Source of the DNA: an uncultured Oscillospiraceae bacterium
Lineage (GTDB): Bacteria > Bacillota > Clostridia > Oscillospirales > Oscillospiraceae
DNA length: 64,000 nt
Direction: 5' to 3'
NCBI GenBank assembly: GCA_947626345.1
Contig: CANQSF010000007.1
Coordinates: forward strand, 1 to 64,000
A model generated the notes under the pieces. It did no database searches. It was not told the DNA's origin and saw nothing but the letters and a program-made list of their open reading frames with translations. Shown one piece after another: positions 1 through 64,000 of the stretch (positions are counted from its first letter, which is position 1; each line of letters starts with the position of its first letter). Made by a program: the position numbers and the translations under genes.

Positions 1-174
1 CTCCGCGTCCTCGATCATCGCCTTGGCGATGCGGTCCTTCACGGACCCGGCGGGGTTGAAATACTCCAGCTTCGCCACGATCTTCGCCTTCAGGCCCAGC
101 TTCTTCTCCAGATTGGTCAGCTCCAGCAGCGGGGTGTTCCCCACCAGCTCGGTAAAGGACTTGTAGATAGCCAT
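1..174 (-). CDS. cysK: cysteine synthase A, N-terminal part (cut by window edge)
   Basis: This is the first 58 codons of an O-acetylserine sulfhydrylase, the PLP enzyme that makes cysteine from O-acetylserine and sulfide in the cytosol. The visible protein opens [19 protein letters not shown] and has the family signature [11 protein letters not shown], where the lysine forms the Schiff base with PLP. The ATG at 174 is preceded by a good GAGGAG ribosome site. It has its own consensus promoter (223-250), separated from the upstream Rrf2 regulator gene by a terminator. Closeness to that regulator and to the iscS cluster points to a sulfur/cysteine control locus. The C-terminal part lies outside the window, so completeness cannot be judged. 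Confidence 0.93.
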
Positions 175-222
175 GATTTCTCCTCTTTTCCCATCGGATT
201 AATATGTTTTAGGGATGCCGTT

Positions 223-250
223 ATTATACACCTTTTCTCCGCCCTGTCAA
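223..250 (-). promoter_or_regulatory. sigma-A promoter of cysK
   Basis: On the minus strand, TTGACA (245-250) and TATAAT (223-228) are both perfect consensus hexamers separated by 16 bp. The start of transcription would fall about 40 nt before the cysK ATG. It lies downstream of the terminator of the Rrf2 gene, so cysK is an independent transcription unit. Confidence 0.85.
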
Positions 251-270
251 CCGTTTTTCAGATCTTTATG

Positions 271-302
271 AAAAAATACCCGGCTGCGGTGAGGCAGCCG
301 GG
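271..302 (-). terminator. intrinsic terminator after the Rrf2 gene
   Basis: A perfect 9-bp stem (CCCGGCTGC, 279-287, with GCAGCCGGG, 294-302) with a 6-nt loop is followed on the minus strand by a run of six U. A short T run on the other side could allow weak activity in the plus direction. Confidence 0.85.
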
Positions 303-316
303 CATTTTTCGTATAT

Positions 317-754
317 TCAGATGACGTAGTCGTTGCCGGCGGCGGCGTTGGCCCGGTCCACCACATCCTGCAGGCTGATGTGGCCCAGGTAATCGGTGAC
401 CACCTTGTAAAGGCCCGTCCACATATCCACGGTGGCGCAGGAGGAACACCGCTCGCAGGTGTTCACGTCCGATTCCAGGCACTCCACCGGCGCGAGACTG
501 CCCTCCACCTGCTCCAGGATCTCCGCCACGGAGTAGTCCTTGGGCTCCCGGCTCAGGCGGTAGCCCCCCTGGGGGCCCCGGGTGCCCTTGACGAAGCCGG
601 CCTTGCTCAGCTGGGTGACGATCTGCTCCAGGTATTTTTGGCTCAGCTCCTGCCGGGCGGCCACATCCTTCAGCGTCACCAGCCCGTCGCCGCTGTGCTG
701 GGCCAGGTCCACCATGGTGCGCAAGGCATACCGGCCCCGCGTGGATATCCTCAT
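317..754 (-). CDS. Rrf2-family regulator (IscR/CymR-like)
   Basis: A 145-residue Rrf2-type DNA-binding protein starting MRISTRGRYALRTMVDLA. It has a winged helix-turn-helix (about residues 10-65, including the conserved RGPQGGY wing) followed by a cysteine cluster at C92, C100, C103 and C106. IscR-type members bind a [2Fe-2S] cluster with cysteines in this segment; CymR-type members sense cysteine synthesis through CysK. The start at 754 is chosen because it follows GGGAGGAG and matches the family N-terminus; the longer reading to 847 has no support. It sits between the isc operon and cysK, both plausible targets. Sequence alone does not decide between the Fe-S-sensing and cysteine-sensing roles. 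Confidence 0.9.
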   Translation of the reverse strand: MRISTRGRYALRTMVDLAQHSGDGLVTLKDVAARQELSQKYLEQIVTQLSKAGFVKGTRGPQGGYRLSREPKDYSVAEILEQVEGSLAPVECLESDVNTCERCSSCATVDMWTGLYKVVTDYLGHISLQDVVDRANAAAGNDYVI

Positions 755-870
755 AGCCCTCTCCTCCCGGAAAATTAATAAAGATGATGCATTTTTGATG
801 CAGGACTGTTGCAAAAATGATGCCAGATTGTCATATCTTGTATCCATCCTATGGGACAGGGGGGCAGGAT

Positions 871-945
871 ATGGGCGCGCTGATCTTCATCCTCGCCGCC
901 GGTGTGTATCTGGTCCTCTGTCTGTGGGAACGGATGCTGCTGTGA
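871..945 (+). CDS. 24-residue single-pass membrane protein
   Basis: A tiny reading frame encoding MGALIFILAAGVYLVLCLWE plus RMLL. It starts with ATG after a purine-rich AGGGGGGCAGG site and consists almost entirely of one hydrophobic segment (residues 2-18) with a short charged tail. A strong intrinsic terminator begins 2 nt after the stop, so it has the full layout of a small gene. It points toward the HD-protein gene and diverges from the Rrf2 gene. I cannot assign a function; size and shape recall small accessory subunits such as KdpF-like peptides, but no kdp genes are nearby. No clear promoter hexamers are seen. Confidence 0.6.
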   Translation: MGALIFILAAGVYLVLCLWERMLL

Positions 946-946
946 T

Positions 947-971
947 CCCCGCCTGCGGGCGGGGCTTTTTT
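947..971 (+). terminator. intrinsic terminator of the tiny membrane-protein gene
   Basis: CCCCGCC (947-953) pairs with GGCGGGG (958-964), 4-nt loop, followed by C and seven T or T-like bases. It overlaps the last codon of the convergent HD-protein gene. Confidence 0.85.
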
Positions 972-1548
972 ATGCCAGGGACTCCATGGCCGCCTGCACG
1001 TCCGCCTCACAGGAGCGCATGGCCAGGATGGTCTTCTCCATCAGCGTCTCCAGGGGCCAGCCCAGCATGTCCGCACCCTGCTGGATGACCTCCCGGCTGC
1101 AGCCGGCGGCGAAGCCGGCGGACTTGAACTTCTTTTTGAGGCTCTTGACCTCCATGTCCTGCACGCTCTTACTGGGGCGCATCAGGGCCGCCGCGCCGAT
1201 GAGCCCAGTGAGCTCGTCCGCGGCGAAAAGGACCTTCTCCATCTCCAGGGTGGGCTCCATGTCCACGCCGGTCAGGCCGTAGCCGTGGCTGCAGGCGGCG
1301 TGGATGGTCTTCTCGTCCACCCCGGCCTGGCGCATCAGCTCCTGCTCCTTGACGCAGTGCTGGTCCGGCCACATCTCAAAGTCCAGGTCGTGCAGCAGGC
1401 CCACCGTGGCCCAGAAATCCACCTCATCGCCGTAGCCCAGATCGTTGGCGTACCAGCGCATGACCCCCTCCACCGTCAGCGCGTGCTGCAAGTGGAAGTG
1501 GTCCTTGTTATACTTGGTGAGAAGCTCCCACGCCTTTTCTCTCTCCAT
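970..1548 (-). CDS. HD-domain metal-dependent hydrolase
   Basis: A 192-residue protein of the HD superfamily. The metal-binding pattern is visible as H near residues 17-21 (HFHLQHALTVEG), the paired HD in LLHDLDFEMWP (about residues 51-61) and D in AADELTGLIG (about residue 110). Such proteins hydrolyse phosphate esters of nucleotides or related compounds; the substrate is unknown here. Its ATG follows the mnmA TAA with no gap, so it is the last gene of the isc operon and is probably translated by coupling. The function within an Fe-S/thiouridylation operon is open. Confidence 0.8.
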   Translation of the reverse strand: MEREKAWELLTKYNKDHFHLQHALTVEGVMRWYANDLGYGDEVDFWATVGLLHDLDFEMWPDQHCVKEQELMRQAGVDEKTIHAACSHGYGLTGVDMEPTLEMEKVLFAADELTGLIGAAALMRPSKSVQDMEVKSLKKKFKSAGFAAGCSREVIQQGADMLGWPLETLMEKTILAMRSCEADVQAAMESLA

Positions 1549-2625
1549 TTACGTATCCTCCGTTTGGAATATCGTCCCGCCGCCCAGCACCGTGTCCCCG
1601 TCGTAGAGCACCACGGCCTGGCCGGGGGCGATGGCCCGCTGGGGCTCATCGAAGATCACTTCCAGCTCGTCCGGCCCCGTCTGGGTGACCGCGGCGGGCT
1701 GCTCCGCCATGTTATAGCGCACCCGCGCCCGGCAGCGCACCGTGCCCTCCAGCCGGTCCACGGGTATGAGGTTGACGGTGCGCGCTACGAGCCGCCGGGA
1801 GAAGAGCTCCTCGTTCCGGCCCAGCACCACGGTGTTGCTGGCCGCGTCCTTGCGCCGGACGTACAGCGGCTGTCCCGCCGCCACGCCCAGGCCCCGGCGC
1901 TGGCCGATGGTGTAGCCGACGATGCCCTCATGCCGGCCCAGCACGTTCCCTTCCCCGTCCACAAAGTCCCCGGCGGGATAGTCCCGGCCGGTGTAGCGGC
2001 GGATGAAGGCGGCATAGTCCCCGTCGGGGACGAAGCAGATGTCCTGGCTGTCCCGCTTGCGGGCGTTGAGAAGGCCGTTCTCCTCCGCGAGAGCGCGCGC
2101 CTCGTCCTTGGAGAGCGTCCCCAGGGGGAACCGGGTGCGGGCCAGCTCCGTCTGGGTGAGCATATACAGCACGTAGCTCTGATCCTTCTCCCCGTACAGC
2201 GCCTTTTTCAGCAGCCACCGGCCGCTCGCATCCCGCTCCGTGCGGGCGTAATGGCCGGTGGCCATCACGTCGCAGCCCAGGGCCGCGGCCCGGTCCCACA
2301 GGCAGGTGAACTTCATGTGCCGGTTGCACTCGATGCATGGATTGGGGGTGGCCCCCGCCTCATAGGTCGCCACGAAGGGGGCGATCACGTCCCGGTCGAA
2401 GTCCGCGGTCATGTTCAGCACATAAAAGGGCATCCCCAGCCGGACGGCCACGCTGCGGGCGTCCGCCGCGTCATCGGCGGAGCAGCAGGTCCGGCTGTCC
2501 GGTCCCGTCTCCCCGCCCCACAGCTTCATGGTGGCGCCCACGCAGTCATAGCCCGCCCGGGCCATCAGCAGCGCGGCCACGCTGGAGTCCACGCCGCCGG
2601 ACATGGCGATCAGCGCCCGGGGCAC
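1549..2625 (-). CDS. mnmA: tRNA-specific 2-thiouridylase MnmA
   Basis: A 358-residue enzyme that installs sulfur at position 2 of the wobble uridine in tRNA Glu, Gln and Lys, using persulfide sulfur from a cysteine desulfurase and ATP. The P-loop-like motif SGGVDSS is at residues 9-15; the catalytic cysteine pair is C97 in NPCIEC and C197 in DSQDICF. Length matches the family. The start is GTG at 2625 with GGAGGAG upstream, 4 nt after the iscU stop. Being directly behind iscS and iscU fits its need for a sulfur donor. Confidence 0.97.
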   Translation of the reverse strand: MPRALIAMSGGVDSSVAALLMARAGYDCVGATMKLWGGETGPDSRTCCSADDAADARSVAVRLGMPFYVLNMTADFDRDVIAPFVATYEAGATPNPCIECNRHMKFTCLWDRAAALGCDVMATGHYARTERDASGRWLLKKALYGEKDQSYVLYMLTQTELARTRFPLGTLSKDEARALAEENGLLNARKRDSQDICFVPDGDYAAFIRRYTGRDYPAGDFVDGEGNVLGRHEGIVGYTIGQRRGLGVAAGQPLYVRRKDAASNTVVLGRNEELFSRRLVARTVNLIPVDRLEGTVRCRARVRYNMAEQPAAVTQTGPDELEVIFDEPQRAIAPGQAVVLYDGDTVLGGGTIFQTEDT

Positions 2626-2629
2626 GGCG

Positions 2630-3076
2630 TCACTCCTCCGCGGGGGCGTGCTCGTGGGCCTTGACGCAGTCGTCGCAGCCGAAGATGGCCGGGTCGTAGG
2701 GGATATGGTTCTTCTCGTAGTAGTCCTTCACCGCGGCCCGGACCGCCTCCTCCGCCAGCACGGAGCAGTGCAGCTTATGGGCGGGCAGGCCGTCCAGGGC
2801 CTGGGCCACCGCCTTGTTCGACAGCTCCAACGCCTCGGTGATGGGCTTTCCCTTGATCATCTCCGTGGCCATGGAGGAGCTAGCGATGGCGCTGCCGCAG
2901 CCGAAGGTCTTGAACTTCACGTCGGTGATGATGCCGTCCTTCACCTTGATATACATCCGCATGATGTCGCCGCAGACGGCGTTGCCCACCTCGCCGATCC
3001 CGTCGGCGTCGGGCATCTCGCCCACGTTCCGGGGGTGCTGGAAGTGGTCCATCACAGTCTCGCTGTAAAGTGCCAT
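2630..3076 (-). CDS. iscU: Fe-S cluster scaffold protein IscU/NifU-like
   Basis: A 148-residue scaffold on which IscS-derived sulfur and iron are assembled into clusters. The three ligand cysteines are C35 (GNAVCGD), C60 (TFGCGS) and C104 (LHCSVLAEE). The ATG at 3076 follows AGGAGGAAAG, and the product begins MALYSETVMDHFQHPRN like other IscU proteins; a longer in-frame reading into iscS is a shadow. The C-terminus has an extra cysteine pair (C134 and C137, FGCDDC) typical of clostridial NifU-like proteins. It lies 14 nt behind iscS in the same operon. Confidence 0.96.
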   Translation of the reverse strand: MALYSETVMDHFQHPRNVGEMPDADGIGEVGNAVCGDIMRMYIKVKDGIITDVKFKTFGCGSAIASSSMATEMIKGKPITEALELSNKAVAQALDGLPAHKLHCSVLAEEAVRAAVKDYYEKNHIPYDPAIFGCDDCVKAHEHAPAEE

Positions 3077-3090
3077 TTTAACTTTCCTCC

Positions 3091-4278
3091 TCAGATCAGA
3101 TGGGGCGTCACGCCCCGCTCCAGTTCGTCCCACACCGGGGACATATCCCGCAGATAATCCACCACCTCGGGCACCGCCCACAGGATGTGGTCGATCTCCT
3201 CCTCCGTGTTCCACGCGTCCACGCTCAGCCGCAGGCTGCCGTGGGCGATCTCATGGGGCAGGCCCAGGGCCAGCAGCACGTGGCTGGGGTCCAGGGACCC
3301 GGAGGTACAGGCGCTGCCGGAAGAGGCCGCCACGCCCTTCTGGTCCAGCCACAGCAGCAGGCCCTCCCCCTCGATGCCCTCGAAGCAGAAGTTCACCGTG
3401 CCGGGCACCCGCTTGTCCCGGTCGCCGTTCAGGCAGCTGTGGGGGATCTTGGACAGCCCCTCGATGAGCTTTTCCCGCAGGCCGGTGACGTAGGCCATGT
3501 GTGCCTCCAGGTCCGTGGTGGCCTCGGCGATGGCCGCGGCCATGCCCACGATGCCGGGGATGTTCTCCGTGCCGCCCCGCTTGCCCCGCTCCTGCTGGCC
3601 GCCCTCGATCACGTTCACCAGGGGCACGCCCCGGCGGGCGTACAGCGCGCCCACGCCCTTGGGGCCGTGGAACTTGTGGGCCGCCATGGACAGCATATCC
3701 ACCCCCAGGGCCTTCACGTCCACGGGGATGTGGCCCACGGCCTGGACCGCGTCGGTGTGGATGAGCACGCCCTTTTCCCGGCACACCGCTGCTATCTCGG
3801 CGATGGGCTGGATGGTGCCGATCTCGTTGTTGACCATCATGATGGTCACCAGGGCCGTGTCCGGCCGGATGGCCGCCGCCACGTCCTCAGCCGTCACCAC
3901 GCCGTTTTTGTGCACGTCCAGCAGGGTGACCTCATAGCCCTCTTTTTCCAGCTTGGCCAGGGTGTGCAGCACCGCGTGGTGCTCGAAGGCGGTGGAGATG
4001 ATGTGCTTTTTTCCCTTCCGGGCTCCGATGGCCGCGCCGGTGAGGATGGCCTGGTTGTCGGCCTCGCTGCCGCCGCCGGTGAAGTAGATCTCCTTAAAGT
4101 CCGCGTTGATGGCCGCCGCCACCGTCTCCCGTGCTCTCTGCAGGGCCTCGGCGGCCCGCTGGCCGGGAGAGTGGAGACTGGAGGCGTTGCCGTAGGTCTC
4201 CGTAAAATAGGGCATCATGGCCTCCAGCGCCCGGGGACTCAGGGCTGTGGTGGCCGCGTTGTCAGCATATACATACAT
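3091..4278 (-). CDS. iscS: cysteine desulfurase IscS/NifS
   Basis: A 395-residue PLP enzyme that removes sulfur from cysteine as an enzyme-bound persulfide for Fe-S clusters and tRNA thiolation. Visible landmarks: N-terminal YADNAATT, the substrate-site segment FEHHAVL, PLP lysine K202 in AAHKFHGPKG, and persulfide cysteine C324 in the loop SSGSACTSG. It is first in the operon with iscU, mnmA and the HD protein. A consensus promoter and a palindrome lie just upstream (4310-4349), so regulation by the nearby Rrf2 protein is plausible. Confidence 0.97.
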   Translation of the reverse strand: MYVYADNAATTALSPRALEAMMPYFTETYGNASSLHSPGQRAAEALQRARETVAAAINADFKEIYFTGGGSEADNQAILTGAAIGARKGKKHIISTAFEHHAVLHTLAKLEKEGYEVTLLDVHKNGVVTAEDVAAAIRPDTALVTIMMVNNEIGTIQPIAEIAAVCREKGVLIHTDAVQAVGHIPVDVKALGVDMLSMAAHKFHGPKGVGALYARRGVPLVNVIEGGQQERGKRGGTENIPGIVGMAAAIAEATTDLEAHMAYVTGLREKLIEGLSKIPHSCLNGDRDKRVPGTVNFCFEGIEGEGLLLWLDQKGVAASSGSACTSGSLDPSHVLLALGLPHEIAHGSLRLSVDAWNTEEEIDHILWAVPEVVDYLRDMSPVWDELERGVTPHLI

Positions 4279-4309
4279 AGCGCAAACATGCCTCTCTCAG
4301 GTATTTTTT

Positions 4310-4349
4310 TGACCTTGGTCAGTATAACCCCTATTTCCTAGTCTGTCAA
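4310..4349 (-). promoter_or_regulatory. isc operon promoter with adjacent palindrome
   Basis: Minus-strand TTGACA (4344-4349) and TATACT (4321-4326) are separated by exactly 17 bp. Immediately downstream and overlapping the last -10 base is TGACC-TT-GGTCA (4310-4321), a perfect inverted repeat placed over the expected transcription start. Such a position fits a repressor operator; the divergently placed Rrf2 protein is the obvious candidate, but this is inference. Confidence 0.8.
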
Positions 4350-4397
4350 CGGGTTATTCCGTTTTTCCTACTAAAAATGTGGAAAATATCTGTGCAA

Positions 4398-4425
4398 AGA
4401 GGGGGAGGCCCGCGCCTCCCCCTCT
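4398..4425 (-). terminator. hairpin after the O-acetylation genes
   Basis: A perfect 12-bp stem (AGAGGGGGAGGC with GCCTCCCCCTCT) and 4-nt loop lies 14 nt behind the DHHW gene. The U run on the minus strand is short (CTCTTTG), so it is a strong hairpin but a less classical terminator. Confidence 0.65.
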
Positions 4426-4439
4426 CAGACGGTCCGCTC

Positions 4440-5777
4440 TCAGACGCCCACGCTCGCAAAGTAGCCGTTGCAGGACCCGCCGGTGGCCAGGGACGTGGCG
4501 GCCTCGAAGATGACCTCCTGCACGCCGTATTTCTCCACCAGCTCGGAGACGGTGTTGCTCGTGTAGCGGTAATCCACCCAGTAGATATCCTCGTAGTGGT
4601 CCACCAGCCAGGGGATGAAGGAGTTGCCGTAGGAGTCCTTCACCACCATGATGCAGCTGCCATCGGTGATGGTGTCGTTGTGGATGTGGGAGAAGGGCTG
4701 GTCGGCGGCGGCGAAGATGCAGTAGGTGTTGTTGTCGTCGTACTCGAACCAGTCGTTGATGATGGGCCAGTCGTAGGTGATGCCGTCCCGCATGGTGGTC
4801 TGCATATCGTTGGTGGCCATGGGCACCCAGGCGTACACCGTATCCGGATGGGAGGTGAGCTGGGAGGACTTGTTGCTGGAGGTATAGTAGCTGCCCAAAT
4901 ACCGGTCCGGGGCGAAGGTCTTCATCTCGAACTGGTCCAGCTCATGGGGCGTCCAGCCCTTCATGCCGCAGAACACCCGGTAGGCGTAATAGGCCCCCAG
5001 GGCGGTCCAGTGGTGGTCGGTGCGGAAGTAGATGTACTCCGCGTTGTGCTCCCGCAGGGTGTCGTACACCATGATGGGCTTGATGCCCGGGTCCAGCTTG
5101 CCGGCCACGTACTCGATGGCGGCCCGCTCGTCGCTGCAGCCCATGTCCGCCCAGACGGACTCGTCCAGCATCACGCTGGCGCTGATGGGCACGTCCATCA
5201 CGTACATGGTCACCTTGTCGCCTATGTTCGCATAGATCTGGTTCATGGTGTCGATATAGGCGTCGGCGCCGTTCTGGCTGAAGTAATATCCGCCGTAGGC
5301 GCTGCCGCCGGTGATATAGATGCCGCCGGGGACGAACTCGCCGATCTCATGGACGGTGCCGTCGGGCAGCGGGGTGGCGGTGGGCTCCGGGGTGGCGGCG
5401 GGCGCGGCTCCGGCGTCGGCCGCATCGCCGCCGGCGTCCGCCTCATCCCCCGTGGGGATGGCGTCGGCCACGGTGCCGCCGATCATCTGGGTGCCCCGCA
5501 GACCGTAGCGCTCCTCCATCTCCTGCTGGGCGGCGATCAGGTCCTCCCGCATGGGATAGGTGTCGGCGTACCAGGTATCGACCCCGCTGAAGAAGCTGCC
5601 GTCCCAGAGGGACGCCAGGGAGAACGCCGGGAACGAGGTGAGCATCCGCTTCTCCACCATGGACCGGTCCGGCCGGGGCCAGACCAGGCCCGCGCCGCCC
5701 AGGATCACCAGCGCCAGGGCGAAGGCGACCATCTTCATCAGACGCAGTATGCTGTTTTGCCACTCGCGATCAAACAT
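4440..5777 (-). CDS. AlgJ/DHHW-family protein, partner of MBOAT O-acyltransferase
   Basis: A 445-residue protein with one N-terminal membrane anchor (about residues 13-33) and a large extracytoplasmic domain. It contains the DHHW motif (FRTDHHWTALGAYYAY, about residue 280) that marks the AlgJ/AlgX-like SGNH-type partners of MBOAT proteins. A low-complexity Ala/Asp/Pro stretch (about residues 110-135) precedes the domain. It follows the MBOAT gene by 15 nt. The pair probably moves acetyl groups onto an exported polysaccharide or wall polymer; the actual substrate cannot be read from the sequence. Confidence 0.88.
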   Translation of the reverse strand: MFDREWQNSILRLMKMVAFALALVILGGAGLVWPRPDRSMVEKRMLTSFPAFSLASLWDGSFFSGVDTWYADTYPMREDLIAAQQEMEERYGLRGTQMIGGTVADAIPTGDEADAGGDAADAGAAPAATPEPTATPLPDGTVHEIGEFVPGGIYITGGSAYGGYYFSQNGADAYIDTMNQIYANIGDKVTMYVMDVPISASVMLDESVWADMGCSDERAAIEYVAGKLDPGIKPIMVYDTLREHNAEYIYFRTDHHWTALGAYYAYRVFCGMKGWTPHELDQFEMKTFAPDRYLGSYYTSSNKSSQLTSHPDTVYAWVPMATNDMQTTMRDGITYDWPIINDWFEYDDNNTYCIFAAADQPFSHIHNDTITDGSCIMVVKDSYGNSFIPWLVDHYEDIYWVDYRYTSNTVSELVEKYGVQEVIFEAATSLATGGSCNGYFASVGV

Positions 5778-5792
5778 AGGCCGTGCCTCTCC

Positions 5793-7229
5793 TCAGAACT
5801 GGAAGTACAAAAACGGGTTGTAGCTGTCCCCCACCAGGGCCATGGCCGACAGCAGGAGCAGCGCCACCGGGTGGACCACCTCCCACACGCCGTTGATCAT
5901 GTAGAAGATCTCCCCCCGCTCGCTGAGCTGCCGGAGCTTTTCCCGCAGCCATTTCCCCAGCGGGGTCACGGCCACGGCGCTCAGCGCCAGGAAGAACAGG
6001 TTATTTTTGAACAGCAGGCTCACCGAGGCGCTGGAAAAGCCGTTGTGATTCAGGCCGAACAGGCCCTTCACAGCGGTGCCCAGCAGGGACATGTCCGTGT
6101 ATTTGAAGATGATCCAGCTGAACATCACCAGGATGAGCACGCCCCCGTGGCGCAGCACCTGGGGCAGGAAGCGCTGTCCATCCTTGCCCAGTACGAACCG
6201 CTCCACCGCCAGCAGCACGCCGAAGTACAGCCCCCACAGGATGAAGTTCCAGCTGGCGCCGTGCCACATGCCGGTGAGGAACCACACCACGAACAGGTTC
6301 AGCAGCTGCCGGCCCGTGCCGCAGCGGCTGCCGCCCAGGGAGATGTACACATAGTCCCGGAAAAAGCTGCTCAGGGAGATGTGCCACCGCCGCCAGAACT
6401 CGGTGATGGACCCGGACAAATAGGGGTAGTCGAAGTTCTCCCGGTAGTGCAGCCCGCACATCAGCCCCATGCCGATGGCCATGTCCGAGTAGGCGGAGAA
6501 GTCCAGATAGATCTGCAGCGTGAACGCCGCCGCACCCAGCAGCACGCCCATGGCCGGCACCGCCGCCAGCGCCGCGGCGTCGGTCAGCAGCAGCTGATCG
6601 GCGATCACGGCGCAGCCGTTGGCCAGCACCGCCTTTTTCGCCAGGCCCACGGTGAACCGGCTGATGCCGGCGCTCACCTCCTCCGGCTTGGTCCTGCGGC
6701 GGATCAGATCCCGGTTCACGTCCTTATAGCGGACGATGGGGCCGGCGATGCACTGGTGGAAGAGGCTGGCGTACAGCAGCAGCAGCCAATACCGGCTCTG
6801 GGCCTTCACCTCGCCCCGGTACACGTCGATGACGTAGCTCATCAGCTGGAAGGTGTAAAAGGAGATGCCGATGGGCAGCACGATCTGAGGGATGACCTTG
6901 GGCACGCCGAACAGGTGCTGGAAATTGCTCAGGAAAAATCCGGTGTATTTGAAGATCCCCAGGATCAGCAGGCACAGCCCCAGGGTCACGATCAGGCATA
7001 TCTTCCGGGCCGGGGTCCCCTCCCACATCTGGATGAGCAGCGCCCCCGCCCAGCAGATCAGCACCATCCCCAGCAGGAGCAGCAGATACCGGGGGCCGGC
7101 CCAGCTGTAAAACACCAGCGAGAAGGCCAGCATCGCGATGTTCTTCGCCTTGGGTGATTTCAGGAGCAGCTGGCTCAGCAGGTTCGCCGGCAAAAACAGG
7201 AAGACGAACAGCATACTGGAAAATACCAC
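5793..7229 (-). CDS. MBOAT-family O-acyltransferase (AlgI/DltB-like)
   Basis: A 478-residue polytopic membrane protein (about 10-12 hydrophobic segments) of the membrane-bound O-acyltransferase family. The catalytic histidine lies in LTGMWHGASWNFILWG (about residues 312-327), preceded by the conserved FWRRWHISLSSFFRDYVYI segment. It transfers acyl groups across the membrane to a partner, here the DHHW protein. The start is GTG at 7229, because the product MVFSSMLFVFLFLP matches family N-termini; an internal ATG five codons later is the alternative. No strong ribosome site is visible. Confidence 0.93.
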   Translation of the reverse strand: MVFSSMLFVFLFLPANLLSQLLLKSPKAKNIAMLAFSLVFYSWAGPRYLLLLLGMVLICWAGALLIQMWEGTPARKICLIVTLGLCLLILGIFKYTGFFLSNFQHLFGVPKVIPQIVLPIGISFYTFQLMSYVIDVYRGEVKAQSRYWLLLLYASLFHQCIAGPIVRYKDVNRDLIRRRTKPEEVSAGISRFTVGLAKKAVLANGCAVIADQLLLTDAAALAAVPAMGVLLGAAAFTLQIYLDFSAYSDMAIGMGLMCGLHYRENFDYPYLSGSITEFWRRWHISLSSFFRDYVYISLGGSRCGTGRQLLNLFVVWFLTGMWHGASWNFILWGLYFGVLLAVERFVLGKDGQRFLPQVLRHGGVLILVMFSWIIFKYTDMSLLGTAVKGLFGLNHNGFSSASVSLLFKNNLFFLALSAVAVTPLGKWLREKLRQLSERGEIFYMINGVWEVVHPVALLLLSAMALVGDSYNPFLYFQF

Positions 7230-7311
7230 GGCACGATCCTACACAATTCTCCAGATCCATCTGGTGTGATAATAACGGCGGGCGCACCCGCGAAAAAGCA
7301 GCGCTGGCGGC

Positions 7312-8373
7312 TCAGCCGCCCAGTCGGGCCATGACCGCGGTCATGGCGTCCCATTTCCTCTCCATATCCTCCGCCAGCCGGAACTGGGCCCGGGCCCGGT
7401 CCAGGTTGTGTCCCGGCCGGTGGACGGCGAAATACGTGTCCCCCTGCAGATAGTCGGTCAGAAACCGCACCCCGCACTCCAGAGTCATGGTCCATGCCCC
7501 CAGAGGCAGCGTCTCCCGCTCCCGGTCCGTCAGGCCCGGGCAGGCGTCCAGATACCCCCGGGCGATGAGGTCGAAGGCCTCCAGGCTCAGGCCCATCTTC
7601 TCCAGGTCCCGCTCGTCCTCGGCGGCGGTGGCCCCGGCGAAGCGGACGGCGTCGCCGAAGTCATAGGCCGCCAGACCGGGCATCACCGTGTCCAGATCCA
7701 CCACGCACACCGCCCGGCGGGTGGCCGCGTCCAGCAGCACGTTGTTGAGCTTGGTGTCGTTGTGGGTCACCCGGACGGGCAGCGCGCCGGCCTGGCGCAT
7801 GCGCTGCAGCGCGCCGGCGGCCTCCTCCCGGGCCAGGGCGAAGGCGATCTCCGGTCCCGCCCCGGCCGCCCGGCCCGCCGCATCCGCCCCGACGGCGGCG
7901 CGAAGCTGCCGGTACCGGTCCGGGGTGTCGTGGAAGCGGGGGATGGTCTCCCGGAGCGTTCCGGCGGGAAGGTCCGCCAGCCGGGACTGGAACGTGCCGA
8001 AGGCCGCGGCGCTCTGGTACAGGTCCTCCGGCGTCTCCGGCACCTCCAGGCAGACGCAGCCCTCCACGAATCCGTATACCCGCCAGAACTCCCCGTCCTC
8101 GTCACGGACGTACAGCGTCCCGTCCAGGGCGGGCGCCAGGCGCAGGCACCGGCGCTCCCCGCCGGTCCGCCCGGCGAGAAAGGCGCACACCGCCGCCACA
8201 TTCTCCATCACCGCCGCCGGGTCGGCGAACACAGTCCGGTTCAGCCTCTGCAGGATGTACCGGCGGCCGGCGTCGGTCCGGACCAGCCAGGTGCGGTTGA
8301 TGTGGCCGCTGCCGTAGCGCTCCACGCTTACGGGCGTGCCCTCCAGCCGGAAGCGGCGGATGACATTTTCCAT
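7312..8373 (-). CDS. APH-family kinase, similar to N-acetylhexosamine 1-kinase
   Basis: A 353-residue kinase of the aminoglycoside phosphotransferase fold. The catalytic loop is VTHNDTKLNNVLLD (about residue 205) and the metal-binding motif is DLDTVMPGLAAYDFGD, with a long spacer typical of the N-acetylhexosamine 1-kinase (NahK) group that phosphorylates GlcNAc/GalNAc at C1. The glycine-rich N-terminal segment YGSGHINRTW binds ATP. Antibiotic resistance is unlikely, since resistance enzymes lack this DTK...D arrangement. It stands alone with its own promoter (8407-8435). Substrate assignment rests on motif similarity only. Confidence 0.78.
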   Translation of the reverse strand: MENVIRRFRLEGTPVSVERYGSGHINRTWLVRTDAGRRYILQRLNRTVFADPAAVMENVAAVCAFLAGRTGGERRCLRLAPALDGTLYVRDEDGEFWRVYGFVEGCVCLEVPETPEDLYQSAAAFGTFQSRLADLPAGTLRETIPRFHDTPDRYRQLRAAVGADAAGRAAGAGPEIAFALAREEAAGALQRMRQAGALPVRVTHNDTKLNNVLLDAATRRAVCVVDLDTVMPGLAAYDFGDAVRFAGATAAEDERDLEKMGLSLEAFDLIARGYLDACPGLTDRERETLPLGAWTMTLECGVRFLTDYLQGDTYFAVHRPGHNLDRARAQFRLAEDMERKWDAMTAVMARLGG

Positions 8374-8406
8374 GGCATTGCCTCAGCATATCCCCGTTTT
8401 TCGCAT

Positions 8407-8435
8407 ATTATACCGTTTTTTTCGCCGGATGTAAA
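8407..8435 (-). promoter_or_regulatory. sigma-A promoter of the hexosamine-kinase-like gene
   Basis: Minus strand TTTACA (8430-8435), 17 bp, TATAAT (8407-8412). The expected transcription start is about 27 nt before the ATG at 8373. Confidence 0.8.
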
Positions 8436-8503
8436 GCATCCCGCCCCTGGCTTTTCGCCGAAATGCCCAGCGGCCCTTCCGCGCTCTTATGCGCTTTGTA
8501 TCG

Positions 8504-8533
8504 TTGACATCCCGCCCCTGTAGATGGTATATT
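8504..8533 (+). promoter_or_regulatory. promoter of the pyrG-glmS-pur run
   Basis: TTGACA (8504-8509), 18 bp, TATATT (8528-8533), giving a leader of roughly 65 nt before pyrG. The leader contains a GC-rich hairpin around 8558-8578. No GGGC at the start point is seen, so the reiterative-initiation control known from Bacillus pyrG is not evident. Confidence 0.75.
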
Positions 8534-8606
8534 ATAGGTTATGTTTTTGTGTTCGGCCCGCCCGGCTACCCGGCGGAGCAACCATAGAATAGTAGAGGAT
8601 CGAAAT

Positions 8607-10223
8607 ATGACCAAGTACATTTTCGTCACCGGCGGCGTGGTCTCCGGCCTGGGCAAGGGCATCACCGCCGCCAGTCTGGGCCGCCTTTTGAAATCCCGGG
8701 GGCTGAAGGTCGCCGCCCAGAAGCTGGACCCCTACATAAACGTGGACCCGGGCACCATGAGCCCCTACCAGCACGGGGAGGTGTACGTCACCGAGGACGG
8801 CGCCGAGACCGACCTGGATCTGGGCCATTACGAGCGGTTCATCGACGAGGACCTGAACAAGTATTCCAACCTGACCACCGGCAAGGTGTACTGGAACGTG
8901 CTCAACAAGGAGCGCCGGGGGGAGTATCTGGGCTCCACGGTGCAGATCATCCCCCACATCACCAACGAGATCAAGGACTTCATCTATAACGTGGGCAAGA
9001 AGACCAACGCCGACGTGGTCATCACCGAGATCGGCGGCACCACCGGCGACATCGAGAGCCAGCCCTTCCTGGAGGCCATCCGCCAGGTGGGCCACGAGGT
9101 GGGCAAGGGCAACGCCCTGTTCATCCACGTGACCCTGGTGCCCTTCATCAGCGGCAGCGACGAGCACAAGACCAAGCCCACCCAGCACTCCGTCAAGGAG
9201 CTGCAGGGCATGGGCATCGCCCCGGACATCATCGTGCTGCGCTCCGACGAGCCCATCAAGGACCCCACCATCTTCCGCAAGATCGCCATGTTCTGCAACG
9301 TCAAGCCCGACTGCGTCATCGAAAACCGCACCGTGCCGGTGCTGTACGAGGCGCCGCTGATGCTGGAGGAGAGCGACTTCTCCCTCATCGTGTGCCGGGA
9401 GCTGGGGCTTTGGACCAAGGCCCCCGATCTGCTGGAGTGGAAGGCCATGGTCCGGTCCATCCACAACCTGACCCACACCGTCACCATCGCCCTGGTGGGC
9501 AAGTACGTGCAGCTGCACGACGCGTATCTCTCCGTCAACGAGGCCCTCAAGCACGCCGGCTACGCCAAGGGCACCAGCATCGATCTGAAGTGGATCGACT
9601 CGGAGACCGTGACGGAGGACAACTGCGCCGAGGTGTTCGCCGGCGTGGACGGCATCCTGGTGCCCGGCGGCTTCGGCAACCGGGGCATCGAGGGGAAGAT
9701 CGCCGCGGTGCGCTACGCCCGGGAGAACGCCATCCCCTACCTGGGCCTGTGCCTGGGCATGCAGGTGGCGGTGATCGAATTCGCCCGCCACGTGGCGAAG
9801 CTGGAGGACGCCAACTCCCGGGAGTTCGACGAGTACGCCCCCTACCGGGTCATCGACTTCATGCCCGGCCAGAACGACGAGATCGACAAGGGCGGCACCC
9901 TCCGTCTGGGGGCCTACCCCTGCGTCATCGCCCCAGGCACCACCATGGAAAAGTGCTATGGCAGGACCGAGATCAGCGAGCGGCACCGCCATCGCTATGA
10001 GTTCAACAACGACTACCGGGAGCAGCTGCAGGCCGCGGGCCTGGTCATCAGCGGCGTCAGCCCCGACGGGCGGCTGGTGGAGACCGTAGAGGTGCCAGGC
10101 CACCCCTTCTTCGTGGGCGTGCAGTTCCACCCGGAGTTCAAGAGCCGGCCCAACCGGCCCCACCCCCTGTTTTTGGGCTTCGTCTCCGCGGCCCTGGATC
10201 GATCTCAAAGCGGAAAGGACTGA
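8607..10223 (+). CDS. pyrG: CTP synthase
   Basis: A 538-residue enzyme that aminates UTP to CTP using glutamine and ATP. The N-terminal amidoligase domain opens with [19 protein letters not shown] (P-loop) and the C-terminal class I glutamine amidotransferase domain has the nucleophile elbow LGLCLGMQ (about residues 385-392) and the His/Glu pair in VQFHPEF (about 512). Length is normal. The ATG at 8607 follows GAGGAT and matches the family; upstream in-frame codons are not conserved. It heads a co-directional run with glmS, purB and purA. Confidence 0.98.
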
Positions 10224-10232
10224 GCATCCTCC

Positions 10233-12071
10233 ATGTGCGGTATCATCGGATTCACAGGAAGCTCCCCCGCCGTCCCCCTCCTGCTGGACGGTCTGGAACG
10301 GCTGGAATACCGGGGCTATGACTCGGCCGGCGTGGCCGTGATCAGCGCGGAAAAGGGACTGCAGATCCAAAAATGCAAGGGCCGGCTCAGCGCGCTGCGG
10401 GAGAGGCTGGACAGCCTTCCTCCTCTGGAGGGGACCACCGGCATGGGCCACACCCGCTGGGCCACCCACGGCGAGCCCAACGACGTCAACTCCCACCCCC
10501 ACGTCAGCCAGAACGGCCAGGTGGCCATCGTCCACAACGGCATCATCGAAAATTACGCCGAAATCAAGGAATTCCTCCTGCACGAGGGCGTGCGCTTCCG
10601 TTCGGACACCGACTCGGAGGTGGTGGCCCAGCTGCTGGACTATTACTTCACCGCCGGCAGCGACCCGCTGGACGCGGTCTATCGGGTGCTGGAGCGGCTG
10701 GAGGGCGCCTATGCTTTGGGTATCCTCTGCGCCGACCAGCCGGATATGCTCATCGCCGCCCGCAAGGACGCGCCGCTGCTGCTGGGCTACGGCCAGGGGG
10801 AGAATTTCATCGCCTCCGACGCCACCGCCATCATCGCCCACACCCGCACCGTGGCCTATATGGAGGACGGCGAGGTGGCCGTGCTCACCCCCGACGGGAT
10901 CGCCGTCTACGACGAATACCGCCGGCCGGTGGAAAAGCAGCGCCACACCATCGACTGGGACGTGTCCGCCGCGGAAAAGGGCGGCTACGCCCACTTCATG
11001 TTCAAGGAGATCATGGAGCAGCCGGACGCGCTGCGCCACACCGTCTCCCCCCGGCTGCGGGACGGCGAGGTGGTCTTCGACGAGCTGGCGCTCACGGAGG
11101 AAAAGCTGCGCTCCTTCCAGCGGATCTACATCGTGGCCTGCGGCTCGTCCTACCACGTGGGCATGCTGGGCAAATACAACCTGGAGCGGTTTTTGCGCCT
11201 GCCGGTGGAGGTTTGCCTCGCCTCGGAATTTCGCTACAGCGGTCCGCTGGTGGATGAGCGCTCCCTGGTGATCGTCATCAGCCAGTCCGGCGAGACCCTG
11301 GACTCCATGGCCGCCCTGCGGGAGGCCCGGAGCCGGGGCGGATACATCCTCGCCATCGTGAACGTGGTGGGCTCCTCCATCGCCCGGGAATCGGACGACG
11401 TGCTCTATACCTGGGCGGGGCCGGAGATCGCCGTGGCCACCACCAAGGCCTACTCCACCCAGCTGGCCCTGCTGACAATGTTGGGGCTGTGGATGGGAAA
11501 GGCCCTGGGCCGGCTGGACGGGGCGGAATACGCCGCCGTCACGGCGGAGCTGGCGGCGCTGCCCGGGAAGCTGGAGACCGTGCTGTCCTCCGCCGGCGCG
11601 TATCAGTACCTGGCCAGCCTCTACTTCAACCGGGACTGCGTGTTCTTCATCGGCCGGAACCTGGATTACGCCCTGGGGCTGGAGGGGTCCCTGAAGCTGA
11701 AGGAGATCAGCTACATCCACTCCGAGTCCTACGCCGCCGGGGAGCTGAAGCACGGCACCATCTCCCTCATCGAGCCGGGCACCCTGGTGGTGGCCCTGGC
11801 CACCTACGGCCCGCTCATCGACAAGGCCGTCAGCAACATCGTGGAGGTGAAGGCCCGGGGCGCGGAGGTGGTGGCCCTCACCACCGAGAGCCACCGGGAG
11901 CGGATGGCGGAGCTGGCGGACCACCTGCTGGTCATCCCCGACTCCCATCCGGCGCTGCAGCCCAATCTGGGGGTGGTCCCCCTGCAGCTGTTCGCCTACT
12001 ACATCGCCCTGCAGCGGGGCTGCGACATCGACAAACCCAAGAATCTGGCCAAATCTGTCACTGTGGAGTGA
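10233..12071 (+). CDS. glmS: glutamine--fructose-6-phosphate aminotransferase
   Basis: A 612-residue enzyme making glucosamine-6-phosphate, the entry step to peptidoglycan amino sugars. The N-terminal glutaminase uses Cys2 (MCGIIGFTG) with the YRGYDSAG loop; two SIS sugar-isomerase domains follow (CGSSYHVGM and SQSGETLDSMAAL, about residues 305-365), and the C-terminus ends DKPKNLAKSVTVE as in all GlmS proteins. It lies 9 nt behind pyrG. No ribozyme-like leader is present, and the short spacer leaves no room for one, so glmS-ribozyme control is absent here. Confidence 0.98.
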   Translation: MCGIIGFTGSSPAVPLLLDGLERLEYRGYDSAGVAVISAEKGLQIQKCKGRLSALRERLDSLPPLEGTTGMGHTRWATHGEPNDVNSHPHVSQNGQVAIVHNGIIENYAEIKEFLLHEGVRFRSDTDSEVVAQLLDYYFTAGSDPLDAVYRVLERLEGAYALGILCADQPDMLIAARKDAPLLLGYGQGENFIASDATAIIAHTRTVAYMEDGEVAVLTPDGIAVYDEYRRPVEKQRHTIDWDVSAAEKGGYAHFMFKEIMEQPDALRHTVSPRLRDGEVVFDELALTEEKLRSFQRIYIVACGSSYHVGMLGKYNLERFLRLPVEVCLASEFRYSGPLVDERSLVIVISQSGETLDSMAALREARSRGGYILAIVNVVGSSIARESDDVLYTWAGPEIAVATTKAYSTQLALLTMLGLWMGKALGRLDGAEYAAVTAELAALPGKLETVLSSAGAYQYLASLYFNRDCVFFIGRNLDYALGLEGSLKLKEISYIHSESYAAGELKHGTISLIEPGTLVVALATYGPLIDKAVSNIVEVKARGAEVVALTTESHRERMAELADHLLVIPDSHPALQPNLGVVPLQLFAYYIALQRGCDIDKPKNLAKSVTVE

Positions 12072-13514
12072 ATGATCGATATGTCCAAAGAGTTTTACGA
12101 AAATCCCCTGTGCGCCCGGTACGCCTCCAGGGAAATGCAGCACATCTTCTCCCCCGACTTCAAGTTCTCCACCTGGCGGAAGCTGTGGATCGCCCTGGCG
12201 GAGAGCGAGCAGGAGCTGGGCCTGCCCATCACCGACGAGCAGCTGGACGAGATGCGCGCGCACATCTATGACATCGACTACGCCAGGGCCGCGGACTATG
12301 AAAAGCGCCTGCGCCACGACGTGATGGCCCACATCCGCACCTACGGCGACGCCTGCCCCAAGGCCAAGGGCATCATCCACCTGGGGGCCACCAGCTGCTA
12401 CGTGGGGGACAATACGGACGTCATCCAGATGCGGGACGCGCTCGTGCGCATCCGCACGCTGCTGGCGAACCTCATCGCCGCCCTGGGGGATTTTGCCCGG
12501 AAGAACAAGAACGTCCCCACCCTGGCCTACACCCACTTCCAGGCCGCCCAGCCCACCACTCTGGGCAAGCGGGCCTGCCTGTGGACCCAGGATTTTCTCA
12601 TGGACCTGGAGCGGCTGGAGTACGAGCTGGACCACTTGAAGCTCCTCGGCTGCAAGGGCACCACCGGCACCGGCGCCAGCTTCCTGGAGCTGTTCGGCGG
12701 CGACGGGGACAAGGTGATCGAGCTGGAGAAAAAGATCGCGGCGAAGATGGGCTTTTCCGCCTGCATGGCCGTGTCCGGCCAGACCTATTCCCGGAAGGTG
12801 GACGCCTTCGTGCTGAACGTGCTGGGCGGCGTCGCCCAGAGCATGTATAAGATGGCCCAGGACCTGCGGCTGCTGGCCCACATGAAGGAGTTCGACGAGC
12901 CCTTCGAGGCCGAGCAGGTGGGCTCCTCCGCCATGGCCTATAAGCGCAACCCCATGCGATGCGAGCGGGTGTGCTCCCTGAGCCGTTACGTGACTAACGC
13001 CGTGCGCAACACCGCCGACACCGCCTCGGCCCAGTGGCTGGAGCGGACGCTGGACGACTCTGCCAACCGGCGCATCACCCTGCCGGAGGCCTTCCTGGCC
13101 ACGGACGGGGCCCTGACGCTGTGCATCAACGTGATCCGGGGCGGGACCGCGTACCCCAAGGTGATGGAAAAGCACCTTTTGGAAGAGCTGCCCTTCATGG
13201 CCACGGAGAACATCCTCATGCACGCGGTGACCCTGGGCGGCGACCGGCAGGAGCTGCACGAGGCCATCCGCCGCCACTCCCAGGCCGCCGCCGTGAAGGT
13301 GAAGCTGGAGGGCGGGGAGAACGACCTTCTGGACCGGCTGCTGGCCGACCCGGCCTTCCACCTGACAAAGGCGGACCTGGACAAGGTGCTGGACATCTCC
13401 AAGTTCGTGGGCCTGGCCCCGGAGCAGACGGAGAGTTTTCTGGCCGGCTACGTCCGGCCCGTGCTGGAAAAGTACGCCGCCGATCTGGGCGTGGAGGCAG
13501 AAACGAACGTGTGA
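12072..13514 (+). CDS. purB: adenylosuccinate lyase
   Basis: A 480-residue fumarase/aspartase-superfamily enzyme acting twice in purine synthesis (SAICAR to AICAR, adenylosuccinate to AMP). The signature GSSAMAYKRNPMRCER (about residues 286-301) and the active-site segment TSCYVGDNTD are visible. The first ATG abuts the glmS stop; a second ATG at 12081 is an equally good start with better ribosome-site spacing. The final 15 codons are duplicated in the spacer after the stop (see 13468-13607). Confidence 0.97.
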   Translation: MIDMSKEFYENPLCARYASREMQHIFSPDFKFSTWRKLWIALAESEQELGLPITDEQLDEMRAHIYDIDYARAADYEKRLRHDVMAHIRTYGDACPKAKGIIHLGATSCYVGDNTDVIQMRDALVRIRTLLANLIAALGDFARKNKNVPTLAYTHFQAAQPTTLGKRACLWTQDFLMDLERLEYELDHLKLLGCKGTTGTGASFLELFGGDGDKVIELEKKIAAKMGFSACMAVSGQTYSRKVDAFVLNVLGGVAQSMYKMAQDLRLLAHMKEFDEPFEAEQVGSSAMAYKRNPMRCERVCSLSRYVTNAVRNTADTASAQWLERTLDDSANRRITLPEAFLATDGALTLCINVIRGGTAYPKVMEKHLLEELPFMATENILMHAVTLGGDRQELHEAIRRHSQAAAVKVKLEGGENDLLDRLLADPAFHLTKADLDKVLDISKFVGLAPEQTESFLAGYVRPVLEKYAADLGVEAETNV

Positions 13515-13607
13515 GCGCCGCCGCGCCCACAAGGGAAAAAGTACGCCGCCGATCTGGGCGTGGAGGCAGAAACGAACGTGTGAGCGCCGCCGCGCCCACA
13601 AGGGAAA
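13468..13607. repeat. 69-bp tandem duplication spanning the purB stop codon
   Basis: Positions 13468-13538 are repeated without mismatch at 13537-13607, a period of 69 bp. The first copy holds the last 15 purB codons, the stop, and 24 nt of spacer. The second copy is therefore a non-coding echo of the purB 3' end. The period equals 23 codons. Confidence 0.95.
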
Positions 13608-13632
13608 GAGAATAAGATAAGGAGGAAGCACC

Positions 13633-15012
13633 ATGCAATTTTGCCGTCGCTGCGGCGCCAGGCTGCCGGACGATTCCCTGTTCTGCACCAAATGCGGCAC
13701 CCCCATCGTCCCGGCGGACGAGGAACCCGCCGCACTTGTTGAGCCTGCTGCACCCACCGTACCTGCCGGGCCCTCCGCACCTGTCGAGCCCACCAAACCT
13801 GCTGCGCCTGCTGCACCCACTGCGCCTGTCAAGCCTGTCGAGCCTGCTGAACCCGCCGTACCTGTCGAGCCCACCAAACCTGCTGCGCCTGCTGCACCCA
13901 CCGCGCCTGCCGGGCCCGCGAAAAAGGGCATGAGCGGCAAGACCCTGGGCATCCTGGCCGGCTGCATCCTGCTGGTTGTGGTGGTGATCGCGGCCGTGGC
14001 CCTCATCCCAAAGGGCGGCAGCGGGTCTGCGCAGAGATATGAGCTCTACACCAACGATGCGGTGATGTTCTCCATCCAGTATCCCGAGGGGTGTACGGTG
14101 TCCGAGCCCTATGAGAACACGGTGCTCATCGAGAACGGCAGCGACTTCCGGGTGGCGGTGGAGTACGCCTACCAAACCGTGGCTGGAGACGCCTACATCT
14201 ACTCCGCCGACGATTTTTCGGAGCTGCGGGGCGAGATCGGCGACAGCGTGGTCACAGACTTTCTGGGCAGCGACCAAGCCGAGATCACCGGCTTTCAGGG
14301 CGATGTGACGGATTGGCCCGGCACGGCCTTCACCTTCTCCCTGGACCAGAACGGCCAGCCTTACAGCGGCTGCCTCTATGTCCACGACGGCCAGGGGGAC
14401 TTTGGCGTCTACTGCATCCAGACGCTTCTCAACGACGCCTCCGACCAGGCGGATCTCTACCGGGAGCAGATCGACCATATAGTGGAGAGCTTTGCCGTCA
14501 CCGGCGCCTACACGGCCCCGGGCTATAAGCTCTGGACCATGGAAACGGGCTATCAATACGACAAAGAGCTGTACATCATCACCGGCGACCGCCTGGATAC
14601 GTCCGACCTGATACATCGTAAAAACGGCATCTTACTCCTGAAAGATGGAACGGGCGCGTTTTTTTTCAGTGCGGACGTGAAAAAGACCGATTACAGCTCC
14701 GATTATGCGCCGGAGCAGGTCCTGGACGAGGTGTGCCGCAAGCTCTACTTTGACAGTGACTCCGTCCGCGACGCCGAGTATATCTCGCAGATCAGTCAGT
14801 TCCACCGGGGCCGGTTCGATTACTGGACCGTGGACCTTTCCTCTTCCCTCTCCTCGGGGTATGAACCTTACACGAGCACCGTGGCGATCGCGGATATCGG
14901 CGGCACCTACTGGCGGATCGAAGTCCGTTGCCACGACGATTACGACGAGTACCATGACATAGCCCTGACCACAATGAACGACATCCTCATGTCCCTTTCC
15001 CTGTATAACTGA
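13633..15012 (+). CDS. zinc-ribbon membrane protein with Pro/Ala-rich linker
   Basis: A 459-residue protein of unknown role. An N-terminal zinc ribbon has two CxxC pairs (FCRRCG and FCTKCG, residues 4-22). A Pro/Ala/Val/Glu linker (about 33-95) contains a repeated block (VEPTKPAAPAAPTAP twice), then one membrane segment (about 101-125), then an extracellular domain of about 330 residues without a recognised motif. The ribbon would be cytoplasmic and the large domain outside. A clear AAGGAGGAAG site precedes the ATG. It sits between purB and purA and is read with them, although nothing in it suggests purine chemistry. Confidence 0.75.
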   Translation: MQFCRRCGARLPDDSLFCTKCGTPIVPADEEPAALVEPAAPTVPAGPSAPVEPTKPAAPAAPTAPVKPVEPAEPAVPVEPTKPAAPAAPTAPAGPAKKGMSGKTLGILAGCILLVVVVIAAVALIPKGGSGSAQRYELYTNDAVMFSIQYPEGCTVSEPYENTVLIENGSDFRVAVEYAYQTVAGDAYIYSADDFSELRGEIGDSVVTDFLGSDQAEITGFQGDVTDWPGTAFTFSLDQNGQPYSGCLYVHDGQGDFGVYCIQTLLNDASDQADLYREQIDHIVESFAVTGAYTAPGYKLWTMETGYQYDKELYIITGDRLDTSDLIHRKNGILLLKDGTGAFFFSADVKKTDYSSDYAPEQVLDEVCRKLYFDSDSVRDAEYISQISQFHRGRFDYWTVDLSSSLSSGYEPYTSTVAIADIGGTYWRIEVRCHDDYDEYHDIALTTMNDILMSLSLYN

Positions 15013-15061
15013 GCGGGACCGGCACCTGGATACACATCACATATAAGAAGGAGAAAGCATC

Positions 15062-16336
15062 ATGATCACAGCAGTCGTGGGTATCAACTGGGGCGACGAG
15101 GGCAAGGGCCGCATGGTGGACCTGCTCAGCAGCCAGTATGACATCGTCTCCCGCTACCAGGGAGGCAACAACGCCGGCCACACGGTGGTGAACGACCGGG
15201 GCAAGTTCATCCTGAACCTGCTGCCCTCCGGCATCCTGCGGCCCGAGACCGTCAACGTCATGGGCCCGGGGATGGTGGTGGACCTGGGCCACCTCACCGG
15301 CGAGATCGGCCGGCTGACGGAAAAGGGCGTGGCCATCGGACCGGAGAACCTGAAGATCAGCGACCGGGTCACCATCTGCATGCCCTATCACCCCCTGCTG
15401 GACGGGCTGGAGGAGGACCGGATGGGCGCGAAAAAACAGGGCTCCACCCGCCGGGGCATCGGCCCGGTGTACTCCGATAAGTACATGCGCAAGTCCATCC
15501 GCATGGGCGACCTGCTGTTCCCGGATATGCTGAAGGACCGGCTGGCGGACATCGTGGAGTGGAAGAACCTGACCATCGCCGGGGCCTACGGCCACGAGCC
15601 CATCTCCGTCACAGAGATGTATGACTGGCTGATGAAAAACGGCGAGCCGCTGGTGGAGAACATCTGCGACACCACAAGCTATCTCACCGCCGCCATCGAC
15701 AGCGGCAAGAGCCTGCTGCTGGAGGCCCAGTTGGGGGCGCTGCGGGATCTGGACTTCGGCATCTTCCCCTACACCAGCTCCTCCTGCACCCTGGCCTCTT
15801 TCGCCCCCATCGGCGCGGGCATCCCGGCCCGGAAGCTGGACAGCGTGGTGGGCATCACCAAGGCCTACTCCTCCGCCGTGGGCGGCGGCCCCTTCGTGTG
15901 CGAATTTTCCGGCGACGAGGCCCACGCACTCCGGGAGGCGGGCGGCGAGTACGGCGCGGCCACCGGCCGGCCCCGGCGTGTGGGCGGCTTCGACGTGGTA
16001 GCCAGCCGCTACGGCGTGCAGATGCAGGGGGCCACGGAGCTGGCCCTCACCAAGCTGGACGTGCTGTCCGGCTTCGAGAAGATCCCCGTGTGCGTGGCCT
16101 ACGAGCTGGACGGCGAGCGCGTCGATTCCTTCCCCCTGGAGATGGCGCTGGAGAAGTGCAAGCCCATCTACGAGTACCGGGAGGGCTTTTCCGGCGACAT
16201 CACCGGTTGCCGGAAGTTCGCCGACCTGCCCAAGGCCGCCCAGGCCTACATCCGCTACCTGGAGGAGGCGGTGGAGTGCAAGTTCACCTACATCTCCGTG
16301 GGCGCAGACCGGGACCAGTACATCTACATGGGATAA
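15062..16336 (+). CDS. purA: adenylosuccinate synthetase
   Basis: A 424-residue GTP-dependent ligase converting IMP and aspartate to adenylosuccinate. The N-terminal GINWGDEGKGRMVDLLS loop carries the catalytic Asp and GTP-binding residues; HTVV, the GSTRRGIGP segment and VGGGPF follow in order. It has a strong AAGAAGGAG site. Together with purB it completes IMP to AMP. Confidence 0.98.
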   Translation: MITAVVGINWGDEGKGRMVDLLSSQYDIVSRYQGGNNAGHTVVNDRGKFILNLLPSGILRPETVNVMGPGMVVDLGHLTGEIGRLTEKGVAIGPENLKISDRVTICMPYHPLLDGLEEDRMGAKKQGSTRRGIGPVYSDKYMRKSIRMGDLLFPDMLKDRLADIVEWKNLTIAGAYGHEPISVTEMYDWLMKNGEPLVENICDTTSYLTAAIDSGKSLLLEAQLGALRDLDFGIFPYTSSSCTLASFAPIGAGIPARKLDSVVGITKAYSSAVGGGPFVCEFSGDEAHALREAGGEYGAATGRPRRVGGFDVVASRYGVQMQGATELALTKLDVLSGFEKIPVCVAYELDGERVDSFPLEMALEKCKPIYEYREGFSGDITGCRKFADLPKAAQAYIRYLEEAVECKFTYISVGADRDQYIYMG

Positions 16337-16425
16337 GACGAACCATCGAGGGAGGCGCGCCCCACGGCACGCCTCCCTTATGCTATCGCGGAGCGCGGCA
16401 AATCGGATTAAACGGGGGCGGGAAA

Positions 16426-16956
16426 ATGCATCTGGATCGAATCACAAGCTCAATACATCCTTTTTATAAACAGGCATTAGAGTTGTATCAAGTCAGCTTT
16501 CCGTTCCACGAGCAGCGGGAGTCGGCTTCCCAGGAAGCGATATTATCCAATGATCTTTATCATTTTGACTTGATTTATGACGAAGATTCTTTTGTGGGGC
16601 TCGTCTTATACTGGGAGCAATCGGACTATATCTACATTGAGCATTTTTGTATCCAGCCTGAACTGCGAAACAGGCACTACGGCCAAAGGGCCCTTTCTCT
16701 TTTGCAGGAAAAGAGAAAAATAATAATACTAGAGATAGACCCCCCAATCGACGCAATATCTATAAGAAGAAAAGGCTTTTATGAGCGATGTGGGTTTGTT
16801 GAAAATCCATATTCCCACATTCATCCTCCCTACCACAAAGGGAATACCGGGCACGAGCTTGTTATCATGAGCAACCCCAGACTGATTTTACAGTCGGAAT
16901 ATGATTCTTTTAATAGTTTTTTGAAGAGAATCATCATGAACAATGTGTTTGCATAA
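16426..16956 (+). CDS. GNAT-family N-acetyltransferase
   Basis: A 176-residue protein with a GNAT fold: the acetyl-CoA loop is degenerate (QPELRNRHYGQRALSLLQ, about residues 80-97), followed by the beta-strand ILEIDPP and the YERCGFV motif. The acceptor is unknown. The ATG at 16426 follows GGGGGCGGG. The gene is markedly richer in A+T than its neighbours and uses codons such as ATA and TTT freely, which suggests recent acquisition. It is followed directly by a repeat cluster. Confidence 0.8.
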   Translation: MHLDRITSSIHPFYKQALELYQVSFPFHEQRESASQEAILSNDLYHFDLIYDEDSFVGLVLYWEQSDYIYIEHFCIQPELRNRHYGQRALSLLQEKRKIIILEIDPPIDAISIRRKGFYERCGFVENPYSHIHPPYHKGNTGHELVIMSNPRLILQSEYDSFNSFLKRIIMNNVFA

Positions 16957-16985
16957 CTTTCCATTTGTCAACGTCACCGCCAGAA

Positions 16986-17275
16986 AAAAGCCTCCCCTGT
17001 GTAAGGGGAGGTGGGCGCCGCTTGCGGCGCTCGGAGGGGTTGATTCTTTAGAGTACTGCGATGAACGTGGCTGGCCTATCAAGCAATCCCCCAGACTCCG
17101 GCTGTCGCCGGAGCCAGCCCCCTTTAACAAGGGGGCCACCGTATTGTGCGGCGTTGCCGCCTTCCCCTTTACACAAGGGGGCCTCCACATTGTGCGGCGG
17201 ACGCCGCCTTCCCCTTTACACAAGGGGGCCTCCATATTGTGCGGCGGACGCCGCGCAGCTTCCCTTTTCCCCCGC
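16986..17275 (+). repeat. modular palindromic repeat, copy A
   Basis: This 415-bp gene-free stretch (16957-17371) is filled mainly by a dispersed repeat. It begins with the hairpin AAAGCCTCCCCTGTGTAAGG and carries small palindromes (GCCGCTTGCGGC), CAATCCCCCAGAC, a hairpin CTCCGGCTGTCGCCGGAG and an AGCCCCCTTT end. A 47-bp subunit starting CCTTCCCCTTTACACAAGG is then tandemly repeated (17160, 17207), each unit ending in GCGGCGGACGCCG. Related copies are at 29612, 44374 and 55654. No coding capacity is apparent. Confidence 0.9.
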
Positions 17276-17306
17276 GCCACGCGGGCTCTTTTGTCAACAA
17301 TACGCA

Positions 17307-17335
17307 TTTACAAACTATCCCAAAGCGCGTATAAT
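17307..17335 (+). promoter_or_regulatory. sigma-A promoter of nadE
   Basis: TTTACA (17307-17312), 17 bp, TATAAT (17330-17335); start expected about 30 nt before the ATG at 17372. Confidence 0.85.
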
Positions 17336-17371
17336 GCGCTCATACCAGACATTGGAAAGCGGGGAAATACC

Positions 17372-18100
17372 ATGAGAGACTACAAAGAGGAATTTGAAAA
17401 GCGCGTTGCGTTCATCAAGGATACCCTGGCCAAGAGCGGCCAGAAGGGCATCGTGTACGGCAACTCCGGCGGCAAGGACTGCACCCTGGTGGGCATCCTG
17501 TGCAAGGCCGCCTGCGACGACACCGTGGGCGTGCTGATGCCCTGCGCCGCCAAGCGCAACTTCAGCGCCGACCTGGACGACGGCAAGGCGGTGGCGGAGA
17601 AGTACCACATCGCCATCCGCCTGGTGGACCTGACCCCGGTGCGGGAGGCGGAGCTGCAGGCCCTGGCCGGCATTACGGACATGACCGACGCCGCCGTGGC
17701 CAACATCGCCCCCCGGCTGCGCATGACTACCCTCTACGCCATCGCCGGCGCCGAGGGCCGGCTGGTGGCGGGCACCGGCAACCGCAGCGAGGCATATATG
17801 GGCTACTTCACCAAGTGGGGCGACGGGGCCTACGATTTTGACCCCATCGCGGACCTGACGGTGACGGAGATCTATGAATTCCTGGCCTGGCTGGACGCGC
17901 CCATGTCCGTCCGCACCAAGGCCCCGTCGGCGGGACTGTTCGAGGGGCAGACCGACGAGCAGGAGATGGGCGTCACCTACGCCGCCATCGACCAGTTCCT
18001 CCTCACCGGCCAGGCCGATGAGAAGGACATGGCCGTCATCGACCGGTTCCACCGCGTCAGCGAACACAAGCGCCAGCCCCAGGTGGTATACGAGGGATGA
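17372..18100 (+). CDS. nadE: NAD(+) synthase
   Basis: A 242-residue enzyme of the short, ammonia-using type that amidates nicotinate adenine dinucleotide to NAD. The ATP pyrophosphatase loop GNSGGKDCTLVGILC (about residues 29-43) has Lys/Asp in place of the usual GVDS form, a variant seen in clostridial NadE-like proteins. The substrate-binding segment AGTGNRSEAYMGYFTKWGDG (about 140) is well conserved. No glutaminase domain is fused. The start at 17372 is set by its ribosome site and the family N-terminus. It overlaps the next gene by 4 nt. Confidence 0.9.
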   Translation: MRDYKEEFEKRVAFIKDTLAKSGQKGIVYGNSGGKDCTLVGILCKAACDDTVGVLMPCAAKRNFSADLDDGKAVAEKYHIAIRLVDLTPVREAELQALAGITDMTDAAVANIAPRLRMTTLYAIAGAEGRLVAGTGNRSEAYMGYFTKWGDGAYDFDPIADLTVTEIYEFLAWLDAPMSVRTKAPSAGLFEGQTDEQEMGVTYAAIDQFLLTGQADEKDMAVIDRFHRVSEHKRQPQVVYEG

Positions 18101-18861
18101 GCGTGCGCCAGATCGACGCCGGGCGGCTGACCGACGCCGTGGCGGAGCTGTACGTGCAGGCGTGCCTCGTGCTGCCGGAATGGGTCAAGGAGCGGCTTTA
18201 CGCCTTCGGCAACCCCTACATCATCGAGAATTTTGAGAAAAACGGGAACATCCCCCTGTGCCAGGACACCGGCATGGCGGCGGTGTACCTGGAGGTGGGC
18301 CAGGACGTCCACCTGACCGGGGACATCCCCGCCGCCGTGGACGAGGGCGTCCGCCGGGCGGTGAAGGCGGGGTATCTGCGCTCCTCCATCGTGGCCGACC
18401 CCCTGCGCCGGCAGAACACCGGTGACAACACCCCCGCCGCGCTCTATTACGACATCGTCCCCGGCGACAAGCTCAAAATCACCGTGGCCCCCCGGGGCTT
18501 CGGCTGCGAGAACAAGGCCCGCATCGCCATGCTGGCCCCCGCCGACGGGATCGAGGGGGTGAAGGCCTTCGTGCTGGAGACGGCAAAAATGGCGGTGCCC
18601 GACGCCTGCCCGCCGGTGATGATCGGCGTGGGGATCGGCGGCAACTTCGACCGGGCTGCCTACATGGCCAAGAAGGCCACCCTGCGCCCGGAGCCCAACC
18701 CAGACCCCTTCTACGCCGGCATGGAGCAGGAGCTGTACGAGGCGACGAAAAAGTTCTCCATCGGCGTGCGCATCACCGCCGCCCCCACCCACATCGCGGG
18801 CCTGCCCTGCGCCGTGTCCATCGGCTGCCACAGCCTGCGCTGCGCTTCGGAGGAACTATAA
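18097..18861 (+). CDS. fumarate hydratase class I, alpha subunit (shortened)
   Basis: A 254-residue alpha subunit of an oxygen-sensitive [4Fe-4S] fumarase/L(+)-tartrate dehydratase. Ligand regions are visible: IPLCQDTGM (about residue 51), GFGCENKARI (about 135) and IGCHS near the C-terminus. The family is usually about 280 residues. Here the helix before CQDTG is shorter and the usual G-P-Q-G-L-G-G-x-T-T stretch before PTHIAGLP is missing. The last eight residues (LRCASEEL) seem to come from a palindromic element that begins here. It starts inside nadE (ATGA overlap) and precedes the beta subunit by 171 nt. Whether it is fully active is uncertain. Confidence 0.82.
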   Translation: MSVRQIDAGRLTDAVAELYVQACLVLPEWVKERLYAFGNPYIIENFEKNGNIPLCQDTGMAAVYLEVGQDVHLTGDIPAAVDEGVRRAVKAGYLRSSIVADPLRRQNTGDNTPAALYYDIVPGDKLKITVAPRGFGCENKARIAMLAPADGIEGVKAFVLETAKMAVPDACPPVMIGVGIGGNFDRAAYMAKKATLRPEPNPDPFYAGMEQELYEATKKFSIGVRITAAPTHIAGLPCAVSIGCHSLRCASEEL

Positions 18862-19025
18862 GTCGTTTGAAAGGGAGACCCTTTCAAACGAGAAGGATGC
18901 GGCTCACATACGCGCACTCGCTGCGCTCGCACACTCCGTAAGCCGAGAAGTATTTTTTCCGAGGTACACGCCCCCGGAAAAAATAAACCCAATTCATTTG
19001 CCGCTGCGGCGGCAAACTCTGCGAG
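18835..19025. repeat. palindrome-rich element between the fumarase subunit genes
   Basis: The 171-nt gap between the subunit genes contains several nested inverted repeats: CGTTTGAAAGGG-AGA-CCCTTTCAAACG right after the alpha stop, GCGCACTCGCTGCGCTCGC, ATTTTTTCCG...CGGAAAAAAT and GCCGCTGCGGCGGC. It codes for nothing evident. The stretch GCGCTTCGGAGGAACTATAA, which ends the alpha gene, appears to be its left edge. Only one copy lies in this window. Confidence 0.7.
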
Positions 19026-19032
19026 GCTGTTT

Positions 19033-19569
19033 ATGAACCAAGATATACACATCACCACTCCCCTGACGGACGAAGTCATAAAAACGCTCCGCGCCGGGGA
19101 CGCGGTGCGCATCACCGGCGTGATCTACACCGCCCGGGACGCCGCCCATAAGAAGCTGGCGGAGCTGCTGGCGGCGGGAGAGCCCCTGCCCTTCGACCCC
19201 GCCGGCCAGATCGTCTACTATACCGGCCCCACCCCCGCACCCCCGGGGCGGCCCATCGGCTCCTGCGGGCCCACCACCTCCTATCGGATGGACCGCTACA
19301 CCCCCGCCCTGCTGGCGGCGGGCCTGAAGGGTATGATCGGCAAGGGCCGCCGGGGCCAGGCGGTGCTGGACGCCATCCGGGAGAACACCTGCGTGTACTT
19401 CTCCGCCGAGGGCGGCTGCGGCGCGCTGCTGGCCAACTATGTGAAGCGCTGCGACGTGGTGGCCTTCCCCGAGCTGGGCACCGAGGCGATGCACCGGCTG
19501 GAGGTGGAGGATTTCCCCGTCAGCGTATTCTGCGACTGTACCGGCGAGCTGTACTCGCCCTATCTGTGA
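19033..19569 (+). CDS. fumarate hydratase class I, beta subunit
   Basis: A 178-residue beta subunit that pairs with the alpha chain to form fumarase. The conserved YTGPTPAPPGRPIGSCGPTT segment (about residues 58-77) and the GKG loop with Asp/Glu residues (GMIGKGRRG) are present, and the chain ends with GTEAMHRLEVEDFPV as in the family. The palindromic element separates it from the alpha gene. It feeds malate to the next gene's product. Confidence 0.93.
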   Translation: MNQDIHITTPLTDEVIKTLRAGDAVRITGVIYTARDAAHKKLAELLAAGEPLPFDPAGQIVYYTGPTPAPPGRPIGSCGPTTSYRMDRYTPALLAAGLKGMIGKGRRGQAVLDAIRENTCVYFSAEGGCGALLANYVKRCDVVAFPELGTEAMHRLEVEDFPVSVFCDCTGELYSPYL

Positions 19570-19585
19570 TACGGAGGACATACAC

Positions 19586-20758
19586 TTGGACTACCTGAAA
19601 GCGTCTCTCGAGGCCCACGCCCAGTGGCGGGGCAAGCTCTCCATCCAGCCCAAGGCGCCGGTGGACAGCGCCGAGGCCCTGTCCCTGGCCTACACCCCCG
19701 GGGTGGCCGCCCCCTGTCTGGAGATCCAAAAGGACCCGGACAAGAGCTATACGCTCACCGGCCGGTGGAACACCGTGGCAGTGGTCACCGACGGCTCCGC
19801 GGTGCTGGGCCTGGGGGACATCGGCCCGGAGGCGGGCATGCCCGTGATGGAGGGCAAGTGCGTGCTGTTCAAGGCCTTCGGCGGCGTGGACGCCATCCCC
19901 CTGTGCGTGCGCAGCCACGACGTGGACGACATCGTGCGCACCGTGGCGCTGCTGGCCGGCTCCTTCGGCGGGATCAACCTGGAGGACATCGCCGCCCCCC
20001 GCTGCTTCGAGATCGAACAGCGGCTGAAGCAGCTGTGCGACATCCCCGTGTTCCACGATGACCAGCACGGCACCGCCGTCATCGCCCTGGCGGGGCTCAT
20101 CAATGCCCTGAAGGTGGTGCATAAGCGCCTGGAGGACGTGCGGGTGGTCATCAACGGCGCCGGCGCGGCGGGCACCGCCATCGCCCGGCTGCTGGCCGAG
20201 GCGGGGGCGGGAGACGTGATCGTCTGCGACCGCACCGGCCCCATCGCCGCGGGCCGGCCGGACCTGAATCCCGCCAAGCGCGCCCTGGCCGCCGTGACCA
20301 ACAAGACCGGCCTCACCGGCACCCTGGCCGACGCCCTGCGTGGCGCGGACGCGGTGATCGGCGTGTCCGCCCCCGGGGCCATCACCGGCGGGATGGTCCG
20401 CTCCATGGCGAGGGATGCCATCGTGTTCGCCTGCGCCAATCCCACGCCGGAGATCTTCCCCGACGAGGCGAAGGCCAACGGCGCGGCCGTGGCCGCCACC
20501 GGCCGGAGCGATCTACCCAACCAGCTGAACAACGTGCTGGCCTTCCCCGGCATCTTCCGGGGCGCTCTGGACGTGCGGGCCCGGGACATCGACCACGCCA
20601 TGAAGGTGGCCGCCGCCCATGCCCTGGCGGGCCTGGTGGGCGAGGACGAGCTCTGCGCCGAGTACATCATCCCCCGGCCCTTCGATCCCCGGGTGCGGGA
20701 CGCGGTGGCCGCCGCGGTGGCCCAGGCCGCCCGGGAGTCCGGCGTAGCGCGGATATGA
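19586..20758 (+). CDS. malic enzyme (NAD(P)-dependent)
   Basis: A 390-residue short bacterial malic enzyme converting malate to pyruvate and CO2. Visible are the substrate motif LAYTPGVAAPC, the DGSAVLGLGDIGP segment, the metal site FHDDQHGTAVI (about residues 154-164) and the dinucleotide fold VINGAGAAGTAIA (about 189). The start is TTG at 19586 with GGAGGA 7 nt upstream; no ATG fits the N-terminus. With the fumarase genes it forms a fumarate-malate-pyruvate route. A perfect palindromic terminator follows. Confidence 0.95.
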   Translation: MDYLKASLEAHAQWRGKLSIQPKAPVDSAEALSLAYTPGVAAPCLEIQKDPDKSYTLTGRWNTVAVVTDGSAVLGLGDIGPEAGMPVMEGKCVLFKAFGGVDAIPLCVRSHDVDDIVRTVALLAGSFGGINLEDIAAPRCFEIEQRLKQLCDIPVFHDDQHGTAVIALAGLINALKVVHKRLEDVRVVINGAGAAGTAIARLLAEAGAGDVIVCDRTGPIAAGRPDLNPAKRALAAVTNKTGLTGTLADALRGADAVIGVSAPGAITGGMVRSMARDAIVFACANPTPEIFPDEAKANGAAVAATGRSDLPNQLNNVLAFPGIFRGALDVRARDIDHAMKVAAAHALAGLVGEDELCAEYIIPRPFDPRVRDAVAAAVAQAARESGVARI

Positions 20759-20765
20759 ACCCATA

Positions 20766-20803
20766 AGAATAACTCCCCCTCCGGCCGGAGGGGGAGTTAT
20801 TCT
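20766..20803. terminator. bidirectional terminator between malic enzyme and polC
   Basis: A 38-nt perfect palindrome (AGAATAACTCCCCCTCCGG and its complement) with A/T-rich ends on both sides serves the two convergent genes. Confidence 0.9.
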
Positions 20804-20820
20804 TTTGTCCATCCAAGCGG

Positions 20821-23800
20821 CTAAAAGTCGAACAGCGTCATCTGGCTGGTCTCCGGCAGCTCGCCGAAGGCCCCCAGCTTTCGCAGCACCTCGATGTGGG
20901 CGGAGCTGACCTTGGGGCAGACCGCCGCCAGCTCCTCCACCGACACGAACCGCCGGCCGCCCTCCCGGGCCCGGGCCAGGTCCAGGGCCGCCGTCTGGCC
21001 CAGGCCGGACACGGCCACGAAGGGCACCCGCAGCAGCTTGTCCCCCACCGGGTCGAAGGTGAAGGCGCTGGACTCATACAGGTCGATGGGGGCAAAATTG
21101 AACCCCCGCATGTAAAACTCGTACACCATCTCCAGCGTGGTGGCCAGATCCAGCTCCTTGGCCGTGGCGTTGGGGTTGGCGTTGATCTCCTTCAGCCTGG
21201 CCCGCACCCGGGCCGCCCCGCCCATCATCATCTCCGCGTCGAAGCCGTCCTTCTGGCTGCGGCGATAAAACAGGGCGGAATAAAACGCCAGGGGCTTGTG
21301 GACCTTGTACCAGGCGATGCGGAAGGCCATGAGCACATAGGCCACCGCGTGGGCCTTGGGGAACAGGTACTCGATCTTGTGGCAGGAGTCGATGTACCAC
21401 TGGGGCACGCCGTGCTCCTTCATGGTCTGGACCTGGTCGTCGGTGAGCTGCTTGTTCTTCTTACGCACGTTCTCCATGCTCTTGAAGGCGGTGTTGGCGT
21501 CGATGCCGCAGCTCATCAGATAGATCATGATGTCGTCCCGGCAGCCGATGGTCTGGGAGACGGTGGCGGTCTTGGACTTGATCAGGTCCTGGGCGTTGCC
21601 CAGCCACACGCCGGTGCCGTGGGAGTAACCGGACAGGCGCACCAGCATGTCGAACTTGTCGGGCCGGGTGTCCACCAGCATCTGGCGGGTGAAGCCGGTG
21701 CCGAACTCGGGGATGCCGATGGAGCCGGTCTGGCCGATGATGGGGTCGTCCTCCGGCAGGCCCAGGGCCGCCGGCGAGGAGAACAGGCTCATGGTCTCGG
21801 CGTCGTCCAGACGGATGGTCTTGGCGTCGGTGTCCGTCAGCCGCTCCAGCATGTTGATCATGGTGGGGTTATCGTGGCCCAGCTCGTCCAGCTTCAGCAG
21901 ATAGTCCTCCATGAAGTGATACTCCAGGTGGGTGGTGACGATGTCCGTGCCCGCGTCATCCGCCGGGTGCTGCACCGGGCAGAAGTCGGTCACGTCCATG
22001 TTCTGGGGGATGATCACTAGTCCACCCGGGTGCTGGCCGGTGGTGCGCTTGACGCCCACCAGCCCCTGGGCCAGACGGTTCATCTCCGCCTGGTTGAAGG
22101 TGAGGCCCTTCTCCTCGGCGTATTTTTTCACGTAGCCGTAGGCGGTCTTCTCCGCGATGGTGCCCACAGTGCCGGCCTTGAACACGTGGTCCGCGCCGAA
22201 CAGGGTCTTGGTGTAGGCGTGGGCGTTGGCCTGGTACTCCCCGGAGAAGTTCAGGTCGATATCCGGCACCTTGTCGCCCTTGATGCCCAGGAAGGTGGCG
22301 AAGGGGATATCGAAGCCCTCCTTGCGCATCTCCACGCCGCAGCGGGGGCACAGCTTGTCCGGCATGTCCGCGCCGCAGCCGTAGCCCTTGCCGGAGGCAA
22401 AATCCGTGTGGTAGCACTTGGGGCACAGGTAATGGGCCGGCAGGCTGTTCACCTCCGTGATGCCCGCCAGATACGCCACCAGGCTGGAGCCCACGCTGCC
22501 ACGGCTGCCCACCAGATAGCCGTGGGCCATGCTGTCCGCCACCAGCTTCTGGGCGGACATATAGATCACGTCGAAGTGCCGGCCCAGGATGGTGTCCATC
22601 TCCATCTCCACCCGGTCGGTGACGATCTTCTCCGGCTCCGGGCCGTACAGCTGGCGCAGCCGGCTGTACACCAGGTCCTTCAGCTGCCCGGCGGAGTTCT
22701 CGATCACCGGCGGATACAGCCGGTGCTCCGGCAGCAGGTCCACCTGGCCCTCCACCATGTCCGCGATGAGGTTGGTGTTTTTCACCACCACCTCGTAGGC
22801 CCGCTCCTCGCCCAGATAGGCGAACTCCTCCAGCATCTCCTCCGTGGTGCGGAAGTACAGGGGCATGTCCCGGTCCGCGTCGGAAAAGCCCTTGGAGTTG
22901 AGCAGGATGTGCCGGAAGATCTCGTCCTCCGGGTCGAGAAAATGCACGTCCCCCGTGGCGCACACCGGCTTTCCCAGCTCGTCGGCGATGGAGAGGACCC
23001 GGCGGTTGAGCGCCCGCAGCTCCTCCTCGTTTTTCGCCAGGCCGGTGTCCAGCATGAAGGCGTTGTTGGCGATGGGCATGATCTCGAAGTAGTCGTAAAA
23101 TGCCCCGATGCGCTTCAGCTCCTCCCGGCCCCGGTGGCGGGCCACCGCCTGGAAGAACTCCCCCGCCTCGCAGGCGCTGCCCACGATGAGCCCCTCCCGG
23201 TGGGCCATGAGCAGGCTTTTGGGGATGATCGGCACCTTCCGGAAGTGCTCCAGGTGGCTCTTGGAGATCAGCTCGTAGAGGTTTTTCAGCCCCGTCCGGT
23301 TCTTCACCAGCAGGGAGATGTGCCGGGTCCGGGGATGGCGGCCCGCCGCCCGGCGCAGGCGGAGGCACAGCTCGTTCACCTGGCTCAGGCGCTCTGTCCC
23401 CTGCTCGGCCAGCATGGGGACGAACTTCTCCAGCAGCCGGCCGCACACCAGCGCGTCGTCGCTGGCCCGGTGGTGGTTGAAGGCGGGCAGGCCCAGCCGG
23501 TCGGACACGACGTCCAGCTTGAACTTCTTCAGGTCCGGCAGCAGCGCCTGGGCCAGGGCCAGGGTGTCGATGACCAGCGGCCGGAAGGGCCGGCCCAGCC
23601 GCTCGGCCGCCGCGCCGATGAAGCCCACGTCGAAGTCCGCGTTGTGGGCGCACAGGGGCAGATCCCCCGCAAAATCCAAAAACGCCCCCACGGCCGCGCC
23701 CTCATCCGGGGCGTCGAACACGTCCCGGTCGGTGATGCCCGTCAGGCGCTGGATGTTCTCCGGAATGGGCATATCGGGGTTTACATAAGTTTGGAACCGG

Positions 23801-24798
23801 TCGGCGGGAGCTCCCTGCACGAACCGGACCGCGCCGATCTCCGTGATCCGGTCGTTCTCGTCGGAAAGCCCAGTAGTCTCGATATCAAAGGCCACATAGT
23901 CGCCGTCCAGCGGCCCGTCTCCCGGCCCGCGCACGGCGATCCCTTCGTCTATATCGTTTACATAATACCCTTCCATGCCATAGAGCACGCGGATGCCCTT
24001 GGCCGCCTTGGAGGCGGCGGGGAACGCCTGGGCCACCCCGTGGTCGGTGACGGCCACCGCCGGCATGCCCCACCAGGCAGCCCGCTTGACGGCGGCCGAC
24101 GGGTCGGTCAGGCCGTCCATGGCGGACATCTGGGTGTGCAGATGCAGCTCCACCCGCTTCACCGGCGCGTTGTCCCGGCGGGGTTCCGGGGCCTCGGCGG
24201 TCTGGATGTGGCGGGGCTCCAGCTCCACCTCTTTGCTGTAGGGGTTGAATTTCATGGACCCGGACACGGTCAGGTACATCCCCTGGCCGATCTTTTTGGC
24301 GAAGGACTGGTCCTCCTCCTTGGGGATATACTTGCTGACCCGGATGGAGCCGGCGCCGTCGGTCATGTCGAACTGGAGCACCGTGGCCCCCAGCCGCTGC
24401 ACCTCCCGGGTCTCCACGGCGAACACCCGGCCGGACACCACCACCGTCTTCTGCTCCGGGGAGGCGTCCTTCATGGGGATGGGCCTGCCCTTGATGGCCC
24501 GGCCCAGCAGCACCTTGCCGGAGCCGGCGGGGGCCGCCTTCTCCGCGGGCCGTGGCTCGGCCTGGGACCAGGAGGGTTCCACCTTCACCGTCTGCAGGCC
24601 GAGATACGCGGCGATGGCGCGCTCCACCGCCGTCACCTCCGCCGGGGCGGGCATGGCGGCAAACAGGACCTTGACGGCCATGGCCGTCCGCTCCCGGTTC
24701 ACCGTGCCCTCCAGCACGAAGGCCCCGCCCAAGTCGCTGTAGCTCTTCTCCAGCTCCCGGCAGCAGGGGAACATCTCCATTAACCCTTGCTTTTCCAC
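20821..24798 (-). CDS. polC: DNA polymerase III alpha subunit, PolC type
   Basis: The 1325-residue replicative polymerase of low-GC-lineage Gram-positives. In order: a short N-terminal region, OB fold (about 120-205), PHP domain (LHLHTQMSAMDG, about 222) interrupted by the DEDD 3'-5' exonuclease (VAFDIETTGLSDENDRITEIG, about 302), then the polymerase core with PDIDLNFSGEYQ (about 850) and C-terminal helix-hairpin-helix region. It is about 100 residues shorter than Bacillus PolC, mainly at the N-terminus. The start could be GTG at 24798 or ATG at 24780; the former has GGAG at better spacing. It ends the isoprenoid operon, 24 nt after ispG. Confidence 0.96.
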   Translation of the reverse strand: MEKQGLMEMFPCCRELEKSYSDLGGAFVLEGTVNRERTAMAVKVLFAAMPAPAEVTAVERAIAAYLGLQTVKVEPSWSQAEPRPAEKAAPAGSGKVLLGRAIKGRPIPMKDASPEQKTVVVSGRVFAVETREVQRLGATVLQFDMTDGAGSIRVSKYIPKEEDQSFAKKIGQGMYLTVSGSMKFNPYSKEVELEPRHIQTAEAPEPRRDNAPVKRVELHLHTQMSAMDGLTDPSAAVKRAAWWGMPAVAVTDHGVAQAFPAASKAAKGIRVLYGMEGYYVNDIDEGIAVRGPGDGPLDGDYVAFDIETTGLSDENDRITEIGAVRFVQGAPADRFQTYVNPDMPIPENIQRLTGITDRDVFDAPDEGAAVGAFLDFAGDLPLCAHNADFDVGFIGAAAERLGRPFRPLVIDTLALAQALLPDLKKFKLDVVSDRLGLPAFNHHRASDDALVCGRLLEKFVPMLAEQGTERLSQVNELCLRLRRAAGRHPRTRHISLLVKNRTGLKNLYELISKSHLEHFRKVPIIPKSLLMAHREGLIVGSACEAGEFFQAVARHRGREELKRIGAFYDYFEIMPIANNAFMLDTGLAKNEEELRALNRRVLSIADELGKPVCATGDVHFLDPEDEIFRHILLNSKGFSDADRDMPLYFRTTEEMLEEFAYLGEERAYEVVVKNTNLIADMVEGQVDLLPEHRLYPPVIENSAGQLKDLVYSRLRQLYGPEPEKIVTDRVEMEMDTILGRHFDVIYMSAQKLVADSMAHGYLVGSRGSVGSSLVAYLAGITEVNSLPAHYLCPKCYHTDFASGKGYGCGADMPDKLCPRCGVEMRKEGFDIPFATFLGIKGDKVPDIDLNFSGEYQANAHAYTKTLFGADHVFKAGTVGTIAEKTAYGYVKKYAEEKGLTFNQAEMNRLAQGLVGVKRTTGQHPGGLVIIPQNMDVTDFCPVQHPADDAGTDIVTTHLEYHFMEDYLLKLDELGHDNPTMINMLERLTDTDAKTIRLDDAETMSLFSSPAALGLPEDDPIIGQTGSIGIPEFGTGFTRQMLVDTRPDKFDMLVRLSGYSHGTGVWLGNAQDLIKSKTATVSQTIGCRDDIMIYLMSCGIDANTAFKSMENVRKKNKQLTDDQVQTMKEHGVPQWYIDSCHKIEYLFPKAHAVAYVLMAFRIAWYKVHKPLAFYSALFYRRSQKDGFDAEMMMGGAARVRARLKEINANPNATAKELDLATTLEMVYEFYMRGFNFAPIDLYESSAFTFDPVGDKLLRVPFVAVSGLGQTAALDLARAREGGRRFVSVEELAAVCPKVSSAHIEVLRKLGAFGELPETSQMTLFDF

Positions 24799-24822
24799 CG
24801 CTCTATGTACTCCAGATCTGTC

Positions 24823-25875
24823 TTATGTCCGCTCTATGAGCTCCATGAGCCCGTCCAGCAGCTCCGCCTCGGGCACCCGGGTCCGCACCACCTGGCCCTT
24901 GACGAACAGGCTCCCGAAGCCCTTGCCCCCGGCGATGCCGAAGTCCGCCTCCCGGGCCTCCCCGGGGCCGTTGACCTCGCAGCCCATCACCGCCACGGTG
25001 ATGTCCCGGTCCAAACCAGCGAGCCGCTCCTCCGCCTTTTTCGCCAGGGAGATGAGGTCGATCCTGGTCCGGCCGCAGGTGGGACAGGACACGAACCGCA
25101 CCCCGCCCTTCCGCAGCCCGCAGGCCCGCAATATGGCCAGGCCCGCCTTTACCTCCTCCGCCGGGTCGGCGGTGAGGCTCACACGGATGGTGTCGCCGAT
25201 GCCCTCCATGAGCAGCGTTCCGATGCCCACGGCGGAGTTGACGAGCCCGCCGTAGCTGGTGCCCGCCTCCGTGACGCCCACGTGCAGCGGGCAGTCGAAC
25301 CGCTCCGCCGCCAGACGATAGGCCGCCACGGTGAGGGACACGTCCGAGGCCTTCACCGACAGGGCGATGTCCCCGAAGCCCACCTCGTGCAGCGCGGCGA
25401 TCTCTCCGGCGGCGCTGGCCACCAGTGCCTCGGCGGTGGGGCCGCCGTATTTGGCCAGCACGCTTTTTTCCAGCGAGCCGGTGTTCACCCCGATGCGGAT
25501 GGGGATGCCCCGCTCCCTGCAGGCTGCGGCCACCGCCGCCACCCGCTCCTTGGAGCCGATGTTGCCGGGGTTGATGCGCACAGCGCTCACCCCCGCCTCC
25601 GCCGCCGCGATGGCCAGCCGGTGGTCGAAGTGGATGTCCGCCACCACCGGCATGGGCGCCTGGGCCATGATGGCCGGCAGGGCCGCCGCCGCGGCAGCGT
25701 CAGGCACCGCTACCCGGATGATGTCGCACCCCGCCGCCCGCAGACGGCGCATCTGCTCCAGCGTCGCCCCTGCGTCCCGGGTATCGGTGTTGCACATGGA
25801 CTGGACCGTCACGGCTGCTCCGCCGCCCACGGCCACGCCGCCCACGTCGATCCGTCTGGTCATGTCTCTTTTCAT
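24823..25875 (-). CDS. ispG: 4-hydroxy-3-methylbut-2-enyl diphosphate synthase
   Basis: A 350-residue [4Fe-4S] enzyme (GcpE) making HMBPP in the MEP isoprenoid pathway. The TIM-barrel N-terminal half has VQSMCNTDTRD and VADIHFDHRLA; the C-terminal cluster cysteines appear in the segment CGLRKGGVRFVSCPTCGRTR (about residues 258-277) with the ligand glutamate in GCEVNGPGEA. It overlaps rseP by 4 nt (ATGA), so translation is coupled. Confidence 0.97.
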   Translation of the reverse strand: MKRDMTRRIDVGGVAVGGGAAVTVQSMCNTDTRDAGATLEQMRRLRAAGCDIIRVAVPDAAAAAALPAIMAQAPMPVVADIHFDHRLAIAAAEAGVSAVRINPGNIGSKERVAAVAAACRERGIPIRIGVNTGSLEKSVLAKYGGPTAEALVASAAGEIAALHEVGFGDIALSVKASDVSLTVAAYRLAAERFDCPLHVGVTEAGTSYGGLVNSAVGIGTLLMEGIGDTIRVSLTADPAEEVKAGLAILRACGLRKGGVRFVSCPTCGRTRIDLISLAKKAEERLAGLDRDITVAVMGCEVNGPGEAREADFGIAGGKGFGSLFVKGQVVRTRVPEAELLDGLMELIERT

Positions 25876-26954
25876 CTCGTCCGAATGATCCTCGCCACGT
25901 CGTTATACAGCACGTATATCATCAGCCCCATGAGCAGCACCATCCCGGCGGTGTTCACATAGGCCTCGTACTTGGGATCGATCCGCCGGCGGAAGATCCG
26001 CTCGGCGATCCATGTCACCAGCAGGAAGAAGATCCGCCCGCCGTCCAGCGCCGGGATGGGCAGCAGGTTCATCACCGCCAGGTTCACCGCGATGAACGCC
26101 GCCAGATAGAAGATGTTCAGCAGCCCGTCCGCCACCGTGGGGGCCTGGGTGCCCACGTCCGCGATCATGTCCACGATGCCCACCACGCCGGTCATCTGGT
26201 CTATGCCCACCGCCCCGGAGATCAGATCCGTCAGCCCCAGGCGCACCATGCGCACGAAGTCCAGCGCGCAGTACCAGGTGTATTTGACCTTCGCCCACAG
26301 GCCCGACTCCGTGTTTTCAAAATAGAGCCCGTAGCGCATGACCTTCTCGCCGGTCTCCTCGTCCGTATACTCCCGCAGGGTCATGGGGTAGTCCTCCAGG
26401 ACCACCTTCTTCCCGTCCCGGATCAGCTCCAGATCCACCCGGCCGTTCCGGCTCCGGGACATATACAGGCTCACGTCGCTGGCCAGATAGGTCCGCTCGC
26501 CGTTGACACGGTAAATGGTGTCCCCTTCCAGGAGGCCGTCAGCGCCCTCATAGGGGCAGCCCTCCATGAACCGGGTCACCGTGGGAGGCGAGAAGGAGTC
26601 GATCTGGGTGTAGCACAGCGCCACCAGCACCAGCCCCAGCAGGAAGTTCATAAAGGCCCCCGCCGCCAGGATGATCAGCTTTTTCCAGGCCGCGGCGTTG
26701 GAGAAGGCCGCCGGGTCCGGCGAGTCGCCGTCCTCCCCCTCCATGGCGCAGAACCCGCCGATGGGCAGCGCCCGCAGGCTCACCTGGGTGCCGCTGGCCG
26801 TCTGCCGCTTCCACAGGGCCGGCCCCATGCCCATGGAGAATTCCAGCACCCGCACCCCGCACAGCCGGGCCGCCACGAAGTGGCCCAGCTCATGCACGCC
26901 GATGAGGACGCCGAAGATCAGGATCGCGAGAAGAATATACAAAAATGTTCCCAT
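25872..26954 (-). CDS. rseP: RIP metalloprotease RseP/RasP
   Basis: A 360-residue site-2 protease that cuts membrane-embedded substrates such as anti-sigma factors and signal-peptide remnants. The zinc motif HELGH is at residues 21-25 in the first membrane helix; a PDZ domain lies near residues 120-200, and the second metal motif NLLPIPALDGGRIFFLL is near residue 295. Four membrane helices are visible. It sits between dxr and ispG, the usual arrangement in Firmicutes. Confidence 0.96.
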   Translation of the reverse strand: MGTFLYILLAILIFGVLIGVHELGHFVAARLCGVRVLEFSMGMGPALWKRQTASGTQVSLRALPIGGFCAMEGEDGDSPDPAAFSNAAAWKKLIILAAGAFMNFLLGLVLVALCYTQIDSFSPPTVTRFMEGCPYEGADGLLEGDTIYRVNGERTYLASDVSLYMSRSRNGRVDLELIRDGKKVVLEDYPMTLREYTDEETGEKVMRYGLYFENTESGLWAKVKYTWYCALDFVRMVRLGLTDLISGAVGIDQMTGVVGIVDMIADVGTQAPTVADGLLNIFYLAAFIAVNLAVMNLLPIPALDGGRIFFLLVTWIAERIFRRRIDPKYEAYVNTAGMVLLMGLMIYVLYNDVARIIRTR

Positions 26955-26996
26955 ATCATGCCTTTCCTGTGCTCTGCTGGAAACAGTCTATGTAGA

Positions 26997-28142
26997 TCAG
27001 GGGGAAATTATCGTCTGTCCTGCCCAACGCCGCGCCTCGGCATCCGCCGCCAGGATGTCCTCCAGCGTGGGGTCCGCCGCCGCCGGCGTCCGGGCCACCG
27101 CTGCCGCCACACGGTCGTAGATGTCGTTGTAGCCGATCCTCCCCGCCAGAAACAGGGCCACCGCCGCCTCGTTGGCGGCGCTCATCACCGCGGGGGCGAC
27201 GCCGCCCCGGCGGGCACAGTCCATGGCCAGGGCCAGGCAGGGGGTCTTTTCCAGGTCCGGCTCTTCAAAGGTCAGGTCCCTCATCCTCCAAAAGTCCAGC
27301 CGCTCATAGGGCGAGACGGTCCGCTCCGACCAGGTCATGGCGTACTGGATGGGCAGGCCCATGTCCGGCACCGCCAGCTGGGCCAGCACCGTGCCGTCGA
27401 CGAGCTCCACCATGGAGTGGATCACGCTCTGGGGGTGGATCACCACCTGGATATCGTCCGGCGTCACGCCGAACAGGTGCATGGCCTCGATGAACTCCAG
27501 GCCCTTGTTCATCATGGTGGCGCTGTCCACGGAGATCTTCGCGCCCATGTTCCAGTTGGGATGGCGCACCGCCTGCTCCGGGGTGACGGCGGCGGTCTCG
27601 GCCCGGGTCCAGCCCCGGAAGGGGCCGCCAGAGCCGGTGAGCAGTATCTTGTGCAATTGCTCCCGCCGGCCCTCCAGGCACTGGAAGATGGCGGAGTGCT
27701 CCGAGTCCACGGGCACGATCTGGGCGCCCTTTTCCGCCGCCGCCTTCATGACGATGGTCCCGGCGCACACCAATGTCTCCTTGTTGGCCAGGCAGATGCG
27801 CTTTCCCGCGGCGATGGCGTCCAGGGTGGGCCGCAGGCCCACGGAGCCGGACACCGCCGTCACCACGGCCTCACAGTCCACGGTGGCGGCCCGGCGCAGG
27901 CCCTCCATCCCCTCGCCGATCTCCACGTCCAGATCCCCCACGGCGATGCGCAGCGCCGCCGCGGCCTTGGGATCATATATCGCCGCGTAGGCGGGCCGGA
28001 CGCGGCGGATCTGCTCCTCCAGCAGGCCCACGTCCCTCCGGGCGGCCAGGGCGGTCACCCGGATGCCCAGCCGCTCCGCGGCCGCCAGGCTCTGCCGACC
28101 GATGGAGCCGGTGGAGCCCAGCACGGAAATAGAATGGATCAT
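26997..28142 (-). CDS. dxr: 1-deoxy-D-xylulose 5-phosphate reductoisomerase
   Basis: A 381-residue NADPH enzyme making MEP, the committed isoprenoid step. It opens ISVLGSTGSIGRQSL (NADPH fold) and has LANKETLVCAG, the metal/substrate segment PVDSEHSAIFQCL (about residues 145-157), the phosphate-binding TGSGGPFRG and the HPNWNMGAKISVDSATMMNK loop. It follows uppS by 12 nt. In most Firmicutes cdsA lies between uppS and dxr; here it is absent. Confidence 0.97.
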   Translation of the reverse strand: MIHSISVLGSTGSIGRQSLAAAERLGIRVTALAARRDVGLLEEQIRRVRPAYAAIYDPKAAAALRIAVGDLDVEIGEGMEGLRRAATVDCEAVVTAVSGSVGLRPTLDAIAAGKRICLANKETLVCAGTIVMKAAAEKGAQIVPVDSEHSAIFQCLEGRREQLHKILLTGSGGPFRGWTRAETAAVTPEQAVRHPNWNMGAKISVDSATMMNKGLEFIEAMHLFGVTPDDIQVVIHPQSVIHSMVELVDGTVLAQLAVPDMGLPIQYAMTWSERTVSPYERLDFWRMRDLTFEEPDLEKTPCLALAMDCARRGGVAPAVMSAANEAAVALFLAGRIGYNDIYDRVAAAVARTPAAADPTLEDILAADAEARRWAGQTIISP

Positions 28143-28154
28143 GCTCTTTCCTCT

Positions 28155-29017
<863 letters not shown>

Positions 29018-29021
<4 letters not shown>

Positions 29022-29569
29022 ATGGCGAACAGCTCTTTCTCCTTGGCCTCGGTGAGTTTGTCGATGTCCTTGATGTTGTCGTCGGTGAGCTTCTGCAGCT
29101 CCTTCTCCAGATCCTTCTGGTCGTCCTCGGTGATGTCGCCGGCCTTCTGCTGCTTTTTGATCTTGTCCATGGCGTCCCGGCGGATGTTGCGCACGGCCAC
29201 CTTGGCCTCCTCGCCGTACTTGCGCACCTGCTTGGCCAGCTCCTTGCGCCGCTCCTCGGTCAGTTGGGGGAAGGCCAGACGGATGACGCGGCCGTCGTTC
29301 TGGGGATTGATGCCCAGCTCGGAGGCCTGGATGGCCTTCTCGATGCCCTTGAGCACGGAACCATCCCAGGGGGTGATCACCAGGGTGCGGGGGTCGGGAA
29401 CGGAGATGGCGGCCACCTGGTTGATGGGCGTGGCGGTGCCGTAATAGTCCACGGTGATGCCGTTGAGCACGGCGGCGTTGGCCCGCCCGGCCCGCACGGC
29501 GTCGAACTGGCCGGACAAGAATTCCTTGGCCTTGGTCATTTTTACCTCAAATTCCTTCAGCTCGCTCAT
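29018..29569 (-). CDS. frr: ribosome recycling factor
   Basis: A 183-residue factor that splits post-termination ribosomes together with EF-G. The helical N-terminus ([20 protein letters not shown]), the [19 protein letters not shown] hinge and the C-terminal helix with [20 protein letters not shown] are all present. AAAGGAGGAG precedes the ATG. A repeat cluster separates it from pyrH, its usual immediate neighbour. Confidence 0.97.
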
Positions 29570-29611
29570 GGTGTGCTCCTCCTTTGATTGAAATTATTAA
29601 CAAACTCCTCT

Positions 29612-29818
29612 TAGGCCCCCTTGTGTAAAGGGGGCTGGCTCCGGCGGCAGCCGGAGACTGAGGGATTGATTCCTAGAATGGGCTCGTTGGACGCAGCGCT
29701 CAATAGAATCAACCCCACCACCACGCTTCGCGCGGTCCCCCTCCCCTTACACAGGGGAGGCTCGAAAAGGAGCGGCTTTGCCGCGCCCACCTCCCCTTGC
29801 ACAGGGGAGGCTTTTAGT
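29612..29818 (-). repeat. modular palindromic repeat, copy B, between pyrH and frr
   Basis: Reverse orientation to copy A: it starts GGCCCCCTTGTGTAAAGGGG, continues with CTGGCTCCGG...CCGGAG and ACTGAGGGATTG, a spacer, then two CCTCCCCTT-ACACAGG-GGAGG type hairpins (29747 and 29788). Its right end runs into the pyrH stop codon at 29814. It occupies the whole 244-nt space between two genes that normally lie close together. Confidence 0.9.
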
Positions 29819-30524
29819 CCACCCGCGTGCCGATCTTCTCCCCCTTGACCACCCGGATGATGTTCTCCGGCGGGTCCAGGGCGAAGATCATGGTGGGGAT
29901 GGCGTTGTCCCGGAGCATGCAGGCGGCGGTAGAGTCGATGACCTTCAGCCCCTGGGCGAGGATCTGGTCATAGGTGATGGACGCCAGCTTTTTCGCCGTG
30001 GGGTCGGTCTTCGGGTCGGCGGTATAGACCCCGTCGATGTTCTTGGCCATCAGCAGCGCGTCCGCGCCGATCTCAGCGGCCTTCAGCGCCGCGGCGGAGT
30101 CGGTGGAGAAATAGGGGTTGCCGCTGCCCGCGGCGAACAGCACCACCCGGCCCTTTTCCAGATGCTCCATGGCCCGCAGATAAGAGTAGCTCTCCGCGAT
30201 ACGGGGCATATCGATCATGGTCATCACCCTGGCGGGCACGCCCTCCTGCCCCAGCACCTCGCACAGGGCCAGGCTGTTCATCACCGTGGCCAGCATGCCC
30301 ATCTTATCCGCCTGGGACCGCTCCATTTTGCCGCCGCCGTCCTTGGCGCCACGCCAGTAATTGCCGCCGCCGGTGACCAGGCCGATCTGCACGCCCTCCG
30401 ACGCCAGCGCGCCGATGGCCCGGGACACCCGGCGCATCACCTCAAAATCCAGTCCCCGGCCGCTCTCGCCGCCCAGGGCCTCGCCGCTGAGCTTCAGCAG
30501 CACCCGCCGGTATCCGCTGTCCAT
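29814..30524 (-). CDS. pyrH: UMP kinase
   Basis: A 236-residue hexameric kinase phosphorylating UMP for pyrimidine nucleotide synthesis. It has the amino-acid-kinase landmarks RVLLKLSGEALGG, GGGNYWRG, DKMGMLATVMNSLAL and the STDSAAALKAAEIGAD segment. The start at 30524 follows GGAGGAGG and fits the family; a longer reading to 30650 runs through the promoter. It has its own promoter, and rpsB-tsf, which usually precede pyrH, are not here. Confidence 0.97.
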   Translation of the reverse strand: MDSGYRRVLLKLSGEALGGESGRGLDFEVMRRVSRAIGALASEGVQIGLVTGGGNYWRGAKDGGGKMERSQADKMGMLATVMNSLALCEVLGQEGVPARVMTMIDMPRIAESYSYLRAMEHLEKGRVVLFAAGSGNPYFSTDSAAALKAAEIGADALLMAKNIDGVYTADPKTDPTAKKLASITYDQILAQGLKVIDSTAACMLRDNAIPTMIFALDPPENIIRVVKGEKIGTRVD

Positions 30525-30548
30525 AAACGCTCCTCCTCCACACTGTCC

Positions 30549-30577
30549 ATTGTATCGGGTAATGGTTACATTTTCAA
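30549..30577 (-). promoter_or_regulatory. sigma-A promoter of the pyrH-polC run
   Basis: Minus strand TTGAAA (30572-30577), 17 bp, TACAAT (30549-30554). The start point would be about 18 nt before the pyrH ATG, just enough for its ribosome site. Confidence 0.85.
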
Positions 30578-30673
30578 CCTCATCCGACGCCGGTCGGACG
30601 CCACCATAAATTTTATCACAGATGCCATCCGATTTCAACCGGCTTCGCATCGCCGCCGGGCTATCATCTGTCC

Positions 30674-31477
30674 ATGGAGACCGTTTATCTGGATGAGCTG
30701 TTCTGCCTGGACCTGATCATGGACTACTTCCTGCTGCTGGCCACCGCCCGGCTGTGCGCCCTGCCATACCGGCGGGGCCGGTATCTGGCGGCGGCGGCGC
30801 TGGGCGCAGCGTGGAGCGCGGCGGGACTGCTGCCTGGGATGGGCTGGCTGCTGACGCCCGCCGCCCGGCTGCTGCCGGCGGGGTTCATGACCCTGGCCGC
30901 CTTCGGCGGACAGCGGCGGCTGGGCCGGTGCTTCGCCGCGTTCCTGGGCGCATCCGCCCTGTTCGGCGGCACGGTATACGCCGCGGGACTGCTCCGGGGC
31001 GGCAGCGGACCCATGCTGCGGCTGGACATGCGGGTGCTCATCCTGGCCTTCGCCGTATGCTACGCCGCGGTGAGCCTGCTCTGCCACGGCGCGGCCCGGG
31101 CCGCCCGGCCCAGGGTGCTCACCGTGACGGTGGAGCGGGCCGGGCGCACGGTGACCCTGCGGGCGCTGGAGGACACGGGCAACTCCCTCGTGGACCCCAT
31201 CACCGGCCGGGCGGCCTTCGTGGCAGAGGCGAAGGCCCTGGCGGGCCTGTTCCCGGCGGCGGAGCGGCGCTGGCTGAAGGAGGAGGCGGCGGAGGCGGCG
31301 CTCCATCTGCCCGGGGCCCGGCTCATCCCCTACGCGGGGGTGGAGGGCCGGAGCGGGCTGCTGCTGGCATTCCTCCCGGACCGGGTGACGGTGGACGGCC
31401 GGGAACGGGACGGTCTGCTGGCCGCCGTATCCCCCGGCGCCATCGGGGCCGGGGAGAGCTATGACGCCATACTGTGA
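30674..31477 (+). CDS. spoIIGA: sporulation sigma-E processing peptidase SpoIIGA
   Basis: A 267-residue membrane-anchored aspartic protease that matures pro-sigma-E in the mother cell after septation. Five or so hydrophobic segments fill residues 10-140, followed by a cytosolic protease domain with the catalytic Asp167 in [12 protein letters not shown]. It lies 14 nt ahead of sigE, as in Bacillus spoIIG. The ATG at 30674 lacks a visible ribosome site, and TATCAT (30662-30667) sits only 6 nt upstream, so the transcript may be almost leaderless. Confidence 0.9.
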
Positions 31478-31491
31478 AAAGGAGAGTGCCT

Positions 31492-32196
31492 ATGACAAAG
31501 CTGCGACTGCTCCTGATACGCCTGCGGCTGCGCCTGACGCGCCCCGGCAGGATCTACTACATCGGCGGCAGCGACGTGCTGCCCCCGCCCCTGGACCGGG
31601 ACGAGGAGGAGGCCGCCGTCGCCGGACTGATGGCCGGGTGCCACGACGCCCGCCAAAAGCTCATCGAGCACAACCTGCGCCTGGTGGTCTACATCGCCCG
31701 CCGGTTCGAGAACACCGGCGTGAACATCGAGGACCTGATCAGCATCGGCACCATCGGCCTGATCAAGGCCATCGGCACCTTCGACCCCGCCAAGCGCATC
31801 AAGCTGGCCACCTACGCCTCCCGCTGCATCGAGAACGAGATCCTCATGTTCCTGCGCAAGCGCAGCTCCCACCGCTCGGAGGTGTCTATCGACGAACCGC
31901 TGAACACCGACTGGGACGGCAACGAGCTGCTGCTCAGCGACGTGCTGGGCACCGACGGCGAGGAGGTGAGCCGCCCCCTGGAGGACGACGTGGAAAAGCA
32001 GCTGCTCATGGAGGCGGTGGACCGCCTGGACCAGCGGGAGCGGTCCATCATCATGATGCGCTTCGGCCTGGGGGGATGCCGGGAGCTGACCCAAAAGGAG
32101 GTAGCCGACCGCCTGGGCATCAGCCAGAGCTACATCAGCCGTCTGGAAAAGCGCATCATCCACCGGCTGCGCCGGGAGCTGATCCGCCAGCTCTGA
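31492..32196 (+). CDS. sigE: RNA polymerase sporulation sigma factor sigma-E (pro-form)
   Basis: A 234-residue sigma-70 factor for early mother-cell genes. A basic pro-sequence of about 25 residues (rich in Arg/Leu) precedes region 2 ([38 protein letters not shown]) and region 4 with its helix-turn-helix ([21 protein letters not shown]). The start at 31492 has AAGGAG 7 nt upstream; a GTG at 31474 overlapping the spoIIGA stop is a weaker choice. SpoIIGA upstream is its processing protease. Confidence 0.96.
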
Positions 32197-32209
32197 TATG
32201 ACCAAGATC

Positions 32210-32237
32210 GCCGCCCGGGACAGATGTCCCGGGCGGC
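32210..32237 (+). terminator. terminator-like hairpin after sigE
   Basis: GCCGCCCGGGA pairs with TCCCGGGCGGC across a 6-nt loop, 11 bp, followed by a U-rich but interrupted tail (TGTGTATTTGCTTATTTG). Confidence 0.7.
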
Positions 32238-32263
32238 TGTGTATTTGCTTATTTGCTGGGGAT

Positions 32264-32434
32264 TCAGGGCTTCTGCTGGGCCTGCTGATCGCTCAGCTCC
32301 TCTTCAAAGTCCTTCAGACGTTTCTTCTGCCGGGAGGCGTGCACCACCAGCACGACCACCATCACGACCAGTACGAGCAGCGCCGCCAGGTCCCACAGGC
32401 AGAAACCAAAGTTCGTGTGAAAATACTGATGCAT
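32264..32434 (-). CDS. 56-residue single-pass membrane protein following the giant surface protein
   Basis: A small protein opening MHQYFHTNFGFCLWDLAALL, with one membrane helix (about residues 13-31, valine/leucine rich) and a basic-then-acidic cytoplasmic tail (HASRQKKRLKDFEEELSDQQ). A strong TAAGGAGGAAC site precedes the ATG. It starts 12 nt after the stop of the giant surface-protein gene, so the two are surely co-transcribed. The layout resembles the C-terminus of that protein (helix followed by KRRQKKEFE). A role in anchoring, export or stability of the big protein is inference. I do not recognise a named family. Confidence 0.8.
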   Translation of the reverse strand: MHQYFHTNFGFCLWDLAALLVLVVMVVVLVVHASRQKKRLKDFEEELSDQQAQQKP

Positions 32435-32446
32435 GACTGTTCCTCC

Positions 32447-35400
32447 TTATTCACCCAGCTCGCTGCGGACCTCGAACTCCTTCTTCTGCCGCCGCTTGGC
32501 GTCGTAGGTGTAGTACACCGCCACGGCCAGCGCGCACAGCATGAGCAGGAAGTGCAGGATGCAGCAGTTCTGGATATCGTCCATCAGGCCCAGAGGCGTG
32601 GCGTTATCCTCGATGTTCTCCGTCTCGCTCAGGTCATAGTCCGGGCCCTGATCCACGGGCAGGTCAGCCATCGGCACGGCGTCGTCGCCGATCTCCACGG
32701 TGGCGGGACCGTCCTCAGCGGGCGCGGGGCCGTCGTCCGGGGTCTCAGGGGCGTCGGGGGTATCCGGGGTATCGGGGGTGTCCGGCGTATCCGGCGTATC
32801 GGGGATGACCGGATCCACAGGCGCGGGCGGGGTAGGATCGTCCGGGTCTACCGGCGGCTCGGGCACATCCGGGTCATCCGGGTCTACGGGGGGATCAGGC
32901 TGATCCGGGTCCTCCGGGTCTACCGGGGGATCGGGCTCGTCGGGGTCCTCCGGGTCTACCGGGGGCTCTTCGGGCTCGATCTCAGGCGGGATCAATCTGA
33001 AGTTCGCGGTGAAGGTGTAGGTCTGGCCACCCACGGCCTCGAAGCTCTGCTCCAGCGCCGCAACATTGTTCTCGATCTCAATGTCACTGTCGTTGGTCCA
33101 GCCGTTGAACAGGTGCGTGCCGGCGTTCGGCACAGCGGTAGCGGTAGCGGTCACAGTGCCGCTCTCAATGGGCTTGCCGTTCTCGTCCACGAGGTTGATG
33201 ACAGCTTCTCCGATCACATTGACCGAGCCGCCCTCGCCAGCAACGTACTGGATGAACGCCTGGTACTTGTCGGGGGTGCCGTCGCCGGGCTTCTCGGGGT
33301 CATTGCCGCCCTTGGTATCCTCGGCGAAGTGCGCGGTGAAGGTGTAGGTCTCGCCGCCCTTGACGGTGAAGTCCTGGCTCAGGGTCGCCTCATAGGATCT
33401 CTCGATCTCTTCGCCATCCCAGTAATCGAACGCATAGCCATCGGTCGTCGCAGTAGCGGTGGAGTTCAGCTCAATGTTCTCCATGCCGTCTTCGGGTATA
33501 TCCTTGACGGTCTGGAACTTCTCGCTCACGCTGCCGTTTTCATCGGCCTCGTAATAGATGACCGCTTCGTACTTGTCGGGGGTCTCGTCAGGCTGCTTGC
33601 CGTCATCACCGCCGCCGATCTCGTCCTTATCGAAGTGCGCGGTGAAGGTGTAGGTCTCGCCGCCCTTGGCCTGGAAGCTCTGGGTCAGTTCTGCCTTGTC
33701 AGCGTTACCATCAGTCAGCTGCTCGCCTTCCCAGTAATCGAACGCATAGCCATCATTGGCATTGGCAGTGGCGGAAGCGGTCACATTGCCGCTGGTCGCA
33801 TTGCCGGGGATGGTCTCGACCTTAACGACCTCGGTCTCTCCACCGATCGTGCCGCCCTCGTCAGCCACATACTTGATGGTGACCTGGTACTTGTCGGGGG
33901 TGCCATCGCCGTTCTCGCCGCCGATGTTGTCCTTGGCATACTTGACCTTCACCGTCGTGTTCTCGAACGTCTGGCCCTTGATCTCGGCCTCGTCGTCGAG
34001 GACATAGTGGTCGCCGTTAACAGTCAGCTCCGAGGCAGCCGTGTGGTTGTACTCGCCCTTCTCGTTGATAACGGCCGTGTGCTCCTCCAAAGCCGCGTCA
34101 GGAGCATCCTCGTCCACGTACTGGACAGTGACCGTAGCCTCGACCGGCTTGATCGTCAGGTGGCCGTCGTTATCCACCACCACAGTCGCGGTGTAGTTGC
34201 CCTTCTCGTTGCCGGTGACAGTGAAGTCATCAGCGGTCAGGCCCATCGGATAGGTGTTGACATTGGTGCCCTTAGCCTCGTTCACGAAGTGCTCGTTCAG
34301 CTTCACGTCCAGGCCGCCTTCAAGATCACCAACGACCTCGAAGTAAGGCGCATCCGCGCTCTGCTCGCTGCCGTTGTAAGTCTTCTCCTGCTCCGTGCCC
34401 TTCACATGGATCTCCACAGCCTTCTGAGTGATCGTCAGCTTGCCGTCGCTATCCACCACCACAGTCGCGGTGTAGTTGCCCTTCTCGTTGCCGGTGACAG
34501 TGAAGTCATCAGCGGTCAGGCCCATCGGATAGGTGTTGACATCGGTGCCCTTGGCCTCGTTCACGAAGTGCTCGTTCAGCTCCACGCCCAGGCCGCCTTC
34601 AGGCTCACCAACGACGGTGAAGTAAGGCTCTTCCGCGCTCTGCTCGCTGCCGTTGTAGACCTTAGACTGCTCCGTGCCCTTCACATGGATCTCCACAGCC
34701 TTCGGGGCGATCGTGAACGGATCCGTTGCGCTGACCTCAGGCAGGTCCTTGGTAGCCTTCCACGTGGCTTTGACCGTGTAGCTGCCGGCGTCTGTGGGCT
34801 CGCCAGGCAACTGGTTGCCCTCTTCATCGAAGTAGGTAAACGTCGGATCGCTATAGCCTTCGCTTCCTGCGCCTGTGACAGTGGCCTCGGGCCCGCTATG
34901 CTCGTCGCCGTAGGTCCAGTCCGCCTGGCTCACGGTGGCGGTGTAAGATTCGGCCTCGGCCTTCTTGATGGTCAGCTTACCGGTGATGGTCACCTCATAG
35001 TTGGCGGTCACGTCCTTGTCGCCGTTGGTGATTGTCGCTTCGCCCACCACATTCTCGTACTCACCCACAGCCGTGCCGCTGATGGTGGCCTTCAGGCTCA
35101 TCTCATCATCGTAGACCAGATTGCCCTCAGTGATATTCTCCCCGGTGATCTCCATGGTGATTTCCTCACCGGTGTAGGTCTTGGTCTCGGTCTTGTTGAT
35201 GGTGATGGCCTTCTTCGCGACGGTGAACACAGCCGTTGCCTCCAGGTCAGGCAGGTTGTCGTCGCCCTTCCACGTGGCCTTGACCGTATAGCTGCCGGCG
35301 TACTTGGGCTCGCCTTCCACCTTCTCGCCATTCGCATCGAGGTAGGTCAGCTCCGGAGCGTCATAGTTCTTGCTTCCTTTGCCTTTGACCTCAGGCACGG

Positions 35401-38400
35401 CAGCAGGCTTGTTCTCGCCATAGGTCCAGCCATCCTGGCTCACGCTGGCGATGAAAGAATTGGCCTCAGCCTTGGTGATCTCCAGCTCGCCCTGCTCGTA
35501 CGCAAACGTTACATCGTAGTTCTTTACCTCGCCGACGATCTCAGCCTTGATATCAGTCGGGTACTTTTTGACTTCAGTCCCCTCAACCTTATTGCCGGTC
35601 ACAGTCAGCTCTACGCCATACTGCTCTTTAAGCTCCGCAGCCGTGAGCTTTTTACCATCCACACTGATGGTGTACTCGCTGATCGTGTGCGGCTGGCCGT
35701 CATAGGTCTCAGACTTGGTCTCGCCCTCGATGGTGATGGTCAACGGAGCCTTCTCGATGGTCAGCTTGCCATTCTCGGTCTTCACCGTGAACTGCCCGGT
35801 CACGTCGTGACCAGCGGCGTCCGTCACAACAGCCTCGCCGGTGAAGGTCGTGGGATACTCGCCCGCATTGGTGCCGCTGGCGCTGGCGCTCAGGCCTTCC
35901 ACCGTATAGGTGTTGTCCACGACCTCAAAGGTCAGGGTCTCGAAGCCGCTCACGCTGTGATTCTGGCCGTCATAGGTCACGGTATCGCTCTTGGCCTTGA
36001 CGGTGATCTCGTACTTCTCCGTCCGGTCAGTGACCGTCAGTTTGCCCAACACCTGCTTGATATCGTAGTTGTCAGGATTAACGCTATCATCCAGCTCGTA
36101 GGTGAACTTGTTGTCGCTGGTGCCGACATAGAGCTGGCTGCCGGTCACATGGTAGGTCACACGCGCGGCATCGCCATTGACAAAGCCGCTTGCCGCGATC
36201 ATCTTCTTGGTCAGCGGGGTGCCGTCATATTCCTTGCTATCAGAGGCGGAGGTCAGCGTCACGGGACGCTTGTTGATGGTCAGCTTGCCGTCGTTCACCA
36301 CGAAGATCACATCGTAGTTCTTGCGGGCGGCCTCATCCGCCAGCTGGAAGTACTCCGCCTTCAGGACCGTAGTCCCCTCCGCAGGATAAGTGCCGGCGTC
36401 AGTGCCCTTGATCTTGGCCTGCTTCTCGTACCCTTCCATCAGTACCACATTCAGGCTGCCGATCTCGGCCTTGAACGCATCGGAAGCGCCATCGGGATAA
36501 GTCCGATCGGTGATCTCGAAGCCCTCAGCGTACTGCTCTTTGCCGTTATAAACGACTTCGTTGTCATTGCCCGTGATGGTGATGGTGATCGCAGCCGGGT
36601 CGATCTTCAGCCAGCCGTCCTTAACTTCCACGGTGACTTCGCCGAAGGAGTCACTCTTGGCCGTGAATTTGCCCTCCAGGTTCATCGGATACTTTTCGTC
36701 TCCGGTGTTGGCTTCAATGCCGGAAGCCTTGGCAGCTTCCTGGCTGGGGCCATCAAGCGTCAGCCAGGTAGCATCTTCCAGGCTGTAAGTCTTATCTTCC
36801 TGGCCCTCCGTATGCACCTTCACGGTGACAGTGTAGCCGGTGACCTCCTGCAGCTCGCCGTTGTAAGTCTTGGTGTCCGCATTGCCCGTGATCTCGACGG
36901 TCACGGTCTGCTTGCTGTCGGGGATGTTGTCGCTGTTGCTATCCTCGGAGAACTTCGCGGTGAAGGTGTAGGTCTGGCCGCCCTGGGCGGTGAAGCTCTG
37001 GCTCAGGCTCGCCTCGTTGGGATTGCCGATCGCGACATCGCTGGTCCAGCCATCGAACGCAAAGCCGGTATTGGCCTTGGCAGTGGCCTTAGCAGTCACA
37101 TTGCCGCTGGTCGCATGGTCCGCGAAGGTGATGACCTCATTCTCCTTCTCGGTGACAGTGCCCATGGTCTCGTCAGCACTCTCGTACTGGATGAACACCT
37201 GGTACTTGTCGGGAGTCTTGTCTTCGTTGTTGTCCAGGGTGTACTTGGCTTCGACCTTCAGGTTGCGACGGTAGCCATCACCCGTGGCGTTTTCGGGCAT
37301 TTCGACCAGAACATAGTGGTGGCCATCGGTGCCATCCAGTTCACTCGGGATGTCCTTGGTCACATCCCAGGACCAGGGGCTCGTGGACAGATGCCAGTCA
37401 ACTACAGGATCAACTCTGAACTCTTTTTTGTTTTGAATTTCAACGTTGTTTTCGTTCGTGTAGGTGATGACACCATCGAACCCGAACGGATCCCAAATGG
37501 CCGTGAAGGACAGGTCACCCGTGGAGCCCTTCGAGATGGTAACCTCCTTCTCCGCCTCGCCTGCAGCGTGAGCTTTGGCCGTCGTGCCGCTGCCCATCTC
37601 CCAGCCCTTGAACTCATAGCCGTCCCGCTTGGGGTTCGTCAGATTGAAACTCTCAGTGTCCTTCGTATAGGTCGTGCGGTTCGGGTTCGTCCCGCCCTCG
37701 AAGTCGGAACCTTCCACGTTATTATAAGTAATGGTATACTCCGCCGTAACGAAGCGGAAGTCCACGAAAACGTTCTTCTCCGTCGCGGTGATCGTCACTT
37801 TCTGCGTGAACGACTCGCCTTTAACGGGCTCATAGCCCTTCTGCAGCACCTTGTTGACGATATCCTGGTCCGCGGTGACGGTGAAGGTGCCGCTGGGGGC
37901 AGGCTTCGGCTCCTCGCTCTCGATCACTTTTTCACAGCTCATATAGCGGACGGTATACGTCACGTCCTCGAGCTGGATGTAATAGAAGGTGATCACATTG
38001 CCGTTGGCCTTCAGCTCCAGCTCCTGGCTGACGTCGCCCTTCAGGACATAGCCTTCCACATTCACGGCCTGCGCGGTGACCTTGCTGCCGATCTCGCCCT
38101 CGCCGGTCTTTTCAATCGCCACGGGCTCGCGGGTCGCCTCGTCCAGGTACTTCACGGTGTACTCGACGAACTGGCTGTTCACTTCCCACTTGGCGTAGAC
38201 CCAAACGTCCTTGGTCAGGGGCTGGCCGATATCGTACGGCATTGTGCAAGTCTTATCGGAGTACCAGCCGGCGAAGACCTTGTTCTCCTGCTCGGCAGGC
38301 GTATTGCCCTTGGGAACGGTATTATAAGGGACCTTTTCCCAATCGAATACCTGATCACTATCGCTGTCCATGTAGATGATGGTGCGGTCGGGCAGCTTCC

Positions 38401-40837
38401 AGTCGGCGTAGAGGACCAGGCCCTTGGGCATCTTGTAGTCGCCCTTGTACTCCTCGGTGTGGCCCGGGTCGATGAACCAGCCCAGGAACGTGGCATCGCT
38501 TACGGGACTCTCGGGGTTAGCCAGATAGCCGCTGATATCTGCGTTCAGCTTGACCTGGTGGCTTGACAACAGCTTGCCCTGCCAGCCGTACAGCGTCAGA
38601 GGATAGGTCTTGGCGGTGTAGTAGAAGTCGTTGGTCCCCTGCCACGAGCCGTTCTTGTCCGGTCCATTGGGAAACGCATTGCTTTTATACCGCTCATAGC
38701 CGTCGATCTGGAACCACTCTTCGTCCACCGTCGGTTTAGTTCTATAGTCCCCATCCCTTTTTTGGAACGCGCTTGTCGTCACTGTGGTGTATTCTGAGAA
38801 TTTCTTTCCATTGTACTCCTTAGTGCCATTGTCGTCTTCCACATAGTAGTGGAGGGTCTGAGTAACCTCCTTATCGTCCCCCTCCCCATCGTTCTCGTCA
38901 TCATAGTAATAGTATGTGGCATCCTTCAGCATCTTATCCTGGAGATTCGTCGTCGTAGGGCGACCCAACACATTGGGATTCTCTGTCCAGGAATATCTGC
39001 CCGCCACTTCGTTCCACTGGTCCTTGATGCTGGCGCCGTATCTCGCGGTGATGGTCTTCATGTTACAAGAGGCATCGTGATGATGACCATAATAACTAAA
39101 ATAACTCTCAGTCTTCCCGCAGAAGTAGAACGTCATGGTGTAGGTCTTGCGGGTGAAGTACACGCTCAGCACGCCGCTGCCGTCCGGCGCGACCTGGATC
39201 TCGTCGGCCTTTTCAAAGACGAAATTCGTTCTGTCAAAACCTGCGGGGTAAGTGTTATACCGACTATTGGAATCGAAGGTGACCTTAGAATCCGCCCGGG
39301 CCTCCTTCTCCACGCTGCCGACAAAGGAATAGTTGTCGTCATCCGGGTTCTGCACCAGGTAGACCACCGTATATTTCACGTTCTGGGCCTTCCAATGGGC
39401 GTAAAGGGTGACGTTGTCGTTCAGGGTGACAAAAGTCCTTCTATCCCCGCCTTCCGGACTAGGGTACCAACCCAGGAAACTATAGCCCACGCGGGTCGGC
39501 TCAGCGTCTTTCACGTTGACAGTCGTCTCATAGTAGTCGCCCTTAGGGGAAACATAGGAGCCGCCCTGGGAGTCGAAGATCACATAGAGAGTGTCCGGAG
39601 TATAGGTGATGGTGACCACCGTGCCGCTCTCCGCAAGCATCTTGTTATCGATGTGGGAGGCCTGATAGCGCTCCATTTTCAGCGCCGTTGCCTGGGTCAG
39701 CTCGCCCACCACGCCGGTCTGCTTGGTAGTATCGAGAAGTTTGCCATTGTCCGAGCGCACATGCCGTACGGTGTACTCCGCCGTCGGGGCCTTCAGGATC
39801 AGCTCGACGGTGACGTCCGCCGTCACATCGCCGGTGATCACGCCGTCCGCGTATGTAAAGCCTTCCGTGATGCTTTCCTGCTCATACTTGCTGTAGTCGC
39901 CCTTCAGCTCATAGTGCAGCTTGCCGTCCTCGACCTGCACGGTCTCGTTGACCACCAGCACATCGCCGGCGATGACGTTCACGGTCACATTGAAGGTCTC
40001 CACCTTCTCGATCTGAACGTGATCGATCTGGCCCTGATAGACGTCGTTCTCGATGCCGGGGCCGGCCTGCTGGCCGCCGCCCACGCCCACGACCCGGTAG
40101 CCGGCGGAGATCCGGTACTGGATGGTAGCCTGGGCAAACGCGCCGGTGTTGCTGACGATCACGTCCGCCGCCGTCAGCGCGGGGATCGAGCCGTCCACTT
40201 CCATGCCCTCCTTGACCAGGGCGTAAGCGCTCAGGCTCAGTCCCTCCGCCAGGGCCGCGCCGTCCACGGTCACGACCTGCTGCTGGCTGAAGGTGCCGGC
40301 GTCGCTGTTGAGCACGTGGTCGATGACCAGGAGCACCTTCTCGGGCAGCTCGGGCTCGGCGGGCTTCTGCTCGGGCTCGGCGCTGGGCTCCGCGGGCTCC
40401 TCGGCCGGCTCGGCAGGGGCTTCGGTGGCCTCCGGGGCGGGCTGCATATTATTCACATCGCCCTCGGGCTCCTCAGCGGGCTCGTCGACGATCTCACCGG
40501 AGGGCTCGCCGCCGGTCTCGTCGGAGACCGCCTCGTCCTCGCCGGGCTGCTCAGCCGGCCCGTCGGAAGACGCCGCGTCCGCGTCGGGGTCGCTCTCGTC
40601 CGCCGCGGGCTCATTATTAGTATCAGGGATCACCAGGTCGGTCGAACCGCCTACTACCCCCCCCCCCTCGGAGGAGGACTTCTCCGTGGGCTGCTCGCTC
40701 ACCACGGGCGCGGTCACGACAGGCGCAGTCTCTTCCTCACCAGCCGCCGCAATGGCGGAAATGTCCGCCATACCCATGGCGTTCATGGCGAAGAGGAAAA
40801 CCAGTGCCAGCGCAACAAGCCGTTTCCAAGTCTTCAT
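32447..40837 (-). CDS. giant surface protein with InlB-B, MBG and MucBP-like repeats
   Basis: A 2796-residue secreted, membrane-anchored protein. Signal peptide about residues 1-31; Pro/Glu/Ala-rich acidic stretch to about 165; several InlB-B-type (Listeria-Bacteroides) repeats, e.g. GYSFLGWYPSPEGG (about 450), FLGWFIDPG (about 785), FAGWYSDKTC (about 855) and YEFKGWEMGSG (about 1070); many MBG-like beta domains (about 1320-2230, recurrent YNG/YDG and KLTI endings); a MucBP-like unit (about 2233-2300); InlB-tail units joined by Asp/Gly linkers such as GDGTPDKYQV (to about 2610); a Pro/Asp repeat stalk (about 2616-2729); and a C-terminal membrane helix (about 2758-2777) with tail KRRQKKEFEVRSELGE. 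There is no LPxTG motif. Likely an adhesin; ligand unknown. An 11-G tract lies at codons 57-61. Confidence 0.9.
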   Translation of the reverse strand: MKTWKRLVALALVFLFAMNAMGMADISAIAAAGEEETAPVVTAPVVSEQPTEKSSSEGGGVVGGSTDLVIPDTNNEPAADESDPDADAASSDGPAEQPGEDEAVSDETGGEPSGEIVDEPAEEPEGDVNNMQPAPEATEAPAEPAEEPAEPSAEPEQKPAEPELPEKVLLVIDHVLNSDAGTFSQQQVVTVDGAALAEGLSLSAYALVKEGMEVDGSIPALTAADVIVSNTGAFAQATIQYRISAGYRVVGVGGGQQAGPGIENDVYQGQIDHVQIEKVETFNVTVNVIAGDVLVVNETVQVEDGKLHYELKGDYSKYEQESITEGFTYADGVITGDVTADVTVELILKAPTAEYTVRHVRSDNGKLLDTTKQTGVVGELTQATALKMERYQASHIDNKMLAESGTVVTITYTPDTLYVIFDSQGGSYVSPKGDYYETTVNVKDAEPTRVGYSFLGWYPSPEGGDRRTFVTLNDNVTLYAHWKAQNVKYTVVYLVQNPDDDNYSFVGSVEKEARADSKVTFDSNSRYNTYPAGFDRTNFVFEKADEIQVAPDGSGVLSVYFTRKTYTMTFYFCGKTESYFSYYGHHHDASCNMKTITARYGASIKDQWNEVAGRYSWTENPNVLGRPTTTNLQDKMLKDATYYYYDDENDGEGDDKEVTQTLHYYVEDDNGTKEYNGKKFSEYTTVTTSAFQKRDGDYRTKPTVDEEWFQIDGYERYKSNAFPNGPDKNGSWQGTNDFYYTAKTYPLTLYGWQGKLLSSHQVKLNADISGYLANPESPVSDATFLGWFIDPGHTEEYKGDYKMPKGLVLYADWKLPDRTIIYMDSDSDQVFDWEKVPYNTVPKGNTPAEQENKVFAGWYSDKTCTMPYDIGQPLTKDVWVYAKWEVNSQFVEYTVKYLDEATREPVAIEKTGEGEIGSKVTAQAVNVEGYVLKGDVSQELELKANGNVITFYYIQLEDVTYTVRYMSCEKVIESEEPKPAPSGTFTVTADQDIVNKVLQKGYEPVKGESFTQKVTITATEKNVFVDFRFVTAEYTITYNNVEGSDFEGGTNPNRTTYTKDTESFNLTNPKRDGYEFKGWEMGSGTTAKAHAAGEAEKEVTISKGSTGDLSFTAIWDPFGFDGVITYTNENNVEIQNKKEFRVDPVVDWHLSTSPWSWDVTKDIPSELDGTDGHHYVLVEMPENATGDGYRRNLKVEAKYTLDNNEDKTPDKYQVFIQYESADETMGTVTEKENEVITFADHATSGNVTAKATAKANTGFAFDGWTSDVAIGNPNEASLSQSFTAQGGQTYTFTAKFSEDSNSDNIPDSKQTVTVEITGNADTKTYNGELQEVTGYTVTVKVHTEGQEDKTYSLEDATWLTLDGPSQEAAKASGIEANTGDEKYPMNLEGKFTAKSDSFGEVTVEVKDGWLKIDPAAITITITGNDNEVVYNGKEQYAEGFEITDRTYPDGASDAFKAEIGSLNVVLMEGYEKQAKIKGTDAGTYPAEGTTVLKAEYFQLADEAARKNYDVIFVVNDGKLTINKRPVTLTSASDSKEYDGTPLTKKMIAASGFVNGDAARVTYHVTGSQLYVGTSDNKFTYELDDSVNPDNYDIKQVLGKLTVTDRTEKYEITVKAKSDTVTYDGQNHSVSGFETLTFEVVDNTYTVEGLSASASGTNAGEYPTTFTGEAVVTDAAGHDVTGQFTVKTENGKLTIEKAPLTITIEGETKSETYDGQPHTISEYTISVDGKKLTAAELKEQYGVELTVTGNKVEGTEVKKYPTDIKAEIVGEVKNYDVTFAYEQGELEITKAEANSFIASVSQDGWTYGENKPAAVPEVKGKGSKNYDAPELTYLDANGEKVEGEPKYAGSYTVKATWKGDDNLPDLEATAVFTVAKKAITINKTETKTYTGEEITMEITGENITEGNLVYDDEMSLKATISGTAVGEYENVVGEATITNGDKDVTANYEVTITGKLTIKKAEAESYTATVSQADWTYGDEHSGPEATVTGAGSEGYSDPTFTYFDEEGNQLPGEPTDAGSYTVKATWKATKDLPEVSATDPFTIAPKAVEIHVKGTEQSKVYNGSEQSAEEPYFTVVGEPEGGLGVELNEHFVNEAKGTDVNTYPMGLTADDFTVTGNEKGNYTATVVVDSDGKLTITQKAVEIHVKGTEQEKTYNGSEQSADAPYFEVVGDLEGGLDVKLNEHFVNEAKGTNVNTYPMGLTADDFTVTGNEKGNYTATVVVDNDGHLTIKPVEATVTVQYVDEDAPDAALEEHTAVINEKGEYNHTAASELTVNGDHYVLDDEAEIKGQTFENTTVKVKYAKDNIGGENGDGTPDKYQVTIKYVADEGGTIGGETEVVKVETIPGNATSGNVTASATANANDGYAFDYWEGEQLTDGNADKAELTQSFQAKGGETYTFTAHFDKDEIGGGDDGKQPDETPDKYEAVIYYEADENGSVSEKFQTVKDIPEDGMENIELNSTATATTDGYAFDYWDGEEIERSYEATLSQDFTVKGGETYTFTAHFAEDTKGGNDPEKPGDGTPDKYQAFIQYVAGEGGSVNVIGEAVINLVDENGKPIESGTVTATATAVPNAGTHLFNGWTNDSDIEIENNVAALEQSFEAVGGQTYTFTANFRLIPPEIEPEEPPVDPEDPDEPDPPVDPEDPDQPDPPVDPDDPDVPEPPVDPDDPTPPAPVDPVIPDTPDTPDTPDTPDTPDAPETPDDGPAPAEDGPATVEIGDDAVPMADLPVDQGPDYDLSETENIEDNATPLGLMDDIQNCCILHFLLMLCALAVAVYYTYDAKRRQKKEFEVRSELGE
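34150..34715 (-). repeat. two near-identical 279-bp units inside the giant gene
   Basis: Two adjacent MBG-like units, each 93 codons, are nearly identical at DNA level; for example the stretch TATCCACCACCACAGTCGCG occurs at 34171 and again at 34450. Most differences are single bases. Looser protein-level repeats of the same type extend to about 36900. Confidence 0.9.
40657..40667 (-). repeat. 11-base poly-G tract near the 5' end of the giant gene
   Basis: Eleven C on the plus strand read as eleven G on the coding strand, from the last base of codon 57 (GAG) into codon 61 (GTA). It is the only homopolymer of this length noticed in the window and lies in the low-complexity region right after the signal peptide. 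With ten G the next codon is TAG; with twelve G the frame meets TGA about twelve codons on. Confidence 0.95.
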
Positions 40838-41370
40838 TGTTGCATCTCCTTTACTTTCCCGGGGCCCCGTGAGGCCTAATTTATATAATGTATGTCGTTC
40901 AGCTTCGCGGCAAATGCGCCGCCCTATCGCTTTTTCTATAACTTAAGACCGTTTCGCGGATAAAAACAGCTCAAAAATCCGGTCGAAAAATGGATTTGTA
41001 ACCAAATTGTAACCACTTTTTGGACCGTTTCGAGGCCCATCCATAAAATTCGACGTTATTCAGTGCGTTATGCCATAAATATTCACTGGTTTTTCCCTGC
41101 TCCGAGGGGATGTTTTATGCGAATAAGTATGTAAAATCGATGAATAATCATCCATTTTGGCCCCTGCGGGGCCTTTTCCCGGGTCCGCAGCTTATTTCTC
41201 CCCTCCCGGGGAAGGCGCTGGGCCCCCTTTGTAATATTTATACCATATACTCAAACCGAATGCAACTGTTTTGTATGAAATGCCCACTACAGAGCATGAA
41301 CGACCATTTGTTCTATCGGCGCGCCCCGGGGCATAGACTGTGGCAAGTCAAAGTCAGTGGGGTGGTATGC
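40838..41370. other. 533-bp intergenic region between the giant gene and spoIIID
   Basis: AT-rich divergent regulatory region. For the giant gene there is a good GTAAAGGAG site, and a possible minus-strand promoter with a TTATATAA-rich -10 area near 40885-40895. A small hairpin with T run (GGCCCC-TGC-GGGGCC, 41159-41173, then TTTT) could stop plus-strand transcription. The motif GACCGTTTCG occurs twice (about 40948 and 41023). CATAGACT (41333-41340) resembles a sigma-E -10 element upstream of spoIIID, but its -35 is weak. No convincing gene is seen. Confidence 0.55.
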
Positions 41371-41619
41371 GTGCGAGAGGACATCGAACAGCGCGCCCGG
41401 GACCTGGCGCTCTACATCGTGGAGAACAACGCCACCGTCCGGGACGCCGCGACCCACTTCCGGGTCTCCAAATCCACGGTGCACAAGGATCTGGCGGAGC
41501 GGCTGCGCCATGTGGACCGGCCGCTCTATGCCCAGGCCCGGGCCGTGCTGGAGCGCAACAAGGCCGAACGGCACCTGCGGGGCGGCGAGGCCACGCGGCG
41601 GAAATACAAAGGCGGCTGA
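41371..41619 (+). CDS. spoIIID: sporulation transcriptional regulator SpoIIID
   Basis: An 82-residue mother-cell regulator that acts after sigma-E and switches genes on or off before sigma-K. The core matches the Bacillus protein closely: YIVENNATVRDAATHFRVSK then STVHKDLAERL (helix-turn-helix) and the C-terminal basic helix RHLRGGEATRRKYK. The start is GTG at 41371; a GTG three codons earlier is possible. A longer upstream reading has no family match. It stands alone, divergent from the giant surface gene. Confidence 0.95.
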   Translation: MREDIEQRARDLALYIVENNATVRDAATHFRVSKSTVHKDLAERLRHVDRPLYAQARAVLERNKAERHLRGGEATRRKYKGG

Positions 41620-41707
41620 GGGAGTGCCGGGCGTCTCGCGCGCCCGGTTTTCCTTGACAGGGACAGGCGCAGATGGTAAGTTATCCTAAGGTAAAGGAGC
41701 GCTTGCC

Positions 41708-42988
41708 ATGAAACAGATGTACGCTTCTCTGGGCATCGGCCCGGAGGTCTATGGATACGGCGAGGCGGTGCTGGCCGGACTGCGGGAGCGGTTCGCCGCC
41801 ATCGACGACACCGCCGAGTACAATCAGGCCAAGGTGCTGGCCGCCATGCAGAAAAACCGCGTCAGCGGCGGGTGCCTGGCCGCCAGCACCGGCTATGGCT
41901 ACAACGACCTGGGCCGGGAGACCCTGGAGGCGGTGTACGCCGACTGCTTCCACACCCAGGCCGCCCTGGTGCGGCCCCAGATCACCTGCGGCACCCATGC
42001 TCTGGCCCTGGCGCTGAGCGCCATCCTCCGGCCGGGGGACGAGCTCATGTCCCCCGTGGGCGCGCCATACGACACCCTGGAGGAGGTCATCGGCATCCGG
42101 CCCAGCCCCGGCTCCCTGGCGGAGTTCGGCATCGGCTACCGGCAGGCGGACCTGAAGCCGGACGGCAGCTTCGACTACGACGCCATCCGCGCCGCCATCA
42201 CGCCCAGAACGCGGCTCATTACCATCCAGCGCAGCAAGGGCTATGCCACCCGGCCCAGCCTCTCCGTGGAGCGGATCGGCCAGCTCATCGCCTTCTGCAA
42301 GAGCGCGAAGCCGGATGTGCTGTGCATGGTGGACAACTGCTACGGCGAGTTCGTCCAGCGCATCGAGCCATCCGACGTGGGGGCGGATATGACGGTGGGG
42401 TCGCTGATCAAGAACCCCGGCGGGGGCCTGGCCGCCGCGGGGGGCTATATCTGCGGCACGCAGGAGTGCGTGGAGGCATGCGCCCGGCGGCTCACCGCCC
42501 CCGGCCTGGGCAAGGAGGTGGGGGCCAATCTGGGCCAGCTGCCCGCCATGTACCAGGGGTTCTTCCTGGCCCCCACCGTCACGGCCGGGGCGCTGAAGGG
42601 CGCCATCTTCGCCGCCGGCGTGTATGAGAAGCTGGGCTTCGGCTGCGTGCCCGACGCCGTCGAGCCCCGGTACGACATCATCCAGGCGGTGACCCTGGGC
42701 TCGCCGGAGCGGATGGAGGCCTTTTGTCTCGGCATCCAGGCCGCCGCGCCGGTGGACAGCCACGTCACCCCTGTACCGTGGCCCATGCCGGGGTACGACA
42801 GCGATGTGATCATGGCCGCCGGGGCCTTCGTGCAGGGCTCCTCCATCGAGCTTTCCGCCGACGGGCCCATCCGGCCGCCCTACGCGGTGTATTTCCAGGG
42901 CGGGCTCACCTGGTACCACGCCAAGACGGGCATCCTCATGAGCCTGCAAAAACTATACGAAAGAGGTCTCGTGGACCTGAAGGGATAA
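41708..42988 (+). CDS. PLP-dependent methionine gamma-lyase family protein (aluminium-resistance type)
   Basis: A 426-residue fold-type I PLP enzyme of the family annotated as 'aluminum resistance protein' or YnbB, related to methionine gamma-lyase. The PLP lysine is in TVGSLIKNPGGGLA (about residue 237), with the aspartate motif MVDNCYGEF ahead of it and ITCGTHALALAL near residue 97. The true reaction of this family is poorly defined. GTAAAGGAGCGC precedes the ATG. The next gene, an EamA transporter, starts 4 nt after its stop. Confidence 0.9.
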   Translation: MKQMYASLGIGPEVYGYGEAVLAGLRERFAAIDDTAEYNQAKVLAAMQKNRVSGGCLAASTGYGYNDLGRETLEAVYADCFHTQAALVRPQITCGTHALALALSAILRPGDELMSPVGAPYDTLEEVIGIRPSPGSLAEFGIGYRQADLKPDGSFDYDAIRAAITPRTRLITIQRSKGYATRPSLSVERIGQLIAFCKSAKPDVLCMVDNCYGEFVQRIEPSDVGADMTVGSLIKNPGGGLAAAGGYICGTQECVEACARRLTAPGLGKEVGANLGQLPAMYQGFFLAPTVTAGALKGAIFAAGVYEKLGFGCVPDAVEPRYDIIQAVTLGSPERMEAFCLGIQAAAPVDSHVTPVPWPMPGYDSDVIMAAGAFVQGSSIELSADGPIRPPYAVYFQGGLTWYHAKTGILMSLQKLYERGLVDLKG

Positions 42989-42992
42989 AGAT

Positions 42993-43916
42993 ATGAGTTG
43001 GTTTTGGCTTTCTGTCATCGCGCTGCTGTGCTGGAGCGGCTCCGATCTGTTCTCCAAGATCGGCTGCCGGGACCAGGCCGACAGGACCTCCCACCTGAAG
43101 ATGGTGGTGGCGGTTGGCGCGGTCATGGGCATCCACGCCGCCGTGGAGGTGTTCGTCCAGGGCGTGAGCATCGACATGCACACCATCATCACCTACCTGC
43201 CGGTGAGCCTTTTGTACATCCTCTCCATGGCCCTGGGCTATCTGGGCCTGCGGTACATCGAGCTGTCCGTCTCCTCCCCCATCTGCAACAGCTCCGGGGC
43301 GCTGGTGGCGGTGCTGACCCTCGTCACGGCGGGGCTGGGCTCCATCTCCGGCCTGCAGCTGGGGGCCACGGCGCTGGTGTGCGTGGGCGTGGTGGGTCTG
43401 GGCTTCGTGGACATGCACGAGGACGACGAGGCTCGGGCCGCCCGCCAGAGCATCTCCAATTATAAATATGCCAAGAGCCTCATCGCCATTTTGCTGCCGG
43501 TGCTGTACTGCGTGCTGGACGCCGCCGGCACCTTTGCCGACAGCCTGGTGCTGGAGACCCTGGACGAGGACAGCGCCAACGTGGCCTATGAGCTGACGTT
43601 CCTGGCCGCGGGGGCGGTGTGCTTCGTCATCCTGATGGCGAAGCGGGAGCGCTTCACCGTGCGCCAGGAGACCCCCAAGTACATCGGCGCCTGCTTCGAG
43701 ACCGCCGGCCAGCTGGCCTACATCTACGCCATCGCCGACTCCGAGCACGTGGCCCTGTCCGCGCCCATCATCTCCGGATACTGCCTGGCCAGCGTGATCT
43801 GGGGCCGCATCTTCCTGAAGGAAAAGCTCAGCTGGAAGCACTATCTGATGATCGGCCTGGCCATCGTGGGCATCGTGCTGCTGGGCCTGTCCGACGGCCT
43901 GACGGGGGACGTGTGA
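42993..43916 (+). CDS. EamA/DMT-family transporter
   Basis: A 307-residue membrane protein with ten hydrophobic segments in two homologous halves, as in drug/metabolite transporters. The second half ends in the usual pattern GRIFLKEKLSWKHYLMIGLAIVG-like (about residues 275-297). The substrate is unknown. It is translationally coupled to the PLP lyase, so export of an amino-acid-derived compound is a reasonable guess and no more. Confidence 0.88.
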   Translation: MSWFWLSVIALLCWSGSDLFSKIGCRDQADRTSHLKMVVAVGAVMGIHAAVEVFVQGVSIDMHTIITYLPVSLLYILSMALGYLGLRYIELSVSSPICNSSGALVAVLTLVTAGLGSISGLQLGATALVCVGVVGLGFVDMHEDDEARAARQSISNYKYAKSLIAILLPVLYCVLDAAGTFADSLVLETLDEDSANVAYELTFLAAGAVCFVILMAKRERFTVRQETPKYIGACFETAGQLAYIYAIADSEHVALSAPIISGYCLASVIWGRIFLKEKLSWKHYLMIGLAIVGIVLLGLSDGLTGDV

Positions 43917-43970
43917 CACCGGCGGGACACGCCGTGCGCGGCAAAGCGGAAGTCATGGAGGCGTTCTGTT

Positions 43971-44339
43971 ATGGATGTGTGCCAATTCTTGAGTGCTGTT
44001 TTATCGCAGGACAGAGCAGCTTTAAGGGGATATTTCGCTGATGATGCCTATATCAACTGGCATTGTACCAATGAGCGTTTTACCGTTGAGGAATATATAA
44101 AGGCAAATTGCGACTACCCCGGTGATTGGGATGGGGAAGTGGAAAGGATCGAGCAGGCAGGCGACTTGCTGATCACTGTGACCCGCGTTTTCCCGCGGGA
44201 TAAGTCCTCTTCCTTTCATGTCGTTTCGTTCATCCGCATCAACGACGAAAAGATACAGGCGATGGATGAGTATTGGGCCGATGATGGCGACGCCCCGTTA
44301 TGGCGGCAGGAAATGAACATCGGTGGACCAATACGATAA
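43971..44339 (+). CDS. NTF2-like (SnoaL-type) small protein
   Basis: A 122-residue protein with an NTF2-like cone fold pattern: helix MDVCQFLSAVLSQDRAAL, then FADDAYINWHCTNERFTVEE, and strand-rich C-terminus ending with DEYWADDGDAPLW. Such domains serve as isomerases, hydrolases or binding modules, so the function is open. GGAGG precedes the ATG. Base composition is richer in A+T than the flanks, and a repeat cluster follows at once, as with the acetyltransferase at 16426. Confidence 0.75.
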   Translation: MDVCQFLSAVLSQDRAALRGYFADDAYINWHCTNERFTVEEYIKANCDYPGDWDGEVERIEQAGDLLITVTRVFPRDKSSSFHVVSFIRINDEKIQAMDEYWADDGDAPLWRQEMNIGGPIR

Positions 44340-44373
44340 CTTCCCATTCGCCGCGCTGCAGGCCACTGCTTAC

Positions 44374-44660
44374 GGCCCCCTTGTGAAAGGGGGCTGTCGA
44401 GCGAAGCGAGACTGGGGGATTGTAACAGCCCCATTCGCCGCGCCGCAGGCGCACCGCTTACGGCCCCCTTGTGAAAGGGGGCTGGCAGCGCGAAGCGCTG
44501 ACTGGGGGATTGTGACAGCCCCGTTCGCCGCGCTGCATGCGCACCGCTTATGGCCCCCTTGTGAAAGGGGGCTGTCGCCGCCGCCAGGCGGTGACTGGGG
44601 GATTGTGACAACCCCTCCGCCTCGCTAACGCTCGGCACCTCCCCTTACACAGGGGAGGCT
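44374..44660 (-). repeat. modular palindromic repeat, copy C (three tandem units)
   Basis: Three units begin GGCCCCCTTGTGAAAGGGGG at 44374, 44462 and 44552 (periods 88 and 90). Each has a variable small palindrome (for example GTCGAGCGAAGCGAGAC, GCAGCGCGAAGCGCTG, GCCGCCGCCAGGCGG), ACTGGGGGATTGT and a GCCGCGC-rich spacer. The array ends in CCTCCCCTTACACAGG-GGAGG followed by TTTTTT. The terminal hairpin with T run probably works as a terminator upstream of blaI. It fills most of the 426-nt gap. Confidence 0.92.
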
Positions 44661-44688
44661 TTTTTATGAACTTTTTCCCAAACTACTC

Positions 44689-44749
44689 CAATAGTGTTGA
44701 CAACGCCGCACTATTGTGGTAGTGTATAGATACAAACTATTGCAATAGT
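44689..44749 (+). promoter_or_regulatory. promoter and BlaI-type operators of the blaI-M56 unit
   Basis: TTGACA (44697-44702), 17 bp, TAGTGT (44720-44725). Half-sites surround it: CAATAGTG (44689-44696), its complement CACTATTG (44709-44716, in the spacer) and the perfect palindrome ACTATTGCAATAGT (44736-44749). The arrangement of two dyads over promoter and start matches BlaI/MecI repression, pointing to autoregulation. Confidence 0.85.
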
Positions 44750-44765
44750 GTGAAAGGAAGACGCC

Positions 44766-45119
44766 ATGAAGCTGTACGACTCGGAGCTGAAGGTGATGGA
44801 CGTGCTGTGGCGGCAGGGGGACACCACCGCCAAGCAGATCAGCAACATCCTGGCGGACACCGTCGGCTGGAACATGAACACCACCTACACCGTCATCAAA
44901 AAGTGCGTGGCCAAGGGGGCCATCCGGCGCTCGGAGCCGGGCTTTCTCTGCCACGCCCTCATCAGCAAGCAGGCCGTCCAAGCCTCGGAGACCAGCGAGC
45001 TGGTGGCGAAGCTGTTCGACGGCTCGGCGGAGGCCCTGTGCGCCTCCCTGCTGGAGGGCAACGCCCTGAGCAGAGAGCAGATCGACCGGCTGCGGGCCTG
45101 GATCGACCGGCAGGAGTGA
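44766..45119 (+). CDS. BlaI/MecI-family repressor
   Basis: A 117-residue winged-helix repressor: DSELKVMDVLWRQGDTTAKQ (helices 1-2), WNMNTTYTVIKKCVAKGAI (recognition helix and wing) and a C-terminal dimerisation helix. In the known systems the partner M56 protease leads to its cleavage. It starts 4 nt ahead of the M56 gene and has operators upstream. No beta-lactamase or PBP2a gene lies nearby, so the regulon is unknown. Confidence 0.93.
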   Translation: MKLYDSELKVMDVLWRQGDTTAKQISNILADTVGWNMNTTYTVIKKCVAKGAIRRSEPGFLCHALISKQAVQASETSELVAKLFDGSAEALCASLLEGNALSREQIDRLRAWIDRQE

Positions 45120-45122
45120 GCT

Positions 45123-47372
45123 ATGAGCCTGCTGGAAATGAGCCTGGCCGGCGGCCTCATCATCCTGGCGGCGGCCCTGCTGCGGGCCGTTGGCCGGGAC
45201 CGGCTGCCCGTGGGCATGTTCGAGGCCCTGTGGGCCATGGCGTGGCTGCGGCTGATGGTGCCGGTGCGCCTGCCCTTCCGGTGGAGCGCCTGGACCCTGA
45301 TCCGCCGGGCCATGTCCCACACCGCCGGACCCGCTCCCGTCCCCGCCGCCGTCGCGGCCCCGGGCCAAGCGGCGTCCCATGCAGTTGACATAATCCACTA
45401 CATCCCCGCGGCCGCCGATATGGGGAGGCCCTTCCCCACCGCCACGGTGCTGTGGCTGGCGGGCGCGGCGCTGTGTGCCGGGGTGCTCCTGATCGGCTAT
45501 GTCCGCGCCTGCCGCCGGTTCCGCCGGGCGGAGGCGGTGGATAACGATTATGTAAATCAATTCCTGGCTGCCCACCCACTCCGCCGGCATGTGTCGGTGC
45601 GGGCCACGGACCTGGCGGGGACGCCCCTGACCTACGGCATCCTCCGGCCCGTCATCCTGCTGCCCCGGTCTATGAATGCCCTGACCGGGCCGGCGGCGGA
45701 GTATGCGCTGGCCCACGAGCAGGCCCACATCCGCCGGCTGGACACGGCCCGGAAGCTGGCCCTGGCGGCGGCGCTGTGCCTGCACTGGTTCAACCCGCTG
45801 GTGTGGCTGATGCGGGCGCTGGCCTGCCGGGACATGGAGCGGGCCTGCGACCGGGCGGTGGTGGCCGCCTTCGGCCCTGGGTCCCGGCGGGCGTATGCCT
45901 GCGCCCTGCTGGACATGGAGGAGCGCCGGGCGGGCCTGTCGGCCCTGACCAGCGGTTTTTCCAAAAACGCCATCGAAGAAAGGATACATTCTATCATGAA
46001 GATACGACCCAAGTCATTTTTGAGCGTTCTGCTGGCCCTTGTCCTGGTGCTGGGCATAGGCGGCCTCTTCGCCACCGCCGCGCCGGAGCCGGAGACCGAC
46101 GACGCCCTGCCCGGCGTGATCACCGGCGACGTGGTCCAGTCCACAGACGGGACCGTGTATTTGTTCACCCCTGAGGGAAAGACGGTGAGCATGACCCAGC
46201 AGGAGTATGAGCAGCTGTTGAAGCCCGCAAAGGTGGAGTGGTGGACCGCCGAGGAGTACGCCGAATGGCTGGAGCAGGAGAAGAAGGACCTGCAGGACTG
46301 CCTGGGCCAGCGGGCCTGGACCAACGGCGACGGCTGGTTCACCTGGACCCAGGAGAAGATCGACGAGACCATCGAGATGTATGAGCAGATCCTGGAGCAG
46401 ATCGAAAACGGCTTTCTGGTGTCCAGATCCGTGGACGGCTCCACCGACGTATCCCTGATGCAGGGCACCGGGGACCCGGTCCCGGAGAGCGACAGCCGGG
46501 TGAGCATCGTCCCGGGCGACAGCGTCACCTACAGCTTCAACGGCGGCGAGGGCGTGGCCCTGACGGAGGCGCAGCTGGACGCGCTCAAGACCCTGCTGGC
46601 CGACCAGGAGGTGGCGAACGCCATGAACGTCGCGGTGGACGAGGAGCTCTACCGGGTGATGTACATGATGCCCGAGGGCCGGCAGGAGGAGCTGGACGCC
46701 CTGGACGAGGTCCTGGAGCCCTATCTCCCCTTCCGGGTGTGGCGCAGCTATGACCCCACCAGCGACGAGATCTCGCTGACCTGGACCGACGCTGACGGGC
46801 GGGAATACCCGGTCCGGGGCCTGTGGGACGAGACGGCGGGCATATGGATCACGCCCCACGCCGGGGACGGCTGGCCCGAGGACGCCATCGAGCTGATCGC
46901 CGTGTATAAGGACGGCGAGCTGGCCGGCCTGCGCCCGGCCACCGAGGAGGAGCAGCTCCAGTGGGACATCCTGCGCCGGGAGAACGCCCGGGCGCGGGAG
47001 ATCGCCCTGCCGCTGGCGGGGGCCGACGGCACGGTCACCGTCCCGCCTGATGAGAGCTGCGTGGAATTCTTCGCCCAGTCCGACAGCATCTCCTACGGCC
47101 AGCTGGATGCGGGCGGGAGCGTCCTGGTGAGCCAGGTGACCGCCGCCTTGGGCAACGCCGTGTCGGTGGGCGTCCAGACCCGGACGGACGCCGCGGTCAC
47201 CGTGTCCCTGGAGCGCGAGGACGGCTCCGGCACGAGCAGGCCCATTCAGCTGCAGGCCGGCCAGATGCAGGCCGTCAGCCTCTATCCGGGCCAGGCCGGG
47301 AGCTATGAGCTGTGCCTTACAAACGACGGCGAGGATCCCGTGGAATATATCGTCAGCTACGTCGTGAGCTGA
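45123..47372 (+). CDS. M56-family (BlaR1-like) membrane metallopeptidase with long extracellular domain
   Basis: A 749-residue protein. The N-terminal half has four membrane segments and the zinc site HEQAH in EYALAHEQAHIRRLDTARK (about residues 197-215), followed by the downstream CRDMERACDRAV segment typical of M56. After another helix (about 302-322) comes an extracellular region of about 420 residues rich in Asp/Glu/Trp with no penicillin-binding motif. This differs from BlaR1, whose sensor is a class D beta-lactamase-like domain. It probably senses another signal and relieves repression by the BlaI-type protein. Confidence 0.85.
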   Translation: MSLLEMSLAGGLIILAAALLRAVGRDRLPVGMFEALWAMAWLRLMVPVRLPFRWSAWTLIRRAMSHTAGPAPVPAAVAAPGQAASHAVDIIHYIPAAADMGRPFPTATVLWLAGAALCAGVLLIGYVRACRRFRRAEAVDNDYVNQFLAAHPLRRHVSVRATDLAGTPLTYGILRPVILLPRSMNALTGPAAEYALAHEQAHIRRLDTARKLALAAALCLHWFNPLVWLMRALACRDMERACDRAVVAAFGPGSRRAYACALLDMEERRAGLSALTSGFSKNAIEERIHSIMKIRPKSFLSVLLALVLVLGIGGLFATAAPEPETDDALPGVITGDVVQSTDGTVYLFTPEGKTVSMTQQEYEQLLKPAKVEWWTAEEYAEWLEQEKKDLQDCLGQRAWTNGDGWFTWTQEKIDETIEMYEQILEQIENGFLVSRSVDGSTDVSLMQGTGDPVPESDSRVSIVPGDSVTYSFNGGEGVALTEAQLDALKTLLADQEVANAMNVAVDEELYRVMYMMPEGRQEELDALDEVLEPYLPFRVWRSYDPTSDEISLTWTDADGREYPVRGLWDETAGIWITPHAGDGWPEDAIELIAVYKDGELAGLRPATEEEQLQWDILRRENARAREIALPLAGADGTVTVPPDESCVEFFAQSDSISYGQLDAGGSVLVSQVTAALGNAVSVGVQTRTDAAVTVSLEREDGSGTSRPIQLQAGQMQAVSLYPGQAGSYELCLTNDGEDPVEYIVSYVVS

Positions 47373-47388
47373 GCCGGCATATAATATG

Positions 47389-47420
47389 CCGCCGGAGGCA
47401 GACGCCTCCGGCGGTCTTTT
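47389..47420 (+). terminator. intrinsic terminator after the M56 gene
   Basis: CCGCCGGAGGC pairs with GCCTCCGGCGG over AGAC, an 11-bp stem, followed by TCTTTTT. Confidence 0.95.
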
Positions 47421-47441
47421 TATGCGATATGGCAGCCGTTT

Positions 47442-49187
47442 TCAGTACTGCTCCACATCCTGGAGCGCGTCGTAGCCCTCCTCGCCGGTGCGGACCTTCA
47501 CCACGTTCTCCACGTCGTAGACGAAGATCTTGCCGTCGCCGATGTGGCCGGTGTACAGCACCTTCTTGGCCGTCTCGATGACCGTGCGCACGGGGATCTT
47601 GCTGACCACGATCTCCACCTGGATGCGGGGCAGCAGGGTGATGTCCTGCACCACGCCCCGGTAGTACTCCGGCTTTCCCTTCTGCACGCCGCAGCCCATC
47701 ACGTTGGTCACCGTCATGCCGGTGACGCCGATGTCCAACATGGCCGCCTTCAGGGCCTCGAACTTCTCCATGTGCAGCAATATGGTCACGTTGGTCATCT
47801 TCACCGCCCCGTCGGAGGCCACCGTCTTGGGCGAGCGCACCTGCACGGGCACCGCCTCGTCCACCGGCGCGGCGGGCACGTCGCCGGGCAGGCTCTCTCC
47901 TGCCGGCTCCATCGCCTGCATGCCCAGGGCGGGCATGAAGTCCGCGTAGGCGCTCACCAGGCCGTGCTCCGTCACGTCCAGGCCCAGCAGCTCCTCCTCC
48001 GGCTTGACCCGCAAGCCGATGGTGGCCTTGATGAGCAGGAAGAACGCCGTGATGGTCACCGCCGTCCAGCCGATCACCGCCGCGATGCCGAGGATCTGCA
48101 CCCCCAGCAGGTGCAGCCCGCCGCCGTAGAAAAGCCCGGTCAGGGTGTCGTTGCCGGGGGCGGAGGTGGTGGCGAAAAGGCCCACGGCGATGCCGCCCCA
48201 GATGCCATTGAGGCAGTGCACCGCCACGGCGCCCACCGGGTCGTCCACCCGCAGCTTGTTATCCAGAAACCACACCCCGAACACCACCAGCAGCCCGGAC
48301 ACCGCGCCGATGCAGATGGCCCCGAAGCAGTCGGTCACGTCGCAGGGGGCGGTGATGCCCACCAGGCCCGCCAGGGAGGCGTTCAGGCACATGGACACAT
48401 CCGGCTTGCCGTATTTGAGCCACGTGAAGATCATGCACACCGTGGTGGCTACAGCCGGGGACACGGTGGTGGTCAGAAACACGCTGCCCAGCTGCTCCAC
48501 GCTGGTGCAGGCCGCGCCGTTGAAGCCGTACCAGCCCAGCCACAGGATGAACACGCCCAGCTCCCCCAGGGGGATGTTGTGGCCAGGGAAGGCGTTGACC
48601 TTCACGATCTTCCCCTTGGCGTCCTTCGTGAACTTGCCGATGCGGGGCCCCACCAGGGCCGCGCCGATGAAGGCGCACACACCGCCCACCATGTGGATGG
48701 CCACGGACCCGGCGAAGTCGTGGAAACCCAGCTGCGCTAGCCAGCCGCCGCCCCAGATCCAGTGGGCCTCGATGGGGTAAATGAGCGCCGAGATGACGCC
48801 GGAGTAGATGCAGTAGGACAGAAACTTCGTCCGCTCCGCCATGGCCCCGGACACGATGGTGGCCGTGGTGGCGCAGAACACCAGGTTGAACACGAAGTTC
48901 GACCAGTCGAAGCCCTCGTAGGCCGTGAAGATGTCGAATCCCGGCTTGCCGATGAAGCCCAGCACGTCCTCCCCCAGCAGCAGGCTGAAGCCGATGAGGA
49001 TGAACACGCATGTGCCGATGCAGAAGTCCATCAGGTTCTTCATCAGGATGTTGCCGGCGTTCTTCGCCCGGGCGAAGCCGCTCTCCACCATGGCAAAGCC
49101 CGCCTGCATCCAGAACACCAGCGCCGCGCCGATCAAAAACCACACGGCAAATATCTCGCCGGACAGGCTCTCCAGTAACTCTTCCAT
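47442..49187 (-). CDS. ammonium transporter fused to a PII signalling domain
   Basis: A 581-residue fusion. Residues 1 to about 405 are an Amt channel with 11 helices, including MVESGFARAKNAGNILMKN, the pore histidine in SVAIHMVGGVCAF and the second in AVHCLNGIWGG. A linker of about 55 residues rich in Pro/Ala/Glu follows, then a complete PII (GlnK) domain from about 463 to the end, with T-loop MGCGVQKGKPEYYRGV (tyrosines about 508-509) and the C-terminal GKIFVYDVENVVKVRTGEEG. PII normally plugs Amt when ammonium or ADP is high; here the plug is tethered. A GGAGGAAGG site precedes the ATG. Its leader contains a terminator (49212-49261). Confidence 0.95.
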   Translation of the reverse strand: MEELLESLSGEIFAVWFLIGAALVFWMQAGFAMVESGFARAKNAGNILMKNLMDFCIGTCVFILIGFSLLLGEDVLGFIGKPGFDIFTAYEGFDWSNFVFNLVFCATTATIVSGAMAERTKFLSYCIYSGVISALIYPIEAHWIWGGGWLAQLGFHDFAGSVAIHMVGGVCAFIGAALVGPRIGKFTKDAKGKIVKVNAFPGHNIPLGELGVFILWLGWYGFNGAACTSVEQLGSVFLTTTVSPAVATTVCMIFTWLKYGKPDVSMCLNASLAGLVGITAPCDVTDCFGAICIGAVSGLLVVFGVWFLDNKLRVDDPVGAVAVHCLNGIWGGIAVGLFATTSAPGNDTLTGLFYGGGLHLLGVQILGIAAVIGWTAVTITAFFLLIKATIGLRVKPEEELLGLDVTEHGLVSAYADFMPALGMQAMEPAGESLPGDVPAAPVDEAVPVQVRSPKTVASDGAVKMTNVTILLHMEKFEALKAAMLDIGVTGMTVTNVMGCGVQKGKPEYYRGVVQDITLLPRIQVEIVVSKIPVRTVIETAKKVLYTGHIGDGKIFVYDVENVVKVRTGEEGYDALQDVEQY

Positions 49188-49211
49188 TTTTCCTTCCTCC
49201 TATCATAGATC

Positions 49212-49261
49212 AAAAAAGCGGCAGGGACGCCCTGACTTCTTAAGTCACGACGTCCTTGCCG
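49212..49261 (-). terminator. leader terminator (attenuator) upstream of amt
   Basis: Minus strand: CGGCAAGGACG pairs with CGTCCCTGCCG (one A-C mismatch), an internal TCG/GGG loop, then TGACTT-AAG-AAGTCA, followed by CTTTTTT. It lies between the amt promoter and the ribosome site, beginning only a few nt after the expected transcription start. Confidence 0.85.
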
Positions 49262-49274
49262 TTTCATGGTACGC

Positions 49275-49303
49275 ATGATAAACCCGGAAGGTTAGATTGT
49301 CAA
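49275..49303 (-). promoter_or_regulatory. sigma-A promoter of amt-PII
   Basis: Minus strand TTGACA (49298-49303), 17 bp, TATCAT (49275-49280); the start would be near 49268, about 80 nt before the ATG and just upstream of the leader hairpin. Confidence 0.88.
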
Positions 49304-49434
49304 GGCACAATGCTCAATTTTTCGCCTTGATTTTGTGCATTTTGTCACATTTCATAGACTTTCCCGGTGTGCCTCGTCCGTATTTTATGAGTTTTTCATA
49401 TGGATAATATTAGAATATTTTATGCATTCGCCTC

Positions 49435-50925
49435 TCACGCGATGCGGCGGTGGGGATGGGCGGCATCCGGGCGGCGGTCCCGGTGGCGGTGCAGCTGGAT
49501 CGGATCGACGTACCAGCGCGCCCGGCCATGGATGCGCACCGGCTCCCGTTTGCGGAGGGTCTCCTGGCGCTGGAACCGCTCCCGGCGGCGGTACAGCCGC
49601 CGGATGCACACCAGGCAGGCGGGGATCAGAAACAGATCCGCGCAGGTCCAGGCCGCCGGCGAGGCGAAGCACACCGCGGTGAACCCGAAGGCCGGCACCA
49701 GCAGCCAGCCCATCGCCATCCGGACCACCATCTCCGTGGCCCCGGACAGCACCGCCAGCATGCTGTAGCCCATGCCCTGGATGGCGAAGCGCAGCACGTT
49801 CACCAGCGCCAGCGGGAAGAAGAACAGCGTCTCCGCCCGGATATACTGGCTGACCAGCCGGACGATGACCTCCGCCTCCCCGTCCTGGGCGCTGTCGATG
49901 AACCACTGGGCGCACCAGGGGGCGAAGGGCATCATGGCCGCTGCCGCCGCCACCGACCAGATCAGTCCCAGCAGCGACGCGGCCTTCACGCCCTTGCTCA
50001 GCCGCTCCAGCTTCCCCGCGCCCACGTTCTGGCCGCAGAAGGTGGCCATGGCGCCGCCCAGGGCGTCGAAGGGGCAGGCCAGCAGGCCGAACAGCTTCGC
50101 CCCTGCCGCCACCGCCGCCACGGTGAGGCTGCCCAGACCGTTGACGGCGGACTGGAGGATGATGGACCCCACGGCGGTGACGGAGTACTGCAGCCCCATG
50201 GGCAGGCCCATGACGCACAGATCCCGGCACAGCCGTCCGCTGAGCCGCCGCTCGTCCCGGGTCATGCGCAGCACGGGAAAGCGCCGGATCACGGCGGCCA
50301 GGCAGGCCAGGCCCGACACGGCCTGGCTGATCACGGTGGCCAGCGCCGCGCCGGCCACGCCCATGTTCCCGTACAGGATCAGCGTCACGTCCAGGGCGAT
50401 GTTCACCAGCGACGAGAGGGCCAGGAAGATCACCGGGGTCCGGCTGTCCCCCAGGGAGCGGAGCACGCCCGCCAGCAGATTGTAGAGGATCGTGGCGGGG
50501 ATGCCCATGAAGATGATGAAGATGTAGCGGTAGGAGTCGGCGTAGATGTCCGCCGGGGTGTCCATCAGGGTGAGGATGCCGCCGCAGGCAAGGCCTGTCG
50601 CCGCCGTCAGCAGCGCGGCGAACACCGCCGCCAGATAGGCCGCGTTGGCGGTGTACCGGCGCATCAGGCTCATCTCCCCCGCCCCCATCTGCCGGGCCAC
50701 GGGGATGGCGAAGCCGGCGCACACGCCGGTGCAGAAGCCGATGATGAGAAAGTTGATGGACCCGGTGGCGCCCACGGACGCCAGCGCCCGGGCCCCCAGC
50801 AGACGGCCCACGATCATGGTGTCTACCATATTGTACATCTGTTGAAAGAGCAGCCCGAACAGCGTGGGGACGGCGAAGCCGATGATCAGCTTCATGGGAC
50901 TGCCGGTCGTCAGATTTTTGGTCAC
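49435..50925 (-). CDS. MATE-family efflux transporter
   Basis: A 496-residue cation-antiport efflux protein with twelve membrane helices in two halves (MNMVDTMIVGRLLGARALASVG type repeats near residues 30 and 255). Substrates of these pumps are usually cationic drugs or metabolites; none can be named here. The start is GTG at 50925 after AAGGAGGAAAC. The last 50 residues are basic, rich in Arg and His, and look like a loose tail. A TATAAT (51013-51018, minus strand) may serve as its -10. Confidence 0.93.
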   Translation of the reverse strand: MTKNLTTGSPMKLIIGFAVPTLFGLLFQQMYNMVDTMIVGRLLGARALASVGATGSINFLIIGFCTGVCAGFAIPVARQMGAGEMSLMRRYTANAAYLAAVFAALLTAATGLACGGILTLMDTPADIYADSYRYIFIIFMGIPATILYNLLAGVLRSLGDSRTPVIFLALSSLVNIALDVTLILYGNMGVAGAALATVISQAVSGLACLAAVIRRFPVLRMTRDERRLSGRLCRDLCVMGLPMGLQYSVTAVGSIILQSAVNGLGSLTVAAVAAGAKLFGLLACPFDALGGAMATFCGQNVGAGKLERLSKGVKAASLLGLIWSVAAAAAMMPFAPWCAQWFIDSAQDGEAEVIVRLVSQYIRAETLFFFPLALVNVLRFAIQGMGYSMLAVLSGATEMVVRMAMGWLLVPAFGFTAVCFASPAAWTCADLFLIPACLVCIRRLYRRRERFQRQETLRKREPVRIHGRARWYVDPIQLHRHRDRRPDAAHPHRRIA

Positions 50926-51246
50926 GAAATATGTTTCCTCCTTGGAAAAATGGGATATCTCTCCGCGCCGGGATCGGCCCGCCGCGCCGGCCCGGTCCGC
51001 GGATCAGGGCACATTATAGCCACCGCCGCCGGGGAATTCCAGTCCAAAAATCAATGATTTTCCCCCGCCGCCGCCCGGCCATTTTGAGCAGGTTGGAAGA
51101 ACCGGCGGAAAAAACGCACAAAGATCCGGCGTGTATCGTCCCCGGCTTTGGCGGGGATGTCATGTTCCCTTGCATTTTTCGTTGACGCGCCCCCGGATTT
51201 GGTGTATAGTCACAGCAAGAGACCTACAGAAAGGGGACGAACGCCT
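50926..51246. other. divergent intergenic region, MATE / malQ
   Basis: This 321-bp gap holds a very GC-rich MATE leader (50950-51005, several overlapping CCGCGCCGG-type inverted repeats), a TATAAT on the minus strand at 51013-51018, an AT-richer middle, and the malQ promoter near its right end. No gene is seen. Confidence 0.6.
51182..51210 (+). promoter_or_regulatory. sigma-A promoter of malQ
   Basis: TTGACG (51182-51187), 17 bp, TATAGT (51205-51210), about 30 nt before the ATG. Confidence 0.82.
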
Positions 51247-52725
51247 ATGGAACGCGCAGCAGGCATCCTGCTCTCCCTGTCGTCGCTGCCCTCCCCCCAC
51301 GGCATCGGAACGATGGGAGAGGAGGCCCGCCAGTTCGTGGACTTTCTGGCCGACGCCGGCCAAAAATACTGGCAGCTGCTCCCTGTGGGGCCCATCAGCT
51401 ACGGCGACTCGCCCTATCAGTCCTTCTCCGCCTTTGCCGGGAATCCCTATTACATAGACCTGGACGCCCTCGTCTCCGACGGGTTGCTCACCGCCGAGGA
51501 GGTCGCCGCCCCCTTCTGGGGGGACGATCCTGAGCAGGTGGATTACGGCGCGGTGTACGCCGCCCGCTTCGAGCTGCTGGAGAAGGCCTTTGACCGGGGC
51601 TGGAAGGCGGATCGGATCGCGGTGGCCTCCTTCGCGGCGAAAAACCGCTCCTGGCTGCCGGACTATGCCCTGTTCATGGCGCTGAAGCGCCATTTCGGCA
51701 TGGCCGCCTGGACGGCCTGGCCCCTGGCGGACATCCGGCTGCGGAAGCCCGCCGCCGTGGAGCGCTGGACCCAGGAGCTGGACCGGGACGTGCGGTTTTT
51801 CACCTATCTGCAATACCTGTTCCGGAAGCAGTGGGACGCACTGAAGGAATACGCCGGCAAAAAGGGCATCCAGCTCATCGGGGACCTGCCCATCTACGTG
51901 GCGCTGGACTCCGCCGACGTGTGGGCCAACCCCGGCATGTTCCAGCTGGACGAGGAGAACCTGCCCACCGCCGTGGCGGGCGTGCCCCCCGACGCCTTCA
52001 CCGCCGACGGCCAGCTGTGGGGCAACCCCCTGTACGACTGGAAGCGGATGGCCCAGGACGGCTTCTCCTGGTGGGAGGAGCGGATGCGCGCCACCCTGGA
52101 CCGGTTCGACGTGGCCCGGCTGGACCACTTCCGGGGCCTGGAGAGCTATTGGGCCGTGCCCAGCGACGCCCCCACCGCCGCCACCGGCCGCTGGGAGCCG
52201 GGTCCCGGCAGCGCTTTCGTGAACATGCTCCGGGAGAAGTTCCCTCAGAGCCTCATCATCGCCGAGGACCTGGGATACGTCACCAAGGAGGTCCAGGCGC
52301 TGCTGGACCTGTCCGGCTTCCCCGGGATGAAGGTGCTCCAGTTCGCCTTCGACCACCGGGAGGACAGCGACTATCTGCCCCACCATTACCCGGTGAACAG
52401 CATCTGCTACACCGGCGCCCACGACAACACCACCATCCTGGGCTGGCTGAACGAGGCGGACAGCCTCGACGTGGCCAAGGCCAAGGCCTATCTGGGCCTG
52501 AACCAGGAGGAGGGCTACGACTGGGGCATGCTCCGGGGCGGCATGGGCTCCGTGTCCCGGATCTTCATCGCCCAGATGCAGGATTATCTGGGGCTGGGCG
52601 ACCAGGCCCGGATGAACCGGCCCGGCATCCCCGACGGCAACTGGCGCTGGCGCATGGCGCCCGGCGCGGCCAGTCCCGCCCTGGCGGAAAAGATCAAAAA
52701 GCTCACCGTCCTCTTCGGCCGGTGA
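51247..52725 (+). CDS. malQ: 4-alpha-glucanotransferase
   Basis: A 492-residue GH77 amylomaltase that rearranges alpha-1,4-glucans. It opens AAGILLSLSSLPSPHGIGTMG, and shows WQLLPVGPISYGDSPYQSFSAFAGNPY, the nucleophile region VARLDHFRGLESYWAVP (about residue 280), the acid/base region IIAEDLGYVTKEV (about 336) and YTGAHDNTTILGW (about 390). Length fits the compact class. The start at 51247 is set by AGAAAGGGGACG and the family N-terminus. It stands alone between promoter and terminator. Confidence 0.97.
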   Translation: MERAAGILLSLSSLPSPHGIGTMGEEARQFVDFLADAGQKYWQLLPVGPISYGDSPYQSFSAFAGNPYYIDLDALVSDGLLTAEEVAAPFWGDDPEQVDYGAVYAARFELLEKAFDRGWKADRIAVASFAAKNRSWLPDYALFMALKRHFGMAAWTAWPLADIRLRKPAAVERWTQELDRDVRFFTYLQYLFRKQWDALKEYAGKKGIQLIGDLPIYVALDSADVWANPGMFQLDEENLPTAVAGVPPDAFTADGQLWGNPLYDWKRMAQDGFSWWEERMRATLDRFDVARLDHFRGLESYWAVPSDAPTAATGRWEPGPGSAFVNMLREKFPQSLIIAEDLGYVTKEVQALLDLSGFPGMKVLQFAFDHREDSDYLPHHYPVNSICYTGAHDNTTILGWLNEADSLDVAKAKAYLGLNQEEGYDWGMLRGGMGSVSRIFIAQMQDYLGLGDQARMNRPGIPDGNWRWRMAPGAASPALAEKIKKLTVLFGR

Positions 52726-52750
52726 GCCGCAGCGAGAAGACATGACAGCA

Positions 52751-52790
52751 GGAAACGGCACAGCCAGGCGGCTGTGCCGTTTCCATTTTT
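52751..52790 (+). terminator. intrinsic terminator after malQ
   Basis: GGAAACGGCACAGCC pairs with GGCTGTGCCGTTTCC over AGGC (15 bp), followed by ATTTTT. Confidence 0.93.
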
Positions 52791-52884
52791 GTCTGTCGGT
52801 GGGACAGCATCGCGCTTTGTCGCTGTCCTGATCTGCGGCGAGCGCAGCGCCGCGCTCATCCTTCCGGTCCCGGGACGCCGGGGC

Positions 52885-53622
52885 TCATTCCAAATAGAAC
52901 GCCTCCAGCTTCTCGATCTGGTCCGGGCCCACGTCCAGAGCGATCTCCAGATAGTTGGCCACGGAGCCGTACTCCATCTGCACGCAGTCGAACCAGTACT
53001 GGGCGTTGACCTCGAACACGGGGAACACCTCCGCCATCAGGGCGATCTCCTCCTCGCTGGCCCGGGCCAGGCGCATCCCCTCCAGCTGGGTGCTGGCGAA
53101 CTCGTTGGTGCGCAGATACTCCTGGACGACCGTGTCCCGGTCAAAGCCCAGGGCGCTCAAGAGCAGCATGGCCCCCACGCCGGTGCGGTCCTTGCCCTGG
53201 GTGCAGTGCCACAGCACCGGCCGGCCCTCCGCCGACAGCAGCTGCCGGAAGAAGGCGGCGTAGGCGTCGATGGCCGCCGGGTGCAGGCTCAGCAGCCGGT
53301 AAAACTCGTGGAACACCGCCCGCACCTCGTGGGGCACGGTGCTCTTGATGGGGATGACCTCCTCCAGATCCGGCACCGGGGGCAGCCAGACGTTCTGCGC
53401 CCCGGGCACCTCTCTGTCCGGGTGGCACTCCCGCTCGTTTTTGTCCCGCATGTCCACCACCAGGGCCAGGCCCATATCCGCCAGGCGGGCCACGTCGGCG
53501 TCGGAGGCGCGGCCCAAATGGCCGGAGCGCAGCAGCACCCCGTCCCTCACCCGGGCCCCGTCGGCCCGGACGAGACCGCCCAACTGGCGGAAGTTCTCGA
53601 TATTGTCAAAATGATACGCCAT
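52885..53622 (-). CDS. tyrosine-protein phosphatase (dual-specificity-like)
   Basis: A 245-residue phosphatase of the bacterial tyrosine/serine phosphatase family. The signature HCTQGKDRTGVGAML (HCx5R, about residues 154-168) and the upstream NFRQLGGLVRADGARVRDGV and LRSGHL segments are diagnostic. Substrates may be phosphoproteins or phosphoinositide-like compounds. The ATG at 53622 shares its A with the nth stop (TAATG), so the two are translated together; the longer reading upstream overlaps nth and is not real. Confidence 0.9.
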   Translation of the reverse strand: MAYHFDNIENFRQLGGLVRADGARVRDGVLLRSGHLGRASDADVARLADMGLALVVDMRDKNERECHPDREVPGAQNVWLPPVPDLEEVIPIKSTVPHEVRAVFHEFYRLLSLHPAAIDAYAAFFRQLLSAEGRPVLWHCTQGKDRTGVGAMLLLSALGFDRDTVVQEYLRTNEFASTQLEGMRLARASEEEIALMAEVFPVFEVNAQYWFDCVQMEYGSVANYLEIALDVGPDQIEKLEAFYLE

Positions 53623-54266
53623 TATGTATGTTCCCTCTCGTAGGTCTGGCACCACTGCTTCACGCAGCAGTCCTCGCACCGTGGGGCCCGGGCGGAGCAC
53701 ACCGCCCGGCCGTGGTACACGATCCGGTGGCAGAAATCGGAGCACCCTTCCGGCGGCAAGATGGCCCGCAGGGCCGTCTCGATCTTGGGCGGGTCCTTCA
53801 AATCGTCCACCAGGCCCATGCGGTTGGAAAGCCGTATGCAGTGGGTGTCCACCACCACGCTGCCCGGCTTGCGGTACACGTCCCCCAGGATGAGGTTGGC
53901 GCTCTTGCGCCCCACGCCGGGCAGCTTTAAGAGGTCCTCCATGCTGTCCGGCACCACGCCGCCGAAGTCCTCCACCAGCATCCGGGCCGCGCCCACGATG
54001 TCCCGGGCCTTGCCGTGGAAAAATCCGCAGGAGCGGATATAGGGCTCCACGTCCTCCGGCTGGGCCTTCGCCATGGTCTCCGGGTCCGGGAACCGGGCGA
54101 ACAGCGCCGGGGATATGCTATTCACCCGCTCGTCGGTGCACTGGGCGGCCAGGCGCACCTGCACCAGCAGCTGCCACGCCTCGTGATAGTCCAGCGTGCA
54201 GTCCGCCAGCGGATACTCCTCCGCCAGGGCGCTGACGATATGCTCCACCTGCTCAGGGGTCCTCAT
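53622..54266 (-). CDS. nth: endonuclease III
   Basis: A 214-residue DNA glycosylase/AP lyase removing oxidised pyrimidines. The helix-hairpin-helix LPGVGRKSANLILG with catalytic Lys (about residues 115-128), catalytic Asp in VVVDTHCIRLSNRMG, and the [4Fe-4S] loop CSARAPRCEDCCVKQWC (about 191-207) are intact. It shares a transcript with the phosphatase gene. Confidence 0.97.
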   Translation of the reverse strand: MRTPEQVEHIVSALAEEYPLADCTLDYHEAWQLLVQVRLAAQCTDERVNSISPALFARFPDPETMAKAQPEDVEPYIRSCGFFHGKARDIVGAARMLVEDFGGVVPDSMEDLLKLPGVGRKSANLILGDVYRKPGSVVVDTHCIRLSNRMGLVDDLKDPPKIETALRAILPPEGCSDFCHRIVYHGRAVCSARAPRCEDCCVKQWCQTYEREHT

Positions 54267-54313
54267 TGCGCATCCCGCCTCTCTTTTTCTACGGGAAATC
54301 TTATCACGGCCTG

Positions 54314-54342
54314 TTGCAAAATGAAAGTGGTTTCACTATAAT
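54314..54342 (+). promoter_or_regulatory. sigma-A promoter of rarA
   Basis: TTGCAA (54314-54319), 17 bp, TATAAT (54337-54342), about 26 nt before an AAAGGAAC ribosome site. Confidence 0.85.
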
Positions 54343-54374
54343 TTGTATATCTTTACAAAAAGGAACTGACGCGT

Positions 54375-55637
54375 ATGTACCGTCCCTTTGCCGATGAATT
54401 CCGGCCTCAGACCCTGGACGAGGTGTACGGACAGGAGCATATCCTGGGGGAGGACGGCATGCTGCGCCGCATCGCGGCCAGCGGCCAGATCCCCTGCATG
54501 ATCTTTTACGGTCCCTCCGGCACCGGCAAGACCACCGTGGCCCGCATCATCGCCCAGCGCACCGACCGGCCCCTGCGGCGCCTCAACGCCACCACCGCGG
54601 GCCTGGCGGACATCAAGGCCATCATCGAGGAGCTGGACACTCTCCTGGCCCCGGAGGGGGTGCTGCTGTACCTGGACGAGATCCAGTACTTCAACAAAAA
54701 GCAGCAGCAATCCCTGCTGGACTTCATCGAAAACGGCAAGATCACCCTCATCGCCTCTACCACGGAGAACCCCTACTTCTGCGTGTTCAACGCCATCCTG
54801 TCCCGGAGCACGGTGTTCGAGTTCAAGCAGCTCGGTCCCGCGGACGTGAAAAAGGCCATGGAGCGGGTGCTGCGCCTTTTGCAGGAGCGGGACGGCTCCG
54901 TCATCGCCTGCGAGGAGGGCGTGCTGGACTATATCGCCTCCGCCTGCGGCGGCGACGCCAGAAAGAGCCTCAACACCCTGGAGCTTCTCTATACCACCGC
55001 CCGGCCCGGCAAAAACGGCATGGCGTTCACCATGGCCGACGCCCGGGCCGTCACCCAGCGCAGCGCCATGCGCTACGACCGGGACGGGGACGAGCACTTC
55101 GACATCCTCTCGGCGCTGATGAAGTCCATGCGTGGCTCGGACCCGGACGCGGCGCTGCACTACCTGGCACGATTCCTGGAGACCGGCGACCTCTTAGGCG
55201 CCTGCCGGCGGATATTGTGCTCCGCCAGCGAGGACATCGGCCTGGCCTACCCCATGGCGGTGCCCATCGTGAAGGCATGCGTGGATTCCGCCCTGCAGCT
55301 GGGTCTGCCCGAGGCCCGGCTGCCCCTGGCGGAGGCGGTGATCTTCCTGGCCACCTGCCCCAAGTCCAACACCGGGTGCCTGGCCATCGACGCGGCCATC
55401 GCCGACGTGAAGGCGGGCAAAGCAGGCCCCATCCCCAGACAGCTTCAAAACGTCCACGCCGACGGCACCGGCTTCGAGCGGGAGCAGGGGTATCTCTACC
55501 CCCACGACTTCCCGAACCGCTGGGTGGCCCAGCAGTACCTGCCCGACAGTCTGAAGGACGCCCACTACTACGAATACGGCGACAACAAGACCGAGCAGGC
55601 CGCCAAAAAATACTGGGACCTGATCAAGGGCACATAA
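54375..55637 (+). CDS. rarA: replication-associated recombination ATPase RarA/MgsA
   Basis: A 420-residue AAA+ ATPase related to clamp-loader subunits, acting at stalled replication forks. Walker A is FYGPSGTGKTTVARII (about residues 44-59), Walker B VLLYLDEIQYFNKKQQQ (about 95-111), sensor 1 LIASTTENPYF. The C-terminal MgsA domain has AMRYDRDGDEHFD, SMRGSDPDAALHYLARFLE and the family ending YLYPHDFPNRWVAQQYLP. Length is typical. Confidence 0.97.
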   Translation: MYRPFADEFRPQTLDEVYGQEHILGEDGMLRRIAASGQIPCMIFYGPSGTGKTTVARIIAQRTDRPLRRLNATTAGLADIKAIIEELDTLLAPEGVLLYLDEIQYFNKKQQQSLLDFIENGKITLIASTTENPYFCVFNAILSRSTVFEFKQLGPADVKKAMERVLRLLQERDGSVIACEEGVLDYIASACGGDARKSLNTLELLYTTARPGKNGMAFTMADARAVTQRSAMRYDRDGDEHFDILSALMKSMRGSDPDAALHYLARFLETGDLLGACRRILCSASEDIGLAYPMAVPIVKACVDSALQLGLPEARLPLAEAVIFLATCPKSNTGCLAIDAAIADVKAGKAGPIPRQLQNVHADGTGFEREQGYLYPHDFPNRWVAQQYLPDSLKDAHYYEYGDNKTEQAAKKYWDLIKGT

Positions 55638-55653
55638 GGTCCCCTGCCGGCCC

Positions 55654-55776
55654 AAAAGCCTCCCCTGTGCAAGGGGAGGTGGCGCGGCGAAGCCGCGTCG
55701 GAGGGGTTGTTACACCCCGGAGAACAATCCCCCAGTCAGCGCTGCGCGCTGCCAGCCCCCTTTGCACAAGGGGGCC
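55654..55776 (+). repeat. modular palindromic repeat, copy D (single unit)
   Basis: The simplest copy, same orientation as copy A: AAAAGCCTCCCC-TGTGCAA-GGGGAGG, palindrome GCGCGGCGAAGCCGCG, TCGGAGGGGTTGTTAC, CAATCCCCCAGTC, palindrome CAGCGCTGCGCGCTG, then AGCCCCCTT-TGCACA-AGGGGGC. It lies directly after rarA and may act as its terminator. Confidence 0.92.
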
Positions 55777-55788
55777 AATAGGGTGTTT

Positions 55789-56136
55789 TTATATAATTCT
55801 GCCCTTCGCGCTGGCGATGATCTCCCGGGCGCGGAGGACCTGGTCCGTGCGCACGTTCACGGTCAGCCGGGCCTGGCCGGCGGCCGCCGCGCTGCGCTCC
55901 ATGGCCGCCCGGGAGCCCAGCACCGCCGCGTACATCTGCCCCGGCAGCACGCTCTCCACAGGCGACGCCGTCCCGAAGCCGGGGCTCATGCCCAGCAGCG
56001 GCATATCCCCTCTGGCCTTCCGGTCCGGTGCGCGCAGGTCCTGGACGGAGAACTCCACGCCGTTGCGCCGCAGGCGCATCAGGGCCAGATCCGCCCCGTC
56101 CCTGTCGTCAAATACCGCTGTGATCTGCGTCGTCAT
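55789..56136 (-). CDS. YflT-like general stress protein domain
   Basis: A 115-residue protein beginning MTTQITAVFDDRDGADLALM. The N-terminal beta-alpha-beta pattern and the C-terminal TVNVRTDQVLRAREIIASAKG fit the 'general stress protein 17M/YflT-like' domain found in stress-induced proteins, usually of unknown biochemical role. The start at 56136 has AGAGGTGACC upstream; a much longer reading across the radical SAM gene is a shadow. It is divergent from the radical SAM gene. Confidence 0.7.
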   Translation of the reverse strand: MTTQITAVFDDRDGADLALMRLRRNGVEFSVQDLRAPDRKARGDMPLLGMSPGFGTASPVESVLPGQMYAAVLGSRAAMERSAAAAGQARLTVNVRTDQVLRAREIIASAKGRII

Positions 56137-56187
56137 ACGGTCACCTCTTTCTCCGATTAGACTGCCCCAAACAGGAAAGGATATACC

Positions 56188-57072
56188 ATGCGTTACGAAG
56201 GCGATATCTACCGTCCGCCCGGGGAGTGGAAGAGCTATCTGCTCCAATGCACCGTGGGCTGCTCCAACAACACCTGCACCTTTTGCTCCATGTACAAGTC
56301 CAAGCGCTACCACACCCGCCCTTTGGCCGACGTGCTGGAGGACATCGCCATGGCGGAGCGCACCTGGTACAAGAACACGGAGACGGTGTTTTTGTGCGAC
56401 GGCGACGCCATCGACCTGCCGGTGGACTATCTGCTGGCGGTGCTGAAGGCTCTGTACGCCGCTTTCCCCCGGCTGCGGCGGGTGACCACCTACGCCGGGC
56501 CCCTGTCCACCCTGCGCAAGACGCCGGAGGAGCTGCGCACCATCCGCCAGGCGGGCCTGCAGCGGGCCTATCTGGGGGTGGAGACCGGGGACGATGCGCT
56601 TCTGCGCCACGTGAAAAAGGGCGTGGGCGCGGAGGGTATGCTCCGGGCCGGCCAGGCCCTGGTGGAGGCGGGATTCGACCTGTGGGCCATCGTGATCACC
56701 GGCCTGGAGGGCGGCGGCCGGGAGGCCCTGGAGCGAAACGCCGCTCTCACCGCCGGCATGGTCAACAAAATGCAGCCGAGGCACCTGTCCTCCATGACCC
56801 TCATGCCCGTGGAGGGCACGCCCCTCTACGACGAGGTGCAGCGGGGGGAGCTGACGCTCCAGACCCCCTTCGAGAGCCTTTTGGAGGTGCGCCGGCTGGT
56901 GGAGCAGATCCAGCTGGAAAACCTCCACTACACCTCCAACCACGCCTCCAACTACCTGCCCATCAAGGGCACCCTCACCCGGGACCGGGACGAGATCATC
57001 GCCCAGATCGACCAGGTCCTTTCCAGCGGCGACGGCTCCCTTCTCCGGGACGACGGCCTGCGGGGCCTGTGA
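56188..57072 (+). CDS. radical SAM protein
   Basis: A 294-residue radical SAM enzyme. The cluster motif is a spaced variant, C25-x4-C30-x2-C33 (QCTVGCSNNTCTFCSMYKSK), with the SAM-binding GVETGDDALL segment near residue 130 and PVEGTPLYDEVQRGEL near 207. Family members with this N-terminus (YRPPGEWKSYLLQ) are widespread in anaerobes and mostly uncharacterised. There is no extra cluster domain. It has a ribosome site AGGAAAGGA and its own terminator, so it is a single-gene unit. Confidence 0.88.
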   Translation: MRYEGDIYRPPGEWKSYLLQCTVGCSNNTCTFCSMYKSKRYHTRPLADVLEDIAMAERTWYKNTETVFLCDGDAIDLPVDYLLAVLKALYAAFPRLRRVTTYAGPLSTLRKTPEELRTIRQAGLQRAYLGVETGDDALLRHVKKGVGAEGMLRAGQALVEAGFDLWAIVITGLEGGGREALERNAALTAGMVNKMQPRHLSSMTLMPVEGTPLYDEVQRGELTLQTPFESLLEVRRLVEQIQLENLHYTSNHASNYLPIKGTLTRDRDEIIAQIDQVLSSGDGSLLRDDGLRGL

Positions 57073-57091
57073 CCGCCGCGAAATGCACTGT

Positions 57092-57126
57092 CCGCACCCC
57101 TTCCGCGCGGAAGGGGTGCGGTTTTT
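57092..57126 (+). terminator. intrinsic terminator after the radical SAM gene
   Basis: CCGCACCCCTTCC pairs with GGAAGGGGTGCGG over GCGC (13 bp), followed by TTTTT. Confidence 0.95.
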
Positions 57127-57159
57127 CTGTCTCCGGCGGCGGAGGTTTTCAAAAAATTA

Positions 57160-57216
57160 TTGACAAACGATAATTTTCTCGCTATACTGGTCTCAGAACT
57201 TAAATAAAACGATAAT
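57160..57216 (+). promoter_or_regulatory. promoter with flanking direct repeats, membrane protein-HTH-lipoprotein operon
   Basis: TTGACA (57160-57165), 17 bp, TATACT (57183-57188). The decamer AAACGATAAT occurs at 57165-57174 (in the spacer) and again at 57207-57216 (leader), 42 bp apart, about four helical turns. They may be sites for the HTH protein encoded in the operon. Confidence 0.75.
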
Positions 57217-57230
57217 CCGAGGTGACAAAT

Positions 57231-58199
57231 ATGGCCCGAAAGAAACTGTATCTGCTGTGGGCCGCCGCCGGGGCGGCGGGCCTGGCCCTGGCGATCCTGG
57301 CCCGGGACAGCGCCGCGCTGCTCACCGGCGCGCTGGGCTTTCCCTTCGCCCCCCTGGGGCAGCTGCTGCGCAGGATGAGCCTGTCCGGCGGAGCGGGCAA
57401 CGCCGCGGCGGTGGCCGTTTATGTACTGATAAGCTTGCTGCCGGCGGCATGGCTGCTGGCCCGGCTCATCAAGCGCCGGGCCAAGGCGGAGGACGTGCTG
57501 CTGGCCGTGCTGTGCGGGCTGCTGTTCGCGCTGGTGTACGGGGCGGTGAACCCCGGGCTGCTGCCCCGCTGGCTGGGGCCTGCCGCCAGCGGCGGCATAG
57601 GGGTGGCCTTCCTGGGGAGCGCGTTCTGGTCGGTGCTGGCGGCCTATCTGGCGCTGCGGGCCCTGCGGAGCTGCCTGGGCGCGGACGCGGACCGGCTGGC
57701 GAGATACGGCCGGTGGGTGCTGGCCGTGCTGGGGGCGGCGGCGGTTCTCGGCGCCTTTGGCGTCAGCCCCGCGGGCTTCCTCGCGGACCGGGCCGCCCTG
57801 CAGGCCGGCAACACCGGCAACGAGAGCGCCCTGGGCCTGACATACGCGTATCTGGCCCTGCGGTACGCGGCCAGCGCGGCGGCCTATCTGCTGGACCTGT
57901 GGGCCGTGTCGGCGGGCCTGACATTGCTGGACGCCTGGACCCAGGACCGTTACGGCGAGGCGGCGGTGACGGCGGCGGACGGCCTGGTCCGCCGGTGCGC
58001 CGTGACCCTGGGGGCCACCGCCGTCATGGGCGTGGTCCTGCAGCTGGGACAGCTGCTCATGGCCCGGCGGCTATACACCCTGTCGGCCCGGCTCACCGTG
58101 CCCCTGACGCCTCTGGCGCTGCTGCTGGCGGCGCTGATGGCGGCCCGCTATCTGCGGGAGGGCAAGCAGCTGAAGGACGACAACGACCTGTTCATCTGA
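57231..58199 (+). CDS. polytopic membrane protein of unknown function
   Basis: A 322-residue protein with about eight hydrophobic helices, very rich in Ala and Leu. I recognise no named family. The ATG at 57231 follows GAGGTGAC at good spacing; a GTG three codons earlier overlaps that site. It heads an operon with a small HTH regulator 9 nt behind and a lipoprotein. Small membrane proteins with a YozG-like HTH partner are common in Firmicutes (DUF2975 pairs), but this one is twice their size. Confidence 0.78.
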   Translation: MARKKLYLLWAAAGAAGLALAILARDSAALLTGALGFPFAPLGQLLRRMSLSGGAGNAAAVAVYVLISLLPAAWLLARLIKRRAKAEDVLLAVLCGLLFALVYGAVNPGLLPRWLGPAASGGIGVAFLGSAFWSVLAAYLALRALRSCLGADADRLARYGRWVLAVLGAAAVLGAFGVSPAGFLADRAALQAGNTGNESALGLTYAYLALRYAASAAAYLLDLWAVSAGLTLLDAWTQDRYGEAAVTAADGLVRRCAVTLGATAVMGVVLQLGQLLMARRLYTLSARLTVPLTPLALLLAALMAARYLREGKQLKDDNDLFI

Positions 58200-58208
58200 G
58201 GGCGCGCC

Positions 58209-58436
58209 ATGGCGATACGGGTATATCTGGACGACGTCCTCCGGTCCCGGGGCATGACGGCCCGGGAGCTGTGCGCCCAGGTGGGCATCACGGAGGCGAA
58301 CCTATCCATCCTCCGCAGCGGCAAGGCCAAGGGCATCCGCTTCAGCACCGTGAACCGGATCTGCTACTATCTGGGGTGCGACGTGGGGGACATTCTGAAA
58401 TTCGACGGCATATTGGAGGAGGAGAGCGATGATTAA
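58209..58436 (+). CDS. Cro/CI-type HTH regulator (YozG-like)
   Basis: A 75-residue helix-turn-helix protein: IRVYLDDVLRSRGMTARELC, then the recognition region GITEANLSILRSGKAKGIRF and the closing YYLGCDVGDILKF. It matches the compact XRE regulators that lie beside small membrane-protein genes. Its stop overlaps the lipoprotein start by 8 nt. It probably regulates its own operon; the direct repeats at 57165 and 57207 are candidate sites. Confidence 0.9.
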   Translation: MAIRVYLDDVLRSRGMTARELCAQVGITEANLSILRSGKAKGIRFSTVNRICYYLGCDVGDILKFDGILEEESDD

Positions 58437-59376
58437 GAAGATCGCCGCGGCGCTCATGGGCATGGGCCTGCTGCTGGGCTGCGCCGGCTGCCAGCTGGCC
58501 CTGCCGGAGGAGTCGGACGCCGCCACGGAGCCGGACCGGCTCATCGGGGCCTACGTCACCCGGGAATACATCGACCTTTTCGACATGGAGAGCTACCTTG
58601 CCAACAACATCGGCTCGATCGGCTCCGACATGGTCGTGTCGGCGGAGGACGCCCAGGCGTATACCGGCCGGCTCTGGGCCGAGCCGGTGCCCGGGGAGGA
58701 CGGCCTGCCCGAGGACTGGGTGTTCCCCGTGGAGGGCATGGGCCTGTACCTCCCCTACACCGAGGACATGTCGGGCACCTACATCGGCAGCCACATAGAC
58801 CCGGGCGTGGTGTCCGCCGGCACCCATGTCACATCCACCGACGACGGCGACTGGATCGAGCTGGACTTCACCCTGTACAGCGTCGCCGGGAAGGACATCG
58901 AGTTTTACTGCAACCCGGTCTATCAGACCCCGGAGGGGGACGTGTATCTGACCAGCGGCAACGGCATGAAGATGAACAGCCAGCTGGAGGAGCAGGACAG
59001 CGTATTCGCCGTCACCCTCTCCGAGGACCGGTCCCAAACCGCGGACGGCCAGACCACCAGCGCCAGCGGCTCCACCGTCACCTTCCACGCGGGGGTCATG
59101 CTGCCCCCGGAGCGGATCGAGCTGATTCAGCTGGACGGCGACAGCCGGGAGCTGCGCCGGGACGGATACGACCCCGACGCCATGCCGGAGTCCGTCACCC
59201 TGGACCCGGCCTGCGAGAGCGTGCTGGTCCAGACCCACCGCCGCGGCGCCGACGGCGAGGCCGCCGTGACGCGGGAGCTGGTGGAGCTGACGGGGGAGAA
59301 CGATCTCGTCACCACCTTCACCGCCCGGGAGGACGGCATATGCGTGCCCCGCACCACCGCCCTGACGCGGGGCTAA
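58429..59376 (+). CDS. lipoprotein of unknown function
   Basis: A 315-residue exported lipoprotein. The signal peptide MIKKIAAALMGMGLLLGCAG ends in a lipobox with two possible lipidation cysteines (LLGC or CAGC, residues 18 and 21). The mature part is acidic and strand-rich, without a motif I know. It begins inside the HTH gene, so translation is coupled. It could be the sensor or target partner of the membrane protein; this is inference. Confidence 0.8.
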   Translation: MIKKIAAALMGMGLLLGCAGCQLALPEESDAATEPDRLIGAYVTREYIDLFDMESYLANNIGSIGSDMVVSAEDAQAYTGRLWAEPVPGEDGLPEDWVFPVEGMGLYLPYTEDMSGTYIGSHIDPGVVSAGTHVTSTDDGDWIELDFTLYSVAGKDIEFYCNPVYQTPEGDVYLTSGNGMKMNSQLEEQDSVFAVTLSEDRSQTADGQTTSASGSTVTFHAGVMLPPERIELIQLDGDSRELRRDGYDPDAMPESVTLDPACESVLVQTHRRGADGEAAVTRELVELTGENDLVTTFTAREDGICVPRTTALTRG

Positions 59377-59387
59377 ACACGATCTAA

Positions 59388-59437
59388 AAATATAGACACA
59401 GCCCGCCGTGCTGATGCGGCGGGCTGTGTCTATATTT
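59388..59437. terminator. bidirectional terminator between two lipoprotein genes
   Basis: A 21-bp perfect stem (AAATATAGACACAGCCCGCCG and its complement) with an 8-nt loop; A/T-rich ends serve both convergent genes. Confidence 0.92.
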
Positions 59438-59449
59438 ACTGCCAAACAC

Positions 59450-60379
59450 TCAGGGCTCCAGAGTCACCGACTGGTTTACATAATCACCCGCCATCCAATC
59501 GTCAGTGTCGTATGCCCGCAGGGTGAAGACGATCGTCTCCACCGCTTCGATCCCGTTCTCCTCCAGCTTCGAGTCAGACCAGGACATGGAACGGAAGCCC
59601 GATCTCCCCGGCGCTACCGCCATGGCGAACAGCGGGTCGGCCATATAGCCGTTCACCGAAACGTCGCCCGCGCTGAACATAACGGTCCTGTCGGTCTTAT
59701 TGACCAGATAAAAATCGGCGGTATAGCCCCAAAGAGGATCGTCCCGGTAGCCGACGACTGTGACAGAGACCTGGTCGTTGTCCACGATGACATTGTCGTC
59801 AGGCTGCGGTTCGCGCACATATGCGGCGGCGCTCTCCGCACCCAAAGGGTAGACGTGGACCGTTTCTGCGGCCACATCGTCCGCCGTCCAGTCATCGGCA
59901 TCATATACGCGGAAGTTGATCTCGATGTCTGTCGGCTCTCCGACGCCGTTGTCCTCCAGGGTAGACAGAGGGAAGTTGATGTCCTCATTGGCTTTCATGC
60001 CCGGAGCGACCTCAGAGGCAAACAGCGGATCGCACATTACGCCGTTGACGCACGCCGAGTTCACAGAGAACCTATACGTCGTATCGGCGGATCTGTTCTC
60101 CAGCTCGACCTTGAGCGTATAGCCCCACAGGCTGTCAGGGTCGATGCCCTTGACCTTCACAGCGCAGGACTCATTATCCAACAGAACTGTCTCCGGAAAG
60201 TCGCTGACATCTTGCTTTGTCGGCTCATCCTTCTGCTCCTGAGCATCCTCTTGGGCCGGCTGGTCCTGGGTCGTCTGCTCATGAGATGCGCTATCATTCG
60301 ATTTGCTGCTCCCTGACCCACAGCCCGACAGAAGCAACGCCAACGCCAGGCCCAGCGCCAAAATGATCCTCTTTTTCAT
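59450..60379 (-). CDS. lipoprotein with two tandem homologous domains
   Basis: A 309-residue lipoprotein: signal peptide with lipobox LLLSGC (Cys20), a Ser/Asp/Gln-rich linker to about residue 60, then two related domains (about 65-185 and 195-309). Each begins with a (D)xLWGYT motif and contains VNG...DPLFA..VAPG and LEENG/LEDNG...YDxDDW, showing an internal duplication. Similar immunoglobulin-like domains (DUF4352/DUF5067 type) occur in many Firmicute lipoproteins; no function is known. It has a palindrome-bearing promoter divergent from an HTH gene. Confidence 0.82.
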   Translation of the reverse strand: MKKRIILALGLALALLLSGCGSGSSKSNDSASHEQTTQDQPAQEDAQEQKDEPTKQDVSDFPETVLLDNESCAVKVKGIDPDSLWGYTLKVELENRSADTTYRFSVNSACVNGVMCDPLFASEVAPGMKANEDINFPLSTLEDNGVGEPTDIEINFRVYDADDWTADDVAAETVHVYPLGAESAAAYVREPQPDDNVIVDNDQVSVTVVGYRDDPLWGYTADFYLVNKTDRTVMFSAGDVSVNGYMADPLFAMAVAPGRSGFRSMSWSDSKLEENGIEAVETIVFTLRAYDTDDWMAGDYVNQSVTLEP

Positions 60380-60409
60380 CGTTCTCTCCTCCTTGGTAAG
60401 ATTACCCCC

Positions 60410-60460
60410 AGTATAGCCCGAATACGGGCTATTGTCAATAATCGTATAAGAAAATATGCT
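60410..60460. promoter_or_regulatory. overlapping divergent promoters with a 20-bp palindrome
   Basis: Minus strand (lipoprotein): TTGACA (60433-60438), 17 bp, TATACT (60410-60415); the spacer is almost wholly the palindrome ATAGCCCG-AATA-CGGGCTAT (60413-60432). Plus strand (HTH gene): TTGTCA (60432-60437), 17 bp, TATGCT (60455-60460). The two -35 boxes overlap, so one protein on the palindrome could control both directions. Confidence 0.83.
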
Positions 60461-60490
60461 ATGTGTAAAGTATAGATATGGGTGCTTTAC

Positions 60491-60691
60491 ATGATCGTAT
60501 ACGACCGGCTCTGGGTCACCATGAAGGACAGGGGCATTTCACAGTATAAGCTCATAAAGGAATACGGCTTCAGCAGCGGTCAGCTGGACCGGCTCAGGAA
60601 GAATGAGAACGTCAGCACCTATACGTTGTCCCAGCTCTGCCGCATCCTCCACTGCAAGCTGGAAGACATCGCCGCATATATCGATGATTAA
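60491..60691 (+). CDS. Cro/CI-type HTH regulator
   Basis: A 66-residue helix-turn-helix protein: RLWVTMKDRGISQYKLIKEY, recognition region SSGQLDRLRKNENVSTYTLS, and CRILHCKLEDIAAYI. Typical of one-domain XRE regulators in Clostridia. A GTG three codons upstream is an alternative start. It is divergent from the two-domain lipoprotein gene and likely its regulator. Confidence 0.9.
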   Translation: MIVYDRLWVTMKDRGISQYKLIKEYGFSSGQLDRLRKNENVSTYTLSQLCRILHCKLEDIAAYIDD

Positions 60692-60692
60692 A

Positions 60693-60721
60693 GCCCGTCT
60701 GTTGGTACAGACGGGCCTTTT
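60693..60721 (+). terminator. intrinsic terminator after the HTH gene
   Basis: GCCCGTCTGT pairs with ACAGACGGGC over TGGT (10 bp), followed by CTTTTCT. Confidence 0.92.
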
Positions 60722-60742
60722 CTATCTTCCTTTTTTCCCCCC

Positions 60743-61246
60743 TCAGAAGGGGCTGATCTCCATGGTGTCGTCGTCGGCGCCCTTTTCGATGGCCAGGATC
60801 TTCGCCCAGTAGCCGCCGGAATCGCCCACCTTCACGAACACCCGGTCCCCCACCCTGTGGCCCAGCACCGCCTGGCCCACGGGGGACTCCTTGCTGATCA
60901 GGCCCTTGGCCGGATTTTGGCGCAGGGTGGTCACCAGGGTGATGGTCTCCTCGTCGTCCTCGTCCTCCATGAACAGGGTCACCTTGTCGAACAGCCCCGC
61001 CTCATCGCTGGCGGACTTGGCCTCGATGACCACCGCCGAGGCGATCATCCGCTTCAGATAGCGGATGCGGCTCTCGTTTTTGTTCTTGGCCTGCTTGGCG
61101 GCCTTGTACTCAAAATTCTCCGACAGATCCCCGAAGCCCCGGGCCGTCTGCACGTCCTCGATGAGCTTGGGCCGCAGCTCCGTCTCCCGATAGTCGATCT
61201 CCTGCTGCATCTTGCGGATATCCACCGCCGTCAGTTCGTCGTGCAT
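60743..61246 (-). CDS. greA: transcription elongation factor GreA
   Basis: A 167-residue factor that rescues backtracked RNA polymerase. The N-terminal coiled coil carries the acidic tip GFGDLSENFEYKAAK (about residues 37-51), and the C-terminal FKBP-like domain has SPVGQAVLGHRVGD. It is slightly longer than usual because of an acidic loop (FMEDEDDEETIT). It has its own promoter, divergent from folC. Confidence 0.95.
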   Translation of the reverse strand: MHDELTAVDIRKMQQEIDYRETELRPKLIEDVQTARGFGDLSENFEYKAAKQAKNKNESRIRYLKRMIASAVVIEAKSASDEAGLFDKVTLFMEDEDDEETITLVTTLRQNPAKGLISKESPVGQAVLGHRVGDRVFVKVGDSGGYWAKILAIEKGADDDTMEISPF

Positions 61247-61266
61247 CGTATCGCCTCCGGTCCTAT

Positions 61267-61295
61267 ACTCTACCCCAAACGGGCCGGAAAGTCAA
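61267..61295 (-). promoter_or_regulatory. sigma-A promoter of greA
   Basis: Minus strand TTGACT (61290-61295), 17 bp, TAGAGT (61267-61272), followed by a GGAGG ribosome site. Confidence 0.72.
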
Positions 61296-61345
61296 TCGGA
61301 CAGTTCCCCCTTTCCCAACCGCTCCGTCTGTGCTATACTGAGGCC

Positions 61346-62584
61346 ATGGACACCGATTTTCTCAAATTCTATACCGACACGCCCAAGTTCACCCACGCCC
61401 CTGGGCTGGCGGTGATGGGCGCGCTCATGGCGCGGCTGGGGGACCCCCAGCGCCGTCTTCGGTGCGTGCACATCGCCGGTACCAACGGCAAGGGCTCCTG
61501 CGCCGCCATGGTGGACGCCATGCTCCGGGCGGCGGGGCATCGGACCGGGCTCTACACCTCCCCCGACCTCATAGGTCCCTGGGAGCGGATAAAGGTGGAT
61601 GGAATTGACATAACTCTTGAACAGTTCGCATCCGTCACCGCTCGGGTGCAGGCGGCGTGCGTGGGGCTGGCGGAGCCGTCCTATTTTGAAAAGCTGACCG
61701 CCGCCGCCTTTTTATACTTCGCCGAACAGCGGTGCGACTATGTGGTGCTGGAGGTGGGCCTGGGCGGCCGCCTGGACGCCACCAACATCATCGAAGAGCC
61801 CGCCGTCTCCGTGATCATGCCCATCGGACTGGACCACACCGCCGTCCTGGGCGGCACCCTGGCCGCCATCGCCGGGGAGAAAGCAGGCATCATCCGCCAC
61901 GGCTGTCCCACGGTCTGCGCGCCGCAGGCGGAGGAGGCCGCGGCGGTGATCCGATCCCGGTGCGCGGCGGTGGCCGCGCCCTTGCGCGAAGTTGACATAA
62001 CTAAAATCAAATTTCTCTCCCGCTCCCCGGACGGGCAGCGGTTCTCCTATGGGGAGATGGAGGATATCTCCCTGGCTCTGCTGGGGGATCACCAGCTGGG
62101 CAACGCCTGCGCCGCCATCGAGGCAGGCAGGCTCATGGGTCTTTCAGAGAAGGACATCCGCAGCGGTCTGGCGTCGGTCCGATGGCCCTGCCGGCTGGAG
62201 CTTGTCCGGCGGGAGCCGCCCATGGTGCTGGACGGGGCCCACAACGGCCACGGCGCGGCGGCCCTGGCGGCGGCGCTGGGGACCTGCTTTCCCGGCGTCC
62301 GCTTCACCATGGTCATGGGGGTGATGGCGGACAAGCCCTGGCGGGAGATGCTGGCCCTGATGGAGCCGCTGGCGGCGGCGTTCATCTGCCTGTCGCCGGA
62401 GGGGCCCCGGGCCCTGCCGGCGGAGGAGCTGGCCGCGGCGGTGAAAACGGTCCCCGCCCGGACGGCGGACAGCCCGGAGCATGCGCTGGAGCTGTGCCTG
62501 GCCCGGGGCGGGCCGGTGTGCGCCTTCGGCTCACTGTATTACATCGGCCATTTCCGCCGGTGTTTCATGGAGGTGCAAGGATGA
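61346..62584 (+). CDS. folC: folylpolyglutamate synthase/dihydrofolate synthase
   Basis: A 412-residue Mur-ligase-family enzyme adding glutamate to folates. The P-loop IAGTNGKGSCAAMVDAML (about residues 44-61), SPDLIGPWERI, EVGLGGRLDATNII (about 134-147) and VLDGAHNGHGAAA (about 294) are in place. The ATG at 61346 fits the family but has no ribosome site at normal spacing; TATACT (61334-61339) ends 6 nt upstream, so initiation on a leaderless mRNA is possible. It overlaps the next gene by 4 nt. Confidence 0.95.
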   Translation: MDTDFLKFYTDTPKFTHAPGLAVMGALMARLGDPQRRLRCVHIAGTNGKGSCAAMVDAMLRAAGHRTGLYTSPDLIGPWERIKVDGIDITLEQFASVTARVQAACVGLAEPSYFEKLTAAAFLYFAEQRCDYVVLEVGLGGRLDATNIIEEPAVSVIMPIGLDHTAVLGGTLAAIAGEKAGIIRHGCPTVCAPQAEEAAAVIRSRCAAVAAPLREVDITKIKFLSRSPDGQRFSYGEMEDISLALLGDHQLGNACAAIEAGRLMGLSEKDIRSGLASVRWPCRLELVRREPPMVLDGAHNGHGAAALAAALGTCFPGVRFTMVMGVMADKPWREMLALMEPLAAAFICLSPEGPRALPAEELAAAVKTVPARTADSPEHALELCLARGGPVCAFGSLYYIGHFRRCFMEVQG

Positions 62585-63198
62585 AAATGGACGAGATGAC
62601 CCTGGCGGCGTTCACCGACGCCCTGGCCTCCAAAAAGGCCGTTCCCGGCGGGGGCGGCGCCTCCGCCCTGGCGGGCGCGCTGGGTGCCGCCCTGGGCGCC
62701 ATGGTGGGCGAGCTGACCCTGGGCAAGCCCAAATACGCCGCCGTGGAGGGCGAGATGACCGTCCTCACCGCCCGGGCCAGGGAGCTGAGCGCGGCGCTGC
62801 TGGCCTTGGCGGACAAGGACGCGGAGGCGTTCCTGCCCCTGAGCCGGGCCTACGCCATCCCCCGGGACGACCCGGGCCGGGCGGAGGAGCTGGAGCGGTG
62901 CCTGCGCCTCGCCGCCCAGCCGCCCATGGAGATGATGCGCCTCTGCTGCCAGGCCATCGAACTCATGGAGGGCTTCGCCGCCATGGGCAGCGCCCTGGCG
63001 GTGTCCGACGCCGCCGCCGGCGCTGCGCTGTGCCGGGGGGCATTGTACGGCGCGGCGGTGAACGTGAAGGTGAACACCAAGTCCATGGCGGACCGGGCCT
63101 GCGCGGCCGCCCTCAACGGCGAGGCAGACCGGCTGGCGGAGGAGTACGGGAAGCGGGCCGAAAAGGTCTATGCAGACGTCTGCGGGAGGTACTGCTGA
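62581..63198 (+). CDS. fchA: formiminotransferase-cyclodeaminase family protein (methenyl-THF cyclohydrolase)
   Basis: A 205-residue all-helical protein of the FTCD/FchA family. It shows the N-terminal AVPGGGGASALAGALGAALGAMVG (split here only by naming its first and last parts: AVPGGGGASA and GAMVGELTLGK) and the C-terminal VNVKVNTKSMADR. Single-domain members in Clostridia interconvert methenyl- and formyl-tetrahydrofolate. It is coupled to folC (ATGA) and folD (TGATG), making a one-carbon operon. Confidence 0.9.
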   Translation: MKMDEMTLAAFTDALASKKAVPGGGGASALAGALGAALGAMVGELTLGKPKYAAVEGEMTVLTARARELSAALLALADKDAEAFLPLSRAYAIPRDDPGRAEELERCLRLAAQPPMEMMRLCCQAIELMEGFAAMGSALAVSDAAAGAALCRGALYGAAVNVKVNTKSMADRACAAALNGEADRLAEEYGKRAEKVYADVCGRYC

Positions 63199-64000
63199 TG
63201 GCACTGATCCTGAAGGGGGCGCCGGTGGCCGCGGCGCTGACGGAAAAGGCCGCGGCGGAGGCCGCGGCGCTGAAAGAACGGGGCATCCAGCCCAAGCTGG
63301 CCATCCTGCGGGTGGGCCAGCGGCCGGAGGATATCTCCTACGAAAAAGGGGCCATGAAGCGCTGCGAGGCGGCGGGGGTCCTGGTGCGGCAGGTGACGCT
63401 GCCCGCCTGGGCCACCCAGAGCCAGCTGATGGCGGCGGTGGAGGCGCTGAACGAGTTCCCCTCTATCCACGGGGTGCTCATGATGCGGCCCCTGCCCGTG
63501 GCGCTGGACGAGGAGGCCGCCCGCCGGGCCCTGGACCCCGCCAAGGACGTGGACGGCATCACCGACGGCTCCCTGGCCGGGGTGTTCACCGGCAGCGGCC
63601 GGGGCTTTGCCCCCTGCACCGCCCAGGCGGTGGTGGAGCTATTGAAGCACTATGACATCCCCCTGCGGGGCGCCCGCGCCGTGGTGGCCGGGCGCAGCCT
63701 GGTGGTGGGCCGGCCGGCGGCCATGCTCCTCATGGCCGATGGCGCCACGGTCACCATCTGCCACAGCGGGACAAAGGACCTGGCCGCCCATACCCGCGAG
63801 GCGGATATCCTGGTGGCGGCCGTGGGAAAGCTGGGCCTGCTGGGCGCGGAGCACATCGCCCCCGGCGCGGCGGTGGTGGACGCGGGCATCCACGCCGACC
63901 CAGACACGGGCGCGCTCCATGGGGACGTGCGGTTCGACGAGGCTCAGGCCGTGGCCGGGGCCATCACCCCCGTGCCCGGCGGGCTGGGAGCGGTGACCAC
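63198..64000 (+). CDS. folD: methylene-THF dehydrogenase/cyclohydrolase, cut by window edge
   Basis: The first 267 codons of the bifunctional FolD, which oxidises methylene-THF and opens methenyl-THF. The catalytic region YEKGAMKRCEAAGV carries the lysine (about residue 54), followed by GVLMMRPLP, DPAKDVDGIT and the NADP fold VVAGRSLVVGRPAAMLL (about 157). The first base of its ATG is the last of the fchA stop. The last 10-20 residues fall outside the window. Confidence 0.96.
   Translation, partial: MALILKGAPVAAALTEKAAAEAAALKERGIQPKLAILRVGQRPEDISYEKGAMKRCEAAGVLVRQVTLPAWATQSQLMAAVEALNEFPSIHGVLMMRPLPVALDEEAARRALDPAKDVDGITDGSLAGVFTGSGRGFAPCTAQAVVELLKHYDIPLRGARAVVAGRSLVVGRPAAMLLMADGATVTICHSGTKDLAAHTREADILVAAVGKLGLLGAEHIAPGAAVVDAGIHADPDTGALHGDVRFDEAQAVAGAITPVPGGLGAVT

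Follow-up and report, generated by a model that had tools for sequence, protein, structure and literature searches.

A poly-G tract as a probable phase-variation switch of a gene for a giant predicted surface protein in an uncultured Oscillospiraceae bacterium

Background

A tract of eleven G in the 5' part of a giant gene for a predicted surface protein probably serves as an on/off (phase-variation) switch that operates by replication slippage. The gene was found in the window, that is, the whole stretch of 64,000 nucleotides analysed here, which belongs to the genome of an uncultured Oscillospiraceae bacterium (G000). The role of phase switch had been proposed for the tract in a previous reading based on the letters of the window (the sequence-only reading), and it is now supported by a public protein cluster of the length expected for ten G, by an ON allele shorter by one glycine, and by a second giant gene split at a G10 tract. 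The best-known examples of slippage switches come from pathogens. In the proposed mechanism, a replication slip by one G would leave a product of only 60 or 71 residues, and a further slip would restore the frame, so that the change would be reversible. The full product would be displayed on the cell surface, while the short product would be inert. The switch, if true, would control a very large predicted surface protein, and a product of the OFF length is already present in the public database.

Results

Giant gene and its G11 tract

The giant gene (32447..40837, minus strand) encodes a protein of 2,796 residues, as established by ORF translation, and is preceded by a Shine-Dalgarno-like AAGGAG (40846..40851, minus strand) located 8 nt ahead of the ATG. 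The protein contains a predicted signal peptide (residues 1-32; 40742..40837, minus strand), an acidic linker carrying the tract, Listeria-Bacteroides repeats, a Pro-rich stalk, and a C-terminal hydrophobic anchor; the signal, stalk and anchor were judged by eye. The repeats were matched by the PF09479 (List_Bact_rpt) profile (1.1e-25, 90 bits versus a gathering score of 27), with the best Flg_new / List_Bact_rpt repeat at residues 419-481 (39395..39583, minus strand), and also by TIGR02543. Inspection of the last 100 residues by eye revealed no LPXTG, the nearest strings being ATPLG and LPVDQ; the C-terminus has the appearance of a hydrophobic stretch followed by a basic tail, and the protein falls outside the sortase-anchored LPXTG class. 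With this predicted architecture, the giant protein may well be surface-anchored. Downstream of the gene are two ORFs without a Pfam match, followed by housekeeping genes.

The G11 tract (40657..40667 on the minus strand, which is the coding strand) begins 170 nt past the first base of the ATG and occupies codons 57-61. According to frame arithmetic, the frame is open at eleven G and likewise at G8 and G14. At ten G, an immediate TAG followed by a second one (TAG TAG, 40651..40656, minus strand) terminates the product at 60 residues, and at twelve G, a TGA located 31 nt further (40623..40625, minus strand) terminates it at 71 residues. All of this bears out the sequence-only reading, which had described eleven G on the coding strand at codons 57-61, a frame open for 2796 codons, a TAG met at once when one G is lost, a TGA when one is gained, and slipped products of about 60-75 residues. 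As in a contingency locus, the repeat has a unit length not divisible by three and is located in the 5' part of the reading frame.

An RNA polymerase or a ribosome slipping on the G run could produce a share of full-length protein whatever the allele, in which case the tract would act as a dial rather than a switch. Transcriptional slippage on homopolymers is known, the runs named being those of A or T (PMC3711429). However, two TAG codons are met at once in the length-10 frame, and in the Bifidobacterium breve system described below, transcription dropped past the stop of the first ORF, and the in-frame strains, unlike the parent, showed pilus-like structures (PMC9187656). We regard slippage at the RNA level as unlikely.

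Length alleles among public proteins

The database cluster P0038 consists of exactly the 60 residues of the length-10 product, identical to those of the window. It includes 3 members on 5 contigs, the longest of 72,629 bases (the contig of the window has 90,198 bases); in principle, the members could represent genes truncated because their contigs stop within the tract. Another protein, P0003 (3,019 residues), has a start identical to that of the window's gene minus one Gly at the tract, which implies a G8 tract. The lengths 8, 10 and 11 would thus correspond to ON, OFF and ON, where 11 is seen in DNA and 8 and 10 are implied by proteins only; with the same limit on 8 and 10, both ON and OFF lengths occur between alleles, as in contingency loci. 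These length alleles may have originated by slippage. No cluster for the 71-residue product of G12 was found in the protein database search, a point against the switch.

The proteins of the window and P0003 share nearly identical ends and differ strongly in the middle. According to the protein alignment, the 5' module (residues 1-133; 40439..40837, minus strand) is the same in both except for one Gly at the tract, and 172 of the 173 aligned residues are identical in the 3' module containing the Pro-rich stalk and anchor (residues 2624-2796; 32447..32968, minus strand). Since the middle is diverged between near-identical switch and anchor ends, this one allele pair suggests that a single locus may vary both whether a protein is displayed and what is displayed.

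Other-species homologues in the genus had no tract of at least eight G (0/13 loci in 10 genomes; the 5' end of the gene was shown at 10 loci). This counts against the switch reading and suggests that the switch, as present here, is of recent origin or of local occurrence. The sequence-only reading had looked to length variation at homologous loci: such variation is implied by the proteins (lengths 8 and 10), and a tract of eight or more was absent from all 13 other-species loci. The repeat domains of InlB B-repeat / Listeria-Bacteroides repeat proteins (PF09479) are common to the body of the giant ORF, whereas the tract is not shared by the PF09479 homologues at these loci. Nine genes flanking the giant gene had no match at any of 12 loci that contain or surround homologues in five genus genomes; in the positive control for this comparison, the window itself and a C-terminal piece did match. 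The tractless homologues would also fit a run that is a mere glycine-rich linker under codon drift, with the OFF alleles being ordinary pseudogenes. Against this, no other G or C run longer than six is present in the window, and P0038 keeps 60 residues identical to those of the window, indicating that the difference is fresh; we consider the linker explanation very improbable.

Long G runs in the genome of the window

The window contains 22 G/C runs of length six, none of lengths 7-10, and one of length 11. Of 100 dinucleotide shuffles of the window, 36 contained a G11 (mean 0.55), and the run alone is therefore not improbable under this null; the spectrum of run lengths actually present is different. 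Across the 2.59 Mb genome, 38 runs of G7, no G8, three G9, five G10 and one G11 were counted, and the gap between G7 and G9 was judged probably not to be a chance tail.

Several of these runs interrupt or adjoin other genes. A G10 splits a second signal-peptide ORF into a 49-residue signal part and a 2,176-codon body in another frame; this second giant gene has the same design and is OFF in the assembly. A G9 separates a 12-residue start from the frame of an acyltransferase-3 domain, and the frame of an asparagine-synthase gene continues through a G10. Further long tracts are located in a glycan locus and in a promoter spacer (G000:C20:2651, between the promoter boxes).

The genome encodes intact MutS1 and MutL, which weighs against the switch, and among 35 genus genomes mutS1 scored over the cut-off in 32 and mutL in 34. 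The loss of mismatch repair was rejected as a cause of tract variation because both genes are present, and the lineage does not qualify as a mismatch-repair-deficient, hypermutable one. Campylobacter, unlike this genome, is not known to have intact MutS1/MutL.

Genus-wide runs and their flanks

Runs of at least nine G are present in 27 of the 35 genus genomes. The count amounted to 239 runs in 23 genomes, with up to 45 per genome; it omits G000, the eight genomes lacking runs of this length, and G001-G003, whose assemblies consist of 230-340 contigs and contain numerous long and ragged runs (one reaching at least 29). For sequence analysis, 148 runs were used, namely 135 of the 239 counted, nine from G000, and four from G002 and G003 (G032, with 45 runs counted, contributed one); exclusion of 24 near-duplicates and of a single run close to an N left 123. 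Lengths above 12 were truncated to that value. Runs and frames were classified with a script, and the kinds of proteins partly by eye.

The 123 runs have a common flank bias that is independent of frame: a C directly ahead of the 9-11 G and TA directly behind them, in many cases together with an A/T triplet located 7-9 bases upstream. The preceding C and the following T also hold for 46 coding sites, in each of the three phases. The tract of the window matches only the TA part of this signature (GTCCTCCTCCGA-G11-TAGTA). Immediate stop codons are a weak explanation for the TA flank, as TAA or TAG comes next in 35 of 123 runs. A promoter origin of the bias was also rejected: the promoter-spacer rule fits 8 of 123 runs, and the bias is seen in the 46 coding sites as well. 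Of the 31 unambiguous mid-gene runs, 9 break the frame in the respective assembly, in favor of the switch reading, and 22 are in frame. When ortholog-like tracts were compared between species, only 3 of 15 pairs differed in length, by one base each; this figure and the 22 in-frame runs weigh against the switch.

These data also bear on the possibility that the tract has one fixed true length and that 8, 10 and 11 are consensus miscalls of the G run. Illumina sequencing is error-prone through G tracts (the "G's end" reads of PMC9187656), and the lengths at the tract are known here from assemblies. Nevertheless, 2,796 codons are open at G11, the difference in P0003 is a whole codon, and runs of 9-11 are set apart from G7 in this genome, with G8 absent. 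Moreover, runs of 5-6 in the genus are devoid of the flank bases of long runs, which miscalls would not create. Assembly or sequencing error thus appears improbable as an explanation.

A broader scheme can be suggested tentatively, as a possibility that we favor much less than the switch itself. In this scheme, the genus would possess a genome-wide poly-G phasome that relies on a DNA signature, and a factor or a selected slippage site, to which the occurrence of the signature in every frame and in promoters alike points, would set where and how the runs vary despite functional mismatch repair; in addition, bodies of giant surface proteins would be exchanged between constant switch and anchor ends. 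With as many as 45 runs counted in a genome, the genus could produce many combinations of states in its surface, its glycans and its small leader-peptide genes; this would have consequences for phage escape, for antibody targeting and for the persistence of strains.

Discussion

The layout of the tract matches that of a pilus switch in B. breve, and the kind of system would thus be one already known. The sortase-pilus switch of B. breve UCC2003 involves bbr_1889a/b and bbr_0113a/b, and its slippage was measured (PMC9187656). As in the giant gene, the G tract of bbr_1889 is located between a Sec signal part (a 65-aa ORF) and a surface body of 2,674 residues; in this Gram-positive gut commensal, the frame decides display (PMC9187656). 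Unlike the locus analysed here, the B. breve system has a pilin operon, its own sortase gene and LPXTG (PMC9187656), whereas our case involves a giant repeat protein in which no LPXTG was seen and whose middle differs strongly from one allele to the other, and tracts are far more numerous in the genus. No like poly-G phase-variable system in Clostridia was found among the matches listed from the open-licence phase-variation literature.

The phasome tracts of Campylobacter jejuni are found in surface and glycan genes. This poly-G phasome comprises 29 G/C tracts of at least 7, with colonies mostly at 8-11, and most tracts are in reading frames (PMC4965091). The flanks are reported there to be without influence on slippage (PMC4965091), whereas the tracts analysed here share flank bases; if the signature is functional, the determinant of a slippage site becomes testable against the Campylobacter report that flanks are irrelevant. 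In Helicobacter pylori sabA, a homopolymer is reported to tune an adhesin. The tract of the window, in contrast, is in a coding region. Homopolymer tracts in promoter spacers are known in Neisseria, and the tract at G000:C20:2651 can be likened to this type.

Reading frames of the putative giant surface-protein gene

The sequence-only reading had placed a poly-G tract just behind the signal peptide of a giant surface-protein gene and proposed that a change of one base in either direction would close the frame; recomputation of the run position and of the G10 and G12 stops found its coordinates and frame claims correct. The G11 run (40657-40667, minus strand, which is the coding strand) occupies codons 57-61 of a 2,796-codon open reading frame (40837..32447, minus strand), and a Shine-Dalgarno-like AAGGAG lies on the same strand 8 nt upstream of the ATG. 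By frame arithmetic, the frame is open at G11, and likewise at G8 or G14; G10 brings a TAG directly after the run (product of 60 aa), G12 leads to a TGA 31 nt further on (71 aa), and the predicted products of G7 and G13 are 59 and 61 aa, respectively. In-frame alternative starts downstream of the run are found at codons 69, 128 and 131; initiation at any of them would leave the predicted signal peptide out of the product. A housekeeping cluster (25872-31306, minus strand), containing an amino-acid-kinase-family (pyrH-like) gene, frr, uppS, dxr and an M50 protease gene, is located downstream of the giant gene, beyond two ORFs lacking a Pfam match.

Length alleles implied by public proteins

The search with residues 1-500 of the window protein (P0001) recovered P0003, a protein of 3,019 aa that is identical to P0001 over residues 1-133 (132 of 132 aligned positions) except for one glycine fewer at the run, a deficit corresponding to G8 if the codons are unchanged. 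The first 60 residues were used as a separate query, with a length range of about 33-105 aa that fits truncated products, and returned a single cluster, P0038, which is 100% identical and exactly 60 aa long, the length predicted for the G10 product; no cluster representing the 71-aa G12 product was found in this search. P0038 has three members in five contigs, the longest of 72,629 bases, and is taken as an entry from outside the window because the window's contig comprises 90,198 bases and its ORF continues beyond residue 60. The same cluster could be mimicked by five contigs all ending inside the run, which is judged unlikely. Together with the G11 of the window, the glycine count of P0003 and the length of P0038 thus imply both ON (11, 8) and OFF (10) run lengths among the alleles.

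The two long proteins also share their C-terminal ends, residues 2624-2796 being identical at 172 of 173 positions with one 3-residue indel, and a query with the C-terminal 107 residues matched only P0003 and one 60% relative. Their middle parts show 36% identity across 2,068 aligned columns, gap columns numbering 1,065, and PF06458 domains are present in P0003 and absent from P0001. This single allele pair suggests that the displayed body is likely exchanged at one gene, while the switch end and the anchor end on either side of it stay constant.

Against the proposed switch, no run of at least 8 was found in 13 loci of giant-protein relatives (10 of the 23 other matching genus genomes). The 5' end of the gene is visible in 10 of these 13 loci, and two loci carry G7 within the first ~170 codons. 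In one related gene (locus L095, G027:C7, 4437-4505), the signal part and the body are out of frame with one another next to an indel-bearing tandem repeat of 21 nt, where no G run of at least 7 occurs. Also against the switch, MutS1 and MutL exceeded the cut-off in 32 and 34 of the 35 genus genomes, respectively, and both are intact in G000, the genome of the window.

Run lengths and known G-tract switches

A G11 run arises in 36 of 100 dinucleotide shuffles of the window, so that length alone is not decisive. The real run lengths, however, show no gradual tail: the window contains 22 G-or-C runs of six, none of 7 to 10 and one of 11, and the genome contains 38 G7, no G8, three G9, five G10 and one G11 run (the G8-G11 tallies being derived from a complete listing of 25 overlapping matches).

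The gene has nearly the same design as bbr_1889 of B. breve, where a G tract separates a 65-aa signal ORF from a 2,674-aa body, slippage was measured, and pilus-like structures were observed when in frame (PMC9187656). C. jejuni is reported to carry 29 G/C tracts at least seven bases long, with flanks having no influence on slippage (PMC4965091); inversion-type switches are described for Clostridioides in a 2025 review (PMC11868660). By analogy with the B. breve and C. jejuni precedents, the window's tract would belong to an already known kind of G-tract switch, and the less expected part is the genus-wide repertoire of runs together with its flank bias.

Further G runs in the genome of the window

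A second giant surface gene, predicted to be switched in the same manner and OFF in the assembly, is indicated by a G10 run (contig C20:22936-22945; L076/L200) between a 49-aa signal part and a 2,176-codon body terminating in a hydrophobic stretch and a basic tail. On contig C34, a G9 run (C34:488) separates a 12-residue start from the frame that encodes an acyltransferase-3 domain (PF01757), an asparagine-synthase gene (PF00733) contains an in-frame G10 run (C34:6765), and another G10 run (C34:16902) is found close to where a glycosyltransferase gene (PF00535) ends, at a locus that also holds further glycosyltransferase and WavE genes. The G9 run at C20:2651-2659 (L074) forms part of the 19-nt spacer of a promoter-like sequence (TTGACA-N10-G9-TAATAT) that precedes the start of a secreted protein, and is likely a transcriptional tract. 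The remaining runs precede the GTG of an esterase-like gene (G9, C18:41624), lie in a short ORF resembling a double-glycine leader (G10, C10:312) or are intergenic (G10, C8:1156); gene kinds listed here without a Pfam name were assigned by eye.

Genus-wide runs and their flanks

Runs of at least 9 were found in 27 of the 35 genus genomes, and 239 were counted in 23 of these (1 to 45 per genome). For the flank analysis, 148 runs were taken on and reduced to 123 non-redundant ones (G000 and genus loci L033-L199), with the G5-6 runs from the same loci as background (n=770). The run is preceded by C in 96/123 cases (337/770 in the background, p 7e-13), followed by T in 107/123 (186/770, p 1.7e-41) and accompanied by an A/T triplet at -9..-7 in 52/123 (47/770, p 1.6e-23), p-values that treat the runs as independent, which those of related genomes are not. 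TA follows the run in 76/123. At 46 coding sites, T followed the run in 18/18, 14/15 and 12/13 cases for the three phases; since it persists across all of them, it is a feature of the DNA level, and the flank bias around 9-11 G runs is independent of the reading frame. Across the 35 genus genomes, exact matches to C-G9-TA number 73, and its mirror image is absent; the ratio is 21 to 3 in 150 family genomes (2 of these occurrences being those of G000) and 17 to 6 in 249 phylum genomes (2 again from G000). Within G000, the next base is T for 8 of 9 long runs versus 4 of 38 G7 runs, and the window's own G11 matches the TA part of the signature alone.

Among mid-gene runs flanked by unambiguous long ORFs, 22/31 are in frame and 9/31 out of frame. 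Ortholog-like runs, for which a run of at least 6 was required on both sides and run loss is thus uncounted, have equal length in 12/15 comparisons between species and differ by one base in 3/15; one such differing pair is G9 in G020 versus G10 in G024, with flanks 96-100% identical. Very long ragged poly-G tracts in G001-G003 (e.g. L060, L032), some of which adjoin stretches of N or the end of a contig, may have arisen as artefacts of sequencing. By eye, surface-like genes with a run behind a signal or linker part are L122 and L197, both in frame, and the lipoprotein-like L185. Small genes at L151, L175, L112, L101, L123 and L069 carry poly-G after N-termini resembling double-glycine leaders (for example, LDDEALEKV precedes the run), and their products appear, on visual inspection, RiPP-precursor-like.
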